Assembly: GCA_023213235.1 (NCBI GenBank)
Contig: CP096137.1
Location: 3,288,908-3,352,907, forward strand
Reading direction: 5' to 3'
DNA from: Elusimicrobiota bacterium
GTDB lineage: Bacteria > Elusimicrobiota > Elusimicrobia > UBA1565 > UBA9628
DNA length: 64,000 nt
Below, in pieces: positions 1-64,000 of the stretch. A program made the position numbers and the translations under genes. Under the pieces are notes generated by a model. That model saw nothing but the letters and a program-made list of their open reading frames with translations. It was not told where the DNA came from and did not search any database. The stretch's first letter is position 1; every line of letters starts with the position of its first letter.

Positions 1-1243
1 GCAGCACCGCCCGGAGATCGAAGTAGTTCTCGAGCAAGGTCGGGTTGCGGAAGGCCTGCGCGGCCGTCGCGCGGAAGGAGTGCGCCTCGCTCGGCGCGTA
101 GATCGCGCTTCCGCGGGGAGAATACTGCCAATCGGTGAACGGGTGGTGGTCGGCGCGTCCGCTCAAGACGAAGGTCCAGCGCTCGGTCGCCGCCCAAGAA
201 TTCTCGAAATAGAGGCCGTACAGCGCCTGGTCGCGGGTGCCCGGCGAGAAAAGGTTCGATCGGGCCGTGTTGCGGCGGTAGCTGGCGCCCGTGGTCAGAA
301 AGTTCGAGGCCGGCAGTTCGAAGGCGCGCTCGAAACTCGCGTCATAAGTGTCGTTGTGCACCCGAAACGGGAGCGTCGGATTCTCGCGGAACACGGTCCG
401 ACCGAAGTTCCAGAACAGCCGCGCCGTCGTCGCCCCGGTGCGCGCGTCGACGCGGGCGAAGCCCGTCTCGCCGTAGTCGAAGGACGGGCCGTTGCTGAGC
501 TGGACGTCGTGGTCGGAGACGCCGCCGGACACCGCGATGCGCGAGTCCTCGCCGAAATCGAAGGAGTACAGCGCGTGGACCTTGCCGACCGCCGAGGCCT
601 CGGCGGCCGCCACCGCGAACTTGTTCGTCGAGCGCCAGCCGAGCCCGAGTTTGTAGGCGTGCGCGCCGCGCCGGTCGCCGATCAGGGCCTGGCCGATGTG
701 GGTCGAGCGCTCGCCCCCGGTGTAGCTGAACACGCCGCCGCGCAGGCGATCGGGGGTCTTCGTGATGATGTTGATGACGCCGTGAACGGCGTTGCTGCCG
801 TAGAGCGCGGAGGCCGGACCTTCGACGACCTCGATGCGGTCGACCTCCTCGAGCGTGACCGGGATCGTCTCCCAGTTCGTGTAATCGAGAAAGCCGTTGA
901 GCACCGTCTTGCCGTCGAGCAGGACCAGGGTGCGGTTGTTCAGCACGGTGTTCATGCCGCGGATGCTGACGTCGCCGTGCGAGGTCCTGTCGTTCATCAC
1001 GTCGACGCCCGGCACCGCGCGCAGGGCGTCCCACAGCGTCTGGGCCCCGGAGGCGCGGATGTCCTCGTGGGTCACGACGTAGACGGTCGACGGGGACGTC
1101 GACGCGGGAGTCGGGCGGCGCGAGGCCGTGACGACCTTGGCCTCGGTCTGGAAGAAGTTGAACTCGTCGGGCGCGTCCTGCGCGCGGACGGGAGCGGCAT
1201 CGAGGAGCAGGGCGGACGTGAGCAGGACTCGGAGGGGTCGCAT
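1..1243 (-). CDS. TonB-dependent outer-membrane receptor (partial)
   Basis: The N-terminal 414 codons of a TonB-dependent receptor run off the left edge, so the C-terminal part of the barrel is missing. A signal peptide (starting MRPLRVLLTSALLL, Ala-rich, ending VRAQD) is followed by a short segment and a plug domain with recognisable family phrases: VTASRR, VYVVTHEDIRASGA, ALRAVPGVDV, SIRGMN, VLLDGK, VEVVEGPASALYG and VINIITK. The rest is beta-barrel strand sequence ending near AFRNPTLLENYF. Such receptors import siderophores, cobalamin or glycans through the outer membrane using TonB energy; the substrate cannot be told here. A TATCAT hexamer lies 15 bases upstream of the ATG on the minus strand. 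The reading frame is intact throughout. Confidence 0.9.
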   Translation of the reverse strand, partial: MRPLRVLLTSALLLDAAPVRAQDAPDEFNFFQTEAKVVTASRRPTPASTSPSTVYVVTHEDIRASGAQTLWDALRAVPGVDVMNDRTSHGDVSIRGMNTVLNNRTLVLLDGKTVLNGFLDYTNWETIPVTLEEVDRIEVVEGPASALYGSNAVHGVINIITKTPDRLRGGVFSYTGGERSTHIGQALIGDRRGAHAYKLGLGWRSTNKFAVAAAEASAVGKVHALYSFDFGEDSRIAVSGGVSDHDVQLSNGPSFDYGETGFARVDARTGATTARLFWNFGRTVFRENPTLPFRVHNDTYDASFERAFELPASNFLTTGASYRRNTARSNLFSPGTRDQALYGLYFENSWAATERWTFVLSGRADHHPFTDWQYSPRGSAIYAPSEAHSFRATAAQAFRNPTLLENYFDLRAVL

Positions 1244-1386
1244 ATATTAGGAACGACGATGATAGCGGACGCGCAAAGAGGTTCCCATGGCGGCGATATT
1301 TGGGCGGTTTGACCGCGATGTGACAACATCGAAAAGTGACGCCCCCGTCATGGCCGCCCGGCGCCGGGCGCGGCATCATCTCCATC

Positions 1387-2151
1387 ATGGAAGCAGCCTG
1401 GACCGACGACTCCGTCCGCCGCGCCGCGCGCGGACGCCTGAAGAAGGGCATCGTGCGCCTGTTCCTCGAGCAGGCCCGCGCCGAGGCCGCGGCCGCCGTG
1501 CGCAGCCGCCTCAGCTTCCGCTCGTCGCGCAACCCCGACGCGGTCCGCGCGTACTGCGCGATGACGCAGGCGGAGTTCGAGGGCATCAACGCGCGCCAGC
1601 GCTGGGCGAACTGGCGCACGATCCCGAAGACGCTGCGCGGACGCCTGCCGTCCCGGCCGTGCCGGGCGCTCGACCTGTGCTCCGGCGCGGGGCACTCGAC
1701 GGAGGTCCTCGCGTGGTGCCTGCCTCCCGGCTCGACTTTGGTGGGCCTCGAGTTCAACCCGGCCTTCGCGGACGCCGCCGCGGCCCGCGACTACCGGGAC
1801 GCGACCGGCGGACCGGCGCGCGTCTTCTTCCGCGCGCAATCGGTGCTCGATCCGTTCCTCGACGAGCGCGGCCTGCTCGTCGCCGCGGGGAGCGTCGACG
1901 TCGTGAACTCAAGCGGCGCGCTGGGCCTTCACTTCGACCGCGCGGCGCTCGGCGTCGTGGCCGATGAGATCTCCCGCGTCCTGCGGCCCGGCGGGCTGGC
2001 CGCCGTCGACTCCTGCCCGAAGGGAATCGGCCCCGACGAGATGTCGGAGCTCTTCGCCGCCCGCGGCTTCACCGAGGCGGGCCGCGCGCGCTCGTGCTTC
2101 CTCGACCGCTTCACCCAGCTCTGCCTCGTCAAGAACGGAGGATTTTCATGA
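1387..2151 (+). CDS. Class I SAM-dependent methyltransferase
   Basis: A 254-residue protein with a Rossmann methyltransferase core: the SAM-binding motif I is ALDLCSGAGHSTEVLA (about residues 94-109), an acidic loop 2 in VGLEFNP follows, and the post-motif ISRVLRPGGLAAVDSC is typical of class I enzymes. The substrate cannot be inferred. I chose the ATG at 1387; an in-frame ATG 17 codons upstream exists but adds unstructured sequence. Its stop overlaps the start of the CBS-domain gene in an ATGA, so the two are probably translated together. Confidence 0.8.
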   Translation: MEAAWTDDSVRRAARGRLKKGIVRLFLEQARAEAAAAVRSRLSFRSSRNPDAVRAYCAMTQAEFEGINARQRWANWRTIPKTLRGRLPSRPCRALDLCSGAGHSTEVLAWCLPPGSTLVGLEFNPAFADAAAARDYRDATGGPARVFFRAQSVLDPFLDERGLLVAAGSVDVVNSSGALGLHFDRAALGVVADEISRVLRPGGLAAVDSCPKGIGPDEMSELFAARGFTEAGRARSCFLDRFTQLCLVKNGGFS

Positions 2152-3038
2152 AGATCAAGGACCTGATGAGGCGCGGCGTGCAGGCGCTCGAGCCGGACGC
2201 CACCGTCGAGGACGCCGCGCGGCGCATGGCCGACGCCGGAGTCGGCAGCCTGCCCGTCGTCTCGAGCGGCAGGCCCGTCGGCGTGGTCACCGACCGCGAC
2301 ATCGTCGTGCGCGCGCTCGCCGAAGGCCTCAAGCCGAAGGAGACCGCCGTCGAGAGCGTCATGACCCCCGAGGTCGTCTACTGCCGGGAGGACGACGAGG
2401 CCGCCGACGCCGCCAAGCGCATGGCGCAGGCGCAGGTCCGCCGCCTGCTCGTGCTCGACGCGAAGGGCGCGCTCGTCGGCGTCGTCTCGCTCGGCGACCT
2501 CGCCGTCGAGGGCGAGCCGGCCGCGCGCGAGGCGCTCGCGGGGGTTTCCGCGCCCTCCGAGGAGCTCTCGCAGGGCACGCACTCCGGCGGCCCGCGCCTG
2601 CGCGGCGGCGGGGAGGGCGGCAGCCTGAGTTCGCTGATCAAGGACGAACTCGCCGCGGCGGAGACCTACCGCCAGGCGCTCGAGACCGTCCGCGGCGCGG
2701 AGGCCGAGGACCTGCGCCGCTTCGAGACCGAGCACGAGGAGGCCGCGCGCGTCCTGCAGGCCAAGCTCGCCGGGCTCGGCGTCGAGCCGCCCGCCGGCAC
2801 GGGGCTCTGGGGCGCTTGGGCGCGCGCGATCGAGGGCAGCGAGCGCTTCTTCGATGAAAGGGCCGTGCTCAAGATCCTCAAGCTCGGCGAGGAGCGCGGG
2901 GCCGCCGACTACGAAGAGGCGCTGCGCGACCCTGCGGTCGGCGCGGAGCTCCGGGCGCTCATCGTCGACTCCCTGCTCCCGGCCGCGACGGCGCGGGCGG
3001 CGGCTCTGGGGCGCCTCGTCGCGCGCCGGCGCGGCTGA
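2148..3038 (+). CDS. CBS-domain pair fused to a ferritin-like (DUF2383-type) domain
   Basis: A 296-residue cytosolic protein. Residues 1-120 hold two CBS motifs, with the hallmarks GSLPVV.GRPVGVVTDRDI and RRLLVLD.GALVGVVSLGDLA; such pairs bind adenosine nucleotides and sense energy state. After a glycine-rich linker (about residues 145-165), residues 165-280 form a helical domain starting SSLIKDELAAAETYRQAL that resembles ferritin-like DUF2383 four-helix bundles. CBS pairs with standalone BON or ferritin-like partners are known, but the role of this fusion is unknown. The gene overlaps the upstream methyltransferase by four bases, and its stop lies three bases from the convergent HtrA gene's stop. 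The start is fixed by the ATGA overlap and the KIKDLM CBS beginning. Confidence 0.8.
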   Translation: MKIKDLMRRGVQALEPDATVEDAARRMADAGVGSLPVVSSGRPVGVVTDRDIVVRALAEGLKPKETAVESVMTPEVVYCREDDEAADAAKRMAQAQVRRLLVLDAKGALVGVVSLGDLAVEGEPAAREALAGVSAPSEELSQGTHSGGPRLRGGGEGGSLSSLIKDELAAAETYRQALETVRGAEAEDLRRFETEHEEAARVLQAKLAGLGVEPPAGTGLWGAWARAIEGSERFFDERAVLKILKLGEERGAADYEEALRDPAVGAELRALIVDSLLPAATARAAALGRLVARRRG

Positions 3039-3041
3039 GCG

Positions 3042-4070
3042 CTACTGGATATTGACGAGCTTGACGGGCAGGACGAGCTCCTTGCCCGCGCGTTCGATGC
3101 GCACGGCGACCGTGTCGCCGGGCTTGTACCGGTCGAACGCGTTGTAAAGGTCGTCGAAGTCCCGCACCTTGTGCGACTCGACGCCGACGATGATGTCGCC
3201 GGCCGCGACGCGCCCGCCGGGCAGACGGCGCAGGCCGCGCAAGCCCGCCTTCGCCGCGGGCCCGCCGGGCGTGACCTCGTTGACGACGACGCCCGGCTTC
3301 TCGCCGATCAGGTAGTACTTCTGACCCGTGTTGAGGATCGTGATGCCCATGCCGGGCCGCACGACCTTGCCGTAGGCGATGAGCTCCGGCACGATGCGCG
3401 CGATGAAGGAGACGGGCACCGCGAACCCGATGCCGGCGCTGCCGCCCGAGCGGCTGTAGATCATCGTGTTCATGCCGATGAGGTTGCCGTCCGAGTCGAG
3501 CAGCGGGCCGCCGGAGTTCCCCGGATTGATCGCGGCGTCGGTCTGGATCATGTCTCGGATCGTGATGCCGCTGACGCCCTGGACCTCTCGGCCGAGCGCG
3601 GAGATCACGCCCGTCGTCAGCGTGTGGTCGAGGCCGAACGGGTTGCCGATGGCGATCGTCTTCTGCCCCACCTGCAGGGCCTCGAGCTTGCCGACGCGCA
3701 CGGGGACGAGGGCCTCGCGGCTCTTCTCGACGCGCAGCACCGCGATGTCCTTCGTCGGGTCGGCGCCGATGAGCTTGGCCTCGAGCTGGGTCTGGTCGCC
3801 GAGCGTCACGAGGAACGCGTTTCCGCCCTGCACGACATGGAAGTTCGTGACGATGTGGCCTTTCTTGTCCCAGACGAACCCGGAGCCCGTGCCCTGCGGG
3901 ATCGCCTGCTCGTCCATGTAGGGGCTCTGCGTGATCGCGACGTTCGTCACGTAGACGACGGAGCGCGAGGCGCCCTTGAACACCTTGATCGTGTTCTCCT
4001 CGTCGGCCAGCAGCGCGCGGGCGGGAAGGGCGCGGCCGAGAAGGAGGACGGCGAGGAGCAGCGGTCTCAT
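3042..4070 (-). CDS. Periplasmic trypsin-like serine protease with PDZ domain (HtrA/DegP family)
   Basis: A 342-residue secreted protease. A signal peptide (residues 1-20, ending PARAL) leads into a trypsin-like domain with the full triad: His78 in VTNFHVV, Asp108 in TKDIAVLRV and Ser186 in NPGNSGGPLL. The family phrase IGNPFGL is present. A single PDZ domain follows (about residues 235-340; PGVVVNEVTPGGPAAKAGLRG and GDIIVGVESHKV), so it is shorter than two-PDZ DegP and more like DegS or HhoA. The likely role is periplasmic protein quality control or regulated proteolysis. It shares a compact divergent promoter region with the methyltransferase at 4097 and appears leaderless: TAAAAT lies six bases before the ATG. 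Confidence 0.92.
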   Translation of the reverse strand: MRPLLLAVLLLGRALPARALLADEENTIKVFKGASRSVVYVTNVAITQSPYMDEQAIPQGTGSGFVWDKKGHIVTNFHVVQGGNAFLVTLGDQTQLEAKLIGADPTKDIAVLRVEKSREALVPVRVGKLEALQVGQKTIAIGNPFGLDHTLTTGVISALGREVQGVSGITIRDMIQTDAAINPGNSGGPLLDSDGNLIGMNTMIYSRSGGSAGIGFAVPVSFIARIVPELIAYGKVVRPGMGITILNTGQKYYLIGEKPGVVVNEVTPGGPAAKAGLRGLRRLPGGRVAAGDIIVGVESHKVRDFDDLYNAFDRYKPGDTVAVRIERAGKELVLPVKLVNIQ

Positions 4071-4096
4071 GGCCGGATTTTATATAATTACGGTCC
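4071..4096. promoter_or_regulatory. Compact divergent promoter with overlapping -10 elements
   Basis: The 26 bases between two divergent start codons contain ATTTTATATAATTA. Read on the plus strand this gives TATAAT at 4083-4088, eight bases before GTG at 4097. Read on the minus strand it gives TAAAAT (4082-4077), six bases before ATG at 4070. The two -10 boxes overlap and both place the transcription start at or near a start codon. Assignment as one symmetric bidirectional promoter is inference from sequence only. Confidence 0.55.
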
Positions 4097-5091
4097 GTGA
4101 CGACCTCCGCCCCCGCTTCCAACCCGAACTGCACGACCAGGACAAGCGCCCGACCCGGTGCCCCGCGTGCGGCTACGACGGCCCCGAGCACTCCAAGCCC
4201 TCCGCCGAGGCCGGCTTCGAGCTGCTCGACTGCCCGGACTGCGGCCTCGGGCGCACCTGGCCTCCGGTCCCCGGCTCCGAGATCGGGAAGTGGTACCCCG
4301 AGCAGTACTACGGCAAGACGAACGTGCGCTTCAACGCTCTGTTCGAGCGCATGATCCGCTGGTTCCGCTGGCGCCGCGCGGCCGTCCTGCACAACCGCGT
4401 GCCGCGCGGGCCCGTCCTCGACGTCGGCTGCGGGCGCGGCATGACGCTCGCCTTCCTGCGCGAGCTCGGCTACGAGTCCCACGGCCTCGAGCTCAGCGAG
4501 ACGGCCGCCGCCCACGCGCGCGACGTGCTGAAGCTCGACGTGGCCACCGGCGACTTCCTGACCTCGCCGCACGAGAAGAACCGCTACAACGCGGTCATCT
4601 TCCATCACTCGCTCGAGCACTTCGCCAACCCGGTCGCCGCCGTCGCGCGCGCCTACGAACTGCTGAAGCCGGGCGGGGTTCTGTTCATCGCGGTGCCCAA
4701 CTACGGCTCCTGGCAGGCCCGCCTGTTCGGCCGCTTCTGGTTCCACGTCGACGCGCCCCGCCACTACTGGCACTTCACGATCAAGTCGCTCGACGCGATC
4801 CTCGCGCGCCACCGCTTCCGCGTCGTCCAGCTCGACCATTTCAGCTTCGAGCAGAATCCCTACGGCCTGCTGCAGTCGATGTTCAACGCCGCGGGCTTCC
4901 GCTTCAACCTGCTCTACTCGCTGCTGAAGAACTCGACGGCCCGCACCGACACGGCCCTGCGCTACCCCGTCCAGAGCCTCCTGCACGCCGCGCTGCTCCC
5001 CTTCCTCGTGCCGTTCGTCGTCGCCGCGACCGTCCTCGAGACCGCCTTCAAGTCCGGCGGCACCTTCGAGATGTACGCGTTCAAGGAATGA
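4097..5091 (+). CDS. Zinc-ribbon plus class I SAM methyltransferase (probable frameshift near start)
   Basis: The protein starts with a Cys-pair ribbon (CPACGYDG about 25 bases after the N-terminus, then CPDCGLGR) followed by a Methyltransf_23-like domain: VLDVGCGRGMTLAFLRELG is motif I, VIFHHSLEHFANP is the post-I region, and LLKPGGVLFIAVPNYGSW follows. The C-terminal 100 residues are hydrophobic. This architecture is common among methyltransferases in polysaccharide loci, which fits the flanking glycosyltransferases. The coding frame is clear from about 4115. I start it at GTG 4097 because TATAAT sits eight bases upstream; this needs one missing C in the C-run at 4110-4114. The alternative is an in-frame ATG at 4069, inside the opposite gene. 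The stop overlaps the next start (ATGA). Confidence 0.75.
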
Positions 5092-6528
5092 GCCGGCGCG
5101 GCCTGCTCGCCGCCGCGATCTTCGGGCTTTCCCTCCTCGTCCACGCCAAGGGCCTGACCGCCCCCTGCTCGACTACCACTTCCACCGCCAGGTCAACACC
5201 GCCGCGATCGCCAGAAACTACGCGCGCGAGGACCGGCCGATCCATCGCCCCCGGCTCGACTGGGCCGGAGCCGACGATCATCTCGCCGGCACGGAGCTGC
5301 CCGTCTACATGTGGCTGTACGGAAAGCTGTGGCCCGTCGCCGGCCTCGGCGAGGTCTGGGGGCGGCTGATCTCCGCCCTGTCCTCCGCGGCCTGCGCCGT
5401 CCTGCTGCTCGGGCTCTACCGCCGCGAGTTCGGCGAGGAGGCCGGGGCCTGGGGCGCCGCGGTCTTCACCGTCCTGCCCGTGGAGGTCTACTTCGGCCGC
5501 ACGGTCCAACCCGAGGGCTTCGCCCTGCTCGCGCTCGTCGGCGCGCTCGTCGCCTGGGAGAAGTCGCTTCGCCCCGGCCGCCCGTGGGGCTGGTGGGCGC
5601 TCGCCGTGTTCTGCGCGTTCGTCGCCGTCGGCGAGAAGCTGCCGTACGCGCACGTGCTGGCCCCCTCGCCGGGTTGACCTGGCGGCGGCTCGGAAAGAAG
5701 ACGCTGACCGACGGGCGCCTGTACGCGGCGGGGCTGCTCTCGATGGGCGCGGTGATCGCGTGGTACGCGTGGGCTCGAACGGGGCTCTACGTCGTGCCGA
5801 CGCGCGCCGGTGAGTACTCCAATCTCCTCGCCTGGTCGCGCCTGCCGTACTTCATCCAGTTCCAGCTTCTCTCGCGCTGGCCCGAGGTCGTGATGACCTA
5901 CGGCGGGACGGCGCTGTTCTTCGTCGGCGCCAAGGACGTCCTCTGGAAGCAGCGCGAGGTCTTCTGGTTGGCGTGGTTCGGCGGCGTCGCCGTTCATCTC
6001 TTCGCGATGGGCGGCTACTCGCATTACCACGAGTACACCGCGCTGCCCCTGGCCCCCGTCGCCGCCGGCCTCATCGGCGTCGGGATCGCGCGCCTGCGCG
6101 AAAAGGCCTCGGCCCTTCCCAAGCCCAAACGCTCGCTCGCCTACGCGGGCCTCGCCTTTCTCGTGCTGTCGATCCCGGCGCACGCGGCGGGACGGATCGG
6201 GCACTGGTACAAGCAGGGCTTCGACTTCACCTCGCGCGCCGGCGAGGCCGCCGCCGCGGTCAGCGGGCCCGACGATCTATTTTACACGAACTGCCAGGCC
6301 TCGTCGGTCCTGCTCTACTACCTCGACCGGCGCGGCTGGTCCGACGAGCTCGACGTCCAGCCCGATCTCGCCGGCGGCCTCGTCGACCGGGCCGCGGCCA
6401 AGGGCGCGCGCTTCATCGCCTCGGAGAAGCGCGGCCTGTTCGCCGAGGGCGGCGCGATGTGGAAGCGCTTCCGCGCGAAGGGCGCTCCCGTCTGGGACGA
6501 CGGGAAGCTCGTGATCTTCCCGCTCTAG
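5088..6528 (+). CDS. Membrane glycosyltransferase, GT39/ArnT-like (two frameshifts)
   Basis: Restoring one C in each of the C-runs at 5161-5165 and 5661-5665 gives a continuous 480-residue polytopic membrane protein. The N-terminal helix (GLLAAAIFGLSLLVHAKG) is followed by an acidic loop with DYHFHRQVNTAAIARNY and GTELPVYMWLYGKLW, then repeated hydrophobic helices. This pattern matches dolichol/undecaprenyl-phosphate-sugar mannosyl/aminoarabinosyl transferases (GT39/GT83 clan). It probably transfers a sugar from a lipid carrier onto an envelope acceptor. It overlaps the methyltransferase by four bases, and its TAG stop interlocks with the stop of the convergent gene (CTAG at 6525-6528). The frame breaks look like sequencing errors rather than decay because both flanks keep full coding quality. 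Confidence 0.75.
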
Positions 6529-8696
6529 GGAACCGTCAGCCGTCCGCCGGAGATCGTCAGGCTCGGAAGCTCGATGGCGAAGGGCGTCTCGGGGTTGGGA
6601 TACAGCGGGATCGTCAGCTCCTTGATCTCGCGGAACATCGACAGCGGCACCGACGCGCCCGCGAGCTTCGCCGACAGGATGCCGATCTTCAGGCGGCGCG
6701 GCATGTCGACGAGCTCGATCGAAGCCTCGGCGGAGACCGGCTTGCCGTTCCAGGTGCCGGTGATGCGGACGGTCTTCTCGAGCTCGACGGAGGCGACCTG
6801 GAGGCCCTTCACGCGGGCGTTGAGGAACGCCTTGAGCTCTTCGGCGCCGACGTCGAGGGATTTCAGGCGCAGCCGCTCGAGCTTCAGCAGGCGAATGTCG
6901 ACCCAGTCCTCGTCCTTCTCGCTCTTGGTGACCGGCAGGAAGCCGACGTTGACGAGCTCGAGGCTGGCGTCGCGGACGACGAGGCCGCGCGCGTCGAGCT
7001 TGCCGATGTCGACGGACATCGACTCGTAGGTCGAGCGCCCCGCGTTCCACGGGCCGAAAGCCGCCTTCAGGTCGGTGAGATCGACCTTGCCGGCGCTGTA
7101 ATGCTGGTAGACGAGCGTCTTTCCGGGGTACGGCTTCTTGAGCGCGCGGCGCTGGCGGAACAGCGTCGCCGTGTTGTTGTCCGGGAGGGTCCAGCGAGCG
7201 GTCTCCTCGTAGGCCTTGCCGAACCAGCCGCGCGGGTCTCGGATCTCGCGCGCGGCCTCCGGAAGCCCGGAAACCACCTGCTCGGGGCCGACGCGCGGCT
7301 CCTTGAGCAGCACGAACTCCGAGAACTCGCAGAGGCGGCGGTTGACGCCGCGCATGCGGACCTTGTCGAGCCCCAGGCGGCGCTGCATCCAATGAAACGT
7401 CGGCGCGTTGAAGTAGGTGTCGTTGGCGACCAGCGTGACGTTCGAGATCGGAGCGGACGGGTCGCGGTCGGCGTCGATGCGGCGCAGAATCTCCTCGGTG
7501 CGCCAGTCCTCCTTCGCCGGGGGCCGGTTCTCGAGGAACACGAGCTTGTAGTACGGCAGGTCGACCTTCACGGGGCCGATCCAGCCCCCGTGGAAGTTCA
7601 GCATCGCGAGGAGCTGCAGGCCCGTCGTCGTCCAGACGACCGCCTTGGGCCACGTCGCGCAGCAGGCGATGCCGATCGGCACGAGGCCGGGCATGAGGAA
7701 GCGCAGCTGGCGGTTCGGCACGATCGTCCAGAACACGTACGACGTCAGGACCCAGGCGAGCAGCACCCACCCCTGCTCGCGGCGGCGCACGTACTGCGGC
7801 GCGACGAGGCCGACCGTGCCGAGAATCCACGGCAGCGGGCCGATCGAGTCCGAGGCCTGCTGGAAGTACGACATCCACGCGCCGGGCGTCCACGCGGAGA
7901 CGGCGAAGTCCGTCGACGCCTGCACGAGCCGCGACGGCAGCAGCGCGAGATGCGCCGAGTACCACGGCAGGATCAGGGCGAAGGAGGCGGCCGCCGCGCA
8001 GAGCATGACCGCGGCCGTGCGCTTGTCGCGCAGCGCCGTCAGCGCGATCCAGTAGGCCGGGAACATATAGGAGAAAAAGCTCCACTTGTGCATCATGCCG
8101 GCCGCGTGCAGGACGCCGAAGGCGAGAGCCGGGATCCACCGCATGAACTCCTCGGAGGCCAGCAGAGCCCAGTAGGCGGCCGCGGCGACGGCGATGAGCG
8201 GCAGGTCGACGAGCTGGGTCGTCAGAAGGTCCTGGACGACGGGCGCGCCGCAGAACATGACGACGGCGGCCAGCGCCGACTCGTCGGGTCGGAAGCGCCA
8301 CGCGATCCCGAAGATCGAGACCGCGAGCAGCACCAGGTAGAACCAGTTCGTCCACAAGGCCGAGTGCGCGGGATCGGCCGAGGAGTACGCGCGCATGAGC
8401 AGCAGGTGGTAGGCCGGCGGGAACGGCGGCATGCCGGGCTTGGGCGCGAGATACCAGGCGTCGCCGGGGCGCCCGGCGGCCAGCGCCTCGCGGTAATCGA
8501 GCGCGATCTCCATGTGGATCGCCTGGTCCCAGGACGGGGGCCGCGTGTCGTTCCGGTTGAAGGAGCGCAGCAGGAGCGCCTCGATTCCCAGGAAGAGCAC
8601 GAGGCCGAGCGCGCCGAGGACGAGGGCCTTTCGGTTGCCGGCTTGAGTCGGCGCGACGTAGACGTTGCCCGTGGCCATGAGGTCGGCGCCCATCAT
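6525..8696 (-). CDS. GT39-like membrane glycosyltransferase with C-terminal LmeA/DUF2993-like domain
   Basis: A 723-residue intact protein. Residues 1-400 carry a cytosolic tail, a first helix (ALVLGALGLVLFLGIEALLL) and a GT39-type loop with PPSWDQAIHMEIALDYREA, then about ten hydrophobic helices. Residues 400-520 are soluble (NDTYFNAPTFHW, typical of GT39 C-terminal lobes). Residues 530-723 are beta-rich, with VRITGTWNGKPVSAEASIEL, VDMPRRLKIGIL and TPFAIELPSLTISGGRL, resembling LmeA/DUF2993 lipid-binding proteins. The fusion suggests glycosyl transfer coupled to a periplasmic lipid-binding domain. The start is either ATG of the ATGATG at 8696-8691, or the third Met at 8678. It is divergent from the nucleotide-sugar cassette. 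Confidence 0.75.
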   Translation of the reverse strand: MMGADLMATGNVYVAPTQAGNRKALVLGALGLVLFLGIEALLLRSFNRNDTRPPSWDQAIHMEIALDYREALAAGRPGDAWYLAPKPGMPPFPPAYHLLLMRAYSSADPAHSALWTNWFYLVLLAVSIFGIAWRFRPDESALAAVVMFCGAPVVQDLLTTQLVDLPLIAVAAAAYWALLASEEFMRWIPALAFGVLHAAGMMHKWSFFSYMFPAYWIALTALRDKRTAAVMLCAAAASFALILPWYSAHLALLPSRLVQASTDFAVSAWTPGAWMSYFQQASDSIGPLPWILGTVGLVAPQYVRRREQGWVLLAWVLTSYVFWTIVPNRQLRFLMPGLVPIGIACCATWPKAVVWTTTGLQLLAMLNFHGGWIGPVKVDLPYYKLVFLENRPPAKEDWRTEEILRRIDADRDPSAPISNVTLVANDTYFNAPTFHWMQRRLGLDKVRMRGVNRRLCEFSEFVLLKEPRVGPEQVVSGLPEAAREIRDPRGWFGKAYEETARWTLPDNNTATLFRQRRALKKPYPGKTLVYQHYSAGKVDLTDLKAAFGPWNAGRSTYESMSVDIGKLDARGLVVRDASLELVNVGFLPVTKSEKDEDWVDIRLLKLERLRLKSLDVGAEELKAFLNARVKGLQVASVELEKTVRITGTWNGKPVSAEASIELVDMPRRLKIGILSAKLAGASVPLSMFREIKELTIPLYPNPETPFAIELPSLTISGGRLTVP

Positions 8697-8736
8697 AATA
8701 AATTAATGGGGCGGTATTTTTGTAGAATCCGGCCCT

Positions 8737-9756
8737 ATGCGAGCGGTCATCCTAATAGGAGGAATGGGCACCCGGCTGCGCCCCTTCACGCTGGCGACGC
8801 CCAAGCCCCTCCTGCCCGTGCTCAACCGCCCATTCCTTGAATATCAGTTCCAGGTGCTGAGCCGGCACGGCGTGCGCGAGGTCGTGCTCTGCACCTCCTA
8901 CCGCGCCGACGCCTTCCGCCGCGCCTTCGGCACGGGCTCGCGGCTGGGCCTGAAGATCTCGTACGTCCGCGAGCGCATCCCGCTCGGCACGGGCGGGGCG
9001 CTCAAGAACGCCGAGCCGCTCCTGAAAGGAACGACCCTTGTCCTGAATGGCGACGTCCTCAACGCCTTCGACCTCGGCGCCTTCCTGCGCTTCCATCGGG
9101 CGCGCAAAGCCGAGATCTCCATCGCGCTGACCCGCGTCAAGGACCCGACGCGTTACGGCCTCGTGCTGACCGACGACAAGGGCATGGTGCGCCGTTTCCT
9201 CGAGAAGCCCTCGTGGGACGAGGTCGTGTCGAACTCGGTCAACGCGGGCGCGTACCTCTTCGAGCCGTCGGTGCTCGCCCACATCCCGAAGGGCAAGCCG
9301 TACTCGCTCGAGCGCGGCCTGTTCCCGGAGCGCCTGGCCGAGGGCGCGCGCATCGCGGGCTACGTGGCGCCCGGGTACTGGATCGACATCGGCTCGGTGG
9401 AGGCGTATCTGCAGGTCCATCTCGACCTCCTGCAGGGCCGCGCCCCGTTCAAAGCCGGCGCGAAGGCCCGCCCGTTCAAGAACCACGACGGCGCGCGCGT
9501 GACGGCGGGGGCCGGCACGAAAGCCGCCGAGTTCGCGCGCTTCGCCGGCGCCGTCAGCCTCGGCGCGGGCGTGCGCGTCGGCCGCGGCGCCTCGCTGGCC
9601 GATTGCGTCGTGCTCGACGGCGCCTCGATAGGCGACGGCGCCCGCTTGGAGCGCTGCGTCGTCGGACCCAAGGCGCGCGTCGGCACCCACGCCGTGCTCG
9701 GCCCGGGCGCCGCGCTCGCGGGAGGGTCCTCCGTCGGGGACTACAGCCAGCTGTGA
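8737..9756 (+). CDS. NDP-sugar pyrophosphorylase (sugar-1-phosphate nucleotidyltransferase) with left-handed beta-helix tail
   Basis: A 339-residue enzyme that joins NTP and sugar-1-phosphate. The N-terminal nucleotide-binding signature is GGMGTRLRPFT (residues 8-18), then TPKPLLPVLNRP, the metal site LNGDVL, and FLEKPSWDEV. Residues 250-339 are a hexapeptide-repeat region (GAGVRVGRGASLADCV, GASIGDGARLERC) forming a left-handed beta-helix. It most resembles mannose-1-phosphate guanylyltransferase-type enzymes. TAGAAT lies eight bases before the ATG with no ribosome-binding site, so it is probably leaderless. It heads an operon with the cupin, mutase and second nucleotidyltransferase, and overlaps the cupin by four bases (GTGA). 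Confidence 0.88.
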   Translation: MRAVILIGGMGTRLRPFTLATPKPLLPVLNRPFLEYQFQVLSRHGVREVVLCTSYRADAFRRAFGTGSRLGLKISYVRERIPLGTGGALKNAEPLLKGTTLVLNGDVLNAFDLGAFLRFHRARKAEISIALTRVKDPTRYGLVLTDDKGMVRRFLEKPSWDEVVSNSVNAGAYLFEPSVLAHIPKGKPYSLERGLFPERLAEGARIAGYVAPGYWIDIGSVEAYLQVHLDLLQGRAPFKAGAKARPFKNHDGARVTAGAGTKAAEFARFAGAVSLGAGVRVGRGASLADCVVLDGASIGDGARLERCVVGPKARVGTHAVLGPGAALAGGSSVGDYSQL

Positions 9757-10100
9757 TCGTCAAACCGCAGCGCATCAAGAAGCCGTGGGGCCACGAGCTG
9801 CTCTTCGCCAAGGCGAAGAAGTACGTGGGCAAGCTGCTCGTCATCGAGAAAGGCCACCGCCTGAGCCTGCAGTACCACCGCGTCAAGCACGAGAGCCTGC
9901 TCGTCCTCGACGGGCGCCTGAAGCTCGTCCTCGGCCGCACGACGCGCACGGTCGGCCCCGGCACCGCTTTCACCATCAAGCCGCGCACGATCCACCGCTT
10001 CGAGGCCCCGAAAGGCCGCGTCACGCTCGTCGAGGTCTCGACGACGGAGCTCACGGACGTCGTGCGCATCGACGACGATTACGGAAGGAGAGGCAAATAA
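9753..10100 (+). CDS. Cupin, mannose-6-phosphate isomerase type II-like
   Basis: A 115-residue single-cupin protein starting KPQRIKKPWGHELLF, with the metal-binding cupin pattern SLQYHRVKHESLLVLDG and PGTAFTIKPRTIHRFEAP. It ends in VRIDDDYGR, which is characteristic of the C-terminal cupin domain of bifunctional mannose-6-phosphate isomerase/GDP-mannose pyrophosphorylase. Here this cupin is a separate gene next to the nucleotidyltransferase, so the bifunctional enzyme may be split in two. Its GTG start overlaps the preceding stop (GTGA), arguing for translational coupling and fixing the start. Confidence 0.85.
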   Translation: MIVKPQRIKKPWGHELLFAKAKKYVGKLLVIEKGHRLSLQYHRVKHESLLVLDGRLKLVLGRTTRTVGPGTAFTIKPRTIHRFEAPKGRVTLVEVSTTELTDVVRIDDDYGRRGK

Positions 10101-10101
10101 C

Positions 10102-11520
10102 ATGGCGGATCCCATCAAGTTCGGCACGGACGGCTGGCGCGGAGTGATCGCGCGCGACTTCACTTTCCAGAACTGCCGCCGCGTCGCCCAGGCCATCGCG
10201 GACTACGTCAAGGAAGAGAAGATCAAGACCAAGAAGGGCCCGATGACGGGGCCGATGGTGATCGGCTACGACCGCCGCTTCCAGTCCGACGCCTTCGCGC
10301 GCGAGATCGCCAAGGTTCTCGAGGCCAACCAGATGGAGCCCGTCCTCATGGCCGAGGCGCTGCCCACGCCCGCCGTCAGCTTCATGACCAAGAAGCTCGG
10401 CGGCCTCGGCGTCATGGTGACCGCGAGCCACAACCCGCCCTCCTACAACGGCGTCAAGATCAAGCTCGACGGCCGCGCCGCGCTCGAGAACGTGACGAAG
10501 GGCGTCGAGAGCTGGGTCGACCGCACGGCGCCGACGCGCGCCGTCGAGGTCAAGGTCAAGTCCTTCCGCGACCAGTACGTCGCGTACCTCAAGGGCCGCT
10601 CCGACCTCACGAAGGTCAAGAAGATCAAGAAGCCGATCATCGTCGACGCGATGCACGGCGCGGGTTGGGGCCTGATGGCCGACATCGTGCCCCTGAAGTC
10701 CCTCGTCGAGATCCGCGGCAAGCACGACCCGCTGTTCGGCGGCGTGCACCCCGAGCCGATCGAGCAGTATCTCGGCGCGCTGTCGGAGGCCGTGAAGAAG
10801 AACAAGGCCGCGGTCGGCCTGGCGCTCGACGGCGACGCCGACCGCTTCGGCCTCGTCGACGAGAACGGCAAGTACCTGACGCCCTGCCAGGTCTTCCCGA
10901 TGATCTGCCTCTACCTCATCGAGAAGAAGAAGCTGACCGGCAAGATCGTGCAGTCGGTCTCGCTCGGCTACCTCGCCGAGCGCATCGCCAAGGAGAAGAA
11001 CCTCCCGTTCGAGCAGCTGCCCGTCGGCTTCAAGTTCGTCGCCGAGAAGCTCGCCGCCGGCGAAGCCGTCATCGCGGGCGAGGAGTCCGGAGGCTACGCG
11101 TGGGCCAACAAGGCCGGCATCGCGGAGCGCGACGGCGTGCTGACCGCGCTGCTGTTCCTCGAGATGATGGCCGCGACCGGCAAGACGCCCTCCCAGCTCT
11201 GGAAGGAAGTCGAGACGCGCTACGGCGCCAGCCACTACAAGCGCATCGACTACCGCATCCACAAGGCCGTCGCCGACAAGGCCCTGTGGACGACCAAGCT
11301 CGTCAAGAAGCTCCCGAAGAAGATCCTCGGCACCGCGATCAAGGAGCTCATCCAGATCGACGGCCTCAAGATCGTCCTCGAGGACGGCCACTGGCTGCTC
11401 ATGCGCCCGTCGGGCACCGAGCCGCTCATGCGCGTCTACGCCGAGAGCGACAAGCCCGAGCGCACGCAGGGCCTGCTCGACCTCGCCAAGAAGTGGGTCG
11501 CGCCGAACCTCAACTCCTAA
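10102..11520 (+). CDS. Phosphomannomutase/phosphoglucomutase
   Basis: A 472-residue alpha-D-phosphohexomutase that interconverts hexose-6- and hexose-1-phosphate. All four family signatures are present: the phosphoserine loop TASHNPPSYNG (Ser109), the metal loop DGDADR (residues 243-248), the sugar loop GEESGG and the phosphate loop RPSGTEP near the C-terminus. The length is normal. It lies between the isomerase-type cupin and a second nucleotidyltransferase, completing a fructose-6-P to NDP-hexose route, probably GDP-mannose. Whether mannose or glucose is preferred cannot be told from sequence. Confidence 0.93.
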   Translation: MADPIKFGTDGWRGVIARDFTFQNCRRVAQAIADYVKEEKIKTKKGPMTGPMVIGYDRRFQSDAFAREIAKVLEANQMEPVLMAEALPTPAVSFMTKKLGGLGVMVTASHNPPSYNGVKIKLDGRAALENVTKGVESWVDRTAPTRAVEVKVKSFRDQYVAYLKGRSDLTKVKKIKKPIIVDAMHGAGWGLMADIVPLKSLVEIRGKHDPLFGGVHPEPIEQYLGALSEAVKKNKAAVGLALDGDADRFGLVDENGKYLTPCQVFPMICLYLIEKKKLTGKIVQSVSLGYLAERIAKEKNLPFEQLPVGFKFVAEKLAAGEAVIAGEESGGYAWANKAGIAERDGVLTALLFLEMMAATGKTPSQLWKEVETRYGASHYKRIDYRIHKAVADKALWTTKLVKKLPKKILGTAIKELIQIDGLKIVLEDGHWLLMRPSGTEPLMRVYAESDKPERTQGLLDLAKKWVAPNLNS

Positions 11521-11526
11521 GAAGCC

Positions 11527-12570
11527 ATGCAGCCGAAAAAGGCGATGCTCCTGGCGGCCGGCGCGGGCACCCGCCTGCGCCCGCTGACCTACGAGACGCC
11601 GAAGCCGATGGTGCCGGTCGTCAACCGGCCGGTCATCCACCACGTCCTCGACAATCTGCTCAAGCACGGCGTCGAGGAGGTCATGATCAACCTGCACATG
11701 CTCCCCGAGCAGGTGCGCGGCTACTGCGGCGACGGCTCCCGCTGGAGCCTGAAGATCCGCTACTCGCACGAGCCCAAGCTCATGGGCACGGCGGGCTCGA
11801 TCAAGAAGACGGAGAGCTTCTTCAAGGACGGCCCGTTCTTCGTGATGTCCGGCGACGGCCTCTCCGACATCGACCTGACCGCGATGTGGAAGTTCCATCA
11901 GAAGCGCGGCTCCGTCGCCACGATGGCGACCAAGCGCGTCGACGCCCGCTTCGAGTACGGCGTCACGATGACCGACGGCGGCCAGCGCATCAAGGGCTTC
12001 CTCGAGAAGCCGTCGTGGGGCGACGTGTTCTCCAACAAGGTCAACACGGGCATCTATCTCTTCGAGCCCGAGACGCTCAAGCTGATTCCGAAGGGCAAGG
12101 TCTACGACTTCGGCCACGACCTGTGGCCCAAGCTGCTGAAGATGAAGAAGCCGATCTACGCGTACGAGACCGACGCGTACTGGTGCGACGTCGGCAACCT
12201 GGCCGAGTACCGCCGCGCGCAGGCCGACTGCCTCGAGCGAAAAGCCAAGATCAATATCCCGGGCGTCGAGATCCGCAAGGGCGTCTGGGTCCAGGAAGGC
12301 ACCGTCGTCGACCCCAATGCCAAGCTCGTCGCCCCCGTCGTCATCGGCAAGGGCTGCCGCATCGCCGCGGGCGCCAAGATCGGCCCGGGCACGGTCATCG
12401 GCGACCGCGCGCAGATCGGCAAGGGCGCCAACCTCGCCGCCTGCATCCTCTTCGACAACGTGACGGTCGGCGAAAACGTCAACCTCACGAACTGCATCAT
12501 CGGTCCGAACGGGCACGTCAAGGAGAACATCTCCGTGTTCGAGGCGGCCGTCCTCAACATCCGCTCCTAG
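11527..12570 (+). CDS. Second NDP-sugar pyrophosphorylase (mannose-1-phosphate guanylyltransferase-like)
   Basis: A 347-residue paralogue of the gene at 8737. It has the pyrophosphorylase signature AAGAGTRLRPLTYETPKPM (residues 10-28), the metal site SGDGLSDIDL, FLEKPSWGDV, and YWCDVGNLAEYRRA before a C-terminal hexapeptide-repeat helix (KGCRIAAGAKIGPGTVIGDR). The two paralogues in one operon may make two different nucleotide sugars, or one may act as a regulatory subunit. It starts six bases after the mutase stop and is the last gene before metK, which has its own promoter. Confidence 0.88.
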   Translation: MQPKKAMLLAAGAGTRLRPLTYETPKPMVPVVNRPVIHHVLDNLLKHGVEEVMINLHMLPEQVRGYCGDGSRWSLKIRYSHEPKLMGTAGSIKKTESFFKDGPFFVMSGDGLSDIDLTAMWKFHQKRGSVATMATKRVDARFEYGVTMTDGGQRIKGFLEKPSWGDVFSNKVNTGIYLFEPETLKLIPKGKVYDFGHDLWPKLLKMKKPIYAYETDAYWCDVGNLAEYRRAQADCLERKAKINIPGVEIRKGVWVQEGTVVDPNAKLVAPVVIGKGCRIAAGAKIGPGTVIGDRAQIGKGANLAACILFDNVTVGENVNLTNCIIGPNGHVKENISVFEAAVLNIRS

Positions 12571-12604
12571 CCCGTTCCCCTGCGCTTTCTCGTCGAGAAA
12601 TTGA

Positions 12605-12670
12605 TATAATCTCGATTCAGCCGTGCGGCGGCCAAGCCGCCCAAAGTCACGGCTTCGGAGGACTCAACAG
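12605..12670 (+). promoter_or_regulatory. metK promoter and structured 5' leader
   Basis: TATAAT at 12605-12610 is followed by a leader of about 50 bases before the metK ATG at 12671. The leader can fold into a nested hairpin. The outer arms are AGCCGTG (12619-12625) and CACGGCT (12648-12654); the inner arms are GGCGGC (12627-12632) and GCCGCC (12636-12641). A GGAGG Shine-Dalgarno (12658-12662) sits four bases downstream. AGTC (12645-12648) could instead pair with GACT (12661-12664), which would mask that GGAGG. This suggests translational control of SAM synthesis, but the sequence does not match a SAM riboswitch class I can recognise. Confidence 0.5.
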
Positions 12671-13870
<1,200 letters not shown>

Positions 13871-13882
13871 GGCCTGGAACAC

Positions 13883-13925
13883 GCCGGCCGGGTCCGCCTC
13901 GCGCGGCCCGGCCGGCTCTTTTTCG
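13883..13925 (+). terminator. Rho-independent terminator after metK
   Basis: A perfect 10-bp stem, GCCGGCCGGG (13883-13892) with CCCGGCCGGC (13907-13916), is followed by TCTTTTTC. It begins 12 bases after the metK stop. Confidence 0.85.
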
Positions 13926-13937
13926 TAGGATACCCGC

Positions 13938-14237
13938 ATGAGCTCCCGCGTCGACGGGCATCCGCTCGCCCGGCCGTCCGCCTTGCGTCTATGGTGGTCT
14001 TTCACCTGGCGTCAGGCCGCGGCCATGCTCGCCGCGACGATCGCGTTCTCGCTGGTCCTCGGCGTCCTGAAATGGCTCGGCGTCCCTCTGTGGCTGACCT
14101 ACGGGTCGGTGCCTTACGCGACGTTCGCGATCTTCATTTGGTCCGGCTACGCGGCTTTCCAGTTCATGCTCGCGGCCTACGACATCCGCCTCAACGGAGC
14201 GCATCACGATGAACAAAACCATCGCCACCGCCGCTGA
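13938..14237 (+). CDS. Small two-helix membrane protein of unknown function
   Basis: A 99-residue protein that I do not recognise. Two hydrophobic stretches are visible (AAMLAATIAFSLVLGVL and VPYATFAIFIWSGYAAFQFM), with a charged N-terminus and a His/Arg-rich C-terminal tail. TAGGAT ends exactly six bases before the ATG, so it looks leaderless, directly downstream of the metK terminator. Its 3' end overlaps the start of the CoA-transferase alpha subunit by 29 bases. That overlap suggests co-transcription, and also that the last residues of this protein may be under dual coding constraint. Confidence 0.6.
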   Translation: MSSRVDGHPLARPSALRLWWSFTWRQAAAMLAATIAFSLVLGVLKWLGVPLWLTYGSVPYATFAIFIWSGYAAFQFMLAAYDIRLNGAHHDEQNHRHRR

Positions 14238-14916
14238 GGCGGCGGCCAAGGTCAAGGACGGGTCGACGATCCTGCTCGGCGGCTTCGGCGTCTGCGGCAT
14301 CGCGGAAAATCTGGTCATGGCGCTGCGGGATTCGGGCGCCAAGAACCTGACGCTCGTCTCCAACAACGCCGGCCTCGATGATTTCGGCATCGGGACCTTG
14401 CTGAAGAACGGCCAGGTCCGCAAGATGATCATGTCCTACGGCGGCGAGTGCAAGGCCTTCGAGGAGATGACGCTGACCAAGACGCTCGAAGTGGAATGGA
14501 ATCCCCAGGGAACCTTGGCCGAGCGCCTGCGCGCCGGCGGCGCCGGCATCGGCGGCTTCTTCACCCCGACGGGCTACGGCACGCCGATCGCCGAGGGCAA
14601 GGAAACGCGCCAGATCGACGGACGCTGGATGGTCTTCGAGAAGCCGCTCAAGGGCGATTTCGCTTTCATCAAGGCCTTCAAAGGCGACGAGCTCGGCAAC
14701 CTCGAGTACCGCAAGACCGCCCGCAACTTCAACCAGGTCATGGCCACGGCCGCGAACTATGTCGTCGCCGAAGTCGAGCAGCTCGTCGAGATCGGCGGCC
14801 TGCACCCCGAGCATATCCATACCCCCGGCATCTTCGTCGACGCGGTTCTCAAGGGCCCGTCCTACAAGAAGCCGATCGAAAAACTCACCGTGAGGAAGGC
14901 CGCCGCCCATGTCTGA
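14209..14916 (+). CDS. 3-oxoacid/acetate CoA-transferase, alpha subunit
   Basis: A 235-residue AtoD/ScoA-family subunit. It contains [17 protein letters not shown] (the GGFG glycine loop), [36 protein letters not shown] and the C-terminal [15 protein letters not shown], all typical of succinyl-CoA:3-ketoacid CoA-transferase alpha chains. With the beta subunit it moves CoA between organic acids such as succinate, acetate and acetoacetate. The two genes overlap by eight bases. Context with an acyl-CoA dehydrogenase elsewhere in the window fits fatty-acid or ketone-body use; the true donor and acceptor pair is not determinable. Confidence 0.93.
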
Positions 14917-15574
14917 GCCCAAGGACTCCCGCGTCGTCATCGCCAAGCAGGCCGCGACCTTGCTGGCCGACGGTCAATACGTCAACCTGGGCATCGGCAT
15001 CCCGACGCTCATCCCCAACTACCTGCCGGCCGGCGTCGAGGTCACCCTCCACACCGAGAACGGCATGCTCGGCTACGGCCCCTACCCTCACGAAGGCGAG
15101 CAGGACCCCGACTTGATCAACGCCGGCAAGGAGACCGTCACCGAACTTCCTGGCTGCTCCTACTTCGGCTCCCACGACTCCTTCGCGATCGTCCGCGGCG
15201 GCCACCTCGACGCGACCGTCCTCGGCGCGATGGAAGTCTCGGCCGGCGGCGACCTCGCCAACTGGATGATCCCCGGCAAGAAGGTCAAGGGCATGGGCGG
15301 AGCGATGGACATGGTCGCCGGCGCCAAGCGCGTCATCGTCGCGATGGAGCACGCCACCAAGGACGGCAAGCCCAAAATCCTGCCGCAGTGCACTTTGCCG
15401 CTCACGGGCAAGGGCGTCGTCTCGACGATCGTCACCGAGCTCGCCACCTTCGATCTCACGAAGGACGGCCTCGTCATGACCGCGATGTCCCCTGACACGA
15501 CCGTGGAAAAGGTGGCGGCCCTGACCGGCGTCCCGTTCAAGACCGCGGCGAAAGTCGCGTCCTACTCCCGATAA
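14909..15574 (+). CDS. 3-oxoacid/acetate CoA-transferase, beta subunit
   Basis: A 221-residue AtoA/ScoB-family subunit. The catalytic glutamate lies in the conserved [12 protein letters not shown] loop (about residue 51), preceded by [36 protein letters not shown] and [16 protein letters not shown] are further family signatures. The Glu carboxylate forms the enzyme-CoA thioester intermediate. It overlaps the alpha subunit by eight bases, ensuring stoichiometric synthesis. Confidence 0.94.
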
Positions 15575-15610
15575 AGGAACAAAACCATCCCCGACGGGTC
15601 CAATCAGCTG

Positions 15611-16147
15611 GTGTCGGAACAGGATTTCCTGGAACAGCACTCGGAGCTGGTCTTCAACCTCGCTCTGCGCCTGACCGGGAACCGAGTCGACGCCGAGGAT
15701 CTCGCCCAGGACGCCTTGATCAGGGCCCTGCGGGCCCTGCCCAAGTTCCGCGGCGACTCCAAGCTGTCGACGTGGGCGTACACGATCACGGTCAACACCT
15801 GGAAGAACCGGGTGCGGGCCGAGAAGAGCCGGGGCTTCTGGAAAACCATTTCTTTCGGAGTGCTCGGCGGGCCGGACAAGGATCCCGACGAACCGGATTG
15901 GGAGCCGAAAGGAAACGACGCGCCGATCGACGAAAATCTCGAACAGGAGGGAACCGCAACCGTGGTGCAGAAAGCTCTGCTTCAACTCGACGCCGACGAC
16001 CGCGCGATCGTGGTCCTGCGCGAGATCGACGAAAAGTCCTACGGCGAGATCGCCGAGGTCCTCGGCCTGCCCGAGGGCACGGTCAAGTCGCGCCTGTTCC
16101 GCGCGCGCGCGAAGCTGAAGACGATCCTGGAGAAGGTCAACGCATGA
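15611..16147 (+). CDS. ECF-type RNA polymerase sigma-70 factor
   Basis: A 178-residue sigma factor. Region 2 is visible in VFNLALRLTGNRVDAEDLAQ and STWAYTITVNTWKNRVR, and region 4 in DDRAIVVLREIDEKSYGEIA with the helix-turn-helix LGLPEGTVKSRLFRARAKL. The linker between them is rich in Asp, Glu and Pro. It starts with GTG and overlaps the downstream anti-sigma-like gene by four bases (ATGA), as expected for a co-regulated sigma/anti-sigma pair. The regulon is unknown; the downstream VIT/vWA gene is a likely target or partner. Confidence 0.92.
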   Translation: MSEQDFLEQHSELVFNLALRLTGNRVDAEDLAQDALIRALRALPKFRGDSKLSTWAYTITVNTWKNRVRAEKSRGFWKTISFGVLGGPDKDPDEPDWEPKGNDAPIDENLEQEGTATVVQKALLQLDADDRAIVVLREIDEKSYGEIAEVLGLPEGTVKSRLFRARAKLKTILEKVNA

Positions 16148-17309
16148 ACGACGCGATCCGCGAGCTGCTCTCGGCGTATCTCGACGGCGCCCTGCCGGAA
16201 CTGGAGCGGCGCGACGTCGAGGAGCGCCTGTCGCGCTCCGAGGAGCTGCGCGCCGAGCTCGAGAGCCTGCGCTCCGTCTCGAACGCGGTGAAGGGCCTGC
16301 CGCGCGCCAAGCTGCCGGCGGGCTTTCTCGCGCGGCTCGAGTCGCGCCGCCTGCGCGAGCGCGCGCCGTCGCGCGAGTACTTCATACTTCCTCCGGCCTA
16401 CCGTCCTGTCGCCTTCGCGCTGTCCTCGGCCATCGTCGCGATGGTCGTCTGGGACAAGTCGCGCGGCCCCGTCGGCCCCGCCGAGACGGCCCGCACCGCC
16501 TGGGACGGCGCCGAGCGCGTCCCCTCGACCGCGTCGCGATCAAGTCCGCGGCCGAGGCTCCGTCGTCGATGGACCTCAGCGGGCGGCTGGCGGAGAGCAA
16601 GGACGAGTCGGGGCTCCTCGCCAAGAAGGAGGACCTCGCCGACAAGCCCGCCGGCTTCGGCCGGCGCGCGGCCGCTCCCGGCAAGCCGCTCGAGGTCGCG
16701 GAGGAGCCGTCCGGCGCCGCCGTGCGCGGAGACTCCGGCGGATTCGGCGCGGGCGCCGCCGGCGCGCCCGCCGCGCCCACCGCCTCGGTTCCGGACGCTC
16801 CCGCGCCCGTCGCGGCGGCCGAGGGGACCTTTCAAGCCCGCACCGAGGAGGAGCGCTCGGCGATGAACGAGCGCCTGTATCAGAACTTCGAACAGGAAAA
16901 GAAGCGCATGGGCATCGCCCAGATCATCGAGAAGGGCTCCGACGATGACGGCGACGCGCGCCAGATCGCCGCGCTGTCCGCGGCCCCGGCGCCGAAGCCC
17001 GCGGCGCGCGCGCGTGCCAAGGCCAAGGCACAGGCCGCGTCCGCCAAGGCGCTCGCGCTCAAGTCCGCCGAGGCCCTGACCGCGGCGTGGACGGCGGCGA
17101 GCCTGGCCGGGGAGCCGCCCTCCGTGGCCTTCCCCAAGCAGATGGCTCTGTTCCTGGCCTGTCCCGGAGAGTGCGGCATCGTCGACGTCCAGGAGCGAAA
17201 GCGCTTCATCGTCGTCCTTTATAAGGGCGAAGGCTTCCCCGACCCCGCCGCCCGGGTCCGCGCCGTCCCGGTCTCCGCCAAGCCCGTGGTCGTCAAGCGC
17301 GCGGAATAA
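16144..17309 (+). CDS. Membrane anti-sigma factor-like protein (one frameshift)
   Basis: Restoring one C in the run at 16521-16524 gives 388 residues. The N-terminus (AIRELLSAYLDGALPELERR) is the helical anti-sigma fold seen in RsgI/zinc-finger anti-sigma factors, but no HxxxCxxC zinc site is present. One membrane segment (VAFALSSAIVAMVVW, about residues 87-101) separates it from a long extracytoplasmic Ala/Pro-rich region and a small C-terminal domain with two cysteines (FLACPGECGIVDVQ). The arrangement predicts a cytosolic part that binds the sigma factor at 15611 and an outer sensor part. It is followed at 53 bases by the VIT/vWA gene, which has its own GGAGG. Confidence 0.75.
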
Positions 17310-17362
17310 AGGGAACTTCTTCCGGCCGGGCGAGTCCTATCTCCGACACCGGAGGTATCACG

Positions 17363-19737
17363 ATGAAACGCCAGGCCCTCGCCGCCGCGCTCGCCGTTCT
17401 CGCCGCCGCCGCTCCCGCTTCCGCCCAGCAGCTCCTCGCCTGGCCCATCGGCGCGGCCTCGGCCCTGTTCCGCTTCCTGCCCGGACATCCGATCCCGTCG
17501 CCGTTCCTGCCGGGACCCGGGCCCCGCCCCCTGCCGGTCCCGACGCCCGGCCCGCGCCCGGCCCCGACGCTTCCGACCGACGCCTCGCCCGTCACGATGA
17601 CGGGCTATCGCGTGGAGGGCACCGTCACCGACACGGTGGCCGAGCTCTCCTACCGGATCGTCTTCCGCAACCCCGGCGACCGTCGCTTGGAAGGCGTGCT
17701 CATGGTCCCGCTTCCCGCGGACGCCTCGCTGTCGGGCTTCTCGATGGTCATCGCCGGCAAGGAGACCAAGGGCGAGCTGCTCGAGGCCTCCCAGGCCGCC
17801 TCGATCTACCAGAGCATCGTCAGCCGCGCGATCGACCCCGGCCTGCTCGAGCTCGTCGGCGAGCGCATGTTCCGCGCCAAGGTGTTCCCGATCGAGCCGC
17901 GCGGCGAGATCGTGGCCACTCTCAAGATGACGCAGACGCTCCCCAAGAGCGGCGGGCTCGTCTCGCTGTCGGTGCCGATGCGCTCGGCGCGCTTCACGCA
18001 GGGAGAGGGCGGCCGCGCGTCGGCGCGCATCCGCCTGCAGACGACGCGCCCCCTGCGCACGATCCTCGCCTCCAACCCCGACGTGCGCGTCGAGCGCGAC
18101 GGCGAGCGCGGCGCGGTGGTCTCCTACGAGGAGGGCGCCGCCGGGCCGCAGGACCTCGCGCTGACGTTCTCGATGCGCGAAGACCCGCTCGCCGCCGGCG
18201 TGCTCGCCTACCGCGAGAGCGGCGAGGACGGGACCTTCCTGCTGTCTTTGGCCCCCGCATCGAGGCCGAGGCGTCGGCCTCGGCGAAGGCCGTCGTGTTC
18301 GTCGTCGACCGCTCGGGCTCGATGAACGAGGGCGGCAAGATGGAGCAGGCCCGCAAGGCGCTCGCGTGGTGCGTCGACCGCCTGAACCCTCAAGATCGAT
18401 TCGGCATCGTCGACTTCGCGACGGACTGGAACGCGCTCGACGAGAACGCGCTGCTCGCCGCGACGCCGGAGAACAAGGCGCGCGCCAAGCGCTACATCGA
18501 GCGCATGGACGCCGCCGGCGGCACCAACATCGAGGCCGGGCTCGACCAGGGCCTCAAGCTCCTCGACGGCGCGAAGGGCGCCGTCCCCATGCTCTTCTTC
18601 ATGACCGACGGCGTGCCGACGATCGGCCAGACCGACCCCGGCGCCCTGCTGCGCAAGGCGGCCGCGGCCAACGCGTCGCTGCGCGCCCGCGTGTTCTCCT
18701 TCGGCGTCGGTTCCGACGTGAACACGCTCCTGCTCGACAAGCTCGCCGCCGCCGGCCGCGGCGCGCGCGACTATGTCGCCCCGAACGAGGACATCGAGGC
18801 GAAGCTGTCGTCCTTGTACCAGAAGGTCTCGCGTCCCGCGCTGACGGACGTCAAGATCGAGTGGAACGGCGTCGAGGTCGACCAGGTCTACCCGCGCCCG
18901 GTGCCGGACCTGTTCCATGGCGGCGAGCTCGCGCTGTACGGCCGTTTCCGCGCCGCCGGCAAGGGCACGCTCGTCGTCACGGGCACGGCCGGAGGAAAGC
19001 CGGCCCGCTTCGAGTTCCCCCTCGAGCTGCCGGCCGAGAGCCCCAAGAACTCGTTCCTGCCGCGCCTGTGGGCCACGCAGAAGATCGCCCACGAGCTCGA
19101 CGCGATCCGCCTGTCCGGCCGCCCCGCCGACCCCGAGGTCGTCTCCTCGATCGTGCGCCTGGCCAAGAAGCACGGCATCGTGACGCCCTACACGTCCTAT
19201 CTCGTCACCGAGGAGGGCACCGACATGCGCCTCGCCGAGAACGAAGCGCGCCGCCGCATCGACGTGATGTCCGACGGCGCGCTGCGCAGCGGCTTCGGCC
19301 CCGGCGCGGGCGGCGGGCTGTCCGCCCGCGAGGCGCAGGCCGAGTCGCTCGACATGGCGGCGATGTCCGCCCCGGCCGCGGCGCCCGCCGTCGCGGCGGT
19401 CCGCGGGATGAAGGCCGACGGCCGCGCCGGCGGCTCGTTCGGAGCGCTGGCGCGCATGGAGAAGAAGGCTTACGACAAGCTCAAGGACGAGGGCCGGACG
19501 ATCGTCGACACGCGCACGATCGGCGACAAGACGTTCTACCGCCGCGGCGGCGTCTGGATCGACGCCGACGCCGAGGCCGCTGAGGCCGCGTCGGCCCGCG
19601 TGGTCGCCGTGAAGGCGCGCGGCGCGGAGTACTTCGCGCTGCTCGCCAAGGAGCCGGCGCTGGCGAAGTGGTTCGCGCTCGGCGACGAGGTGACCGTCCT
19701 CCACAAAGGGACGGCGTACAAGGTCAGCGCCCGCTGA
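17363..19737 (+). CDS. Secreted VIT-domain/von Willebrand factor A protein (one frameshift)
   Basis: Restoring one C in the run at 18252-18256 gives 791 residues. A signal peptide (AALAVLAAAAPASAQQ) and a Pro-rich segment are followed by a VIT domain (DTVAELSYRIVFRNPGDRRL, GVLMVPLPADASLSGFSM, EASQAASIYQSIVSRAIDPG). A vWA domain with the MIDAS motif DRSGSMNEGGKM comes next, then FMTDGVPTIGQT and a C-terminal region with VTPYTSYLVTEEG, the usual follow-on of inter-alpha-trypsin-inhibitor-like bacterial proteins. It probably binds metal-dependent ligands in the periplasm or at the surface. It is part of the sigma/anti-sigma operon; GGAGG lies 10 bases before the ATG. Confidence 0.85.
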
Positions 19738-19749
19738 GCTTCGACGAAG

Positions 19750-19790
19750 GGCGGGGAGGTCCGCGCGGCGCGGGTCTCCCCGCCGGCTTT
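19750..19790. terminator. Hairpin between convergent genes
   Basis: A nine-bp stem GGCGGGGAG (19750-19758) with CTCCCCGCC (19776-19784) lies between the convergent VIT/vWA and phospholipase D genes. The T-tract is weak (GGCTTT), so terminator function is uncertain. Confidence 0.45.
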
Positions 19791-19794
19791 CCGG

Positions 19795-21266
19795 TCAAAG
19801 GATGGGCTGAAGCGGCAGCAAGCGGTACAGCAGCAGCTTGACGCGTTTTCCGAGCGGCGCGCCGGCGTCCCCTTCGCGCGTCGCCGCGTCCCAGCTGTTC
19901 TCGGGGAGCATGTCGCGCTCGATCGCCGCCTCGACGCGGCGCGCCAGCGCCGGGCCCCGCACGAGCACGCCGACCTCGGTGTTGAGGTTGGCGGAGCGCG
20001 GATCCAGATTGAAGGTGCCGACGAAGGCCGTCGTGCCGTCGACGACCGCGGTCTTCGCGTGGATCGCGAAGACCGGCGCCTTTGTCCCGAACAGGGCGTG
20101 GCGCTCGAGCGCCTCGCGATACACCGCGGGATGAGGCTTGAACTCGTACACCTTGACGCCGGAGGCGAGCAGGCGCTCGCGCACGCGCCGGTAGCCGCTG
20201 TACGCCGCGAGGTTGTCGGTCGACGCGAAGGAGTTCGTGACGATGCGGACCTCGACGCGGCGCGCGAGCTCCGCGAAGAAGCGCAGGCCGTCCTCCGACA
20301 GGACCAGGTACGGCGACTGGATCACGACGCGCTTGCGCGCCGCGGCCACCGCGGCGCGCAGCGCGTCGGTCGAGCGGCCGCCGCCTCCGAGGCCGCGGGA
20401 GGCGTTCTTTCCGGGCTCGTCGCCCACGAAGACGGTGTCCCGCTCCCAGACGAGCTCCGAGACGAGTCCCGCGAAGCGCTCCGGAAGGCGCTCGAGCGCC
20501 CTCCGCGGTCCCGCCGCCAGGTTCGCGGGATCGCGCGCGTACTCGTGCAGGGTCGCGCGGACGCGCGCGAGCTCCTCCGGCGGCCGCGCGCCCCGGCCGA
20601 GCAGCCCCTCCACCGGGAACGCGAGCGGGCTGGTCCAGAAGGACTCGAAATGGCGGCCGGCGCTCGCGGCGACGGGACCGATGAGCAGAAGGTCGCGGTC
20701 GCGGAAGTTGTAGTCCGGGTCGAAGTCGTAGTACTCGTCGGCGACGTTGCGCCCGCCGACGATGCCGATGCGCCCGTCGACGAGGAAAACCTTGTCGTGC
20801 ATGCGCTGGTTGGCGTCGCGGAAACCGGTCGCGAGGTTCCACCAGCGCCTCCACCGGGAGACGCCGACCCGGTGCTTCGGGTTGTAGACTTTGATTTCCA
20901 CGTTCGGGTGATCGTCGAGCGCGGCGAGGACGAGGGAGCCGGCGTCGAGCATGAAGTCGTCGACGAGCACGCGCACCTTCGCCCCGGCCTCCGCCGCGCC
21001 GAGCAGGCGCTCGGCGGCCAGCGTGCCGATGTTGTCGGAGCTCCAGATGAAATACTGCACGTCGACGGAGCGGACGGCCTGGCGGCTCAGCCAGGCGCGA
21101 GCGAGCAGGGATTCCTCTCCTTCTCGAGCGAGTAGAGCCCGCTGCGGCCCGGGTGCGCGGCGATCAGGCGGTCGAGCGCGGGCCAGAAGGCGGGATCGCG
21201 GACGTCGCCGCCCGCAGCGGCCGCGGCGGGCGCCGCGAGCAGGACCGCGAGGACGAGGGCCGTCAC
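19795..21266 (-). CDS. Phospholipase D-family/cardiolipin synthase-like protein (one frameshift)
   Basis: Restoring one base near 21116-21122 gives 490 residues. A short signal peptide or N-terminal hydrophobic segment (TALVLAVLLAAPAAAAAGG) is followed by two HKD catalytic motifs: HDKVFLVDGRIGIVGGRN and HAKTAVVDGTTAFVGTFNLD. Supporting phrases are VQYFIWSSDNIGTLAAERLL and the Asp in YDFDPDYNFRDRDLL. The family transfers phosphatidyl groups or hydrolyses phospholipids at the membrane. GTG 21266 overlaps the previous stop (GTGA), so this is the third gene of a minus-strand operon starting at 23459. Confidence 0.85.
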
Positions 21267-22648
21267 CGCGCCGCGCCCGCCGAAACGATCGTGAGGACGA
21301 GCTCCGCGGCCCCGCGGCGGCCGTCGAGGACCACGTCGCCGCGGTGGCCCGAGACGCGAAGTTCGCCGGCGCGCGCCGTCGCGGGGTCGAAGGCGAAGGC
21401 CAGATAGTAGCGGCCGGGGCGCAGGCCGGCGAAGGCGAAGCGTCCGTCCGGCGCGGGGGCGGCGGCCGCGGCGAGCGCCGCGGCATCGAGCAGATACGGC
21501 GCGCCGGGCCCCTCGCGGCGGTACAGGGCGACGCGGGCGGGGCGGTCGCCGAGGACGCGGCCCGCGATCCGCCCGGGATTCGACGGAACCTCACCGGAGA
21601 GGTCGAGAAGCCCCTCGGGCACACCGCGCGGCGACGCCGCGGACTCCCGGGCCCAATACGCGGCGCGGGCGCCGTCCCCGAACCGGGCGTAGGCCAGCGC
21701 CAAGCGCGCCGCGCCCGCCGGCCCGACCCGGTGCGCCGTCTCGTCGGCGAGCGCGTCGAGCGCCGCGCGGCCGGCGGCGGTCGGCGGCGCGGAGGCGAGA
21801 TGCGCGAGCAGCAGCGAGCGCGCGAGGTCGTCGCCGAGACGGGCCCCCAGAGACAGGGCGCGGCGCAGGCCCTCCGGGTCCATGAGCTTGGCTCGCTCCG
21901 AGTACAGCGCGCGCAGGAGGGCCAGGCGATGGACGCCGGGACGGGCCGCGCGCTCCTCGGCCGCGGCGAGAACGGCCTCCGCCGACGGGGCCGGCAGATC
22001 ATAGACCGTACGGGACGGCCGGCCCTCTTCCTCGGTCAGGACGAGCACTCGCAGGCGCGGCGCGCCCGCGCTCCAAGCCGCGGCGGCGGGCGCGGGCGGC
22101 GGCGTCCAGGCCCCGTACGCGACGGCGGCCGCCGCCGCGGCGAGCGCCGTGCCCGCGGCCCAGCCGGCCAGGGCGTCGGACAGCGAGGCCCGCTTGGGAG
22201 CGAGGAAGCCCAGGCACGCGCGGCCCGCGAGCCACAGGATGCCGCCGCACGCCGCGAGGTTGGCCGCCGGCTCGAGCGGGTCGAGGGAGCCGAACGGGAA
22301 CCAGACTCGCTGCGAGACCTCGAGCCACACGACGAACGACCAGCGCGCCAGCGCGAGCGCGAGCAGCAGCCCCCAGGCCCGGGCGAGGCGCTCGCGAGGG
22401 CTCCACGTCCGCCAACGCGCGGCGGCGAGAGCGCGCCTGAGGAATAGGCCGGCCGACGCGAGCAGCAGCAGGACGGCCGCGGCGCTGAACGCCGTCCGGG
22501 CACCGGGCCGCGACAGCAAGTCGAAGGCCCCGGAGTACAGCGCCCATCCTGCGCGGCGCGGCAGAATGAAATCGAGCGTCGGCGGCAGGCGGGAGGCGAA
22601 AATCATCGCCGCGAGCGCCGCGCCGGCGCCGAGCGCCGGCCATGTCAT
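21263..22648 (-). CDS. Membrane protein with C-terminal carboxypeptidase-regulatory-like beta domain
   Basis: A 461-residue protein that I cannot assign to a family. Residues 1-180 contain about five hydrophobic helices (for example GAALAAMIFASRLPPTL, AAAVLLLLASAGLFL and LLLALALARWSFVVWL). A middle Ala-rich helical region (EAVLAAAEERAARPGVHRLA) resembles TPR-like helices. The last 100 residues are beta-rich (GRIAGRVLGDRPARVALY; DGRFAFAGLRPGRYYLAFAF), a pattern of carboxypeptidase-regulatory-like or transthyretin-like domains. It overlaps both neighbours by four bases, so it acts in the same operon as the methyltransferase and phospholipase D. Confidence 0.6.
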   Translation of the reverse strand: MTWPALGAGAALAAMIFASRLPPTLDFILPRRAGWALYSGAFDLLSRPGARTAFSAAAVLLLLASAGLFLRRALAAARWRTWSPRERLARAWGLLLALALARWSFVVWLEVSQRVWFPFGSLDPLEPAANLAACGGILWLAGRACLGFLAPKRASLSDALAGWAAGTALAAAAAAVAYGAWTPPPAPAAAAWSAGAPRLRVLVLTEEEGRPSRTVYDLPAPSAEAVLAAAEERAARPGVHRLALLRALYSERAKLMDPEGLRRALSLGARLGDDLARSLLLAHLASAPPTAAGRAALDALADETAHRVGPAGAARLALAYARFGDGARAAYWARESAASPRGVPEGLLDLSGEVPSNPGRIAGRVLGDRPARVALYRREGPGAPYLLDAAALAAAAAPAPDGRFAFAGLRPGRYYLAFAFDPATARAGELRVSGHRGDVVLDGRRGAAELVLTIVSAGAAR

Positions 22649-23459
22649 TTTCGGCCTTTGATGCGGATCGCGGTCGGCAGGCCGTCGGGCTCGCGGCGCT
22701 GGCGCCGCTCTTCCTTGGGCCGCTCGGCGAGGACGACGACGCGCGGGCTCTCCATCGCGTACGCCGACCCGTCGAAGCCGCCCCAGCTCTGCCGGTAGAC
22801 CAGCCCCGCCCGCTCGAGCTGAGCCTTGAGCTCCGTCAAAGTGTAGACGCGGACGCTGACGAAGGACGGCGTGCGCTTGCCGTCGGCGCCGACGATCACG
22901 CGGCGGTTGTCGAGCCGCCCGCGCTCGAAGTCGAAGCTGATCTGGTCGAGCACGACGGCGCCCTTGCCCTCCTCGCCCTGCTCCCAGAAATTGGGCTCGA
23001 AGTGGCGCATGAGCCATTCCTTGTTGAGCGCGTCGATGAGCAGCAGGCCGCCGGGCTTGAGCGCCTTGCGCGCCGACTCGAGGCAGCGCACGTCCTCCTT
23101 GTCGCTCTCGCGCTGGCCGAAGGCGCCGTCGAGACAGACGACCGCGTCGATCTCGGCGCGGTAGGGAATGGCGGCGGTGTCGGCCTTCAGGAAATGGATG
23201 TTGAGCTTCTCGCCCTTGGCCGCGGCGCGCGCCGCCGCGAGCGCGCGCTCGTCGGGGTCGAGGCCCACGACGCGGTGGCCGCGCCGGGCGAGCTCGATCG
23301 TGCGCCGGCCCGAGCCGCAGCCGAGGTCGAGCACGCGCGAGCGCGGCTCGAGGCGCAAAAGCGCTCGACGCCGTCGATCTGCGTCTTGACCTGGGAGTGC
23401 GGCCGGCGCGGGTCGTCCTCGAGGTGCATCCGCCACCAGGAGAGCGCTTCCTTCTTCAT
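22645..23459 (-). CDS. Class I SAM-dependent methyltransferase (one frameshift)
   Basis: Restoring one base around 23351-23359 joins the N-terminus MKKEALSWWRMHLEDDPRR to the core, giving 271 residues. The core has motif I VLDLGCGSGRRTIELARRG, the acidic VVGLDPDE, AVVCLDGAFGQRE and LKPGGLLLIDALN. It resembles small-molecule methyltransferases; the substrate is unknown. The start at 23459 is supported by TAGAAT six bases upstream on the minus strand (leaderless pattern) and by the amphipathic N-terminus common in this family. It is the first gene of a three-gene operon. Confidence 0.8.
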
Positions 23460-23482
23460 GCGTCGATTCTATAAATAACCGG

Positions 23483-23504
23483 GCCACCGGTGCCTGTCCT
23501 CCCG
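23483..23504 (-). repeat. GACAGGCAC-type short palindromic repeat, copy 1
   Basis: On the minus strand this stretch reads CGGGAGGACAGGCACCGG, with partly complementary flanks (AACGG and CCGGT). It shares the core GACAGGCAC with the clearer element at 58130-58158. Confidence 0.45.
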
Positions 23505-23549
23505 TTGTTGCATTATCGGCCGATCTAGGTCTTTAGACCTATCCTGACG

Positions 23550-23741
23550 CAGTGCCATCGGCCCTCCCGAGAGGGGCGCGGCGCCGATATCCTAAGGGTA
23601 CAAGGCGCTTTCCTCCTCCTACCCGCGCGAGCGGGATCCCGGAGGAAACGCGACGCGGATCGCAGGAAGTAACGCCCCCTATCGACCGCGGCTCGACCGA
23701 AGCCCGCCTCTTTTCCCAGGGAGGCGGGCTTCTTCGTTTTT
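23550..23741 (+). ncRNA. Probable independently transcribed small structured RNA
   Basis: No convincing protein lies in this roughly 190-base stretch. TATCCT at 23540-23545 or at 23588-23593 could be the -10. The first helix pairs ATCGGC (23557-23562) with GCCGAT (23583-23588). The second is a strong hairpin: TTTCCTCC (23610-23617) with GGAGGAAA (23641-23648), enclosing CCCGC-GCGA-GCGGG, a GNRA tetraloop. The stretch ends in a good intrinsic terminator, and the downstream gene has its own promoter, so this is unlikely to be that gene's riboswitch. A 6S-like regulator is one possibility, but I see no diagnostic motif; it is not SRP RNA or tmRNA. Confidence 0.4.
23700..23741 (+). terminator. 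Rho-independent terminator
   Basis: An 11-bp stem AAGCCCGCCTC (23700-23710) with GAGGCGGGCTT (23721-23731) is followed by CTTCGTTTTT. It ends the putative small RNA just before the amidase promoter. Confidence 0.8.
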
Positions 23742-23755
23742 GGTATCCTCCCTCC

Positions 23756-24530
23756 ATGGAATTCCGCCTGGGCGTCGTCCAGAACTCCCCGAAGTTCCTC
23801 AAGGGGAAGGAGAATCTCGAAGCCTGCCTCGCGGAGATGGAGCGCCACGAGGCCGACCTGTGGGTGCTTCCCGAGTTCTTCGCCTCCGGCTACAACTTCC
23901 GCACGAAGGCCGAGGCCGCCAAGTGCGCCGAGCCCGCCGACGGCCCCCTGGTCGCGCGCCTCAAGGATTGGTCGGCGGCCCACGACTGCGCGCTCGTGGC
24001 CGGCTTCCTGAAAAGGCCGGCGGCAAGCTCTACAACTCGGCCGTCCTCGTCGACGGCGCCAGGAGCCGCGTCTACCGCAAGACCCATCTCTTCGGCAGCG
24101 AGAAGCGCTTCTTCACGGCCGGAACGACGGGCTTCTGGGTCGACAACGTGCGCGGAGCCAAGGTCGGCCCGATGATCTGCTTCGACTGGTTCTTCCCCGA
24201 GTCGGCGCGCACGCTCGCCCTGCTGGGCGCCGAGATCATCGCCCACCCCTCGAACCTGGTCCTGCCGTGGGCCCCCGAGGGAATGAAGATCCGCTCGCTC
24301 GAGAACCGGGTCTTCTCCGCCACCGCCAACCGCGTCGGGGCCGAGCACGGGCTCGGCTTCATCGGCCAGTCCCAGGTGGCCGCCACCAACGGCTCTTTGC
24401 TCGTGCGCCTTTCCCCGACCGCCCGGGCGCCGCCGTCGTCGTCATCGACCCCGCGGTCGCCCGTGAGAAGAAGGTCCACCCCGCCTGCGACCTGTTCAAG
24501 GACCGCCGGCCCTCCAAGTATGGCCTCTAA
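23756..24530 (+). CDS. Carbon-nitrogen hydrolase (nitrilase superfamily amidase; two frameshifts)
   Basis: Restoring one base near 24008-24014 and one C in 24413-24416 gives 258 residues. The Glu-Lys-Cys triad is complete: Glu40 in WVLPEFFASGYN, Lys109 in VYRKTHLFG and Cys142 in MICFDWFFPE. The superfamily hydrolyses amides or nitriles in the cytosol, for example omega-amidase or N-carbamoyl-putrescine amidase; the substrate is open. TATCCT lies six bases before the ATG, directly after the preceding terminator (leaderless pattern). The last codons overlap the start of the thioesterase gene. Confidence 0.85.
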
Positions 24531-25003
24531 AAGAAGGACTCCGCCCTGCCCGCCCGCCCCGCCCGGGACTCCGTCTCCGACGTCGGCGACCTCATGTTTC
24601 CCCGGACGCCAACATGCACGGCACCGTGTTCGGCGGCAAGGTCCTGCAGATGGTCGACAAGGCCGCCTCCGTGTGCGCGATGCGCCACGCGGGAAAGCCC
24701 GTCGTCACCGTCGCCATGGAGCGCGTCGAGTTCCTCGTCCCGATCCGCGTGGGCACCTTCCTGATCGCCAACGCCCGGGTCAACCACACGGGCCGCACCT
24801 CCATGGAGATCGGCGTCGAGGTCTACGCCGAGGACATGCCCGGCGGCCGCCGCGTGCACACCAATTCCTGCCTCGTCACCATGGTCGCCGTCGACGCCGA
24901 CGGCCGTCCCTCGTCAGTCCCGCCGCTGCTGCTCGAGACGCCCGAGGACAAGGAGCGCTGGGCCGGCGCCGAGTTGCGCCGCAAGGCGCGGCTCAAGGGC
25001 TAA
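24520..25003 (+). CDS. Hotdog-fold acyl-CoA thioesterase (YciA/BACH-like; two frameshifts)
   Basis: Restoring one C near 24541-24548 and one in 24600-24603 gives 161 residues beginning MASKRR. The body matches acyl-CoA thioesterases: DANMHGTVFGGKVLQMVDKA (active-site Asn/Asp and hotdog helix), AMRHAGKPVVTVAMERVEFL, PIRVGTFLIANARVNHTGRT and SMEIGVEVYAED. The family releases free fatty acids from acyl-CoA. The portion from 24614 is intact and certain; the first 30 codons depend on the two repairs. The start lies inside the end of the amidase gene, and the stop is one base before the JmjC oxygenase start. Confidence 0.8.
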
Positions 25004-25004
25004 G

Positions 25005-26219
25005 ATGCCCTCGGCTCGAGGCCTCGGCCTTCGAGAGCTCCTGCGTCCTCTCACGAAGGACCGCTTTTTCCGTGATCACTGGGAAAAGCGGCCGCTGCGT
25101 CTGAGCGGGGACGCACGCCGTTTCGAGAGCTTGCTTCGCCTCAGGGACGTCGACTCGCTCGCCTGCTTCGGCGTGCTGAGCTCATCCGAATCGGACGTGC
25201 GCCTCGCGAAGACCGAAGGCGGAAAGTTCGCCAGCCGCCCCGTGCGGACGTCCGCGAGCGGAATTCCCGACCCCTACGGCCTCTACCGCGCGCACCACGA
25301 AGGGCAGACTTTAATCGTCAATCGCGTGGACGCCCGCTGGCGGCCGATCGCGGCGCTGTGCCGCGCGCTCGAATGGGAGCTCCATCACCGCGTCAACGCG
25401 AACCTCTACTTCACCCCGCCGCGCGCCCAAGGCTTCGCGCCCCACTTCGACACGCACGACGTGTTCATCCTCCAGCTCGAGGGCGAGAAGGACTGGCGCT
25501 TCTTCGGATCCGTCCCGCTGCCGCTCGAGGAGGACAACGAGCTCCGCGGCCCTGAGGCTTCGGCGCCCGGACGCGCTAGCCGTACCCTGACCTTGCGGCC
25601 CGGCGACTTGCTCTACGTTCCGCGCGGCGTCGTCCACGATGCGGTCAGCCGGGACTCCTCGTCCTTGCATCTCACCGTCGGCGTTCACGTCACGCGCTGG
25701 CTCGATCTCGCCCGACAAGCGCTCGAACGCGAGGCGCGGGCGGATGACCGCCTTCGCGAAGCGCTGCCGCCCGGCTTCCTCGATCCAGGCCGCCGTCCCG
25801 CCTTGCGCGCCCGGCTCGGCGAGCTTCTCGCCGCCGCCGCGAAAGGACGAGCCGCGGACCTGGCGGTCGACGGCATCTCCGAGCGCCGGCTCCAAAGCGG
25901 CTCGCCGCTGCCCGACGGCCACTTCTCGGCGCTCGAGCGCGCGACGAAGCTGTCGGATGACACTTTCGTCGCTCGCCGAGGCGCGATGCCGTGCGCGGCC
26001 TTTCGCGAGGGCCGCCGCGCGGGAATCCGCTTTCCGGGCAACACGGTGACGGGACCGGAGGAGATCGCGTCCGCGCTACGCTATGTCGCCGCAAACCGCC
26101 GCTTCAAGGTATCCGACCTGCCGGGACCGATAAGCGCGGGTTCGAAGCGGACTCTCGTGCGAAAATTGATCAGGGAAGGCCTGCTGACGTTCGCCGGACA
26201 ATCGGGGAGGAACTCATGA
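25005..26219 (+). CDS. JmjC/cupin-4 Fe(II)/2-oxoglutarate oxygenase (ribosomal-oxygenase-like)
   Basis: A 404-residue intact protein. The JmjC-type iron ligands are His147 and Asp149 in APHFDTHDVF, and His211 in YVPRGVVHDAV; Lys162 in LEGEKDWRFFG is the expected 2-oxoglutarate contact. The C-terminal 150 residues look like the dimerisation plus winged-helix part of RoxA/YcfD-type protein hydroxylases (ISAGSKRTLVRKLIREGLL). Those enzymes hydroxylate side chains of proteins. Its stop overlaps the start of the next gene (ATGA), which encodes a peptide with a nitrile-hydratase-like leader, so that peptide is the natural candidate substrate. It starts one base after the thioesterase stop. Confidence 0.85.
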   Translation: MPSARGLGLRELLRPLTKDRFFRDHWEKRPLRLSGDARRFESLLRLRDVDSLACFGVLSSSESDVRLAKTEGGKFASRPVRTSASGIPDPYGLYRAHHEGQTLIVNRVDARWRPIAALCRALEWELHHRVNANLYFTPPRAQGFAPHFDTHDVFILQLEGEKDWRFFGSVPLPLEEDNELRGPEASAPGRASRTLTLRPGDLLYVPRGVVHDAVSRDSSSLHLTVGVHVTRWLDLARQALEREARADDRLREALPPGFLDPGRRPALRARLGELLAAAAKGRAADLAVDGISERRLQSGSPLPDGHFSALERATKLSDDTFVARRGAMPCAAFREGRRAGIRFPGNTVTGPEEIASALRYVAANRRFKVSDLPGPISAGSKRTLVRKLIREGLLTFAGQSGRNS

Positions 26220-26649
26220 AGAAGGAGAAAAATTCCGCGTGGACGGACAAAGCCGACGACTCGGCGAAGTTGTGGGTGACGCACATGTACTTTCTGGCGC
26301 GCAAGGCCGCTGTCGACCCGAAGTTCAAGGCTCTGCTCAAGTCGGACCCGCCGCGGCGGCGCGAGTCATCGGCATAGGAGTCCCCAAGGGCGGCAAAGTC
26401 ACTGTCGTCGAGAGCACGGCCAAAAACTTACTCCTTGTCCTGCCGCCGGCGCCCGGGACGATCACTTTCCCGGGCATCGAGATCTCCGAGGAGACTCTCA
26501 AGGCGACCGGGGACTACGAGACGTTCGCCTTCAAGGATGACTTTGATATTCATCGCAACAAGGACGCGAAGATCGGGAACAACGACGGCAGCCAGGATCC
26601 GAAGCAGAAGGATTCCGACACGTCGGGAAATGCCGGCGGAAAGGACTGA
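26216..26649 (+). CDS. NHLP-type (nitrile hydratase-like leader) peptide, candidate RiPP precursor (one frameshift)
   Basis: Restoring one C in 26347-26349 gives 144 residues. Residues about 30-80 match the nitrile-hydratase-alpha-like leader found in proteusin-type precursors: AAVDPKFKALLKSDP, AARVIGIGVPKGGKVTVV and the characteristic LLLVLPPAPG. The remaining roughly 65 residues (TITFPGIEISEETLKATGDY, later an Asn/Asp/Lys-rich tail ending GNAGGKD) would be the core or tail. No iron-binding Cys cluster of real nitrile hydratase is present, so enzymatic activity is unlikely. GGGGAGG precedes the ATG, and the ATGA overlap couples it to the JmjC oxygenase. There is no recognisable radical-SAM enzyme, transporter or protease in the window. 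Confidence 0.7.
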
Positions 26650-27531
26650 TCAGCCTTTCAGCAAAGCCCCGGCCGCCCGCGCGACCTCCGCTTCGCGCGC
26701 GGCGCGCCGGGCGGCGAGGCTCTTCTGAGCTGCTCGCAATTCGCGGCGCACGCTCAACAGTTCGCCGGGCTGGAACAGCCAGACCACGGGCCTCCGCGCC
26801 AACGCGGACAGCTCCTGGTCGAGACCGGCCAGCCTCCACTCGAGAAGGCCCGTATTCGAGTCGTATAGGCTCTCGATCCGCCCGCGCGCCTCGGCGGCCA
26901 GCGCCGCGCGCTTGACGGGTCCGGCGGCGCGAGCCGCGCGCTCGAGCTCCACGAGGGCAAGCTCATCCGTCATCTGGCGGATCGACTCGGCCTTCTGGCG
27001 CTTGCGGTAGTTCCCAGCCCGCTGGAACCAGGCGAACTTATCCTTGAAGCGCGCACGCCGCTCGCCGGCGCCCAGGGCCTGCAGGCGGCGCGAGAGCGCG
27101 GGCTCATGCTCCTTGACGTAGGCGAGAGCCTCGGCCTCCCCCGCCACGAGCCCGCCGTCGAGGACGGTGCCCGCGGGCCACTCGTACGCCTGCTCCGCTG
27201 CGGTCGCGACGACCGGAAGCCCGAGCGCCGCGCGAATGCGCAGGCGCGCGTCGGCCTTCTGGCCCGATCGGTACCCGGGACCGCGCTGAAACCACGCGAA
27301 CCAGCGGCCGAATCGCGCGCGGCGCTCGGCCGGGTCAAGCTTCTCGAGTTCCGCAAACAACTCAGGGTCCTCGCGCCGGAAATGCTCGAGCGCGCGCCCC
27401 TCGCCCGCCACGAGGCCGCCGGCGACGACGGCACCGGCGGGCAGTTCGGGCGCTGGCTCGAACGGGCGCGAGATCCATAGGGCGAACGACAGTCCGAGGA
27501 CGACCATGGGTGTCGAAAGCTTCTTACTCAT
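26650..27531 (-). CDS. Membrane-anchored protein with duplicated 65-residue domain, unknown function
   Basis: A 293-residue protein with no family I recognise. One N-terminal membrane helix (TPMVVLGLSFALWISRPF) is followed by two copies of a domain. Copy 1 (about residues 30-94) has GGLVAGEGRALEHF, ERRARFGRWFAWFQRGPGY. Copy 2 (about 117-181) has GGLVAGEAEALAYV, ERRARFKDKFAWFQRAGNY. A charged helical C-terminal third (RRELRAAQKSLAARRAAREA) follows. It is the last gene of a sigma/anti-sigma operon, overlapping the anti-sigma gene by eight bases, and is probably a periplasmic partner in that signalling. Its stop abuts the stop of the peptide gene (TGATCA). Confidence 0.65.
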   Translation of the reverse strand: MSKKLSTPMVVLGLSFALWISRPFEPAPELPAGAVVAGGLVAGEGRALEHFRREDPELFAELEKLDPAERRARFGRWFAWFQRGPGYRSGQKADARLRIRAALGLPVVATAAEQAYEWPAGTVLDGGLVAGEAEALAYVKEHEPALSRRLQALGAGERRARFKDKFAWFQRAGNYRKRQKAESIRQMTDELALVELERAARAAGPVKRAALAAEARGRIESLYDSNTGLLEWRLAGLDQELSALARRPVVWLFQPGELLSVRRELRAAQKSLAARRAAREAEVARAAGALLKG

Positions 27532-27883
27532 GGATGGGCTCCTTGAGGCGCTCGAGCTCGGCGCCGAGGCGTTCGAGCTCCTCGCGGTCGCCGACCGGCG
27601 CGAGGCCCCGCGCGAGTGTCAGGACGAATAACAGGCCCGCGAGCGCGTAGGCCGCGGCGCCGGCGCGCGCGGCGAGCGGGAAAGGGCCCGCGGCAGCCAT
27701 AGCCGCGGCCGCCAGGCTCGGGGAGGGCGCGATCCCGGCTCCGCGCGCCCAACGATGCGCCGACTCCGCCGCGTCGAGGAGGCCGCGGCATTCCGCGCAG
27801 ACGGCGAGATGGCGCTCGAACTCGGCGGCTTCGGCACCGGAGAGTTCGCCGGAATCGTACAGCAGACATTGATTAAGATGCAC
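27524..27883 (-). CDS. Zinc-finger anti-sigma factor
   Basis: A 119-residue protein with the ZAS zinc site His25-x3-Cys29-x2-Cys32 in FERHLAVCAECRGLLDAA, followed by one membrane segment (AGAAAYALAGLLFVLTLARG, about residues 73-92) and a short charged tail. It overlaps the sigma gene by 11 bases. It would hold the sigma factor encoded at 27873-28420 at the membrane until a redox or envelope signal releases it. Confidence 0.85.
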   Translation of the reverse strand: MHLNQCLLYDSGELSGAEAAEFERHLAVCAECRGLLDAAESAHRWARGAGIAPSPSLAAAAMAAAGPFPLAARAGAAAYALAGLLFVLTLARGLAPVGDREELERLGAELERLKEPIHE

Positions 27884-28420
27884 TGCTCTCCTCCTCCTGG
27901 AGCGCCGCCCGAAGCTTGACGAGCGCGGCGTTCATGCGCGACAGCGCCGTTCCCAACGGAACGCCCTGGGCGGCGGCGATCTCCTTGAACGACATTCCGC
28001 CGTGCTCTCTCATGAGGAACACGGCTTTCTGCTCCTCGGGCAGCGCTCCGATCGCGTCCTCGACGCGCCCGCGGCTCATTCCCCGCTCGAACTCGGCCGC
28101 GGGACCGGGGCGGCCCTCCGCGAAGACGTCGAGCCCGAACTCTCCCTCGCCGGCCGGGGCGCTCCTGCCCCGGCGAGCGGCGTCCGCCGCCGCATTGTGG
28201 GCGATCTTGAATATCCAACTCATCCCGCGCCCGCTCGCGCGGTAGCCCCCGAGCCCTCGCGGACCTTCAGCCAGACCTCCTGGAACAGGTCGTCGGCCGC
28301 GTCGCGGCCGCAGAGGCGCACGAGGAATGCGTATACCCGCGCCGAGAAGCGCTCGATGAGGGCACCGAGGGCTTCCGGGTCGCGGCCGCAGTCCAATATC
28401 AATTGGTCATCGCTCGTCAT
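27873..28420 (-). CDS. ECF-type sigma-70 factor (one frameshift)
   Basis: Restoring one base in the run at 28246-28250 gives 182 residues. Region 2 includes ERFSARVYAFLVRLCGRDAA, DDLFQEVWLKV and WIFKIAHNAAADAARR; region 4 includes LPEEQKAVFLMREHGGMSFK and the HTH EIAAAQGVPLGTALSRM. It is followed by its zinc-finger anti-sigma factor. A strong promoter lies upstream on the minus strand (28486-28513), with a leader of about 60 bases. Confidence 0.88.
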
Positions 28421-28485
28421 GGTCCGCCCTACGCTCTAGACAACGCGCGAGAGCTTTTTTATTCGACCCCTCCTTTCGCTCCCCT

Positions 28486-28513
28486 AGTGTAGCCCTGGGG
28501 CGGTCCGCGTCAA
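28486..28513 (-). promoter_or_regulatory. Sigma70-type promoter of the sigma/anti-sigma operon
   Basis: On the minus strand, TTGACG (28513-28508) and TACACT (28491-28486) are 16 bases apart. The predicted start near 28479 leaves a leader of about 60 bases before the ATG at 28420. Confidence 0.7.
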
Positions 28514-28631
28514 GCCTGAAGAATGATTATCCATCGAGTATTTTTAATCGTTGTTTTATAAGTGTTTTTTATCATCTCGTAAGACACACGGGGGTGGTAA
28601 AAAACAGGCTCCAATCGGTAATAAATGACAC
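28514..28631. other. AT-rich intergenic island
   Basis: About 118 bases between two divergent promoters contain runs such as TATTTTTAAT, TTGTTTTATAAG and GGTAAAAAACAGG, at far lower GC than anything else in the window. No credible gene is present. It may act as UP-element DNA for one or both promoters, or bind nucleoid proteins. Confidence 0.5.
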
Positions 28632-28658
28632 TTGACGGACGCGAGGCCGTGGTATAAT
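28632..28658 (+). promoter_or_regulatory. Cold-shock gene promoter
   Basis: TTGACG (28632-28637), a 15-base spacer, and an extended -10 TGGTATAAT (TATAAT at 28653-28658). Transcription would start near 28665, giving a 5' leader of about 67 bases. A leader of this kind is typical of cold-shock mRNAs. Confidence 0.75.
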
Positions 28659-28731
28659 TTTTACGTTCTCGACGAGAAATCGCCGAGAAGGCCCTGCCGA
28701 GGGGCCCGTGAAAGTCGCGTATACGAGGTAA

Positions 28732-28938
28732 ATGAGCATGCAAGGCAAAGTGAAGTGGTTCAACGACCAGAAGGGCTTCGGGTTCATCACCCCCGACGAC
28801 GGCAGCGCGGACGTGTTCGTGCATCACAGCGCGATCCAGTCCGAGGGCTTCCGCTCCCTCACGGAGAACCAGGCCGTTCAGTTCGATCTCCTTCAGACCG
28901 ACAAGGGCCCGAAGGCTTCCGGCGTCATCAAGCTCTAA
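28732..28938 (+). CDS. Cold-shock domain protein (CspA family)
   Basis: A 66-68 residue single cold-shock domain with RNP1 KGFGFITP and RNP2 DVFVHHSAI, beginning [14 protein letters not shown]. It binds single-stranded RNA/DNA as an RNA chaperone in the cytosol. Two starts are possible: ATG 28732 (three bases after GAGG) and ATG 28738 (nine bases after GAGG, so better spaced). The second gives the usual [10 protein letters not shown]-terminus. It is monocistronic, with its own promoter, long leader and terminator. Confidence 0.95.
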
Positions 28939-28960
28939 TCGAGCGTTGCCCGGGCAAACG

Positions 28961-28992
28961 CCCCCGGCCCGAAAGGGCCGGGGGTTCTTTTG
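28961..28992 (+). terminator. Rho-independent terminator of the cold-shock gene
   Basis: A perfect 10-bp stem CCCCCGGCCC-GAAA-GGGCCGGGGG (28961-28984) is followed by TTCTTTTG. Confidence 0.9.
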
Positions 28993-29052
28993 CCCGTTTC
29001 ATGTAACTTTTACGACATTGACGGCCCCGGGCCCCTCCTCTATACTCCCCGG

Positions 29053-30780
29053 GTGCGATCGGCTCTTCCGCCCCGGACCGCCGTTTTGGCCGCGGCGTTC
29101 ATCTTCGCGGCCGCGTCCGCCCATGCTCAGATCGACATCGTCGAACGGCAGGGATACGTCGAGGTCTACCTCCCCGCCTCCCAGTCATGGAGCCCGGTGA
29201 CGGCGACGCCCTGGCGCGTCGAGAAGGGCGACAAGATCCGCACCGGAGGGGCTCGACCGCCGCCTTGGTCACCCCGGACGGGTCGCGCGTGATGCTCGGC
29301 GCCTCCACGCAGTTCGAGGTGGAGTCCGACGCCAAGGCCGGGGCTCTCGCGCTGTTCAAGCTCGATATCGGCACGATCAAGGCCTGGGTCACCAGCACGA
29401 TGACCCGCCGCTTCCGCGTTCGGACCCCTCGGCGGTCTGCGCCGTCCGCGGCACCAAGTTCCAGGTGGACGTCGCCGCCTCGCGCGCGACCCTGATCGAC
29501 GTCTCGGAGGGCGTCGTGTCGGTCAAGACCTTGCTCGGCGAGGAGATCGAGCTCGGCGACGGCCGCTCGATGCGCTCGATCCGCGTCATCCCCGACCAGC
29601 CCCTCGAGCGCGCCGTCGAGCGCGCCGCCTCCGCTCCCGTCAAAGCGGCCGCCGCGGCCAAGGCCGCCGCCGCCGTCGCCGCGTAGGCCGCGGCGGCGCC
29701 CAAGCCCGCTCCCGCCCCGGCCGCCGCGCCGAAGGTGATCGCCGCCGTCCGCGAGGAGAAGGCCCAGGCGGAGACGACCGCGCCTCTGACGTCGGCCGAC
29801 GAGTTCAAGAAAGAGGTCGAGCGCGAGGTCGCCCTCGGCCAGTCCAAGGAGGCCGTCCAGGCCGCGGCCGCCGTCGAGCTGCGGCGCGCGGAGTATCAGG
29901 AGGGCAAGACCCTCATCGACGCCTTCGGCCAGCGCGTGCGCCTCGAGGAGTACGTCGTGCGCCCCGCCGCGGACCAGTTCAAGCTCGTCGCGCTCTCGGA
30001 GCGCGCCGACCGGTTCGACTACTTCTACTATCAGGCCCGCTTCAACCAGACCTTGCCCGCCGACCTCACCGAGGCCACGCGCTACCTCTCCGGCAAGACG
30101 GGCGCCGCCCCCGACTACTTCGTGACCGAGTTCGAGACGGGACGCTCGAACACGCGCGACTCCATCATCGAGACCGGCGTCGGAGGCCACCTCGTCAACG
30201 CCCCCTCGCGGCCGACAAGGTCGTCTACGACGGCCACACGAACACGTTCACGACGGCCTCCGCCGGCACCCCGTTCTGGTCGACGCTCTTCGACAACTAC
30301 TCCTACCGGATCAACGGCACGGAGAAGTTCGGCTGGCAGCCGGCCGCCGGCGCCAACATCACCTCCTACGACTACGTCGCCGGCGGCATCCACACGCGCA
30401 TTCTCGGCGGCGGCGCCGCGTGCGGCGTCGCCGGCTGCGCGGTCGCGGGCCCGGTCACCTGCACCTCGGCCGCCTGCGAGAACGCCGCCCGGCCCTCGGT
30501 CGTCAGCCAGCCCGAGGGCGCGGGCGTCCTCCACGACCGCGTCACGATCACCTACGCCTTCGACGGGACCCGCGAGACCTACGACTTCTACGTCGTCTCC
30601 GACGAGGGCCGCGTCGCGACGAAGGCCGACTTCGGGGGCGCGACGAGCGGCAAGACCTACAAGGAACGCCTCGTCGAGCACAACTTCCAGCAACGCATCT
30701 ACGCCTCCGAGTTCGGCGGCCGCTACATCGACTTCGTCGTCGAGCCCAAGATCCTCCTGAAGGCCGGGGTGCTCCAGTGA
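29053..30780 (+). CDS. Secreted FecR-domain protein (three frameshifts and one in-frame stop)
   Basis: Restoring one base in each of the runs at 29248-29251, 29425-29428 and 30201-30205, and reading through a TAG at 29684, gives about 576 residues. A signal peptide (TAVLAAAFIFAAASAHAQ) leads to a FecR domain: VEKGDKIRTGG, STAALVTPDGSRVMLGAST, VRGTKFQVDVA. An Ala/Lys/Pro-rich linker and a soluble C-terminal region (RFDYFYYQARFNQTLPADL, YVAGGIHTRILGGGAACG) follow. FecR domains are usually periplasmic sensors, but this one heads a surface operon. TATACT lies six bases before the GTG start (leaderless pattern). Four defects in one gene could mean real decay, yet three sit in homopolymers. The stop overlaps the next start (GTGA). 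Confidence 0.75.
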
Positions 30781-33700
30781 GAGCCCTGCTGAGCGCCCTC
30801 CTCCTCGCCGCGGCGGCCCTGCCCGCGGCGGCCGCGGGCCCGGCGAACAGCCCGTGGCCCATGGCGCGGCGCGATCCGCAGAAGTCGAGCTCCGCCACCT
30901 TCGCCGGCGCGGCGCCGAGCGGATTCCACAAGCTTCAGCATTGGTGGTCGGTGACGCTCGCCGGGACCGGCGGCGGCGCCGCGATCGGCGACAGCGTCTC
31001 GCTCGACGAGAACGGCAACGCCTACGCGACCTCCGGCGACTCGATCTACGCCCTGTCCAAGTCGAGCGGCGGCCTCATCTGGCGCAGCACTTTGCCCGCC
31101 GGCAATTTCACCCAGCCGGCGATCACCGACACCGGGCTCGTGATCACCTCGAGCGCCAACGCGGTCGTCGCCTTCTCGAGCGCGACGGGCCAGCACCAGT
31201 GGACCTACCGTCCGGTCGGAGTCACGGTGATCGACCTCGCGGGAACGACCGCGGCGGGGCAGATTTTCGACGGCGACGCGCATCCCGTCATCACGCCCGG
31301 AGGCCAGGTGCTCGCGGCGCCCTACGGAGAGAACGGCTCCGCCTCCGGCCAACGCCGGCCGATGGTCGCGCTCGACTTCAACGGCGTCCTCCAATGGGGC
31401 ATCCTCAAGGGCGGCGGGTTCAACACCTCTCTGCATCCCCCCGCCGTCAGCACGAGCGGCGCCGAGGTCTATTTCGGGACGAGCGACAGCGGCTTCCTCT
31501 ACGGCCGCTTCGCCGCGTCGGGCGGCGCCTTCGCGAGCATGTCGGACGGGTTCTCCGACGCCGACGCCGCCAAGGTGAGCGTCGGCCCGGCCGGAGACGT
31601 GTTCCACTTCACCAATTCGGGCGGCAAGAGGCTCGAGCGGCGCAACCGCGACCTCTCCGTGAGCGTCTGGGTCACGACGCGGACGTTCTCGAACCGCCTC
31701 TGGACGCCCGCGATCTCGGGCTCCTCCGTGATCTACGTGACGGCCGACGGGCGCCTCTACGGCTTCCGCTACTCCGACGGGGCGGAGATCGTCACGCTCG
31801 ACATGAACGTCGACGACACCTACAGCCTCGGGCCGCCGACCGTCGTGAGTTCCGACACCGTCCTGTTCGTCGGCCAGCGCAACTTCAACACCCACCTCTA
31901 CAACGTCGACCCGCTCACGCAGTCCCTGCGCTGGCGCTACACGCTCAACTCGGGCTCGATGGCGAACCTGCCTCAGGTGACGGTCAGCACGCACGCGATC
32001 CTCGTGCACACGCTCACGGGCACGACCCACCGCGTGCATTCCTTCTTCAAGGGAACGTACACGGGCGTCTCGATCTCCTCGACGCCCCTGACGCGTCTCG
32101 GCGCGACGAGCCAGATGATCTCGACGATCACCGTCACGGCGACCGACGCGGGCGCAAATCCCGTCCCGGGCGCGCCGATCCAGATGGCGAGCGCCCTCTC
32201 GGGCAGCCTCGGGTTCACGCTGACGCCGCTGCAGGCCGAGGACGGGCTGGGCTTCTCGACGACGGCCGCCAACGGGCAGGTCCGCTACGTCGCGACGTTC
32301 GATTTCTCCACGTGGGACGCGAGCGTGGCGCCCGTGTCCTCGACGCTCACCGTCACCGCGCTCGGGCTCGCTCCGGCGACGATTCAGCTCCAGAACACGT
32401 CCGCCTCCACGTTCACCGTGACCGTGTCCACCCCTCGATCGAGGATCTCGGAAACCAGATTCTGCGCGTGACCACCGTGACGTTCACGGTCAGCAACTCG
32501 ACCGGCGGGCGCGTGCCGGATTTCCCCGTCAGGCTCAACGCCCTGACCCACAACATCGACCTCGGCGGCGTGTGCGGCACTCCCTCCGCGATCTCCCCGT
32601 CGAACTTCCAGATGACCAACTCGACGGGCCAGGCGACCTTCGTCTACCGCGTCCGGGTCGCCGCCGGCTCGAGCACCTCGCTCTTCGCCTGCGTCCCTTA
32701 CGAATCCTTTCCGAACCTGACCTTGCCGCTTCAGGCCTTCTCGCTCGGACCCCCGCCGTGATCGCAGACGCCAAAGACGCGCGCCCTTCGACCTTCACGA
32801 TCACGTTCTCCTCGGGCGCCATCCAAGCCGACGTGCGCCACGCGACGATGACGGTGACGGTCTTCGACGCGGGCGGCAGCACCGTCCCCGCCGCCGTCGT
32901 GGCGCTGAACAACCTCAACAGCAACCTGCTCTACTCCTTCAACAACTACAAGAACGACGGCACCGGCGTCCTGTGCACCGGCTCCTCGGTCATGGGCTAC
33001 ACCGACGCTCTCGGCATCGCGCGGTTCCTGCTCGACCACCGGCCGTGCGCCGCCACGACGTTCGACAACTTCAACGACTTCATCTCCTCCCAGCCGGTGT
33101 TCACGCCGAACGTGGCCGTCGCGACGGGGACGCTTTTCGTCGAGTCCAACTTCCTCGAGTCCTATCAGGTGTCGGTGCCCACCTTCACCTCGGTCGGCGT
33201 CTCCTTCCGCAGCACCGTCACGGCGGTCAACTTCTGGGGCCATCAGATTCCGAAGTACACCGAGACCGGCGTCACGCTGACGCCGCTCTTCGACCAGACC
33301 GCGGTCCAGGGAACGGGCACGCTCGGCACGAGCGTCGTCAGCTTCGCCGGCTCCGGGGGCGCCGTCGTGATCAGCTCGCAGACCTACAACAAGATCGAAG
33401 ACATCCAGATCAAGGCGACGCGCGGCGCCGGGGCCGTCAAGACCGGCCTCTCGGGCACCCTCGTCGTCCGCGGCCCCACGCACTTCATCGTGACCGTCCC
33501 GACGGGCGCTCCGGCGGGCGTTCCGTTCTCGATGACGATCCGGGCCGTCGACGCGTCGAGCACGCCCGTCGTCGGCTACGCGGCGACCGTGTCGCTGTCG
33601 GCGCTCAACGCCGGGAATCAGACCCTCTCGGGCGCCGGCGTCCTCGGCATCACGAACGTGAACATCCCGGCCAACGGCTTCGTCACGATCGCCAACCAGA

Positions 33701-35301
33701 CCTACACGAAGGCCGAGTCGATCGTGATCCGCGCCTCCGACTCCGGCGCGGGCATCGCGGGCGTCTCGACGACGACGCTCGTCGTGCGCGCCGGCACGCC
33801 CGCCACGATCTCGATGCTGGCCAACCCCCAGTCGACGATCGCCGGCGTGCCGAGCGTGCTGACCGCGACGATCTTCGACGGGTTCTCGAACGCGGTCTCG
33901 AACTCGACGGCGACGTTCTCGGTCGCCACCGGCTCCGGCGTCGTCTCCCTCTCGCTGTCCAACGGCTCCGTCGTCTCCGCGGTGACCTCGACGCAGGCCG
34001 TCACCGACGCCTTCGGCCAGGCGACGGCCTTCTTCTCGTCGACGAACTCCCTCAGCGCGCAGGCCAACGTCCTGCGCGCCTCGCTCGGCGCGCTCGCCCG
34101 GGACACGACCGTGTACACGAGCGTGCTCATCACGTCGGCCGGCGGCGCGGTCGTCAACTTCGGCGCCCCGCAGCTGCGCGCCGACGTGCCCGCCAACACG
34201 TACGGCTTCAGCGTGCGGCTCGGCATCCAGTCGAAGTCCGAGCTGTCCGCGGCCGACCTCGCGATGACGACGGCCGCCTTCGCGGCGACGGCCAACACGT
34301 TCGTCTCGACGACGGTCCTCAAGCTCTCCGCGGTGCGCGACTCCTCCCCGAACGTCGCCGCCGGCGCCGGCAGCCGGCTCGTCTCGGTGACGATGCCGTA
34401 CGTCGTCACCTCCGGCAGCATCAGCGTCGGCGCCTTCGGCGCGCAGTCGATCCTCGTGCCGCTGTCGGTCATGCGCGTGTTCAAGCTCAACTCGGCGACG
34501 AGCGTCTTCGAGCAGGTCCTCGACGGCGCCACGACGGCGAACACGGGCGCGGGAACGATCAGCGCCGAGGTCTCCGATCCCGACGGCATCTACGTCCTCG
34601 GCGCGCCCGCGTTCACGAGCCTGACGGCGGGCTCCTCGGCCACCGTCACGGCCGCGCTCGCCGGCGGCACGACGGCCGAGGTCGTCGTGCCCCAGGGCGG
34701 CTTCGCCGGCCCGGTCACCCTCTCGGTGACCGTGCCCGGGGCCTCGGCGATCCCGGCCCTGCCGACGCGGCCCGGCCTGTCGGGCACCGGCGTGACGATC
34801 TCCGTCACCGCCGGCGGCGTCCAGCCGTCGGCGCCCGTCACGATCAAGATCGGCTACCGCCCGGCCGACGTCGCCGGGATCAACCCCGACCACCTGCGCC
34901 TGGCCCGCTACGACGCGACGACGGGCTGGGTCGTGCTCGACAGCGCGGCGGACACGGGCCTGCGCCAGGTGATCGGCACGACCGACCACTTCTCGCTCTT
35001 CCAGATCGTGGCGCAGACGCCCGGGGCCTCGGTCGCGGACGCCTTCGTCTTTCCGAACCCGTTCCGGCCGTCGCGCGGCCACACCTCGATCAAGCTGTCG
35101 AGCCTCCCGCCCGGAGCGCACGTGAAGGTCTTCTCGGCCTCGGGCCGCCTGCTCAAGGAGCTCGACGCGGACGCCGCCGGACAGATTCTCGGGTGGAACG
35201 GGACCGACCGGGACGGACGCCCGCTCGCGAGCGGAGTCTACCTCGCCGTCGTCGAGGGCACGGGAGGGCGGCGGACGATCAAGTTCGCGGTGCAGCGATG
35301 A
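30777..35301 (+). CDS. Giant secreted propeller/Ig-repeat protein with FlgD-like C-terminal domain (two frameshifts)
   Basis: Restoring one C in each of the runs at 32431-32434 and 32750-32754 gives about 1,508 residues. A signal peptide (LLSALLLAAAALPAAAA) is followed by a PQQ-like beta-propeller (about residues 30-430; NGNAYATSGDSIYALSKSSG, GTSDSGFLYGRFA). Several Ig-like Big/invasin-type repeats come next (TVTATDAGANPVPGAPIQMA; TIRAVDASSTPVVGYAATVS; ATIFDGFSNAVSNSTATFSV). The last 85 residues (FVFPNPFRPSRGHTSIKLSS, WNGTDRDGRPLASGVYLAVV) form a FlgD-Ig-like domain of the kind used as C-terminal sorting domains in type IX secretion. It sits in an operon with a FecR protein and a PorV-like protein. 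It is probably a surface adhesin or matrix protein. Confidence 0.8.
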
Positions 35302-36233
35302 GGATCCTGGCTCTCGCCGTCCTGCTCGGACTTCCCGGCGCGGCGCGGGCGGCCGGCGGCCGCCTCTCCGGGGCCGAGTTCCTCAATTTCCAGCCCGACG
35401 CGCGCGCTCTCGGCATGGCCGAGTCCGGGCAAGGCCTCGCGGCCGGCGCGGGCGCCCTGACGACGAACCCGGCGGCCGTCGCCGGCGTCCGCGCGCACGA
35501 GGCCTACTTCACCCATTCCGTGCTCGGCAACGGCATCGGCGCCGACCATCTCTCCTACGCGGGAGCGTTCGGCGTGCACCGTCTGGGCCTGGCCTACCGC
35601 CACCTCGGCTACGGCACTCTCGAGGGCCGCGACGACGCGGGCTCGGTCACGGGAGGCTTCGCGCCCAGCGACACCGTCTACGCCCTGACCTACGGCACGA
35701 CGGCCGGCGAGAAGGCGCGCGTCGCGGCGACCGTCAAGCGCGTGGAGTCCAAGATCGTGTCCGCGGCGCGGACCACGGCCTTCGATATCGGCGGCCAGTA
35801 CGACCTCGACGACGACTGGTCCCTCGGCGCCTCCGGCCACAACCTCGGCGGCGGCCTGCGCTTCGACTCCGAGACGAGCCCTCTGCCCGCGCGCGCGGCC
35901 GTCGGCGGCGTCTGGAAGCCGGCCGCGGGCTGGAACGTCGCCGCCGACGTCGTCGCGCCCCTCTACTCTCCTTTCTACGCGGCCGTGGGCTGCGAGTACC
36001 GCGCCCGCCTGACCGGAGAGGAGAACTTCGTCGCCTTCCGCGCCGGATTGAACACCAAGACGCCCGACGCGGGTCGCTTCGCCGGCCTCAAGGCCGGCGT
36101 GGGCGCCCGCTTCGGGCCCGTCGAGGCCGACTACGCCTTCGGCCCCGGCGGCGACATCGCGGATTCGCATCTCTTCGCGATCACCTACCGCTTCGGCACG
36201 CCGAGCGGCGAAAAAGGACCGCGCGAGAGATGA
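35298..36233 (+). CDS. PorV/PorQ-family outer-membrane protein
   Basis: A 311-residue beta-barrel of the PorV (type IX secretion shuttle)/UPF0164 type. The signal peptide (LALAVLLGLPGAARAAGG) is followed by the family opening AEFLNFQPDARALGMAESG, then ALTTNPAAVAGVRAHEAYF, typical of the PorV N-terminus. Repeated amphipathic strands end in FAITYRFG. In Bacteroidota PorV moves cargo with C-terminal sorting domains; the preceding gene carries such a domain, which fits a shuttle and cargo pair. It overlaps both neighbours by four bases. Confidence 0.8.
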   Translation: MRILALAVLLGLPGAARAAGGRLSGAEFLNFQPDARALGMAESGQGLAAGAGALTTNPAAVAGVRAHEAYFTHSVLGNGIGADHLSYAGAFGVHRLGLAYRHLGYGTLEGRDDAGSVTGGFAPSDTVYALTYGTTAGEKARVAATVKRVESKIVSAARTTAFDIGGQYDLDDDWSLGASGHNLGGGLRFDSETSPLPARAAVGGVWKPAAGWNVAADVVAPLYSPFYAAVGCEYRARLTGEENFVAFRAGLNTKTPDAGRFAGLKAGVGARFGPVEADYAFGPGGDIADSHLFAITYRFGTPSGEKGPRER

Positions 36234-37435
36234 ACCGCTCCCTTCTCGTCCTGGCGGCCGCGCTCGCCGCGGCGGGACCGGCGCGCGCCGTCGAATTCGT
36301 GCCCGTGTTCGGCGGGACGTTCCTCCTCGGCCAGGTGCTCGAGAACGGACGTTCGACGTCCTGGAACGGGAACGCGACCCTCCAGTTCACGCCCGCGATG
36401 AAGTTCTCCGAGTCGTGGGGGCTCATCCCGACGTACGCGGGCGCCTATCAAGGCAACAAGAACATCGCCGATCTCGGCTCGGGAGGCCAGTTGTTCCAGG
36501 ACTCGATGAGCCACTCGGTCCGCGCCAAGGGCGTCTGGAAGCGCGGCGACTGGAAGCTCAAGCCGCAGGCCGGCTACCGATGGGAGCTCCTGCGCGAGAC
36601 GACCGACGAGAGCTGGGGCGAGGGCCTCTTCGACTACCGAAAGCCCTCGTTCGGCCTGGAGGCGGAGTGGGCCGCCTCGGAGGCCGTGACGCTGGGCGCC
36701 TCGGCCGACTGGTACCGCATCGAGTTCCCCAACTACCGCTCGCTCGAGTCCTCCGTGAAGTCCCAGGGGCTCGGCCGCGAGCAGGCCTCGGCGCGCACGC
36801 TCGACAGCGTCAACACGGCCTGGACCGGCACGGCCTCCTTCCCGTTCGCGGTCCCGGGCGTCAAGACGCGCGTCGTCGTCTCCTGGACGGACCGCCGCTT
36901 CCCCGAGCAGAACATCGTCCTGCCGACGGGCTCGCTCTCCTCCGAACGCCGCGGCGACTCGATCAAGAACGTCGGCCTGAACCTCGGGCGGGGCTGGCGG
37001 CTGGGCGACACCGCGGGCGTCTACGTCGACCTCCAAGGCTCCTGGACGCGCCTCGACAGCACGCAGAACCACTACGACGCCGAGGCGTCGCGCTTCACCG
37101 GCGACTACTACTCGTTCGAGGAGACCGCGGTCCAGCCGCGCGCCGTGTTCTCTCTCGGGCGCCGCAAGGTGGAGCTCGGGATCGCCTATCTGAACACGCG
37201 CCGGCAGTACCTCTCGCGTCGCGCTCAGTCCGAGGGCGGCACGCACCTCGACGACGCGATGGTCCTCAATCAGGACAACTTCTTCTTCGACCTCGCGGTG
37301 CCGCTCGGCCGGGGCTTTCGCCTGCTCGTGAACTCGACGGCCGCGACCGCCCGCTCGAACCAGCGCTACCAGAAGTTCTTCAAGACCAACTACACCCTGC
37401 AGTCCCACATGCTGGGCTTCTCCTACAGCTACTGA
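36230..37435 (+). CDS. Outer-membrane beta-barrel protein, unknown
   Basis: A 401-residue protein with a signal peptide (VLAAALAAAGPARAVEF) and alternating amphipathic strands through to the C-terminal LQSHMLGFSYSY, whose aromatic last residue is typical of BAM substrates. Phrases such as WKLKPQAGYRWELL and TAVQPRAVFSLGRRKVELG show barrel strands. No specific family is recognised. It is the last gene of the FecR/giant protein/PorV operon, so it probably takes part in exporting or anchoring the giant protein. Its stop abuts the stop of the convergent rmuC gene (TGATCA). Confidence 0.7.
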   Translation: MNRSLLVLAAALAAAGPARAVEFVPVFGGTFLLGQVLENGRSTSWNGNATLQFTPAMKFSESWGLIPTYAGAYQGNKNIADLGSGGQLFQDSMSHSVRAKGVWKRGDWKLKPQAGYRWELLRETTDESWGEGLFDYRKPSFGLEAEWAASEAVTLGASADWYRIEFPNYRSLESSVKSQGLGREQASARTLDSVNTAWTGTASFPFAVPGVKTRVVVSWTDRRFPEQNIVLPTGSLSSERRGDSIKNVGLNLGRGWRLGDTAGVYVDLQGSWTRLDSTQNHYDAEASRFTGDYYSFEETAVQPRAVFSLGRRKVELGIAYLNTRRQYLSRRAQSEGGTHLDDAMVLNQDNFFFDLAVPLGRGFRLLVNSTAATARSNQRYQKFFKTNYTLQSHMLGFSYSY

Positions 37436-38547
37436 TCAGCCGAGGTCGGCGGGGAGCTTGGGGGCCTCGGGCTTTTCCTCGCCCTTGCGCACGCGGTCGA
37501 TCTTCGCGACCGAGGCGTCGAGGCGCTTGAAGGAGGTCTGCTCGATGTCGGTGTAAAGCTCGGAGACCTTGCTCACCTGCTCGCCGAGCTTCAGGAAGCG
37601 GCCCTTGAAGGTCTCGTAGGTGGCGGCGAAATGCGAGATCAGCTTGAGCACCTCCTGGGTCGCCTGCGCGAAGTGGAAGTTGTCGAAGGACTGGCGCACG
37701 ACGCCGAGCACCGCGTAGAGGGTGAACGGCGAGCACAGGACGACCTTATGGGCCAGCGCGTCGTCGACGAGGCCCGGGTAGTTTTCCTGGATGAAGCCGT
37801 ACACCTGCTCGTTGGGGATGAAGAGCAGGACGTAGTCGAGCGTCCCCTCTTCCACGCTGACGTAGCCGCGGCCCTGGATCTCCTTGATCCGGGCCTTCAC
37901 GTCGCGCTCGAACTCCTTCTTGAGGCGCGCGCGGTCGTCCTCGGTCGCGGCGTGAAGGAGCTTGAGCCAGTTGTCGAGCGGGAACTTCACGTCCATGTTC
38001 AGCTTCTTGCCCTCGGGAAGCAGGAAGGTGAAGTCGGGGCGCGTGGCGGCGGTGTCGAGCGTGCGGTTCTTGCGGTATTGAACGCCCTCGGCCAGGCCGG
38101 ACGCGCGCAGGATGTCGTCGGCCATCCGCTCGCCCCACTGGCCGCGCGCGCGGAGTTGTCCATCAGCGCGCGCAGGCCCTCGGTCGACGTCGCGAGCTTG
38201 GCCGTCTGCTCGGTCGCGTCTCGGAGGCCCTTCTCTAGAGATCCGTATTTAGTCGCCCGGTCCGCTTCGAACTTGCGGACCAGCTCCTCGTAGTTCTTCA
38301 GGCGCTCGGACAGCTTGTCGACGGCGTTCTCGACGGCGACCTTCTTCTCGTCGAGTTCGCTCTTCTGCTTGACCCGTTCCGTCTCGAACTTCTGCTCGGC
38401 GAGCTCGAGCAGGGCGCGGAAGTCCTCGCGCGCCTGGAGGCGCGAGGCCTCGTCGTTCTTGCGCGAAGAGAAGAACACGAGATAGAACACCGCGCCGGAC
38501 ACCGCGGCGCCCGCGACGACGGCGAGCAGGATCGTCAGGGCGTTCAT
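37436..38547 (-). CDS. rmuC: DNA recombination protein RmuC (one frameshift)
   Basis: Restoring one base near 38138-38150 gives 370 residues. An N-terminal membrane helix (LLAVVAGAAVSGAVFYLVFF), a long coiled coil (about residues 35-130) and the RmuC nuclease-like domain follow: WGERMADDILRASGL, TRPDFTFLLPEGKKLNMDVK (the restriction-endonuclease-like D...D-x-K pattern), DNWLKLL, DYVLLFIPNEQVYGFI and ALAHKVVLCSPFTLYAVL. RmuC is a predicted nuclease limiting inversions and recombination. Its start overlaps the SRPBCC gene by four bases. Confidence 0.9.
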
Positions 38548-39083
38548 TTGCGCTTCCTCGCGGTCAGGATGCGGACCGCCTCGAGGTCGATCGACTCGAG
38601 CTTGCACGTGCGTCCCGTCTCGAGGTACAGCTTGAGCTTGGCCAGGCCGTCCTCCCAGCCGCGCGCGTAGCGGGCGTACAGGGGATCGGCCTTCGCCGAC
38701 GACGGGAAGCCGGACTGCAGCCAGGTCACCTCGCTGCCGCCCTTGGCCGGCAGGACGAAGATCGAGGTGAGCGCGGGCGCGGCCTTCTCGCCGCGCGCGG
38801 GCTTCCAGAGCCAGGCGACCTTGCGCGCCGGCTCGAGATCGACGAACACGCCCTCGCGCTCGCCGAAGCCGGGAGCTGGCGCCCCCGCCTTGCCGGAGGA
38901 GCGCGGCCAGATCATGCGCAGGCGTCCGGCGTTGCGCGCGTCGGTCTCCGCGCCTTGGAGCCACCAGCGCGTGAGCTCGCGCGCGGACGTCAGGCTGCGA
39001 TAGACGAGCTCCGGCCGGGCGCGGATCGTCGCGGCGAGGCGGATGTCGCGGGTGGAGAGGCGGGTTTTCTCGGCGGACGGCAT
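38544..39083 (-). CDS. SRPBCC/AHSA1-family protein
   Basis: A 179-residue START/SRPBCC-like protein. The family opening is IRLAATIRARPELVYRSLTS, with ARELTRWW (the usual AHSA1 helix) and GGSEVTWLQSGFPSS toward the end. Such proteins bind hydrophobic ligands or activate Hsp90; here the role is unknown. TACACT ends six bases before the ATG on the minus strand (leaderless pattern), so it starts the two-gene unit with rmuC. Confidence 0.8.
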   Translation of the reverse strand: MPSAEKTRLSTRDIRLAATIRARPELVYRSLTSARELTRWWLQGAETDARNAGRLRMIWPRSSGKAGAPAPGFGEREGVFVDLEPARKVAWLWKPARGEKAAPALTSIFVLPAKGGSEVTWLQSGFPSSAKADPLYARYARGWEDGLAKLKLYLETGRTCKLESIDLEAVRILTARKRK

Positions 39084-39133
39084 GGGCTCAGTGTAGCAGA
39101 GGACCCGCGGGCGGGCCAGTGCGCGATGTTACC

Positions 39134-39853
39134 TTATTTACGAGCGGCGACCGGGCCGGGAACGCGGACCCGCTCTCCGGCGGGGCCGGCCGTGTGAGGC
39201 ATGAACGAGCCGATGAGCCCCGCGAACTTGTCGACGAAGTTCTCATGGCCGCGCTCGGTCGCCGGATAAGTGAGGACGTAGAAGCCGTCGGCCACGGGCA
39301 CGACGGCGTAGGAGTGCTTGCGCAGGACGAAGGGCTTGCCCGTGCCCGCCTGCTCGCTGATGCCCCAGCGGTTGGCCTCGGGCGCCGGCGTCGCCGACTC
39401 GACGATGAAGGCCTTGGCCTTGAGGCCGGAACTGAGCAAGGTGATCTCGGGGATGACCTCCTCGGCCGTGGTCTCGCCCGTCTTCTTATAGGAGAGTTTT
39501 CCGTCGAGGGACATCAGCACGTAGTCGGGACCGTAGACCTGCGACAGCGTCTGCGCCACGAAGTCGTCGGCGCCGCTGTACATCTCGAGGCGGCCGTCGG
39601 GCAGGCGGTGGGCGCGGTAGCGGCGGTACCAGCGGACGCTGAGGCTCGGCGCGCCGAGATAGAAGTCGGGATCGAACGGGCCGATGAAGACCGTCTGCGC
39701 GTAGTCGGTGTCCTGGAAATCCGTCATGACCTGCCAGCCCCACGGCACCTTGGCCGAGAAGTCCTTGGCCACGGACTGGTAGCTCGCGTACTTGGGAGGG
39801 TTGCAGGCCGCGGCGGCGAGCAACAGGACGGCGAAAAAGGCCTTGTTTTTCAT
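39134..39853 (-). CDS. Lipoprotein of unknown function
   Basis: A 239-residue protein with a lipoprotein signal: hydrophobic AFFAVLLLAAAAC with the lipidated Cys at residue 17, then NPPKYASYQSV. The mature part (VPWGWQVMTDFQDTDYAQTV, DGFYVLTYPATERGHENFVD) looks like the PsbP/MOG1-type fold of lipoproteins that describe themselves as resembling DUF1795, but I cannot be sure. TATACT lies 17 bases upstream, giving a leader of about 10 bases. Confidence 0.7.
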   Translation of the reverse strand: MKNKAFFAVLLLAAAACNPPKYASYQSVAKDFSAKVPWGWQVMTDFQDTDYAQTVFIGPFDPDFYLGAPSLSVRWYRRYRAHRLPDGRLEMYSGADDFVAQTLSQVYGPDYVLMSLDGKLSYKKTGETTAEEVIPEITLLSSGLKAKAFIVESATPAPEANRWGISEQAGTGKPFVLRKHSYAVVPVADGFYVLTYPATERGHENFVDKFAGLIGSFMPHTAGPAGERVRVPGPVAARK

Positions 39854-39901
39854 CCTATTCGGCGAGCCCGAGTATACCAGGCCATCTCCGGCTTGTCCAG
39901 G

Positions 39902-41791
39902 TCACTCTTCTTGCGCCGGCGCGGGCAGGGATTTCGCGCGCGCCTCGGCCTGCCGCGCGGCGTCCTCCTCGCCGAGGCGCCGGTGCAGGGCCGCGACGCG
40001 GGGAAGGACGGCCGCCTCGACGCGGTGCTCGGCGAGCCGCTGCGCCGAGCGCAGGGCCGCGTGGTAGGCGGCGCGCGCCTCGCGGTCGCGGCCGCGCGCC
40101 TCGAGCGCGAACGCCCAGGCCGCCTGCAGTTCGGGGTCGCGGCGCACGCGCGGACGCTCGCGCGCGAGCTCGAGGTGGCGGTCCGCCTTGTCGGCGAGGC
40201 CGAGCTTGCCGAGCGCGTACGCCTTCCAGATCAGCGCCTGCGCGGAGTCCGGCGCCTGGACGAGCCAGCGGTCGAGCTCCTCGAGCACGCGGCCGGCCGC
40301 GCGCTTGTCCGCCAGCCGCGGGTCGAGCGAGTCGGGCCACAAGCGGTTCGGGGCGACGGCGCGCGCCTTCGCCGGGACGAGCCAGGCGTTGGCGCCCGTC
40401 CGCTTCACGTAGACGAGCGCCGTGTCGTCGGCGTAAGCCAGCGCCCACGACGCGTCCTCGTCGATCACGCGCGCCGGCGCGTCGGCGCGCCGGTTGCGCA
40501 CGACCGCGTAGTCGAAGCGGTAGACCATGTCGAGCTGGCGGAACAGGCTCGGCCACGCCGCGGCCTCGCGCCGGAAGGAGGCGGGGTAGACGCCGCGCCG
40601 CTCGTCGGCGAACACGGGGCGGTCCGTCAGGCCGATGAGCTCGGCTCCGGCGGCCGGCTCGTTGAACATGCGCCCCTGGACGTTGTTCGCCTTCAGGAAA
40701 TGGGCCGCTCCGGCGAGCGCGGGCGCGCCGTAGCCGCGCGCGCGCGACAGCGGCGCGGCGACGAAGTGCTGGTAGGCGGCGAGCAGGAAGCCCGCGAACA
40801 CGGCCCAGCGCAGCACGCGCGGCCACGTGTCGGCGCGCGGCTTGAGCCAGTGCCCGAGCGCGAGCGCGATCGCGGGGCACGCGGCCAGGATCGCCAGCGG
40901 CCGCAGGCCCGGCAGGACGAGCGACAGGGCGATGACCGTCGTCGCGGCCAAGGTCGTGACGAACTCCTGCTGGAGCGTGTACCAGCACGCGGCCAGGCCC
41001 GCGAAGGCGAACGCGGTATAGAGGGAGAGCCACGAGGCCGGCCAGCCGCCGAGCGGAACCGTCGCGTCGGCGAACGAGCGGCCCAGCACCGCCCAGCCGA
41101 GCGGGTTCCAGCCCACGGTCAGCACGCAGGCCGCGAGCGTCGCCCAGTACGCGAGGCGCTCGCTGGCCGCCGTGCGCAACGACGTCTTGAAGACCTTGAG
41201 CCCGACGATCCACAGGGCGAGCAGCACGGAGGCGCCGTGCACGTTCGCCCACAGCCCGGTGATCGCGGCGGCCGCGGCCCCCTGCCACCAGCGGAAGCGG
41301 TGGCGCGGGCGCAGCAGGCGCAGCAGGCCGGCGAAGAACAGCAGGTCGAAGACGGCCGGCGCCTCGACGAAGCCCGCCCAGCCCGCGCAGGCGCCCAGCG
41401 CCAGCAGCGAGGCCGCGACGAGCGGGCTGCCGTGGTTGATCGGCAGCATCAGCGCGAAGGCCGCGGCCGCGGCGAGGCTCTTGACCGCGATGAGCGCCGA
41501 CGGCGAGAACGAGTGGAGCTTGGCGGCCGCGACGTCGAAGAGCCAGGAATCCGTCGTCCACGGCGAGCCCGCCGAGCCGTAGCCGAACGGATCGACGCGC
41601 GGCAGCGCTCCGTCGGCGAGGATCTTCGCGCCCGTCTTCAGGTGGATCCAGGTTTCGGGCGCGTGCACCGAGCGCCACGCGAGGGCGAAGACGAACGCGA
41701 ACAGCAGGGACTCGAGAGGCCAGTGCGGATGGTGGGGCTTCTCGTGCGCGTGCCCGTGATGCCCGTGCTTCTCGTGTTTCTCGTGCTTCAT
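39902..41791 (-). CDS. Polytopic membrane protein with His-rich N-terminus and C-terminal TPR-like region
   Basis: A 629-residue protein. The first 25 residues are very rich in His, Lys and Glu (MKHEKHEKHGHHGHAHEK). About ten membrane helices follow (for example SLLFAFVFALAWRSVHAPE and LLALWIVGLKVFKTSL) with an extracytoplasmic loop WIHLKTGAKILADGALPRVD, reminiscent of GT39/O-antigen-polymerase-type proteins. The last 150 residues are Ala/Arg-rich helical repeats (ALIWKAYALGKLGLADKADR; AAWAFALEARGRDREARAAY), like TPRs. It is probably an envelope-glycan enzyme. The His-rich tail could bind metal. TAGGAT lies 10 bases before the ATG. Confidence 0.7.
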   Translation of the reverse strand: MKHEKHEKHGHHGHAHEKPHHPHWPLESLLFAFVFALAWRSVHAPETWIHLKTGAKILADGALPRVDPFGYGSAGSPWTTDSWLFDVAAAKLHSFSPSALIAVKSLAAAAAFALMLPINHGSPLVAASLLALGACAGWAGFVEAPAVFDLLFFAGLLRLLRPRHRFRWWQGAAAAAITGLWANVHGASVLLALWIVGLKVFKTSLRTAASERLAYWATLAACVLTVGWNPLGWAVLGRSFADATVPLGGWPASWLSLYTAFAFAGLAACWYTLQQEFVTTLAATTVIALSLVLPGLRPLAILAACPAIALALGHWLKPRADTWPRVLRWAVFAGFLLAAYQHFVAAPLSRARGYGAPALAGAAHFLKANNVQGRMFNEPAAGAELIGLTDRPVFADERRGVYPASFRREAAAWPSLFRQLDMVYRFDYAVVRNRRADAPARVIDEDASWALAYADDTALVYVKRTGANAWLVPAKARAVAPNRLWPDSLDPRLADKRAAGRVLEELDRWLVQAPDSAQALIWKAYALGKLGLADKADRHLELARERPRVRRDPELQAAWAFALEARGRDREARAAYHAALRSAQRLAEHRVEAAVLPRVAALHRRLGEEDAARQAEARAKSLPAPAQEE

Positions 41792-41821
41792 CGACCGGCC
41801 TATCCTACAAAATCGACGGCG

Positions 41822-42451
41822 CTACTCCCCGCCCAGATCGCCCCGGAGCCACAGCACGAACAGCAGGCAGGACAGAGGCGCCAGGCCGCGGACCGGAGAG
41901 CGCAGCGCGAGCAGCGCCGCGGCGGCGAGGAAGGCCGCGTCGACGGGGTGCGCCGTGAGTCCCTTGGGGCGCGCGGCCGCGGCGCGCGAGGCGTCGACGC
42001 GCTCGCGCGCCGACGCGAGCTCGGCCTCGGGCAGCATGCGGTCCGAGAGGCGGTGAGCCGCGTCGTAGTGGTCGAGGGCATCGTCCCACCGTCCCTCGTC
42101 CTCCGCGATCTTGGCGAGCGTCATGCGCGCGGCTCCGTCGTCGGGGTGGGAGATCGCGCGGTCCTCGGCCGCCGCGCGGTCGGCGGAGCGGTCGCGCCGG
42201 ATCGCCTCGACGACCTCCGCGCGCGGCTTGGCCGTCATCAGGGCCAGCAACGCGATGGAGGCCGGGGCCGCCCATAGAACCGCGGGCTTGGCGATCGACA
42301 TGAGCCACGCCGCGACGGGGACCGCGAGCCCGAGAACCGTCATCCACAGCTCGGAAGAACCCTTTCTCGAGCCCCACGCCCACGCCGCCGCGAGGCTGGC
42401 GCACGCATAGAGCATGAGCCCGTGGCCGACGATGATGGCGAAAAAGTCCAT
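41822..42451 (-). CDS. Small membrane protein with TPR-like segment
   Basis: A 209-residue protein. Three N-terminal membrane helices (DFFAIIVGHGLMLYACASL, LWMTVLGLAVPVAAWLMS, AVLWAAPASIALLALM) are followed by a soluble helical region with a TPR-like unit (DDGAARMTLAKIAEDEGRWD) and two C-terminal hydrophobic segments. An ATG at 42463 is possible, but TATGCT ends seven bases before the ATG at 42451, so I use the latter as a leaderless start. It is divergent from the acyl-CoA dehydrogenase. Confidence 0.65.
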   Translation of the reverse strand: MDFFAIIVGHGLMLYACASLAAAWAWGSRKGSSELWMTVLGLAVPVAAWLMSIAKPAVLWAAPASIALLALMTAKPRAEVVEAIRRDRSADRAAAEDRAISHPDDGAARMTLAKIAEDEGRWDDALDHYDAAHRLSDRMLPEAELASARERVDASRAAAARPKGLTAHPVDAAFLAAAALLALRSPVRGLAPLSCLLFVLWLRGDLGGE

Positions 42452-42500
42452 CGCCCATAGCATACACCGCGCGCCGCGGATTCGCTACAATGCGCTCACC

Positions 42501-43652
42501 ATGAATTTCGAACATACCGCCGAGCAGAACGACATCCGCGACACCGTCCGCAAGTTCGCCGAGGCCAAGATCAAGCCCCTCGCGCACGACCTCGACGAGA
42601 AGGAAGAATTCTCCGCCGACCTCACGAAGCAGATGGGCGACCTCGGCATCTTCGGTCTCATCGTCCCCGAGGAGTTCGGCGGCTCCGGCCTCGACTACAC
42701 GTCCTACTGCATCGCCGTCGAGGAGCTCGCGCGCGTCGACGGCTCCCAGGCCGCCACGGTCGCCGCCGGCGTCTCGCTCGGCGTCGCCCCCATCCTCTAC
42801 TTCGGCACCGACGCGCAGAAGAAGGAGTGGCTGCCCAAGCTCGCCTCCGGCCAGCACCTCTTCGCCTTCGGCCTGACCGAGCCCGACGCCGGCAGCGACT
42901 CGCGCGGCTCGCGCACCAAGGCCGAGCAGAACCCCGACGGCACCTGGACGATCAGCGGCTCGAAGATCTTCATCACCAACGGCTCCAACGACCTGACCGC
43001 GGGCGTCATCGTGCAGGCCGTCTCCAACCGCAACGAGGCCGGCGACCCCGAGTTCACGTGCTTCATCGTGCCCAAGGGCACGAAGGGCTTCACCTCCCGC
43101 CGCATGCACAAGAAGCTGATGTGGCGCGCCTCCGACACCTCGGAGCTGTACTTCGACAAGGTCGTCGTCCCCGACTCCGCGATCCTCGGCAAGCGTGGCA
43201 CCGGCTCGCGCCAGATGCTCAAGACTCTCGACTCCGGCCGCCTCTCGATCGCCGCGATGGGCCTCGGCTGCGCCCAGGGCGCTTACGAGGCCGCGTTGTC
43301 CTACGCGCAGAAGCGCGTTCAGTTCGGCAAGCCGCTGTCCCGCTTCCAGGCGATCAGCTTCAAGCTCGCCGACATGGCGATGAAGATCGAGCACGCGCGC
43401 ATCTTCCTGTATAAGGCCTGCTGGCTGCGCGACCAGAAGAAGCCCTTCGGCAAGGAGTCGGCGATGGCCAAGCTGTACTGCTCCGAGGTCGCCCAGTGGG
43501 TGGCCAACGAGGCCGTCCAGATCCACGGCGGCTACGGCCTCATGAAGGAGTTCGACGTCGAGCGCTTTTATCGGGATCAGCGGCTCCTCCAGATCGGCGA
43601 AGGAACCTCCGAGATCCAGCGCCTCGTCATCAGCCGCGCGATCGGCTGCTGA
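42501..43652 (+). CDS. Acyl-CoA dehydrogenase
   Basis: A 383-residue FAD enzyme that oxidises acyl-CoA to enoyl-CoA. Family signatures are IFGLIVPEEFGGSGLDYTSY, FAFGLTEPDAGSDSRGSRTK (FAD/substrate loop), WTISGSKIFITNG, YAQKRVQFGKPLSRFQAISF, QIHGGYGLMKEFDVERFYRD and LLQIGEGTSEIQRLVISR, which holds the catalytic Glu in the short-chain position. The length fits short-/medium-chain dehydrogenases. TACAAT lies nine bases before the ATG (leaderless pattern). It may feed the CoA-transferase and thioesterase encoded elsewhere in the window. Confidence 0.95.
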   Translation: MNFEHTAEQNDIRDTVRKFAEAKIKPLAHDLDEKEEFSADLTKQMGDLGIFGLIVPEEFGGSGLDYTSYCIAVEELARVDGSQAATVAAGVSLGVAPILYFGTDAQKKEWLPKLASGQHLFAFGLTEPDAGSDSRGSRTKAEQNPDGTWTISGSKIFITNGSNDLTAGVIVQAVSNRNEAGDPEFTCFIVPKGTKGFTSRRMHKKLMWRASDTSELYFDKVVVPDSAILGKRGTGSRQMLKTLDSGRLSIAAMGLGCAQGAYEAALSYAQKRVQFGKPLSRFQAISFKLADMAMKIEHARIFLYKACWLRDQKKPFGKESAMAKLYCSEVAQWVANEAVQIHGGYGLMKEFDVERFYRDQRLLQIGEGTSEIQRLVISRAIGC

Positions 43653-43661
43653 CGCGCCCTC

Positions 43662-43693
43662 AAAAGAAGCCCCGGCGGGAATTCCCGCCGGGG
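43662..43693 (-). terminator. Rho-independent terminator of the Hsp20 gene
   Basis: A 24-base perfect palindrome (43670-43693; arms CCCCGGCGGG and CCCGCCGGGG around AATT) is followed on the minus strand by CTTCTTTT. It lies between the convergent dehydrogenase and Hsp20 genes; the plus strand has no T-tract. Confidence 0.85.
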
Positions 43694-43709
43694 CCGTTCT
43701 ACGCCCCGG

Positions 43710-44150
43710 TCATTCGATCGCGATCTTGCGCGGCTTGGCCTGCTCGGCCTTCGGCAGCCGGATTTCCAGAACGCCGTTCTTCATCGACGCCTTGACCTTG
43801 GCCGCGTCGACTTCCGTCGGCAGCGCGAACGCGCGATAGAACTCCCCGCGCGGCAGCTCGCGGCGCACCCACGAGTCCTCGTCGGAGCCCAGCGGGCGCA
43901 TGCGGCCGTTGATCACGAGGGTGTTCTCCTTGACCTCGAGGCCGACGTCGCCCTTGTCGAGGCCGGGGACGGCCGCGTACACGATGAGTTCGGCGTCCGT
44001 TTCGCGGATGTCGACCGCGGGCGACCACACCGTGGTGGGCCGCAGCGCGCGGCCGTAGAAGGGATGATCACCGAACACGCTCTCAAAGAGCCGGTCGAGG
44101 GTCGCCCGGTTCTCGTCGCGCGTCAGCATGATGTTCTTGTCGTCGTTCAT
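43710..44150 (-). CDS. Small heat-shock protein, Hsp20/alpha-crystallin family
   Basis: A 146-residue holdase chaperone. The alpha-crystallin domain spans about residues 43-146: VDIRETDAELIVYAAVPGLD, DVGLEVKENTLVINGRM, RAFALPTEVDAAKVKASMKN and the closing GVLEIRLPKAE. The C-terminal KIAIE is a variant of the I-x-I/V oligomerisation motif. AAAGGAGG lies upstream of the ATG, so this gene is not leaderless. A CIRCE-like operator overlaps the predicted transcription start. Confidence 0.94.
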   Translation of the reverse strand: MNDDKNIMLTRDENRATLDRLFESVFGDHPFYGRALRPTTVWSPAVDIRETDAELIVYAAVPGLDKGDVGLEVKENTLVINGRMRPLGSDEDSWVRRELPRGEFYRAFALPTEVDAAKVKASMKNGVLEIRLPKAEQAKPRKIAIE

Positions 44151-44176
44151 TGGGATAGCCTCCTTTATCGATGATA

Positions 44177-44203
44177 TTGGCAGTCTTCACTATCGACTGC
44201 CAG
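44177..44203. promoter_or_regulatory. CIRCE-like heat-shock operator
   Basis: TTGGCAGTC (44177-44185), nine bases, GACTGCCAG (44195-44203). The 9-9-9 layout and arms match the CIRCE consensus (TTAGCACTC-N9-GAGTGCTAA) with two symmetric changes (A3 to G and C7 to G). It lies just downstream of TATAAT on the minus strand (44213-44208), so a bound HrcA repressor would block initiation of the Hsp20 gene. Confidence 0.75.
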
Positions 44204-44299
44204 TATGATTATAACGCACGATTCCCGGGCTGTCAATATTCCCCGCACTCGCCCCCGATTTTACTGGCATCGCGCGGCAGGAATTGTCAGGATTGGCGC

Positions 44300-44592
44300 A
44301 TGAGCGCGACCGCTCTTCCCATGGCCCACCTCGACATCGACTACCCGTCGCAGGACCAGACGATCACGTCGGCGACCTACACGATCCGCGTGGGCGCGCC
44401 CGAGAATCTCGCCTCGATGGAGATTTCCATCGACCGCGGACCCTGGAAGCCCGCGCGCCGCGCGTGCGGCTACTGGTGGTTCGACTGGGCGGGCTACTCC
44501 GGCGGCGAGCACGTCATCGTCGCCCGCGGCCAGCAGCGCGACGGCTCCCCGTCGGATCCACGCCGCGCCGCTGCGTCGTCACGAAGCGCTGA
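44300..44592 (+). CDS. Small Ig-like protein of unknown function (one frameshift)
   Basis: Restoring one C in the run at 44547-44550 gives 97 residues ending RRCVVTKR. The sequence LDIDYPSQDQTITSATYTIR, SMEISIDRGPWKPARRACGY and GGEHVIVARGQQRDGS has the look of a single Ig-like/Big-type beta-sandwich with a Trp-rich face (YWWFDWAG). No signal peptide is seen. I do not recognise the family. The alternative unshifted frame runs into the tRNA, which argues for the repair. Confidence 0.55.
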
Positions 44593-44604
44593 GCCGAAAG
44601 CGAA

Positions 44605-44674
44605 GCCCCCTCCCAGAATCGAACTGGGGTAGCTTGTTTACAAAACAAGTGCTCTGCCACTGAGCTAAGGGGGC
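44605..44674 (-). tRNA. tRNA-Thr (anticodon TGT)
   Basis: The minus strand folds as a cloverleaf: acceptor GCCCCCT/AGGGGGC, D-arm GCTC/GAGC, anticodon stem CTTGT/ACAAG with loop TTTGTAA (anticodon TGT, reading ACA), and T-arm CCCAG/CTGGG with loop TTCGATT. The CCA end is not encoded. It is 70 bases, with a four-base variable loop (CTAC). One base may be missing from the adjacent C-run. Confidence 0.93.
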
Positions 44675-44710
44675 GCGGAACGATTTTATCTTGTTTTTAC
44701 TCGTGGAGGA

Positions 44711-44739
44711 TTGACGCCGTCGCGTATGCCCGCTATCTT
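44711..44739 (+). promoter_or_regulatory. Promoter of the Cys-rich secreted protein gene
   Basis: TTGACG (44711-44716), an exact 17-base spacer, and TATCTT (44734-44739). The start codon at 44746 is six bases after the -10, so transcription would begin at the ATG itself. Confidence 0.65.
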
Positions 44740-44745
44740 TCGAGC

Positions 44746-45704
44746 ATGAAACGATTCGCCTGCCTCGCCGTCCTCTCCCTGCTCGCGTCCGGACCGGTCC
44801 CGGCCGCCGCGAACGACGACGCCGAGGAGGAGGAGCGGCAGGAGGCCCCGAGGACTCGGCCCCGAACGACGGGGCCGGCCACTCTCAGAACCGGACCGAC
44901 CGCCCCGCCGGCATCACTCAGGGACGGACGGACGACACGCGCTCGCGTTCGACGACGAGCGGCGGCGGTCCCGGGGGCGCGAAGGCCGGCGGCGCGGACG
45001 CGGGCCTGCCGCCCGAACTGCGCGGCCTGCGCTGGCGCGTCTACGCCCGGCTCGCCGAAGTCCCCGGCCCCCGACGTACCGTGCGGCGCACGGCTTCGGC
45101 GACATGGGGCCGAACGAAGGAATCGCCGTCGGCTTCAAGACAGGGGCGGCCGGCCGCAACGGCCACTGCTCGATCTCCGAGTCCCCGGCGACGCGCAGCA
45201 CCGGCCGCTGCTCGTGGAACGCCTGGATCTCCGCGACGCCCGGGGGCGCCGCTGACGGGCAACTGCTCGACGCTCGGCATCGGGAACGGCGGGGCCAACG
45301 TGGGTTGGGTGTCGACTCCGCCCTCCGTGGGAGCGAACGCGTGCGGCGTCAAAGCGTCGTCGACCTACTACTGCAACGTGGCGGGCTGCCGCGGCCTGAT
45401 CGGCTCGCCGATGGGCGTCGAGGACTACTCGCTCGCCGAGGCGACGGCGCTCAATGTGGGAGCGTCCTGCAATCTTCCCGGCACCAGGGCGCTCGGCAGG
45501 CTCCAGGCGGACGGCTCCTGCAAGTGCGAGGACCGGACGTGCGAGGACCTCAATCGGATCTACGCGACCTTGCCGCGCTGCACCAACCAGGTCATGCGCG
45601 CGCCCGGCGCGACGACCTGCCTGAGCTGCGGCAGCATGTACCCGGCGGGCTGCGGCGCGCCGAACGTCGTGGTTCCGGACTGCTCCTTCGCCTGCCGTCC
45701 GTAA
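44746..45704 (+). CDS. Secreted cysteine-rich protein, unknown (three frame breaks)
   Basis: Restoring one C in 44846-44849 and one in 45068-45072, and removing one G from 45242-45246, gives a continuous 319-residue protein. A signal peptide (FACLAVLSLLASGPVPAAA) is followed by an acidic/disordered region and a C-terminal half with about 16 cysteines (NGHCSISESPATRSTGRCSW; YYCNVAGCRGLIGSPMGVED; DGSCKCEDRTCEDLNRIY; CLSCGSMYPAGCGAP). This is a probable disulphide-rich periplasmic or surface protein. I recognise no family. The single net base change restores the frame exactly from the start to the final stop. Confidence 0.6.
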
Positions 45705-45750
45705 CAGGCCCGTACTTTCGCGCGGCGGCTTCCCCTGTTATACTGCCGCC

Positions 45751-46815
45751 GTGATCAGGGCCCTGCTCGTCGCCGCGCTTCCCCTGTCGGCCGCCGCCGC
45801 GCCGGACCCGTCGTGCTCGCGGCGCTACGACAAGGAGCTCGAGATCCTGCTGCCGGCGTCCGTGCACGCGAAGCTCTTCGCGCTGCCCGGACCTCACGCG
45901 AAGGAGGCCGCGGCGTTCCTGCTCGCGCACGCGTCGCACACGCTGACGATCGGCGTGTCCGCGTCGAAGGCCTCCGCCCATCCCGAGCTGCCGATCATGA
46001 GCGACAACGCGATCATGCAGTTCATGTCGGGGCGCGGCTACTACCTCGCGCACGACCTGCTGCACGAACGCCCCGGCGGCGAGCGCCGGCTGGCGCGCGA
46101 CCCCGCGGCTCTGGCCGAGCTCGCCGACATGCTGCTGCCGATCTGGGCTCACGAGATCAGCCACGGCCGCGTGCACGAGCGCGAGGTCCGCTGGCCGGTG
46201 AGCGCGACGCTCGAAGACGAGCTCATCGCCTGCCACGTCCAGGCGGCGTTCACCGCCGAGCTTCTCGCCGCGGACCCGCGGTACGCCGGGCTCGACGCCG
46301 TGTACCGCGCGCAGCGCGCGGCCGCGGGCGGCGGCCCGGCCGCCAAGCGGCGCTATCTTTCGATCGCGCCGACCAAGCGCCTCATCGTCCACGCCCTCGA
46401 GGTCGGGGCGGCGTCGACGGAGGAGTTCGAGCGCATGTACCGCCGCGCTTACGGCATGAAGGCGTCGCTGGCCGACCCGCTGACGGCCGGCCTGCGCCAG
46501 CACGAGGCGCGCCAGGAGTTCGCGCGCCTGCTCAAGCGCCTCGACCTGCCCGCGTCGCCGCAGAAGACGTCGGCCGAGGAACTCCTCGCCTACGGCGCGC
46601 CCGACGAAAAATACTGGCTCGAGCCCGAAGCCTCGCCCGCGGCCAAGCGCGACGCGGAGAGGCTTTTGGCGGAGCGGCGCGCCGAGCTGGATGCGATGCG
46701 GCCGGCGCTGCGGCGCTGGTTCGAGGCCGCGGCCGGCGCGCCGATCGACTGGACGAAGCTCGCGCCGCCGCGCGACGTGCCCGTCGGCGTGGCCCCGCCC
46801 GACGCCGGGCCCTAG
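45751..46815 (+). CDS. Putative secreted zinc metallopeptidase (HEISH motif)
   Basis: A 354-residue protein with a signal peptide (IRALLVAALPLSAAAAPDP). An HExxH zinc site is present at residues 134-138 (IWAHEISHGRVHE); candidate third ligands Glu155 and Glu157 lie in ATLEDELIACHVQAAF, a spacing found in gluzincins. The rest is alpha-helical and I know no named family that fits. TATACT ends six bases before the GTG start (leaderless pattern). The stop interlocks with the stop of the convergent deacetylase (CTAG at 46812-46815). Confidence 0.65.
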   Translation: MIRALLVAALPLSAAAAPDPSCSRRYDKELEILLPASVHAKLFALPGPHAKEAAAFLLAHASHTLTIGVSASKASAHPELPIMSDNAIMQFMSGRGYYLAHDLLHERPGGERRLARDPAALAELADMLLPIWAHEISHGRVHEREVRWPVSATLEDELIACHVQAAFTAELLAADPRYAGLDAVYRAQRAAAGGGPAAKRRYLSIAPTKRLIVHALEVGAASTEEFERMYRRAYGMKASLADPLTAGLRQHEARQEFARLLKRLDLPASPQKTSAEELLAYGAPDEKYWLEPEASPAAKRDAERLLAERRAELDAMRPALRRWFEAAAGAPIDWTKLAPPRDVPVGVAPPDAGP

Positions 46816-47507
46816 AGCCGCTTGAAGGAGTAGCCCTTCGCGCGCGCGCCCGCGATGATCGCGGGCAGGGCCTCGACGGTGGCCGAGCGGTCGCCGCCCT
46901 CTCGAGCCTCGTCGCCGTCGTGCAGCAGGATGATCGCGCCGGGGCCGAGCTGGTCGAGCGTGCCCTTGGCGATCACGCCGGCGTCGAGCGAACCGTCATG
47001 TCCGCGCGCCGACCACAGCATCATGCGCATCCCGCGCTCGCGCAGAAGCTCGGGCACGGCGAAGCCGCGCACGCCGTAGGGCGGCCGGAACCAGACCGGG
47101 CGCTCGCCCGTGATGCGCTCGAGGACGTCCTGCGTGCGGTCGATCTCGGAGGCGATCGTCTCTCGGCCCGCGAGGTGGAGGTACGGGTGCGACCAGGTGT
47201 GGTTGCCGATCACGTGCCCCTCGTCGCGGATGCGGCGCACGAGGTCGGGACGGCGCTCCGCGGCCGAGCCGCACAGGAAGAAGGTCGCCTGGATGCCCTC
47301 GCGCTTGAGCAGATCGAGGACCTGGGCCGTATAAGGGGTGGGGCCGTCGTCGAAGGTGAGGACGGCTTCCATGGGGTCCGGCGAGCGCAGGACGGCCGGG
47401 GCCATCCAGTCGGACTGGGGAGAGGCCAGGCCGTGCGCCAGCACGCCGACGGCGGCGAGGGCGAACAGGGAGGCGAAAACGCCGATTCTCAGACGGTGGG
47501 TCTTCAT
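46812..47507 (-). CDS. Polysaccharide deacetylase (NodB domain)
   Basis: A 231-residue CE4 deacetylase anchored by an N-terminal helix (IGVFASLFALAAVGVLAHGL). NodB motifs are complete: TFDDGPT with the catalytic Asp and metal Asp, HTWSHP with the His-x3-His metal pair, RPPYGVR, and LLHDGD with the C-terminal His. The enzyme removes acetyl groups from peptidoglycan or another N-acetylglucosamine polymer in the periplasm. I start at MKTHRL; an in-frame ATG 12 codons upstream is less signal-like. Confidence 0.9.
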   Translation of the reverse strand: MKTHRLRIGVFASLFALAAVGVLAHGLASPQSDWMAPAVLRSPDPMEAVLTFDDGPTPYTAQVLDLLKREGIQATFFLCGSAAERRPDLVRRIRDEGHVIGNHTWSHPYLHLAGRETIASEIDRTQDVLERITGERPVWFRPPYGVRGFAVPELLRERGMRMMLWSARGHDGSLDAGVIAKGTLDQLGPGAIILLHDGDEAREGGDRSATVEALPAIIAGARAKGYSFKRL

Positions 47508-47631
47508 CAGGGGGCCCCATAGTTTAACAGGTGTTTCGGTCACCGCGCCACAATAGGCCCGGGCCCACCCTCCCTATAGGTCCAAGGCCCCTGGGGGTCC
47601 CGTCGCCATCCCGGTACAATCCTGATAGGCC

Positions 47632-49215
47632 ATGAACATGTCGCGAGCGCTGGCGATCCTTCTCAGCATCAGCCTCCCGGGCACTTCTTTTGCCCAGACC
47701 TATTCGGCCTCCCGCTCCGGCGCGTCCCCCGCCGGCGCGGCGGGAAGCGCGGGGACGATCCAGACGGCGCCGGCGGGCGTCGCCCTCCTGCCGATGTCCC
47801 TGCTGGCCCCCTCGCTCAACCCCGGCTTCGCGCCCGCCGTCTCCCCCGCCCTTCTCGCGATGCCCTCCGCCGTCTCCGCCGCCCCGTCGGCGATCGAGCT
47901 CGTGTCGGCGATCCCCGCTCTCCCCGCCGCATTGGCCCCCGTGAAGGCCGTCCCGTCCGCCGGCGAGGCGATGAAGCCGTCCGCGCCCGCGCTCCGGTCG
48001 GGCGTCCCGGCCGCCCCCTCGAAGGACGCCGCGGCGAAGACGCAGGATTCCTGGACCGCCAAGATCTCCGCCTGGTTCGACGGCGGCGCCGCGAAGAAAG
48101 ACGACGGCCCGGTCGACCACGGCATTCTCAAGGCCTTCGTCGTCAAGCACGGCCAGCCGATGCGCGAGATCACCTTGGCCGAGGCCGCCGCGCACCGCGG
48201 CGCCTTCCGCCTGCTCACCGCGAAGAACGACCCGCGCGGCCTGTCGGCGTCGCACGCCGCGCAGTTCGGCGGCAAGGCCCGCGTCCAGCAGGAAGCGATC
48301 GCGATCGACTGGTCGCCCAAGGCCGTCGAGACCGCCGCCGCCGAGAAGGCCCCGGAGACGAAGGGCCTCAAAGCGAAGCTGCTCGCGCCCTTCCGCGAGG
48401 CGAAGTTCCTCGCCAAGGCCTTCTCCTCCTCGCTCGTCAAGCCGCTGCCCAGCGAAATCCTCGGCGGCCTCGCGACGAAGTCCTTCCCGCTCGTGACCTC
48501 GATCGGCGTGTACTGGGCGACGGTCGGCCCCGCGCATCCCGTCGCGCTCGGCGGCCTGATCGCGCTCAGCGTGTTCCAGGAGGTCTTCCACGGCTTCTAC
48601 CTGAAGAGCTGGAACAACTTCCAGGAGACTTTGCGCCGCGCGCGCGGCTTCAACTACCAGATGTTCTTCAACCTCGCCTACATGCAGGGCTTCGGCACGC
48701 TGTACCGCCTGCTCTCGTGGACCGCGAACCCGGCGAGCGTGACCCCGCCGTGGTCGGTCCATTACTGGAAGGACATGGCCGTCATGTCCGTCGTCGGCAC
48801 CTTCTTCGGCGTGCTCGGCTACAACGCCCTCAACGAGCTCTACGCCAAGGGCGCGATCAAGCGCTGGCAGCACTCCGGCATCCAGCAGCTGCGCGATCTG
48901 TGCTTCCTGCTCGCCGCGCCGTTCTTCGCGTCGGGCTCGATGACCGTCTTCTGGGCGATCTTCCTCTTTCAGCAGGCGCTCGACCTCGCGATCGCGATCT
49001 GGGCGGCGCGCGCCAAGACCCGCGAGGTCGTCTTCGTGACGAGCGACGCCGTCGCCGCCTCCCCGGAGTTCAAGGAGAAGTACCCCGAGGCCGGCGTCAA
49101 GATCGAGGCGGCACTCAAGCAAGCCGGACGCGCGGTCGTGGACAACCCGCTCGTGCGGTTGATGACCTGGCCGGCGCGCGCGCTGTGGAAGGCCGTCCGC
49201 GGAGGCAAGAAGTGA
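47632..49215 (+). CDS. Secreted/multipass membrane protein with Ala/Pro-rich prodomain
   Basis: A 527-residue protein that I do not recognise. The signal peptide (ALAILLSISLPGTSFAQ) is followed by about 110 residues rich in Ala, Pro, Ser and Val, then a charged linker. The C-terminal half (about 260-500) has five or more hydrophobic helices (SFPLVTSIGVYWATVG, MSVVGTFFGVLGYNAL, FWAIFLFQQALDLAIAIW). Its stop overlaps the start of the secreted GH13 gene (GTGA). The C-terminal helices look distantly like those of the membrane protein at 53662. TACAAT lies 11 bases before the first ATG. Confidence 0.7.
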   Translation: MNMSRALAILLSISLPGTSFAQTYSASRSGASPAGAAGSAGTIQTAPAGVALLPMSLLAPSLNPGFAPAVSPALLAMPSAVSAAPSAIELVSAIPALPAALAPVKAVPSAGEAMKPSAPALRSGVPAAPSKDAAAKTQDSWTAKISAWFDGGAAKKDDGPVDHGILKAFVVKHGQPMREITLAEAAAHRGAFRLLTAKNDPRGLSASHAAQFGGKARVQQEAIAIDWSPKAVETAAAEKAPETKGLKAKLLAPFREAKFLAKAFSSSLVKPLPSEILGGLATKSFPLVTSIGVYWATVGPAHPVALGGLIALSVFQEVFHGFYLKSWNNFQETLRRARGFNYQMFFNLAYMQGFGTLYRLLSWTANPASVTPPWSVHYWKDMAVMSVVGTFFGVLGYNALNELYAKGAIKRWQHSGIQQLRDLCFLLAAPFFASGSMTVFWAIFLFQQALDLAIAIWAARAKTREVVFVTSDAVAASPEFKEKYPEAGVKIEAALKQAGRAVVDNPLVRLMTWPARALWKAVRGGKK

Positions 49216-51237
49216 TTCGTCGCCTGATCGCCGCCTCGCTCGCGCTGCTGCTCACGCCCGCGCTGTCCTTCGCGCAGGTCGTCCGACAGTCCGCGACCGC
49301 CGCCCCCGGCGTCGTCGGGTCGGTCGGCGCCTCCGTCGCCGCGCCCGCGCTCTCGCCGCTCTCGGCCCCGTCCGCGCTCGCGCCGTCTCTCGGCGTCGCG
49401 CCGCGCCTCGCGCTTCCGGCGCTGACGCCCGCGCCGGCTCTCGCCGCCGCGATCGCTCCCGCCGCGAGCAAGCCCGAGGCGGCCAAGCCCGTCGCGGCCG
49501 CCGCGGCTCTCCCGGTTGCCGCCGCCCTGAAGGCGGGCGTCCTGCCCGCGCCGTCGATCGAGGCGCCCAAGACCGCGAGCGAGATCGCCGCGCTCAAGCT
49601 CGCCTGGCAGGCCGCTCACGCCCTCGTCGAGCCCGTCCCCGGCGCGCCGGAGACCCTGGCCGAGGCCCCGATCTCCGAGACTCCGAAGCGCGAGTACACG
49701 GCCTCGCCCGCCGACTGGCGCGACGAGATCCTCCACTTCATGCTGCTCGACCGCTTCGCGCGCTCCGGGAAGGGGCGGCCTCACGGCGACCTCAAGGACG
49801 GGAAATCCCGTCACGGCGGCAACCTGCGCGGCGTCATCGAGAAGCTCGACTACCTCAAGAAGTCGGGGATCACGACGCTCCTGCTCTCCCCGTCAACCAG
49901 AACCAGGCCGAGTCCTACCACGGCTACGCGCCCGTCCACATGCTCGCGATCGACCCGCGCATGGGCACGATGGAGGACTTCAAGGAGCTCGTCGCCGAGG
50001 CGCACAAGCGCGATCTGAAAGTGGTGCTCGATTGGGTGCTCAACCACTCGGGCCCCGTCTTCGAGTACAAAGAGGGCTCGCAGTGGCGCGGCCTCGAGGG
50101 CCAGCCTAAGGAGATCGGCGAGTGGACCGAGACCTTGCTGCCCAAGGATCTGAAGGACCCGAAGCACTTCACGCGCCGCGGCGTCATCGACAACTGGGGC
50201 GATCACGCGCAGGCGACCAACGGCGACTTCCCCCGAACTACCGCCACTACGCCTCCGACAAGAAGGAGACGGCCGACGTCCTGATCCACATCGCGAAGTG
50301 GTGGATTCAGGAGACCGACATCGACGGCTTCCGCGTCGACGCCGTGCGCCACATCGCCCCCGGCTTCGTGCCCGTGTTCTCGAAGGCGATCAAGGAGTAC
50401 GCGGCGTCGATCGGCAAGACGAACTTCTTCCTCGTCGGCGAGAACTCGACGGGCGTCGACGCCGACCTGGTCCCGCACCTCACGTCAGACGGCCTCGACA
50501 GCGCGTTCGGCTACCCGGCCTACCGACGCGAAACCTACGCCCTCCACGGGAAGGCCCCGACGAAGGCGCTCGAGGACAGCTTCCTCAAGACCGCCGCGGC
50601 CCTCGGCGCGACGGCCTCGCGCGTGCTGCGCTTCATCGACAACCACGACGTCTACCGCTTCCTGCGCATGGGCGAGCCCGAGGCTCAGCTCAAGGTCGCG
50701 CTCGCGTATCTGCTATTCTCGGTCGGCATTCCGATGACCTACTACGGCACCGAGCAGGGCTTCCGCCAGGACACCGACCGCTTCGACCCCGAGGGCCCGG
50801 ATCATCCCGCCGACCCGCGCAACCGCGAGGACCAGTTCGCCGAGGGCGAGTTCAAGTCCGAAAGCTCCAAGGGCGACAAGTTCGACGAGACGAACCCGAT
50901 GTTCCAGTGGCTCGCCAAGCTCGCCGGCGTGCGCAAGGAGTACGCCGCGCTGCGCCGCGGCGAGCAGCATATCCGCTGGTCGAGCGAGTCGTCCTCCGGC
51001 GTCTTCGCCTTCAGCCGCGTCCACGACGGCCGGGAGGTGCTCGTCGTGCTCAACACGAGCGCCGAGGACCAGCTCGAGGAGATGTGGGTCGACTCCGGCC
51101 TGACGCCCGCCGGCACCCGCCTCGTCGACGCGCTCGACTCGTCGTACTCGCTCTCCGCCAAGCCCGTCGACGGCGGCTCCAAGGCCCGCGTCTACGTCCC
51201 CGCCCACGGCGTCCGCGTGATGGTGCGTGCGAAGTAA
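49212..51237 (+). CDS. Secreted alpha-amylase family GH13 enzyme (two frameshifts)
   Basis: Restoring one C in each of the runs at 49888-49891 and 50230-50234 gives 675 residues. The signal peptide (RLIAASLALLLTPALSFAQ) is followed by about 130 residues of Ala/Pro/Ser-rich sequence. A GH13 barrel follows with all catalytic regions: VVLDWVLNHSG (region I), DIDGFRVDAVRHI (nucleophile Asp), FFLVGENSTG (acid/base Glu) and LRFIDNHD. It acts on alpha-1,4-glucans outside the cytoplasm. It overlaps both neighbours, and its stop lies inside the next GH13 gene's first codons. Confidence 0.9.
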
Positions 51238-53665
51238 GGCGCTTCCGGGCTGGGCCGGGAAGGTCCTCTACCTCGTCCTCCTCGACCGCTTCGCCGACGG
51301 CGATCCCTCGCGCAACGACTTCGGGCGCGACGAGTACTCCCCACCGACCCGGAGAAGTTCCAGGGCGGCGACCTCGAGGGCCTGCGCCGCCGCCTGCCGG
51401 CCCTCAAGCGCCTGGGCATCGACGCGGTGTGGCTCACGCCGCCGACTCACGGCCAATGGGTCAACCCGACGATCCCGACCCGCGGCTACCACGGCTACTG
51501 GCCCTACGACTTCACCGCCGTCGACCCCCACTTCGGCACGCTCGAGGACTACCGCCGGATGGTCGCCGACGCCCACGCGCTCGGCATGAAGGTCATCCAG
51601 GACATCGTCGTCAACCACACGGCCAACTACTTCACCGTGACCGCAGAGGGTTACGATCCGAAGCACCCCGAGCGCAACTGGCGCCCGATCCCCGGCGCGT
51701 ACCCGCCGGACGGCGAGTCCAAGGCCCCGAACGACCCCGTCTTCCGCATGAACGACGCCCGCGACCCCGCGCACCGCAAGGCCGGCGTCTACAACTTCAC
51801 GCCCAACATCGCCGACTACCGCGACCGCCGCCAGACGCTGACGCACGCGATGGGCGATCTGGACGACATCAATCTTGAGAATCAAAGCGCCGCTCGCAGG
51901 ATGCGCGAGATCTACCGGTTCTGGATCGAGCAGATCGGCGTGGATGGGATGCGGGTCGATACGGTCTATTACACTCCCGAGGCGTTCTATGACGAGTTTC
52001 TCCGTCGATCAAGTCCCTCGGATCCGGGTCTCAAGCCGTTCGCGGCCGGCAGAGGCAACCCTGAATTTTTCGTTTTCGGCGAGGTCTGGTCCTACGACTA
52101 CAAGGCGATAGGCAGGTATCTCGAGGGGCCGAAAGGCGCCCGTCTCGACTCCGCCGTCGACCTGCCCCTCAATGAGGCCCTGAATCAAGTCTTCTTTAGA
52201 AAAGCCGCGACCGACCACATGAAGGTCCCGCTCGCCGCCGCCAAGCGCAACCCCGAGCTGTGGGTCACCTTCGCCGACAATCACGACGTCGAGCGCGTCT
52301 ACGCGCGCGGCACCGTCCGCGCGGCGCGCCAGTGCCTCGCCGCTCTGTTCACGCTGCCGGGCCTGCCCTGCGTGTACTACGGCACCGAGGCCGGCCTCAC
52401 GGGCGCGCGCGAGCAGATGTTCGAAGACTCGCTCGCCGACGCGGGCCGGCCGGAGAACAAGTTCCTCAAGAAGCTGATCTCCCTGCGCAAGGCGCATCCG
52501 GCGCTCTCGACGGGCACGGCCGAGGTCGACGAGTCGGGCTCGTCGTGCGGCATCCTGGCGTACACGATCAAGGAAGGCAAGAGCCGCTACCGCGTGGTGT
52601 TCAACACCGCTCCGGAGAAGCGAGCCTATTCTCTCCCGGGCAGGGGCTCGGGGACGAAGGCCCTGCTGGGCTCCGACGCGGTCGAGCTCGGTTCCGTGCT
52701 GACGATGCCCCCGAGTCGTTCCTGATCCTCGATGAAAGCCGCGCTCCCGTGAAGTCGTCCGCGGCCTCGGCGCCCAGGCTCCTGCTCAAGGGCCCCGGCC
52801 CGTTCAAGGAGCCCTTCCCCGTCCGCTTCACGCTTCCGCCGGGCGGCAAGGTCAAGAAGCTCGAGCTGCTGTGCGACGACGATCTCGAGCGCCGCCGTCT
52901 CGTGAAGGACCCGAAGTCGGGGATCCTCACCGCCGACCCGGAAATTCTCGGCGGAGGCAAGCGGAGGCTCCGTCTTCTCGCGACGGGCCCCGGCGGCGCG
53001 AAGACCCTGTCGAAGGCCGTCGACGTCGACCTGCGCTGCTGCGACCGCCTTCTCGCCGAGCGCGGCGTCCCGCCCGCCAACAAGGGCGGTTTCGGCGGAC
53101 GCCGCCTGCGCGCGCCGACGGAAGCCAGCTACGACGGCCAGCTCTCGCTCGAGCGCGTGCGCGTGTGCGCGCGCGGGCGCGACCTGAGGATGGAGCTGCT
53201 GATGAGCCGCGTGACGGACTCGTGGAACCCGCCCGAGGGCTACGACCACGTCTACTTCGGCGTCTTCTTCGAGTTCCCCGGGCGCTCCGGCCTCGACGCG
53301 CTGCCCAAGCTCGGGGCGCGGGTTCCCGGCTTCCGCTGGGATGCCGGCTTCCTGCTCTACGGCTGGGGCTCGCGCTCGTTCTCGGCGCGCGGCTCGGACT
53401 CCGCGAAGTACGGCCCGCCTCTGCCCGGCGAGGTCAAGCAGGGCGCCGATCCCGCGCGCCGCACGGTCAAGTTCCTCTTCTCGGAGCGCTGCTTCGGCAA
53501 GCTGAAATCCTTCGCGGGAGCGCGCGTGCTCATCACCACGTGGGACGGCTACCTGGGCGAGCTGCGCGCGCTCTCGGCCGCTCCCGAGGACTGGGCGTTC
53601 TCGGTCGCCGACGGCGGCCCCTCGACGCTCCCAAAATTTACGATCATATCCTCCTCGAGCTATGA
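51227..53665 (+). CDS. GH13 alpha-glucan hydrolase with glucodextranase-C-like domain (three frameshifts)
   Basis: Restoring one C in each of the runs at 51339-51342, 52708-52712 and 53618-53621 gives 813 residues. It starts MRSKALPGWAGKVLYLVLLD without a signal peptide. The barrel has IQDIVVNHTANY, GVDGMRVDTVYYT (nucleophile Asp), FVFGEVWS (acid/base Glu) and TFADNHDVERV. After the usual GH13 C-domain, residues about 600-813 (SYDGQLSLERVRVCARGRDL, PPEGYDHVYFGVFFEFPG, ARVLITTWDGYLGELRA) match the C-terminal binding module of glucodextranase. It overlaps the secreted GH13 gene by 11 bases and the next gene by four. Confidence 0.88.
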
Positions 53666-54708
53666 GCGAAGGCGAACTGGTCGTACTGGCGCGCGACGTG
53701 ACCGAGGGCGGGGCCCTCGTCCGCGCCTACTTCGCGTGCCCCGCCTCCGGCTCCCCGAAGCGCGTCGTCTCCGCCGCCGAAGTCCCCGACGCGGCCGTCG
53801 TCCTCTTCCTGATCCAGCCGACCAAGACGTACTCCGAGGGCATGGGCGGCGGCGGCGCCGAGCGCTCTCCCGAGGATCGCGCGTTCTGGCGCGCGCTGTC
53901 GGCGCGCTTCGGCGCCAAGGCCCAGTGCCACCTCATCGGCTACGACGAGGCCGGCGGCGACTCCGGGCCGCGTTCCTTCGCCGAGTTCCATCCCTCGATG
54001 CTGCGCGACGTCCCTCGCCTGCTGCGCGAGCAGTGGACGGTTCCCAACCGCCAGGACTACATGTACCTGGCGACGAAGACGTTCGGCTTGAATTTGATCG
54101 TCCGGCTGTTCTTTACGGTCAAGGCGGTCAAGTCCGGCGACTTGCAGATGCTCCGGGCCGTCTGCTCTTTGTCGTGGTATCAGTTTCAGGACACGATCTT
54201 CACGGTGTTCGGCCAGACCTACATGAAGTTCCTGGGCCGCATGACGGGGATGCTGAGAATCGGACCTCTCTGGCTGGGCGATCTTTCATTCGTCTACGTC
54301 CAGCTCTGCTTCTTCGAATTTTTGAACCGGCTCGTGCTCGGGCCATTGGGTGAGAATCCGCTGGTGTACACGTGGTCCGGCATAGGCCTCATTTTCGTGA
54401 ATATCATCCAGGGCATGATCTCCGGCGGCCCGCTCATCCCCGCGATCAACAAGGCCCGCCGCGCCGGCGCGATCAGCCACTCGACGATGATGCACTGCTA
54501 CCAGCTCTCGAGCCTGACGATGCAGTTCGGCCTGTTCGCCTCCTTCGGCTACCAGTACTTCTACTTCCTGCTCACGACGGCGACGCTCGTCGTCTCGTGG
54601 GGCGGCTACGCCGTCTTCAGCGCCTTCTACCAGGACCCGCCGCGCGTCGCCGCCGACGCCGCGAAGGCCGACCGCCTCCTCGCCGCGACCAAGCTCGCCG
54701 GGGCTTAA
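53662..54708 (+). CDS. Membrane protein with soluble N-terminal domain, unknown
   Basis: A 348-residue protein. Residues 1-150 look like a soluble alpha/beta domain (VVLFLIQPTKTYSEGMGGGG, AQCHLIGYDEAGGDS). Residues 160-320 have four to five membrane helices (FGLNLIVRLFFTVKAV, LWLGDLSFVYVQLCFFEF, IGLIFVNIIQGMISGGPLIP, YQYFYFLLTTATLVVSWGGY). The region LIPAINKARRAGAISHSTMM may parallel the region ELYAKGAIKRWQHSGIQQL in the protein at 47632. Function is unknown; the operon suggests a role with glucan-active enzymes. Overlaps the GH13 stop by four bases. Confidence 0.65.
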   Translation: MSEGELVVLARDVTEGGALVRAYFACPASGSPKRVVSAAEVPDAAVVLFLIQPTKTYSEGMGGGGAERSPEDRAFWRALSARFGAKAQCHLIGYDEAGGDSGPRSFAEFHPSMLRDVPRLLREQWTVPNRQDYMYLATKTFGLNLIVRLFFTVKAVKSGDLQMLRAVCSLSWYQFQDTIFTVFGQTYMKFLGRMTGMLRIGPLWLGDLSFVYVQLCFFEFLNRLVLGPLGENPLVYTWSGIGLIFVNIIQGMISGGPLIPAINKARRAGAISHSTMMHCYQLSSLTMQFGLFASFGYQYFYFLLTTATLVVSWGGYAVFSAFYQDPPRVAADAAKADRLLAATKLAGA

Positions 54709-55947
54709 ATGGCCCGCATCGTCCTGACGACGTTCGGCTCCCACGGGGACCTCAACCCCTTCCTCGCGATCGGCCTCGGGCTCAAGCGCCGCGGCCACGA
54801 CGCCGTCCTCGCCGCCGCCGAGGGCTATCGCGCCGACGCGGAGCGCCTCGGGCTCGGCTTCGCGCCGGTCCGCCCCGACCTCGACAAGAGCGACCTCGAG
54901 ACGTTCCGCCGCGCGCTCGATCCCAAGCGCGGCTCGGAGGTCGTCGTGCGCGAACTGATGATGCCCAAGGTGCGCGAGAGTTACGAGGACCTCGACAAGG
55001 CGACGGCCGGCTGCGACCTGCTCGTCACGCACGTCCTCACCTACGCGGGGCCGGTCCTCGCGCAGAAGAAAGGGCTCAAGTGGCTCTCGACCTCGCTGCA
55101 GCCGCTGGCGTTCTTCTCCTCTTATGATCCTCCCGTGGTCCCGCCCGCCCCGTGGCTGTCGGTCCTGCGTCCGCTCGGCCCCGGCTTCCACAGGCTCATG
55201 CTCGGCGCGATGAAGCGCGTGTCCTACCCGTGGGGCGACGAGGTGCGCGCGCTGCGCCGGAGCCTCGGCATGGACGACGGGCTCGACCCGATCTTCGAGG
55301 GCCAGTACTCGCCGCACGGCACCCTCGCCCTGTACTCGTCCCTGTTCGGCCCGGCCCAGCCCGACTGGCCCGCCGGCGTCGTCCACTGCGGCTTCCCGTT
55401 CCACGACGAGGACCTCGGCGGCAAGGGCCTCGATCCCGAGCTCGTCGGCTTCCTCAACGAGGGGCCCGCGCCCGTCGCCTTCACGCTCGGCTCGGCGGCG
55501 GTGATGATCGCCGGCGACTTCTACGAGCGAGCCGCGGAATTCACGAAGGCGCTCGGCGTGCGCGCCGTCCTGCTCGCCGGCGAGGCGGCCGTCTCCCTGC
55601 CGCGCTCGAAGAGCGTATTCCCCGCGGCCTCCGCTCCGTATCACACCTTGTTCCCGCGCTGCGCGGCGATCGTCCACTCCGGCGGCATCGGCACCACGGG
55701 CCAGGCCCTGCGCTCCGGCGTCCCGCAGCTCGTCGTGCCCGTCGCGCACGATCAGTTCGACAACGCCGCGCGCGTCGCGCGCCTGGGCTGCGGGCTCTGG
55801 TCGTCGCGTCAACGCCTGTCCTCCGACCTCGCGCGCCTGCTCGCCGACCGGCTCGCGCACCACCGCGCCGCCGCCGTCGGCAAGGCCGTGCGGACCGAGA
55901 ACGCGGTGAAGACGGCGTGCGACGCGATCGAGCGCGCGTTAACCTAA
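54709..55947 (+). CDS. Glycosyltransferase, UGT/GT1 family (glycolipid-type)
   Basis: A 412-residue GT-B enzyme resembling sterol/rhamnosyl-glucosyltransferases. The N-terminus is IVLTTFGSHGDLNPFLAIGL, and the C-terminal nucleotide-sugar site includes FTLGSAAVMIAGDFYERA and CAAIVHSGGIGTTGQALRSG then PVAHDQFDNAARV (the plant-like GT1 signature). It transfers a sugar to a small lipid or aglycone in the cytosol. It begins one base after the preceding stop, in the glucan cluster. Confidence 0.88.
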   Translation: MARIVLTTFGSHGDLNPFLAIGLGLKRRGHDAVLAAAEGYRADAERLGLGFAPVRPDLDKSDLETFRRALDPKRGSEVVVRELMMPKVRESYEDLDKATAGCDLLVTHVLTYAGPVLAQKKGLKWLSTSLQPLAFFSSYDPPVVPPAPWLSVLRPLGPGFHRLMLGAMKRVSYPWGDEVRALRRSLGMDDGLDPIFEGQYSPHGTLALYSSLFGPAQPDWPAGVVHCGFPFHDEDLGGKGLDPELVGFLNEGPAPVAFTLGSAAVMIAGDFYERAAEFTKALGVRAVLLAGEAAVSLPRSKSVFPAASAPYHTLFPRCAAIVHSGGIGTTGQALRSGVPQLVVPVAHDQFDNAARVARLGCGLWSSRQRLSSDLARLLADRLAHHRAAAVGKAVRTENAVKTACDAIERALT

Positions 55948-55987
55948 GTTAACGACGGACGCCGGCCGCGCGTGATATCGTGAGGGC

Positions 55988-56470
55988 ATGATCATTTCCC
56001 TCTCCGCCTTCCTTCTGCTCTTCGCCTCCGCCTCCTCCGCGCAGACGCTCGAGGACGCCTACGCCCAGGCCGAGGGCCGTATCGTTCCCGCGTCCCGGAC
56101 GTGCTGGTCCCGCGGCGAGTCCGCTGCCGCCGACGCGGCGGGCATGCCGAAGACCGTCTGCATCGACTCGATCAAGGTCGAGGGCAAGATCGCGTCGATC
56201 TCGGGCATGGCCGTCTTGGCCGGCGGCGCCCAGCGCGAGCCGCTGACCGGCGCCCGCCCGGTCTCCGGGGCGGCGGGGTCTTCTTGGACGACGGTGTTCC
56301 ACTGGGAGGCCGGCAAGGGCGAGTTCGACGAGGAGAGCGTCTTCCAGGTCTCCTTCAAGCTCGAGAACGGCGCGGTCGTCCCCGGCTCGCTCAAGCCGAT
56401 CGCCTTCCACCAGTGCCCCGAGCGCGGCTGCTCCTACGCCTGCGGCGTGACCTCGGTCGAGTTCAAGTAG
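55988..56470 (+). CDS. Small secreted protein, unknown
   Basis: A 160-residue protein with a signal peptide (ISLSAFLLLFASASSAQTL). The mature part contains four or more cysteines (RTCWSRGESAA, KTVCIDS, CPERGCSYACGVTSVEF) and looks beta-rich. No family is recognised. TATCGT ends six bases before the ATG (leaderless pattern). Confidence 0.6.
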   Translation: MIISLSAFLLLFASASSAQTLEDAYAQAEGRIVPASRTCWSRGESAAADAAGMPKTVCIDSIKVEGKIASISGMAVLAGGAQREPLTGARPVSGAAGSSWTTVFHWEAGKGEFDEESVFQVSFKLENGAVVPGSLKPIAFHQCPERGCSYACGVTSVEFK

Positions 56471-56537
56471 TTGCTGATCGCGGCGTTGATCGTCCTTCTC
56501 TCGCGGCTCCTCTCCCGAAATTGATAGGCTGTCGCGC

Positions 56538-57764
56538 ATGAAAGACCGCATCACGCCTGATTTCATCGCCGCGATCCCCAAGTCCGACCTCCACCTCCAC
56601 CTCGACGGCTCCTTGCGTCTGAAGACGCTCATCGAGCTCTCGCGCGAGGCGAAGGTCAAGCTGCCCTCCTTCTCCGAGGCCGGCCTGCGCAAGCTCGTCT
56701 TCAAGGAGACCTACAAGGACCTCCCGGACTACCTGCACGGCTTCATGTACACCTGCGCGGTGCTCCCGGACCTCGAGAACCTCGAGCGCGTGGCCAAGGA
56801 GCTCGTCGAGGACAACGCCGCCGAGGGCGTGCGCTACATCGAGGTCCGCTTCGCGCCGCAGCTGCACGTGACGGCGACCACCGGCGTGCGCGACGTCGTG
56901 CGCGCGGTCGCCGCGGGCCTCGCGGCCGGCGCCAAGGCGCACAACAACTCCAAGGCGGTGAAGTCGGGCGAAGACGTCGAATTTCATTTCGGCATGATCC
57001 TCTGCGCGATGCGCCGCTTCAAGAAGGGCATGTCGCCGTACTTCGCCGACATGCTGCGCCTCATGGAGCACGCGCCCAAGGACGAAGTGTACGCGGCCGC
57101 GTCCCTCGAACTCGCGCGCGCGGGCGTCGAGCTCCAGCAGGAAGGACTGCCCGTCGTCGGCTTCGACCTCGCGGGCGAGGAGGCCGGCTACCCGCCGGCC
57201 GACCACTGGGCCGCCTACCAGTACGCTCACAATCACTTCATCCGCAAGACCGTGCACGCCGGCGAGGCGTACGGCCCGGAGTCGATCTGGCAGGCCGTCA
57301 CGCAGTGCCACGCCAACCGCATCGGCCACGGCACCTTCCTCTTCGCCCACGACATGGTCGTCGACCCGAAGATCGAAGACCGCAAGAAGTACGTCGAAGA
57401 CCTCGCGAACTATCTCGCGAGCCAGCGCATCGGCATCGAGGTCTGCGTCACGAGCAACCTGCAGACCATCCCGTCGCTGAAGTCCCTCGCGAAGCATCCG
57501 ATCCGCCAGATGATCGACCACGGCCTCTCGGTGTCGATCTGCACGGACAACCGGCTCGTGTCGAACACGACGGTGTCCCGCGAGATGGAGCTCGTCTGCG
57601 AGCACGCGAAGGTCACGCGCGTCGAGCTCAAGCGCCTGATCATCGCCGGCTTCAAGGGCGCGTTCTTCCACGGGACGTTCGAGCAGAAGCGCGCCTTCGT
57701 GAAGGCGGTCTCCGCCCGCTACGACGCGCTCGCCGCGAAGCACTTCCCGGCGCCGCGGGGCTGA
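56538..57764 (+). CDS. Adenosine deaminase
   Basis: A 408-residue zinc amidohydrolase converting adenosine to inosine. Metal ligands are His19 and His21 in SDLHLHLDGSLR; the substrate/zinc loop TVHAGEAYGPES is at about residue 237; GHGTFLF follows, and the catalytic Asp lies in SICTDNRLVSNTT (about 335). The length is within the range for ADA and adenine deaminase; AMP deaminase-like variants cannot be excluded. TAGGCT lies seven bases before the ATG (leaderless pattern). It is followed three bases later by a cupin gene. Confidence 0.92.
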   Translation: MKDRITPDFIAAIPKSDLHLHLDGSLRLKTLIELSREAKVKLPSFSEAGLRKLVFKETYKDLPDYLHGFMYTCAVLPDLENLERVAKELVEDNAAEGVRYIEVRFAPQLHVTATTGVRDVVRAVAAGLAAGAKAHNNSKAVKSGEDVEFHFGMILCAMRRFKKGMSPYFADMLRLMEHAPKDEVYAAASLELARAGVELQQEGLPVVGFDLAGEEAGYPPADHWAAYQYAHNHFIRKTVHAGEAYGPESIWQAVTQCHANRIGHGTFLFAHDMVVDPKIEDRKKYVEDLANYLASQRIGIEVCVTSNLQTIPSLKSLAKHPIRQMIDHGLSVSICTDNRLVSNTTVSREMELVCEHAKVTRVELKRLIIAGFKGAFFHGTFEQKRAFVKAVSARYDALAAKHFPAPRG

Positions 57765-57766
57765 GC

Positions 57767-58126
57767 ATGGCGATTTTGATCGAAACCCCGACCATCATCG
57801 AGGCCGCGGGCAACAAGCCCAAGATCATCCGCGAGCTCGTCGGCCGCGTGAACACGAAGACCGAGCAGGCGAGCGTGGCGCGCATGTCCTCGCCCGCCGG
57901 CTGGGTGGAACCCGGCCAGACGCCGGAGTTCGACGAGTACACGCTCGTGCTCTCCGGATCCCTGCAGGTCGAGACGCGCGACCGCACCCACATCGTGAAG
58001 GAAGGCCAGGCGATCATCACGCCCAAAGGCCAGTGGGTCCGCTACTCCACGCCGCACGGCCCCTGCGAGTACGTCGCCGTCTGCGTCCCCGCCTTCTCCC
58101 CCGCCACCGTCCACCGCGACGAGTAA
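57767..58126 (+). CDS. Small cupin-domain protein
   Basis: A 119-residue single cupin. The conserved barrel strands are FDEYTLVLSGSLQVETRDRT and EGQAIITPKGQWVRYSTPHG. Only one of the usual metal His positions is kept, so metal binding is uncertain. It is co-transcribed with adenosine deaminase (two-base gap). Function is unknown. Confidence 0.8.
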   Translation: MAILIETPTIIEAAGNKPKIIRELVGRVNTKTEQASVARMSSPAGWVEPGQTPEFDEYTLVLSGSLQVETRDRTHIVKEGQAIITPKGQWVRYSTPHGPCEYVAVCVPAFSPATVHRDE

Positions 58127-58129
58127 CCC

Positions 58130-58158
58130 GTAACGAAGGGGACAGGCACTTTCGTTAC
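58130..58158. repeat. GACAGGCAC-type palindromic repeat, copy 2
   Basis: An eight-bp stem GTAACGAA (58130-58137) with TTCGTTAC (58151-58158) encloses GGGGACAGGCACT. It sits exactly between the convergent cupin and HAD-like genes and shares its core with 23483-23504. Elements of this shape (stem around GGGGACAGGCAC) recur in many bacterial genomes. Confidence 0.65.
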
Positions 58159-58163
58159 GCGCG

Positions 58164-59222
58164 TCAGCGCGGTTCGTTCGGGACGTAGGGGCGGGTCGTT
58201 CCGTCTGCGTTGAGCACGACCGCCTCGGGCGGGTGAAGAACGGTGTTCGAGCCCGTGAAGAACAGCACGATCTTCACCCGGCTCCAGCGTCCCGGCTCGC
58301 GGCGGATCGCCGCGGTCAGCGCCTCTCGCATCTTCTCGTAGTTCTCCCACGTGTCGTCGGAGAAGCCGATCGTGTGCGGCCCGCCGTCCTCGGCAGGAGC
58401 CGCGGCCTGCAGGGAGTCGGCGAACTCGGCCATCAGCTCGGCCTTTCGCTCGGCGGTGCGATAGGTGCCGCCGACGCCGTGAAGATTCTCGACTTTCGGC
58501 AGATATCGAATATATCCGGCCGATTGCAGATATCGAAAACCGTCGAGAAGCTGCTCGGAGGAATGCTGGCGCGCGGTCAGGACGTACATGCGCTCGGCGA
58601 GCTTGGGATCGGACAGCGCGCGGACCATCGCGCCCCAGCTCGGGCCCTGCCACTCGGAAGGAGGCAGGTTCTCGACCGCGTATTTGAGGTCGGCGGCGAA
58701 CCTGTCTCCCATGAACTCACGGAACGACGCCGCGCCGCGCAGTTCGTAGTCCGCGAGGTTCTCCCCGCCGTAGACGAAGTCGGAGCCGATCTTCTTCTCG
58801 ATGACCGCGAAATGCGCCGTGGGAACGGCGAGTTCCGTTCCGTTCGTTCTATTGAAGAGAATGATTCTGGTCGGGAAGCCGGGGCCGAAGGCGTTGCCGT
58901 CGAGATCGAGCACGTAGGAGACGATGAGAGAAGGAGCCGCCTCGGCATCGGCGGCGACTCCCGGCTTGACCCAGTCGACGAGGGTCCGGCGGAGCTGGCC
59001 GAGAGGATTCGGGCGCTCCGGCGTCGAAGCCGCGGCCGCGACCGGAGCGAGCGCGACCGGAACCGGTGAGGCGGGCAGGACCGGCACGGCGAGCGACGGC
59101 GCGAGCGAAGGCGTCAACGACGCCGGCGCCGGCATGGCGAGGGACGGCGACGCGGGCGCGGAGACGGACGGAACCGGAGACGGAGCGGACGCCAGCGCGA
59201 GCGCGGTCGCGAGGCGGATCAC
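58164..59222 (-). CDS. Secreted HAD-like protein with Ala/Pro/Ser-rich prodomain
   Basis: A 352-residue protein. The signal peptide (IRLATALALASAPSPVPS) runs directly into about 65 residues of Ala/Pro/Ser/Val-rich sequence. The body opens with SYVLDLDGNAFGPGFPTRI, a DxDGN motif like HAD motif I, and has YVLTARQHSSEQLLDGFRY as a possible motif II; a clear motif IV Asp pair is not obvious. I call it HAD-like only. GTG 59222 is used because a longer upstream reading frame would run inside the M1 peptidase gene. It starts one base after that gene's stop. Confidence 0.65.
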   Translation of the reverse strand: MIRLATALALASAPSPVPSVSAPASPSLAMPAPASLTPSLAPSLAVPVLPASPVPVALAPVAAAASTPERPNPLGQLRRTLVDWVKPGVAADAEAAPSLIVSYVLDLDGNAFGPGFPTRIILFNRTNGTELAVPTAHFAVIEKKIGSDFVYGGENLADYELRGAASFREFMGDRFAADLKYAVENLPPSEWQGPSWGAMVRALSDPKLAERMYVLTARQHSSEQLLDGFRYLQSAGYIRYLPKVENLHGVGGTYRTAERKAELMAEFADSLQAAAPAEDGGPHTIGFSDDTWENYEKMREALTAAIRREPGRWSRVKIVLFFTGSNTVLHPPEAVVLNADGTTRPYVPNEPR

Positions 59223-59223
59223 G

Positions 59224-62196
59224 TCAGCGGCGCGACCAGGCGCCGAAGGACTCGGACTGGCCCTTGAAGCGCAGGCCGAGCTCGATCGACTCGAGCGTCT
59301 GGTCGAGCGTCTTGCGCGCCATCTCGATCTCGTTGGCGGGGTCGCGGAAGAACGTCCCGACTTCATTCTTCCACGACTCGGACACGAGTCCCGCCGCGGC
59401 GCCGACGACGCGCGTGCCGCCGCGAGGCCCGAGCTTGGCCGACAGCGCCTTCCAGTTGGCCTTCACGAACGCCCACGCGCGCTCGCGCGTCGCGGGGTTG
59501 CCGAGCAGCCAGACGTAGGGCATCCACGCGTCCTGCGCGCGGATCTCGTCGGACAGCGTCATGCCGAGGTAGCGGTCGAGCAGCTCGGGCGAGCTGAACT
59601 CGGCCAAGGCGCGCAGCATCAGGCTCTTCTGCTCCGGCGTCTTCGGCGCGGCGAGGCGCGCGCGGAACGCGTCGAACAGCGCGGGGTCGTTGCGGCGCGC
59701 GGCGGCGGTGAGAATCACGGGCGCGATCGCGGCGTCGAGCGTCGCGGGATCGGCCAGGTACTTCCCGAGGCGCGCGTTCACGGCCGCCTGGTCGAGCGCC
59801 TTCGGCGCGAGCAGGGCGATCGCGTTGAGGACGGTCGGGCGCGTCATCGTCGCTTCCTGGTCCTCGCCCTTGCGCTTGTCCCAACCGAGCTTTTTGAGCG
59901 GCGCCGCGAAGAAGTCCGCGGCGAAGACGCCGAGGGCGTCGCGCTCGGTTTCGGTCGCGGCGAGCTCCTGGCGGATCGTCTTCAGGTACGCGAAGGCGTC
60001 CTCGATGATCAGGCGCGACTCGTCGCCCTTGAAAGAGGACAGCGACTTCAGAAAGGTCTCGACGGGGAGATTGCCCGCGCGGACCTGAGCCCACAGATTG
60101 TTGAGCAGTCCGGCGCGCTCGACGGCGGAAAGCTCGGATCGCCGCGCGAGCACCGCCGACAGCGAGGCCGCGTCCAGGGAGAAGCGGTAGTAGCCGAGCT
60201 CGCCCGCGTTCGGATAGAGCCACTCGAGCTCGCCCTTGCCGGGCAGCTCGACCTTGGCCGTGCGCTTGTCGAGCAGAACCGAGGCGACGCGCGCCTTCTT
60301 CTCGCCCTTGAGCTTGTACGTCGCGACGACCGGGATCGACCAGATCGTGTCGGACTTCAGATTGAACGCGGAGAAGCGCTCCTGCTTGAGCGAGAGCGTC
60401 CGGCCCTTCGCCGAGACGCTCACGAGAGGCACGCCGCCCTGCGTCAGCCAGCGGTTCATCATCTTCTCGACCGGCTTGCCGGAGGCGCGCTCGAGCTCGC
60501 GGGCGAGATCCGAGGCCTCGGCGTTGCCGTAGGCGAACTTCTTCATGTACGCCTGGATGGCTTTGCGGAAGGCCTTCTCCCCGACGTAGTTCTCGATCAT
60601 GCGCAGCAGCGCGCCGCCCTTCTGGTACGACATCGGGTCGAACTGGGCCTGGATCTCGGCGGGCGTGGCCGCGTCGGAGCGCACGGGACGCGTGCCGGGC
60701 AAAGAGTCGATCGACAGCGGCGAGCGCTTGCCCTGGTCGAACTCGTCCCAGACCTTCCAGTCGGGCTTCCAGGAGTCGACGACCTTGTAGGCGACCCAGG
60801 TCGCGAAGGCCTCGTTGAGCCACAGGTCGTTCCACCACCCCATCGTCACGAGATCGCCGAACCACATGTGGGTGATCTCGTGGGCGACCACCTCGGCGAC
60901 GCGGCGCTTGGCGGCGTCGGAGGCCGTCTTCTCGTCGACGAGCAAGGACGTGTCCCGGTAGAGGATCGCGCCCCAGTTCTCCATCGCGCCGGACGCGAAG
61001 TCGGGAGCGGCGACCATGTCGAGCTTGGGCAGCATGAACGGAATGCCGAAGTACTTGTTGAGATACGTCAGCGCCTTCTCTCCGGCGTCGAGCGCGAATT
61101 TCGCCTGTCCGATCTGATCCGGCGCGGCCCAGACGGTGAGCGTGGTCTTGCCGACCTTGCGGGAGATCGGAACGACGCGGGCCGCGAACACGGCGAGCAG
61201 ATACGACGACATCCGGGCCGTGGGCTGGAAGGCGACCGTGCGGCGGCCGCCGGAAACCGTGTCGGACTCCTTCGGCATGTTCGAGATCGGAGTGAGGCCC
61301 TCGGGCACCTCCATCGTGAGCTTGAACGACGCCTTGAAGGCCGGCTCGTCGAAGGACGGGAGGACGCGGCGGGCGTGCGTGGGCTCGAGATGCGTGAACG
61401 ACCACGCCTCGGCCTTGTCGCCGTTCTTGCCGCGCGACTTGTAGAGGCCGCGCATGAGCTCGTTCATCTTGCCGGCGTACTCGATCTCGACGACGGCCGC
61501 GCCCTTGAGCGGGGCATCGAGCGGGATCGTCACCGTCTCCGCCTTGGGGTCGACGATCGCGCGCGAGACGTCGATCGCGCGGCCCGCGACGGTGATCTTC
61601 GTGAAGGTCAGGTCGAGGGAGTGCAGCACGAGGGAGGACTGGGACTTCTTCACGTCGAGAGCGATCGCGACCTTGCCGGTGAATGCGGCGTTCTCCGGGT
61701 CGAGCGAGAGCGTGAGATCGTAGGAGCGCGGAGCGACGGCCTTCGTCAGGCGGCCCGAGGACGGCGGCAACGCGGGGGCCCCGGCCGCGGGCGAGCCCGC
61801 GGGAACCTCGTCGCCCGCGCAGGCGGCGCAGGAGTGGCCGGGCTTGGAGGCGTCGAAGTGGAGGCCGAGCGTCTCGGCGGACGCGGCGGGCGTCTTCGCG
61901 AGGCCGGCGGAAAGGGCGTTGATCTGTTGTTTGGCCATGTTAATAGTTGAAGGCGCCATGACTGACGGCGCCGGGATCGGGATGAGGGGCACGGCGATGG
62001 AAGGCGCCGCCAAAGGCGAGACGGAAAGAGTAGGAGAAACCGACGGGAGAGTCAAAGACGGGGCGGTCACGGGAGAAATAGAGGGAACGGAGAACGGAAT
62101 GACGGATGGGGAACCCGCGGGAAGCACGACTCGTGTCTGAGCGAACGACGACAACGGAAGAGAACCCGCGAGAGCGACGGCAACGAACCTGTTCAT
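59224..62196 (-). CDS. Secreted M1-family aminopeptidase with Ser/Pro-rich prodomain
   Basis: A 990-residue zinc aminopeptidase. The signal peptide (VAVALAGSLPLSSFAQ) is followed by about 130 residues of Ser/Pro/Ala/Val-rich sequence and CAACAGDE. The M1 domain starts near residue 150 (AVAPRSYDLTLSLDPENAAF). Substrate-binding GAMENW is at 403-408; the zinc site is HEITH at 439-443 with the third ligand Glu462 in WLNEAFATWV. The ERAP1-like C-terminal helical domain is complete (to 990). It removes N-terminal residues from peptides outside the cytoplasm. TTTAAT ends six bases before the ATG (leaderless pattern). It precedes the HAD-like gene. Confidence 0.95.
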   Translation of the reverse strand: MNRFVAVALAGSLPLSSFAQTRVVLPAGSPSVIPFSVPSISPVTAPSLTLPSVSPTLSVSPLAAPSIAVPLIPIPAPSVMAPSTINMAKQQINALSAGLAKTPAASAETLGLHFDASKPGHSCAACAGDEVPAGSPAAGAPALPPSSGRLTKAVAPRSYDLTLSLDPENAAFTGKVAIALDVKKSQSSLVLHSLDLTFTKITVAGRAIDVSRAIVDPKAETVTIPLDAPLKGAAVVEIEYAGKMNELMRGLYKSRGKNGDKAEAWSFTHLEPTHARRVLPSFDEPAFKASFKLTMEVPEGLTPISNMPKESDTVSGGRRTVAFQPTARMSSYLLAVFAARVVPISRKVGKTTLTVWAAPDQIGQAKFALDAGEKALTYLNKYFGIPFMLPKLDMVAAPDFASGAMENWGAILYRDTSLLVDEKTASDAAKRRVAEVVAHEITHMWFGDLVTMGWWNDLWLNEAFATWVAYKVVDSWKPDWKVWDEFDQGKRSPLSIDSLPGTRPVRSDAATPAEIQAQFDPMSYQKGGALLRMIENYVGEKAFRKAIQAYMKKFAYGNAEASDLARELERASGKPVEKMMNRWLTQGGVPLVSVSAKGRTLSLKQERFSAFNLKSDTIWSIPVVATYKLKGEKKARVASVLLDKRTAKVELPGKGELEWLYPNAGELGYYRFSLDAASLSAVLARRSELSAVERAGLLNNLWAQVRAGNLPVETFLKSLSSFKGDESRLIIEDAFAYLKTIRQELAATETERDALGVFAADFFAAPLKKLGWDKRKGEDQEATMTRPTVLNAIALLAPKALDQAAVNARLGKYLADPATLDAAIAPVILTAAARRNDPALFDAFRARLAAPKTPEQKSLMLRALAEFSSPELLDRYLGMTLSDEIRAQDAWMPYVWLLGNPATRERAWAFVKANWKALSAKLGPRGGTRVVGAAAGLVSESWKNEVGTFFRDPANEIEMARKTLDQTLESIELGLRFKGQSESFGAWSRR

Positions 62197-62371
62197 AGGC
62201 CGATTAAACGTAAAAAATCAAAATCCGAATGGGACAAAGGGGCTTCGAGGGCCCAGACTTAGGGCCTAAGGGACCCGCGCGAGGACCCAAGAAAACGTAG
62301 ACCCCTTTCCTGGAGCCGGCTACCCCTGAGGACTCATTCGTAATTACAAACTCACGGGTATACTCAACGAC

Positions 62372-64000
62372 ATGATCAAAACCGCTCTTTCCCTTTATAT
62401 CACCCTTCTTGTGACGGTTTCTCCCGTCGCCGCCCAGATGCAGGAGGGCGCTTCCGCCGGTCGCGCGGGCACGACCCCGATCGGAACCGCCGGAATCAAC
62501 ACCGCCGCGAGCCCCAGCGCTCTCCCCGCCCTGCCCGCCGCTTCCGCCGGCCTGACCTCGGCCCTGGCGCCCTCCGTCGCCCCGGTCGTCTCGCTGCTCG
62601 AGGCCGCCGCCCTCAAGCCCGAGTCCCTGCGCGCGCTCGCGGCAAACCCGTCGCCGGCCGCCGTCTACGCCCGGGCCCTCGTCGCCGCTCCCGCCGCCCC
62701 GGCCGCCGTGCGCGCCGAGGCCGTGAAGGCGCTCGGCGAGGCCGCCGTCCTGCGCCTCGAGGCCGCCGCCGGAACCATGAACCGCGAGGCCGCCGGCACG
62801 CCGCGCGCCTCCGCCGTCCTCAGGACCGTCGCCGCCGAGTTCGCCGCGCTCGAGAACCGCGCGCCCGAGACCCTCGCCGCCGGCGAGACCCGTCCGGCCA
62901 AGTCCGTCCTCTCCGCCCCGAAACGGGCGTGGCGCGCGGTGAAGACCGTCGCCGCGGCCGCCACGATGGCCGTCACGATGGCCGTCGCGTCCCCCGCCGT
63001 CCACGCGCAGGACGCGCGGGCCATCATTCCCGGCTTCAACCCGACGTCGATCATGGCGCAGGCCGGCGCGAACCAGTCGCAGGCCGAGGTTCTCCACGTC
63101 CGCGACATCAACGAGGCGATCGCCAAGTGGACGCCGAAGACGAAGCTCATCATCATGGGCAACCCGGGCCTCGACGCCTCCGCCCAGCGCTCGCTCATCG
63201 AGTTCCTCGCCGACAAGCACTGGACCGTCATCGTCGCCGAGAGCGCCTCCGGCATGAGCTACTCGGACAACTCCGGCACGTGGCACGGCAAGGAGGCCCT
63301 CGAGTTCGGCTCGAGCCACGGCATCTTCCGCAAGGGCGGCTTCGCGGGCCAGACCGACGCCGTCAGCGGCCTCGCCGACGGCACGATCTTCATCATCAGC
63401 ATGCAGGACCGCTACCTGCACCTGCACAACTCCGAGGCGCAGCGCCTCAACGGCCTCGACGGCGAGCGCAACTTCGCCGGCAACCTCGACCAGTGGGCCA
63501 AGGCCCGCTTGCGCGCCGGCGGCGACATCCAGGGCGCGATCAAGGAGACCGTCGCGAACATCGACGCGCGGCTGCAGTCCGCCGTCGCGTCCGCCGCCCA
63601 GAGCGCGAAGTCGACGGTCGCGTCGGCCAAGTCCGACGTCGACGAGTACGCCCGCGTCCGGGAGTCCTTCGTCCGGACGCACGGCTCCGCGGCCGCGACG
63701 ACCGGCGCCGCCGACCTCGCCGCCCTGCGCGCGAAGCTCGCCGCGGCGGACAAGGCGCTCGCCGCCAAGAATCCCTCCGAGGCCGCCCGTCTGGCCTCCG
63801 ACGCCTCTTCGATCGCCCGCGCCGCGACGTCGCAGATGTCCGGCTACGAGACGAACCACGCCTCCGCCAAGGCCTCGATCGCCTCCGTCCGCTCCGAGAT
63901 CGACGCTCTCGAGAAGGCGTCCGCCTCCTTCCTGAAGGCCCACCCGAAGGCCAACGGCGACATCGCCCGCCCCGACGTCCGCGCCATGCGCGAGAAGCTC
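62372..64000 (+). CDS. Secreted coiled-coil protein with two signal-like segments (partial)
   Basis: Open to the right edge (543 codons seen). The first signal peptide is IKTALSLYITLLVTVSPVAAQ, here followed by an Ala/Pro-rich stretch. At about residues 190-212 a second hydrophobic stretch ends in ASPAVHAQD, which looks like another signal peptidase site. A globular region follows (KLIIMGNPGLDASAQRSLIE; SGLADGTIFIISMQDRYLHL), and then a long Ala/Ser-rich coiled coil (from about residue 390). No family is recognised. TATACT lies seven bases before the ATG. The 175-base gap to the divergent M1 gene holds GC-rich inverted motifs (TTAGGGCCTAAG at 62259). Confidence 0.65.
   Translation, partial: MIKTALSLYITLLVTVSPVAAQMQEGASAGRAGTTPIGTAGINTAASPSALPALPAASAGLTSALAPSVAPVVSLLEAAALKPESLRALAANPSPAAVYARALVAAPAAPAAVRAEAVKALGEAAVLRLEAAAGTMNREAAGTPRASAVLRTVAAEFAALENRAPETLAAGETRPAKSVLSAPKRAWRAVKTVAAAATMAVTMAVASPAVHAQDARAIIPGFNPTSIMAQAGANQSQAEVLHVRDINEAIAKWTPKTKLIIMGNPGLDASAQRSLIEFLADKHWTVIVAESASGMSYSDNSGTWHGKEALEFGSSHGIFRKGGFAGQTDAVSGLADGTIFIISMQDRYLHLHNSEAQRLNGLDGERNFAGNLDQWAKARLRAGGDIQGAIKETVANIDARLQSAVASAAQSAKSTVASAKSDVDEYARVRESFVRTHGSAAATTGAADLAALRAKLAAADKALAAKNPSEAARLASDASSIARAATSQMSGYETNHASAKASIASVRSEIDALEKASASFLKAHPKANGDIARPDVRAMREKL

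Follow-up and report, generated by a model that had tools for sequence, protein, structure and literature searches.

Two genes of an Elusimicrobiota bacterium overlap by four nucleotides, one encoding a JmjC oxygenase and the other a peptide with a nitrile hydratase-like leader (NHLP). The locus raises the question of whether an oxygenase and its neighboring peptide can by themselves form a RiPP system, as an initial annotation had proposed. The pair was analyzed within a 64,000 nucleotide stretch of DNA, here termed the window. The answer given below is that the JmjC and NHLP genes probably form a RiPP-like module of minimal size, whose enzyme would oxidize the Asp/Asn/Lys-rich tail of the peptide.

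The JmjC oxygenase

The JmjC open reading frame, positions 25005–26219 of the window (+ strand), is unbroken and encodes a 404 aa 2-oxoglutarate (2OG)/Fe(II) oxygenase with the architecture of MINA53 and NO66. In a Pfam profile search it scores 94 bits for JmjC_2 (PF08007; cut-off 22 bits, E-value = 6.6e-27), which bears out the enzyme type first assigned to it. MINA53 (E-value = 2e-24) and NO66 (E-value = 2e-23) are the best solved relatives by PDB sequence match. The AlphaFold2 model of the enzyme has a mean pLDDT of 82, and residues 1–399 align with NO66 (4ccn) at a Z-score of 30.2. The residues initially named as catalytic, His147 and Asp149 (HFD, 25443–25451, + strand) and His211 (25635–25637, + strand), form the metal triad and are invariant in an alignment of 13 JmjC_2 relatives. 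Lys162 (25488–25490, + strand) is likewise invariant in the 13 enzymes. It aligns with the lysine of the MINA53 EGEK sequence, and we take it to be the 2OG-binding lysine.

One position differs from MINA53, in which the substrate histidine is reportedly bound by Ser257 (PMC9994133). The alignment, read by eye, places Gly226 of the window enzyme at this position, and the glycine is near-invariant among the 13 aligned relatives. Judged from sequence, recognition of a histidine is thus probably not MINA53-like.

The C-terminal domain (25962–26195, + strand) was also folded alone (AlphaFold2, pLDDT 88). The predicted model shows three strands followed by three helices, a beta3-alpha3 winged helix like that of known RREs. 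Among solved structures, MINA53 (Z = 11.9) and NO66 come closest, each with its C-terminal domain. Lower matches are the PbtF RRE (8t19, Z = 7.1) and MccB, McbB, LynD, ThcOx, TbiB1 and PqqD (Z = 5.9–6.4), the RRE scores of 5.9–7.1 being in the middling range by the comparison tool's own grading. The ribosomal oxygenases share this C-terminal fold; thus leader binding is possible, but the fold is no proof of it. RRE-like folds fused to PF08007 domains are also described in an independent study, which finds bacterial homologues of its eukaryotic examples in RiPP-like contexts (PMC12710340). This RRE-like domain is absent from the initial annotation, as are the two further features treated below, the lack of a GG motif or GG-type exporter and the fact that enzymes of this type are known from RiPP pathways.

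The NHLP peptide

The peptide gene follows the JmjC gene on the + strand. Its ATG (26216–26218) and the JmjC stop codon (26217–26219) share the sequence ATGA at 26216–26219, and the overlap is where it had been annotated. The proposed 144 residue peptide is present as a read-through across a frame change, although no single open frame in the assembly encodes it. Codons 1–44 (26216–26347, + strand) are in one frame, the break falls in a run of C at 26348–26349 (+ strand), and a second frame (26350–26649, + strand) provides 99 codons and a stop, consisting of the remainder of the leader, an I-SEET-L motif and a 49-residue tail. With X at the break, residues 27–96 of the read-through peptide match the NHLP profile TIGR03793 with an E-value of 8.3e-10. 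The leader assignment is supported by this E-value, but the score of 38.4 bits does not reach the curated threshold of 50.9. Taken separately, the second half matches TIGR03793 (E-value = 3.3e-5), and the first half gives no match. The break is most likely an assembly error, since both flanks, when joined in the read-through, match successive parts of TIGR03793, and a nitrilase-like gene and the second JmjC gene of this genome each lie over three frames as well. The nitrilase-like gene adjoins the pair (window 23740–24530) and is spread over three reading frames.

There is no cysteine in the peptide, which excludes both a nitrile hydratase and a lanthipeptide. Nitrile hydratase identity is ruled out by the missing Cys metal motif, whose absence had been pointed out initially, and by a weak match to the nitrile hydratase alpha family (PF02979, 18.8 bits vs a cut-off of 27.2). 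Lanthipeptide identity is ruled out by the lack of cysteine together with the lack of a LanM gene among the nearby open reading frames: neither a radical SAM nor a LanM gene was seen, on reading by eye, among those listed for 18–34 kb of the window, in agreement with the initial annotation. Scans of the locus with Rfam and for promoters and terminators gave no signal above chance.

The end of the leader carries a hydrophobic-X4-hydrophobic motif in all five JmjC-paired peptides found in this work: I-SEET-L in the window, and L-EDGD-L, I-PDAD-L, L-SEKD-L and M-TEVE-F in the others. In the NHLP protein MprE7, an L(X)4L motif is needed to engage the RRE of its YcaO enzyme; the same study finds that NHLP leaders fold into stable domains (PMC12455567). 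None of the five peptides has a GG cleavage motif after the leader motif. GG motifs are present in the exporter-linked NHLPs of three other genomes (G022, G025 and G399). No GG-type exporter was seen near either pair of the Elusimicrobiota genome, which is 84% complete and frame-broken; its single Peptidase_C39 match reads as a stand-alone lipoprotein-like protein and not as an exporter.

The tails in this genome are 49 and 36 residues long, are rich in Asp, Lys, Asn, Gly and Ser, and both contain a DDF[D/N] segment. The window tail contains 10 Asp, 7 Lys and 4 Asn, in keeping with the Asn/Asp/Lys-rich composition noted at first. Tails of the Chlorobiota and Marinobacter peptides described below extend about 15 residues past the leader motif and have a similar end, E[LM]F (L025:1660–1944, L026:4664–4960, L027:4658–4930). 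There is no motif common to the long tails of this genome and these short tails. What would place the window peptide among proteusin precursors is the 49-residue tail and the adjacent JmjC gene, the latter as a putative maturase.

Occurrence of the pair and genomic context

A TIGR03793 profile search of the genome gave two convincing NHLP matches and a third with an E-value of 0.28. There are two PF08007 genes above the cut-off, and each has an NHLP gene just downstream. The second pair is found at C1:513.7–515.4 kb. Its peptide is unbroken (153 residues, C1:513.9–514.2 kb) and scores 29.4 bits against TIGR03793 (cut-off 50.9), and its JmjC gene lies over three frames. The JmjC proteins of the two pairs are 42% identical, the peptides about 30%. 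No RiPP genes were recognized in the 19 kb around the second pair. Random placement in the genome would give two such neighbors with a probability of about 1e-6.

PF08007 was not found in 294 other genomes of the phylum at an E-value of 1e-5 or better. With the family present in one of 295 phylum genomes, the pairs were probably acquired, loss elsewhere being the alternative. Within the same family, one genome (G022) has a JmjC relative that is weaker and different. This genome carries an NHLP cluster (L020:897–14251) with several precursors, a GNAT-like protein and a peptide arginase (FlmR/OhkR family), as well as a Cupin_8 JmjC-like protein, an apparent LanM-type protein and apparent NHLP-type exporter genes. 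Short NHLP-like proteins of about 67–82 residues, with almost no sequence after the leader, are encoded at L022:7612–7815, G014:C25:65473–66285 (four tandem copies) and L023:5120–5329; their TIGR03793 matches are weak.

A search of a species collection with an alignment of the two JmjC proteins of this genome, in which no NHLP sequence was used, returned six loci. Three of these, two in Chlorobiota (L025 and L027) and one in Marinobacter (L026), have an NHLP gene 40–80 nt upstream of the JmjC gene. The gene order differs, the peptide gene following the JmjC gene in the Elusimicrobiota genome and preceding it in Chlorobiota and Marinobacter. The Marinobacter peptide scores 60.1 bits against TIGR03793, over the cut-off, and a gene for a DUF4135 (LanM dehydratase-type) protein lies downstream. 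In the two Chlorobiota (L025:1050–3222 and L027:454–6203) the pair comes just after a gene that has the same orientation and resembles hydrogenase maturation proteases (confirmed by a family search in L027 only), and in L027 genes reading like [NiFe]-hydrogenase subunits precede the pair. Thus homologous peptides recur beside JmjC genes, in the second pair of the genome, in two Chlorobiota and in one Marinobacter. The JmjC-NHLP pairing is real, and chance neighborhood of the two genes is ruled out by its recurrence. Present twice in one genome and also in unrelated bacteria, the pair looks like a genuine, very small peptide-modifying system. No second enzyme of the Chlorobiota type was found among 295 genomes from the order concerned, and none of the Marinobacter type among 163 genomes from that family; the modules are thus sporadic.

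No NHLP gene is present at two of the remaining loci, L028 and L029. In L028 (Phenylobacterium), an XyeB-like radical SAM maturase gene is directly upstream of the JmjC gene. L029 (Neorhizobium tomejilense, 1040–5747) shows a DUF4135 (LanM-type) gene and a small protein with weak similarity to Nif11, together with three consecutive genes of which two are PF08007 and the middle one is of similar size without a Pfam match. The closest relative (38%) is from Scytonema (L024), where inspection of a 7.5-kb stretch revealed no RiPP gene.

Relatives of the enzyme also participate in larger clusters. One is within a Nif11/LanM/NHLP-exporter cluster on a Pseudanabaena plasmid, one is beside YcaO and TfuA on a Paraburkholderia plasmid, and those on Rhizobium and Mycetohabitans plasmids are beside radical SAM/SPASM genes. 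One stretch of a Paraburkholderia megapolitana plasmid combines four cupin-domain genes with YcaO, TfuA, ThiF-family, O-methyltransferase and MFS genes (L059:750–13669), and on an 8.3 kb plasmid of Acinetobacter lwoffii genes for a JmjC-like cupin protein, an O-methyltransferase and an MFS transporter are neighbors (L062:290–3524). Among the plasmid records with similar enzymes, the best NHLP match has an E-value of 0.02 and covers only a small part of a protein annotated as a Nif11-type precursor. G399 has a JmjC_2 gene about 13–18 kb from six NHLP genes and nearer to their apparent exporter genes. A scan of a viral collection with the enzyme alignment gave no relative. From the plasmid, G399 and G022 contexts, oxygenases of the JmjC fold are frequent RiPP companions, with the two-gene form at the stripped-down end of the range.

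The same contexts bear on a possible but unlikely reading, that the two genes belong to a larger RiPP pathway and that genes for its further maturases, its protease and its exporter are located at other sites of the genome. The multi-enzyme clusters around the enzyme relatives and the dehydratase-like gene added at the Marinobacter locus would fit such a pathway, and at 84% completeness part of the genome is missing from the assembly. However, the lone Peptidase_C39 protein is of the lipoprotein-like kind, the peptides lack the GG motif cut by such exporters, and no RiPP gene is found in the 19 kb around the second pair or in the open reading frames listed around the window pair.

Proposed function of the pair and comparison with known systems

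The RiPP interpretation, first put forward from sequence, is partly supported, by recurrence of the pair, by the catalytic residues and by the absence of a nitrile hydratase site; the NHLP match is significant by E-value but scores below the curated cut-off. This low score and the frame break of the window peptide count against it, as do the differing gene order, the dissimilar tails and the three enzyme-search loci where no NHLP gene was seen. We infer that the JmjC enzyme modifies the peptide. In the proposed module, the N-terminal 80–95 residues of the peptide would fold as an NHLP leader, and the end of the leader, with its I(X)4L motif, may bind to the C-terminal, RRE-like domain of the enzyme. 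With the leader bound in this way, the tail, rich in Asp, Asn and Lys, would be offered to the Fe(II)/2OG center, where one or more side chains would be hydroxylated or, less likely, cross-linked. The candidate site is perhaps around the DDF[D/N] segment common to the two tails of this genome. The product would then be released, or be active, without GG-type leader cleavage.

A related possibility is that the leader is never removed, and that the folded NHLP protein with its oxidized tail is itself the intracellular working product, for example an oxygen- or 2OG-responsive protein. The position of the pair after hydrogenase-related genes in two Chlorobiota would suit such a role, which we consider quite unlikely.

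Less probable still is a role of the NHLP protein as adaptor or stabilizing subunit, rather than substrate, for action of the JmjC enzyme on another protein. To our knowledge, the NHLP proteins characterized to date are precursors, and the 36–49 residue tails in this genome also argue against an adaptor. What could be taken in its favor is that the Chlorobiota and Marinobacter peptides have only about 15 residues beyond the leader motif and no GG motif, and that NHLP leaders form stable folded domains (PMC12455567).

Finally, that the enzyme is an ordinary ribosomal-protein hydroxylase of the RoxA/NO66 type beside an unrelated NHLP gene is very improbable. In its favor, NO66, MINA53 and YcfD are the closest matches both by structure and by PDB sequence. 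Genomic context argues against this role, in that the JmjC-NHLP pairing is recurrent and JmjC_2 is absent from the 294 other phylum genomes searched. In the tree, most JmjC_2 genes of a Chlorobiota-centered sample are separated from the RiPP-context enzymes (moderate fork support, 86/76), and 11 of the 12 other JmjC_2-bearing genomes of that sample have no NHLP. In addition, Gly226 stands where MINA53 has its histidine-binding serine. The exception in the tree is one JmjC_2 gene of the sample, L047, a long branch placed among the RiPP-context enzymes.

If the minimal module is correct, it would rank with the smallest systems of the RiPP-like kind, with one oxygenase and one folded-leader substrate in unrelated phyla, and would tie the ribosomal-oxygenase fold, found in bacteria and humans, to peptide maturation. 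The pair would also offer a simple case for how an RRE-like domain reads a folded NHLP leader, and the lack of a GG motif raises the question of the role of the peptide if the leader stays on.

Several elements of the module are already known: hydroxylation of RiPP cores by JmjC enzymes, an oxygenated proteusin precursor, and PF08007 in RiPP contexts. BipG and PbsQ are JmjC/cupin 2OG oxygenases encoded beside RiPP precursors and shown to hydroxylate core ornithine (PMC12707348, PMC12257519). The likeness to the window enzyme is at the level of the fold and of gene neighborhood; BipG and PbsQ are late-acting and are found in clusters with MNIO, arginase, B12-radical SAM and protease genes. In the pythonamide pathway, EreI adds one oxygen to a proteusin precursor; it is described as a member of the aspartinyl-asparaginyl beta-hydroxylase family, belongs to a four-maturase cluster, and acted only on the methylated core (PMC9259500). 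Proteusins such as pythonamide share the NHLP-type leader with the peptides reported here, but in the present pairs JmjC_2 occurs alone, there is no GG motif, and no exporter was found. NO66, MINA53 and YcfD/RoxA share the whole-chain fold, the metal triad, the 2OG lysine and the C-terminal winged helix; they differ in that here the genomic partner is an NHLP peptide and Gly226 replaces the histidine-binding serine. The PF08007-RRE proteins have the same fusion of PF08007 to an RRE-like fold, but the passage on these contexts names no NHLP pairing or two-gene system, and NHLP is absent from its main text (PMC12710340). A literature search for NHLP together with JmjC, with most subscription journals outside its coverage, returned no match. 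The free-standing NHLP-JmjC_2 pair, with neither GG motif nor exporter, is absent from the papers covered and looks like a new variant.
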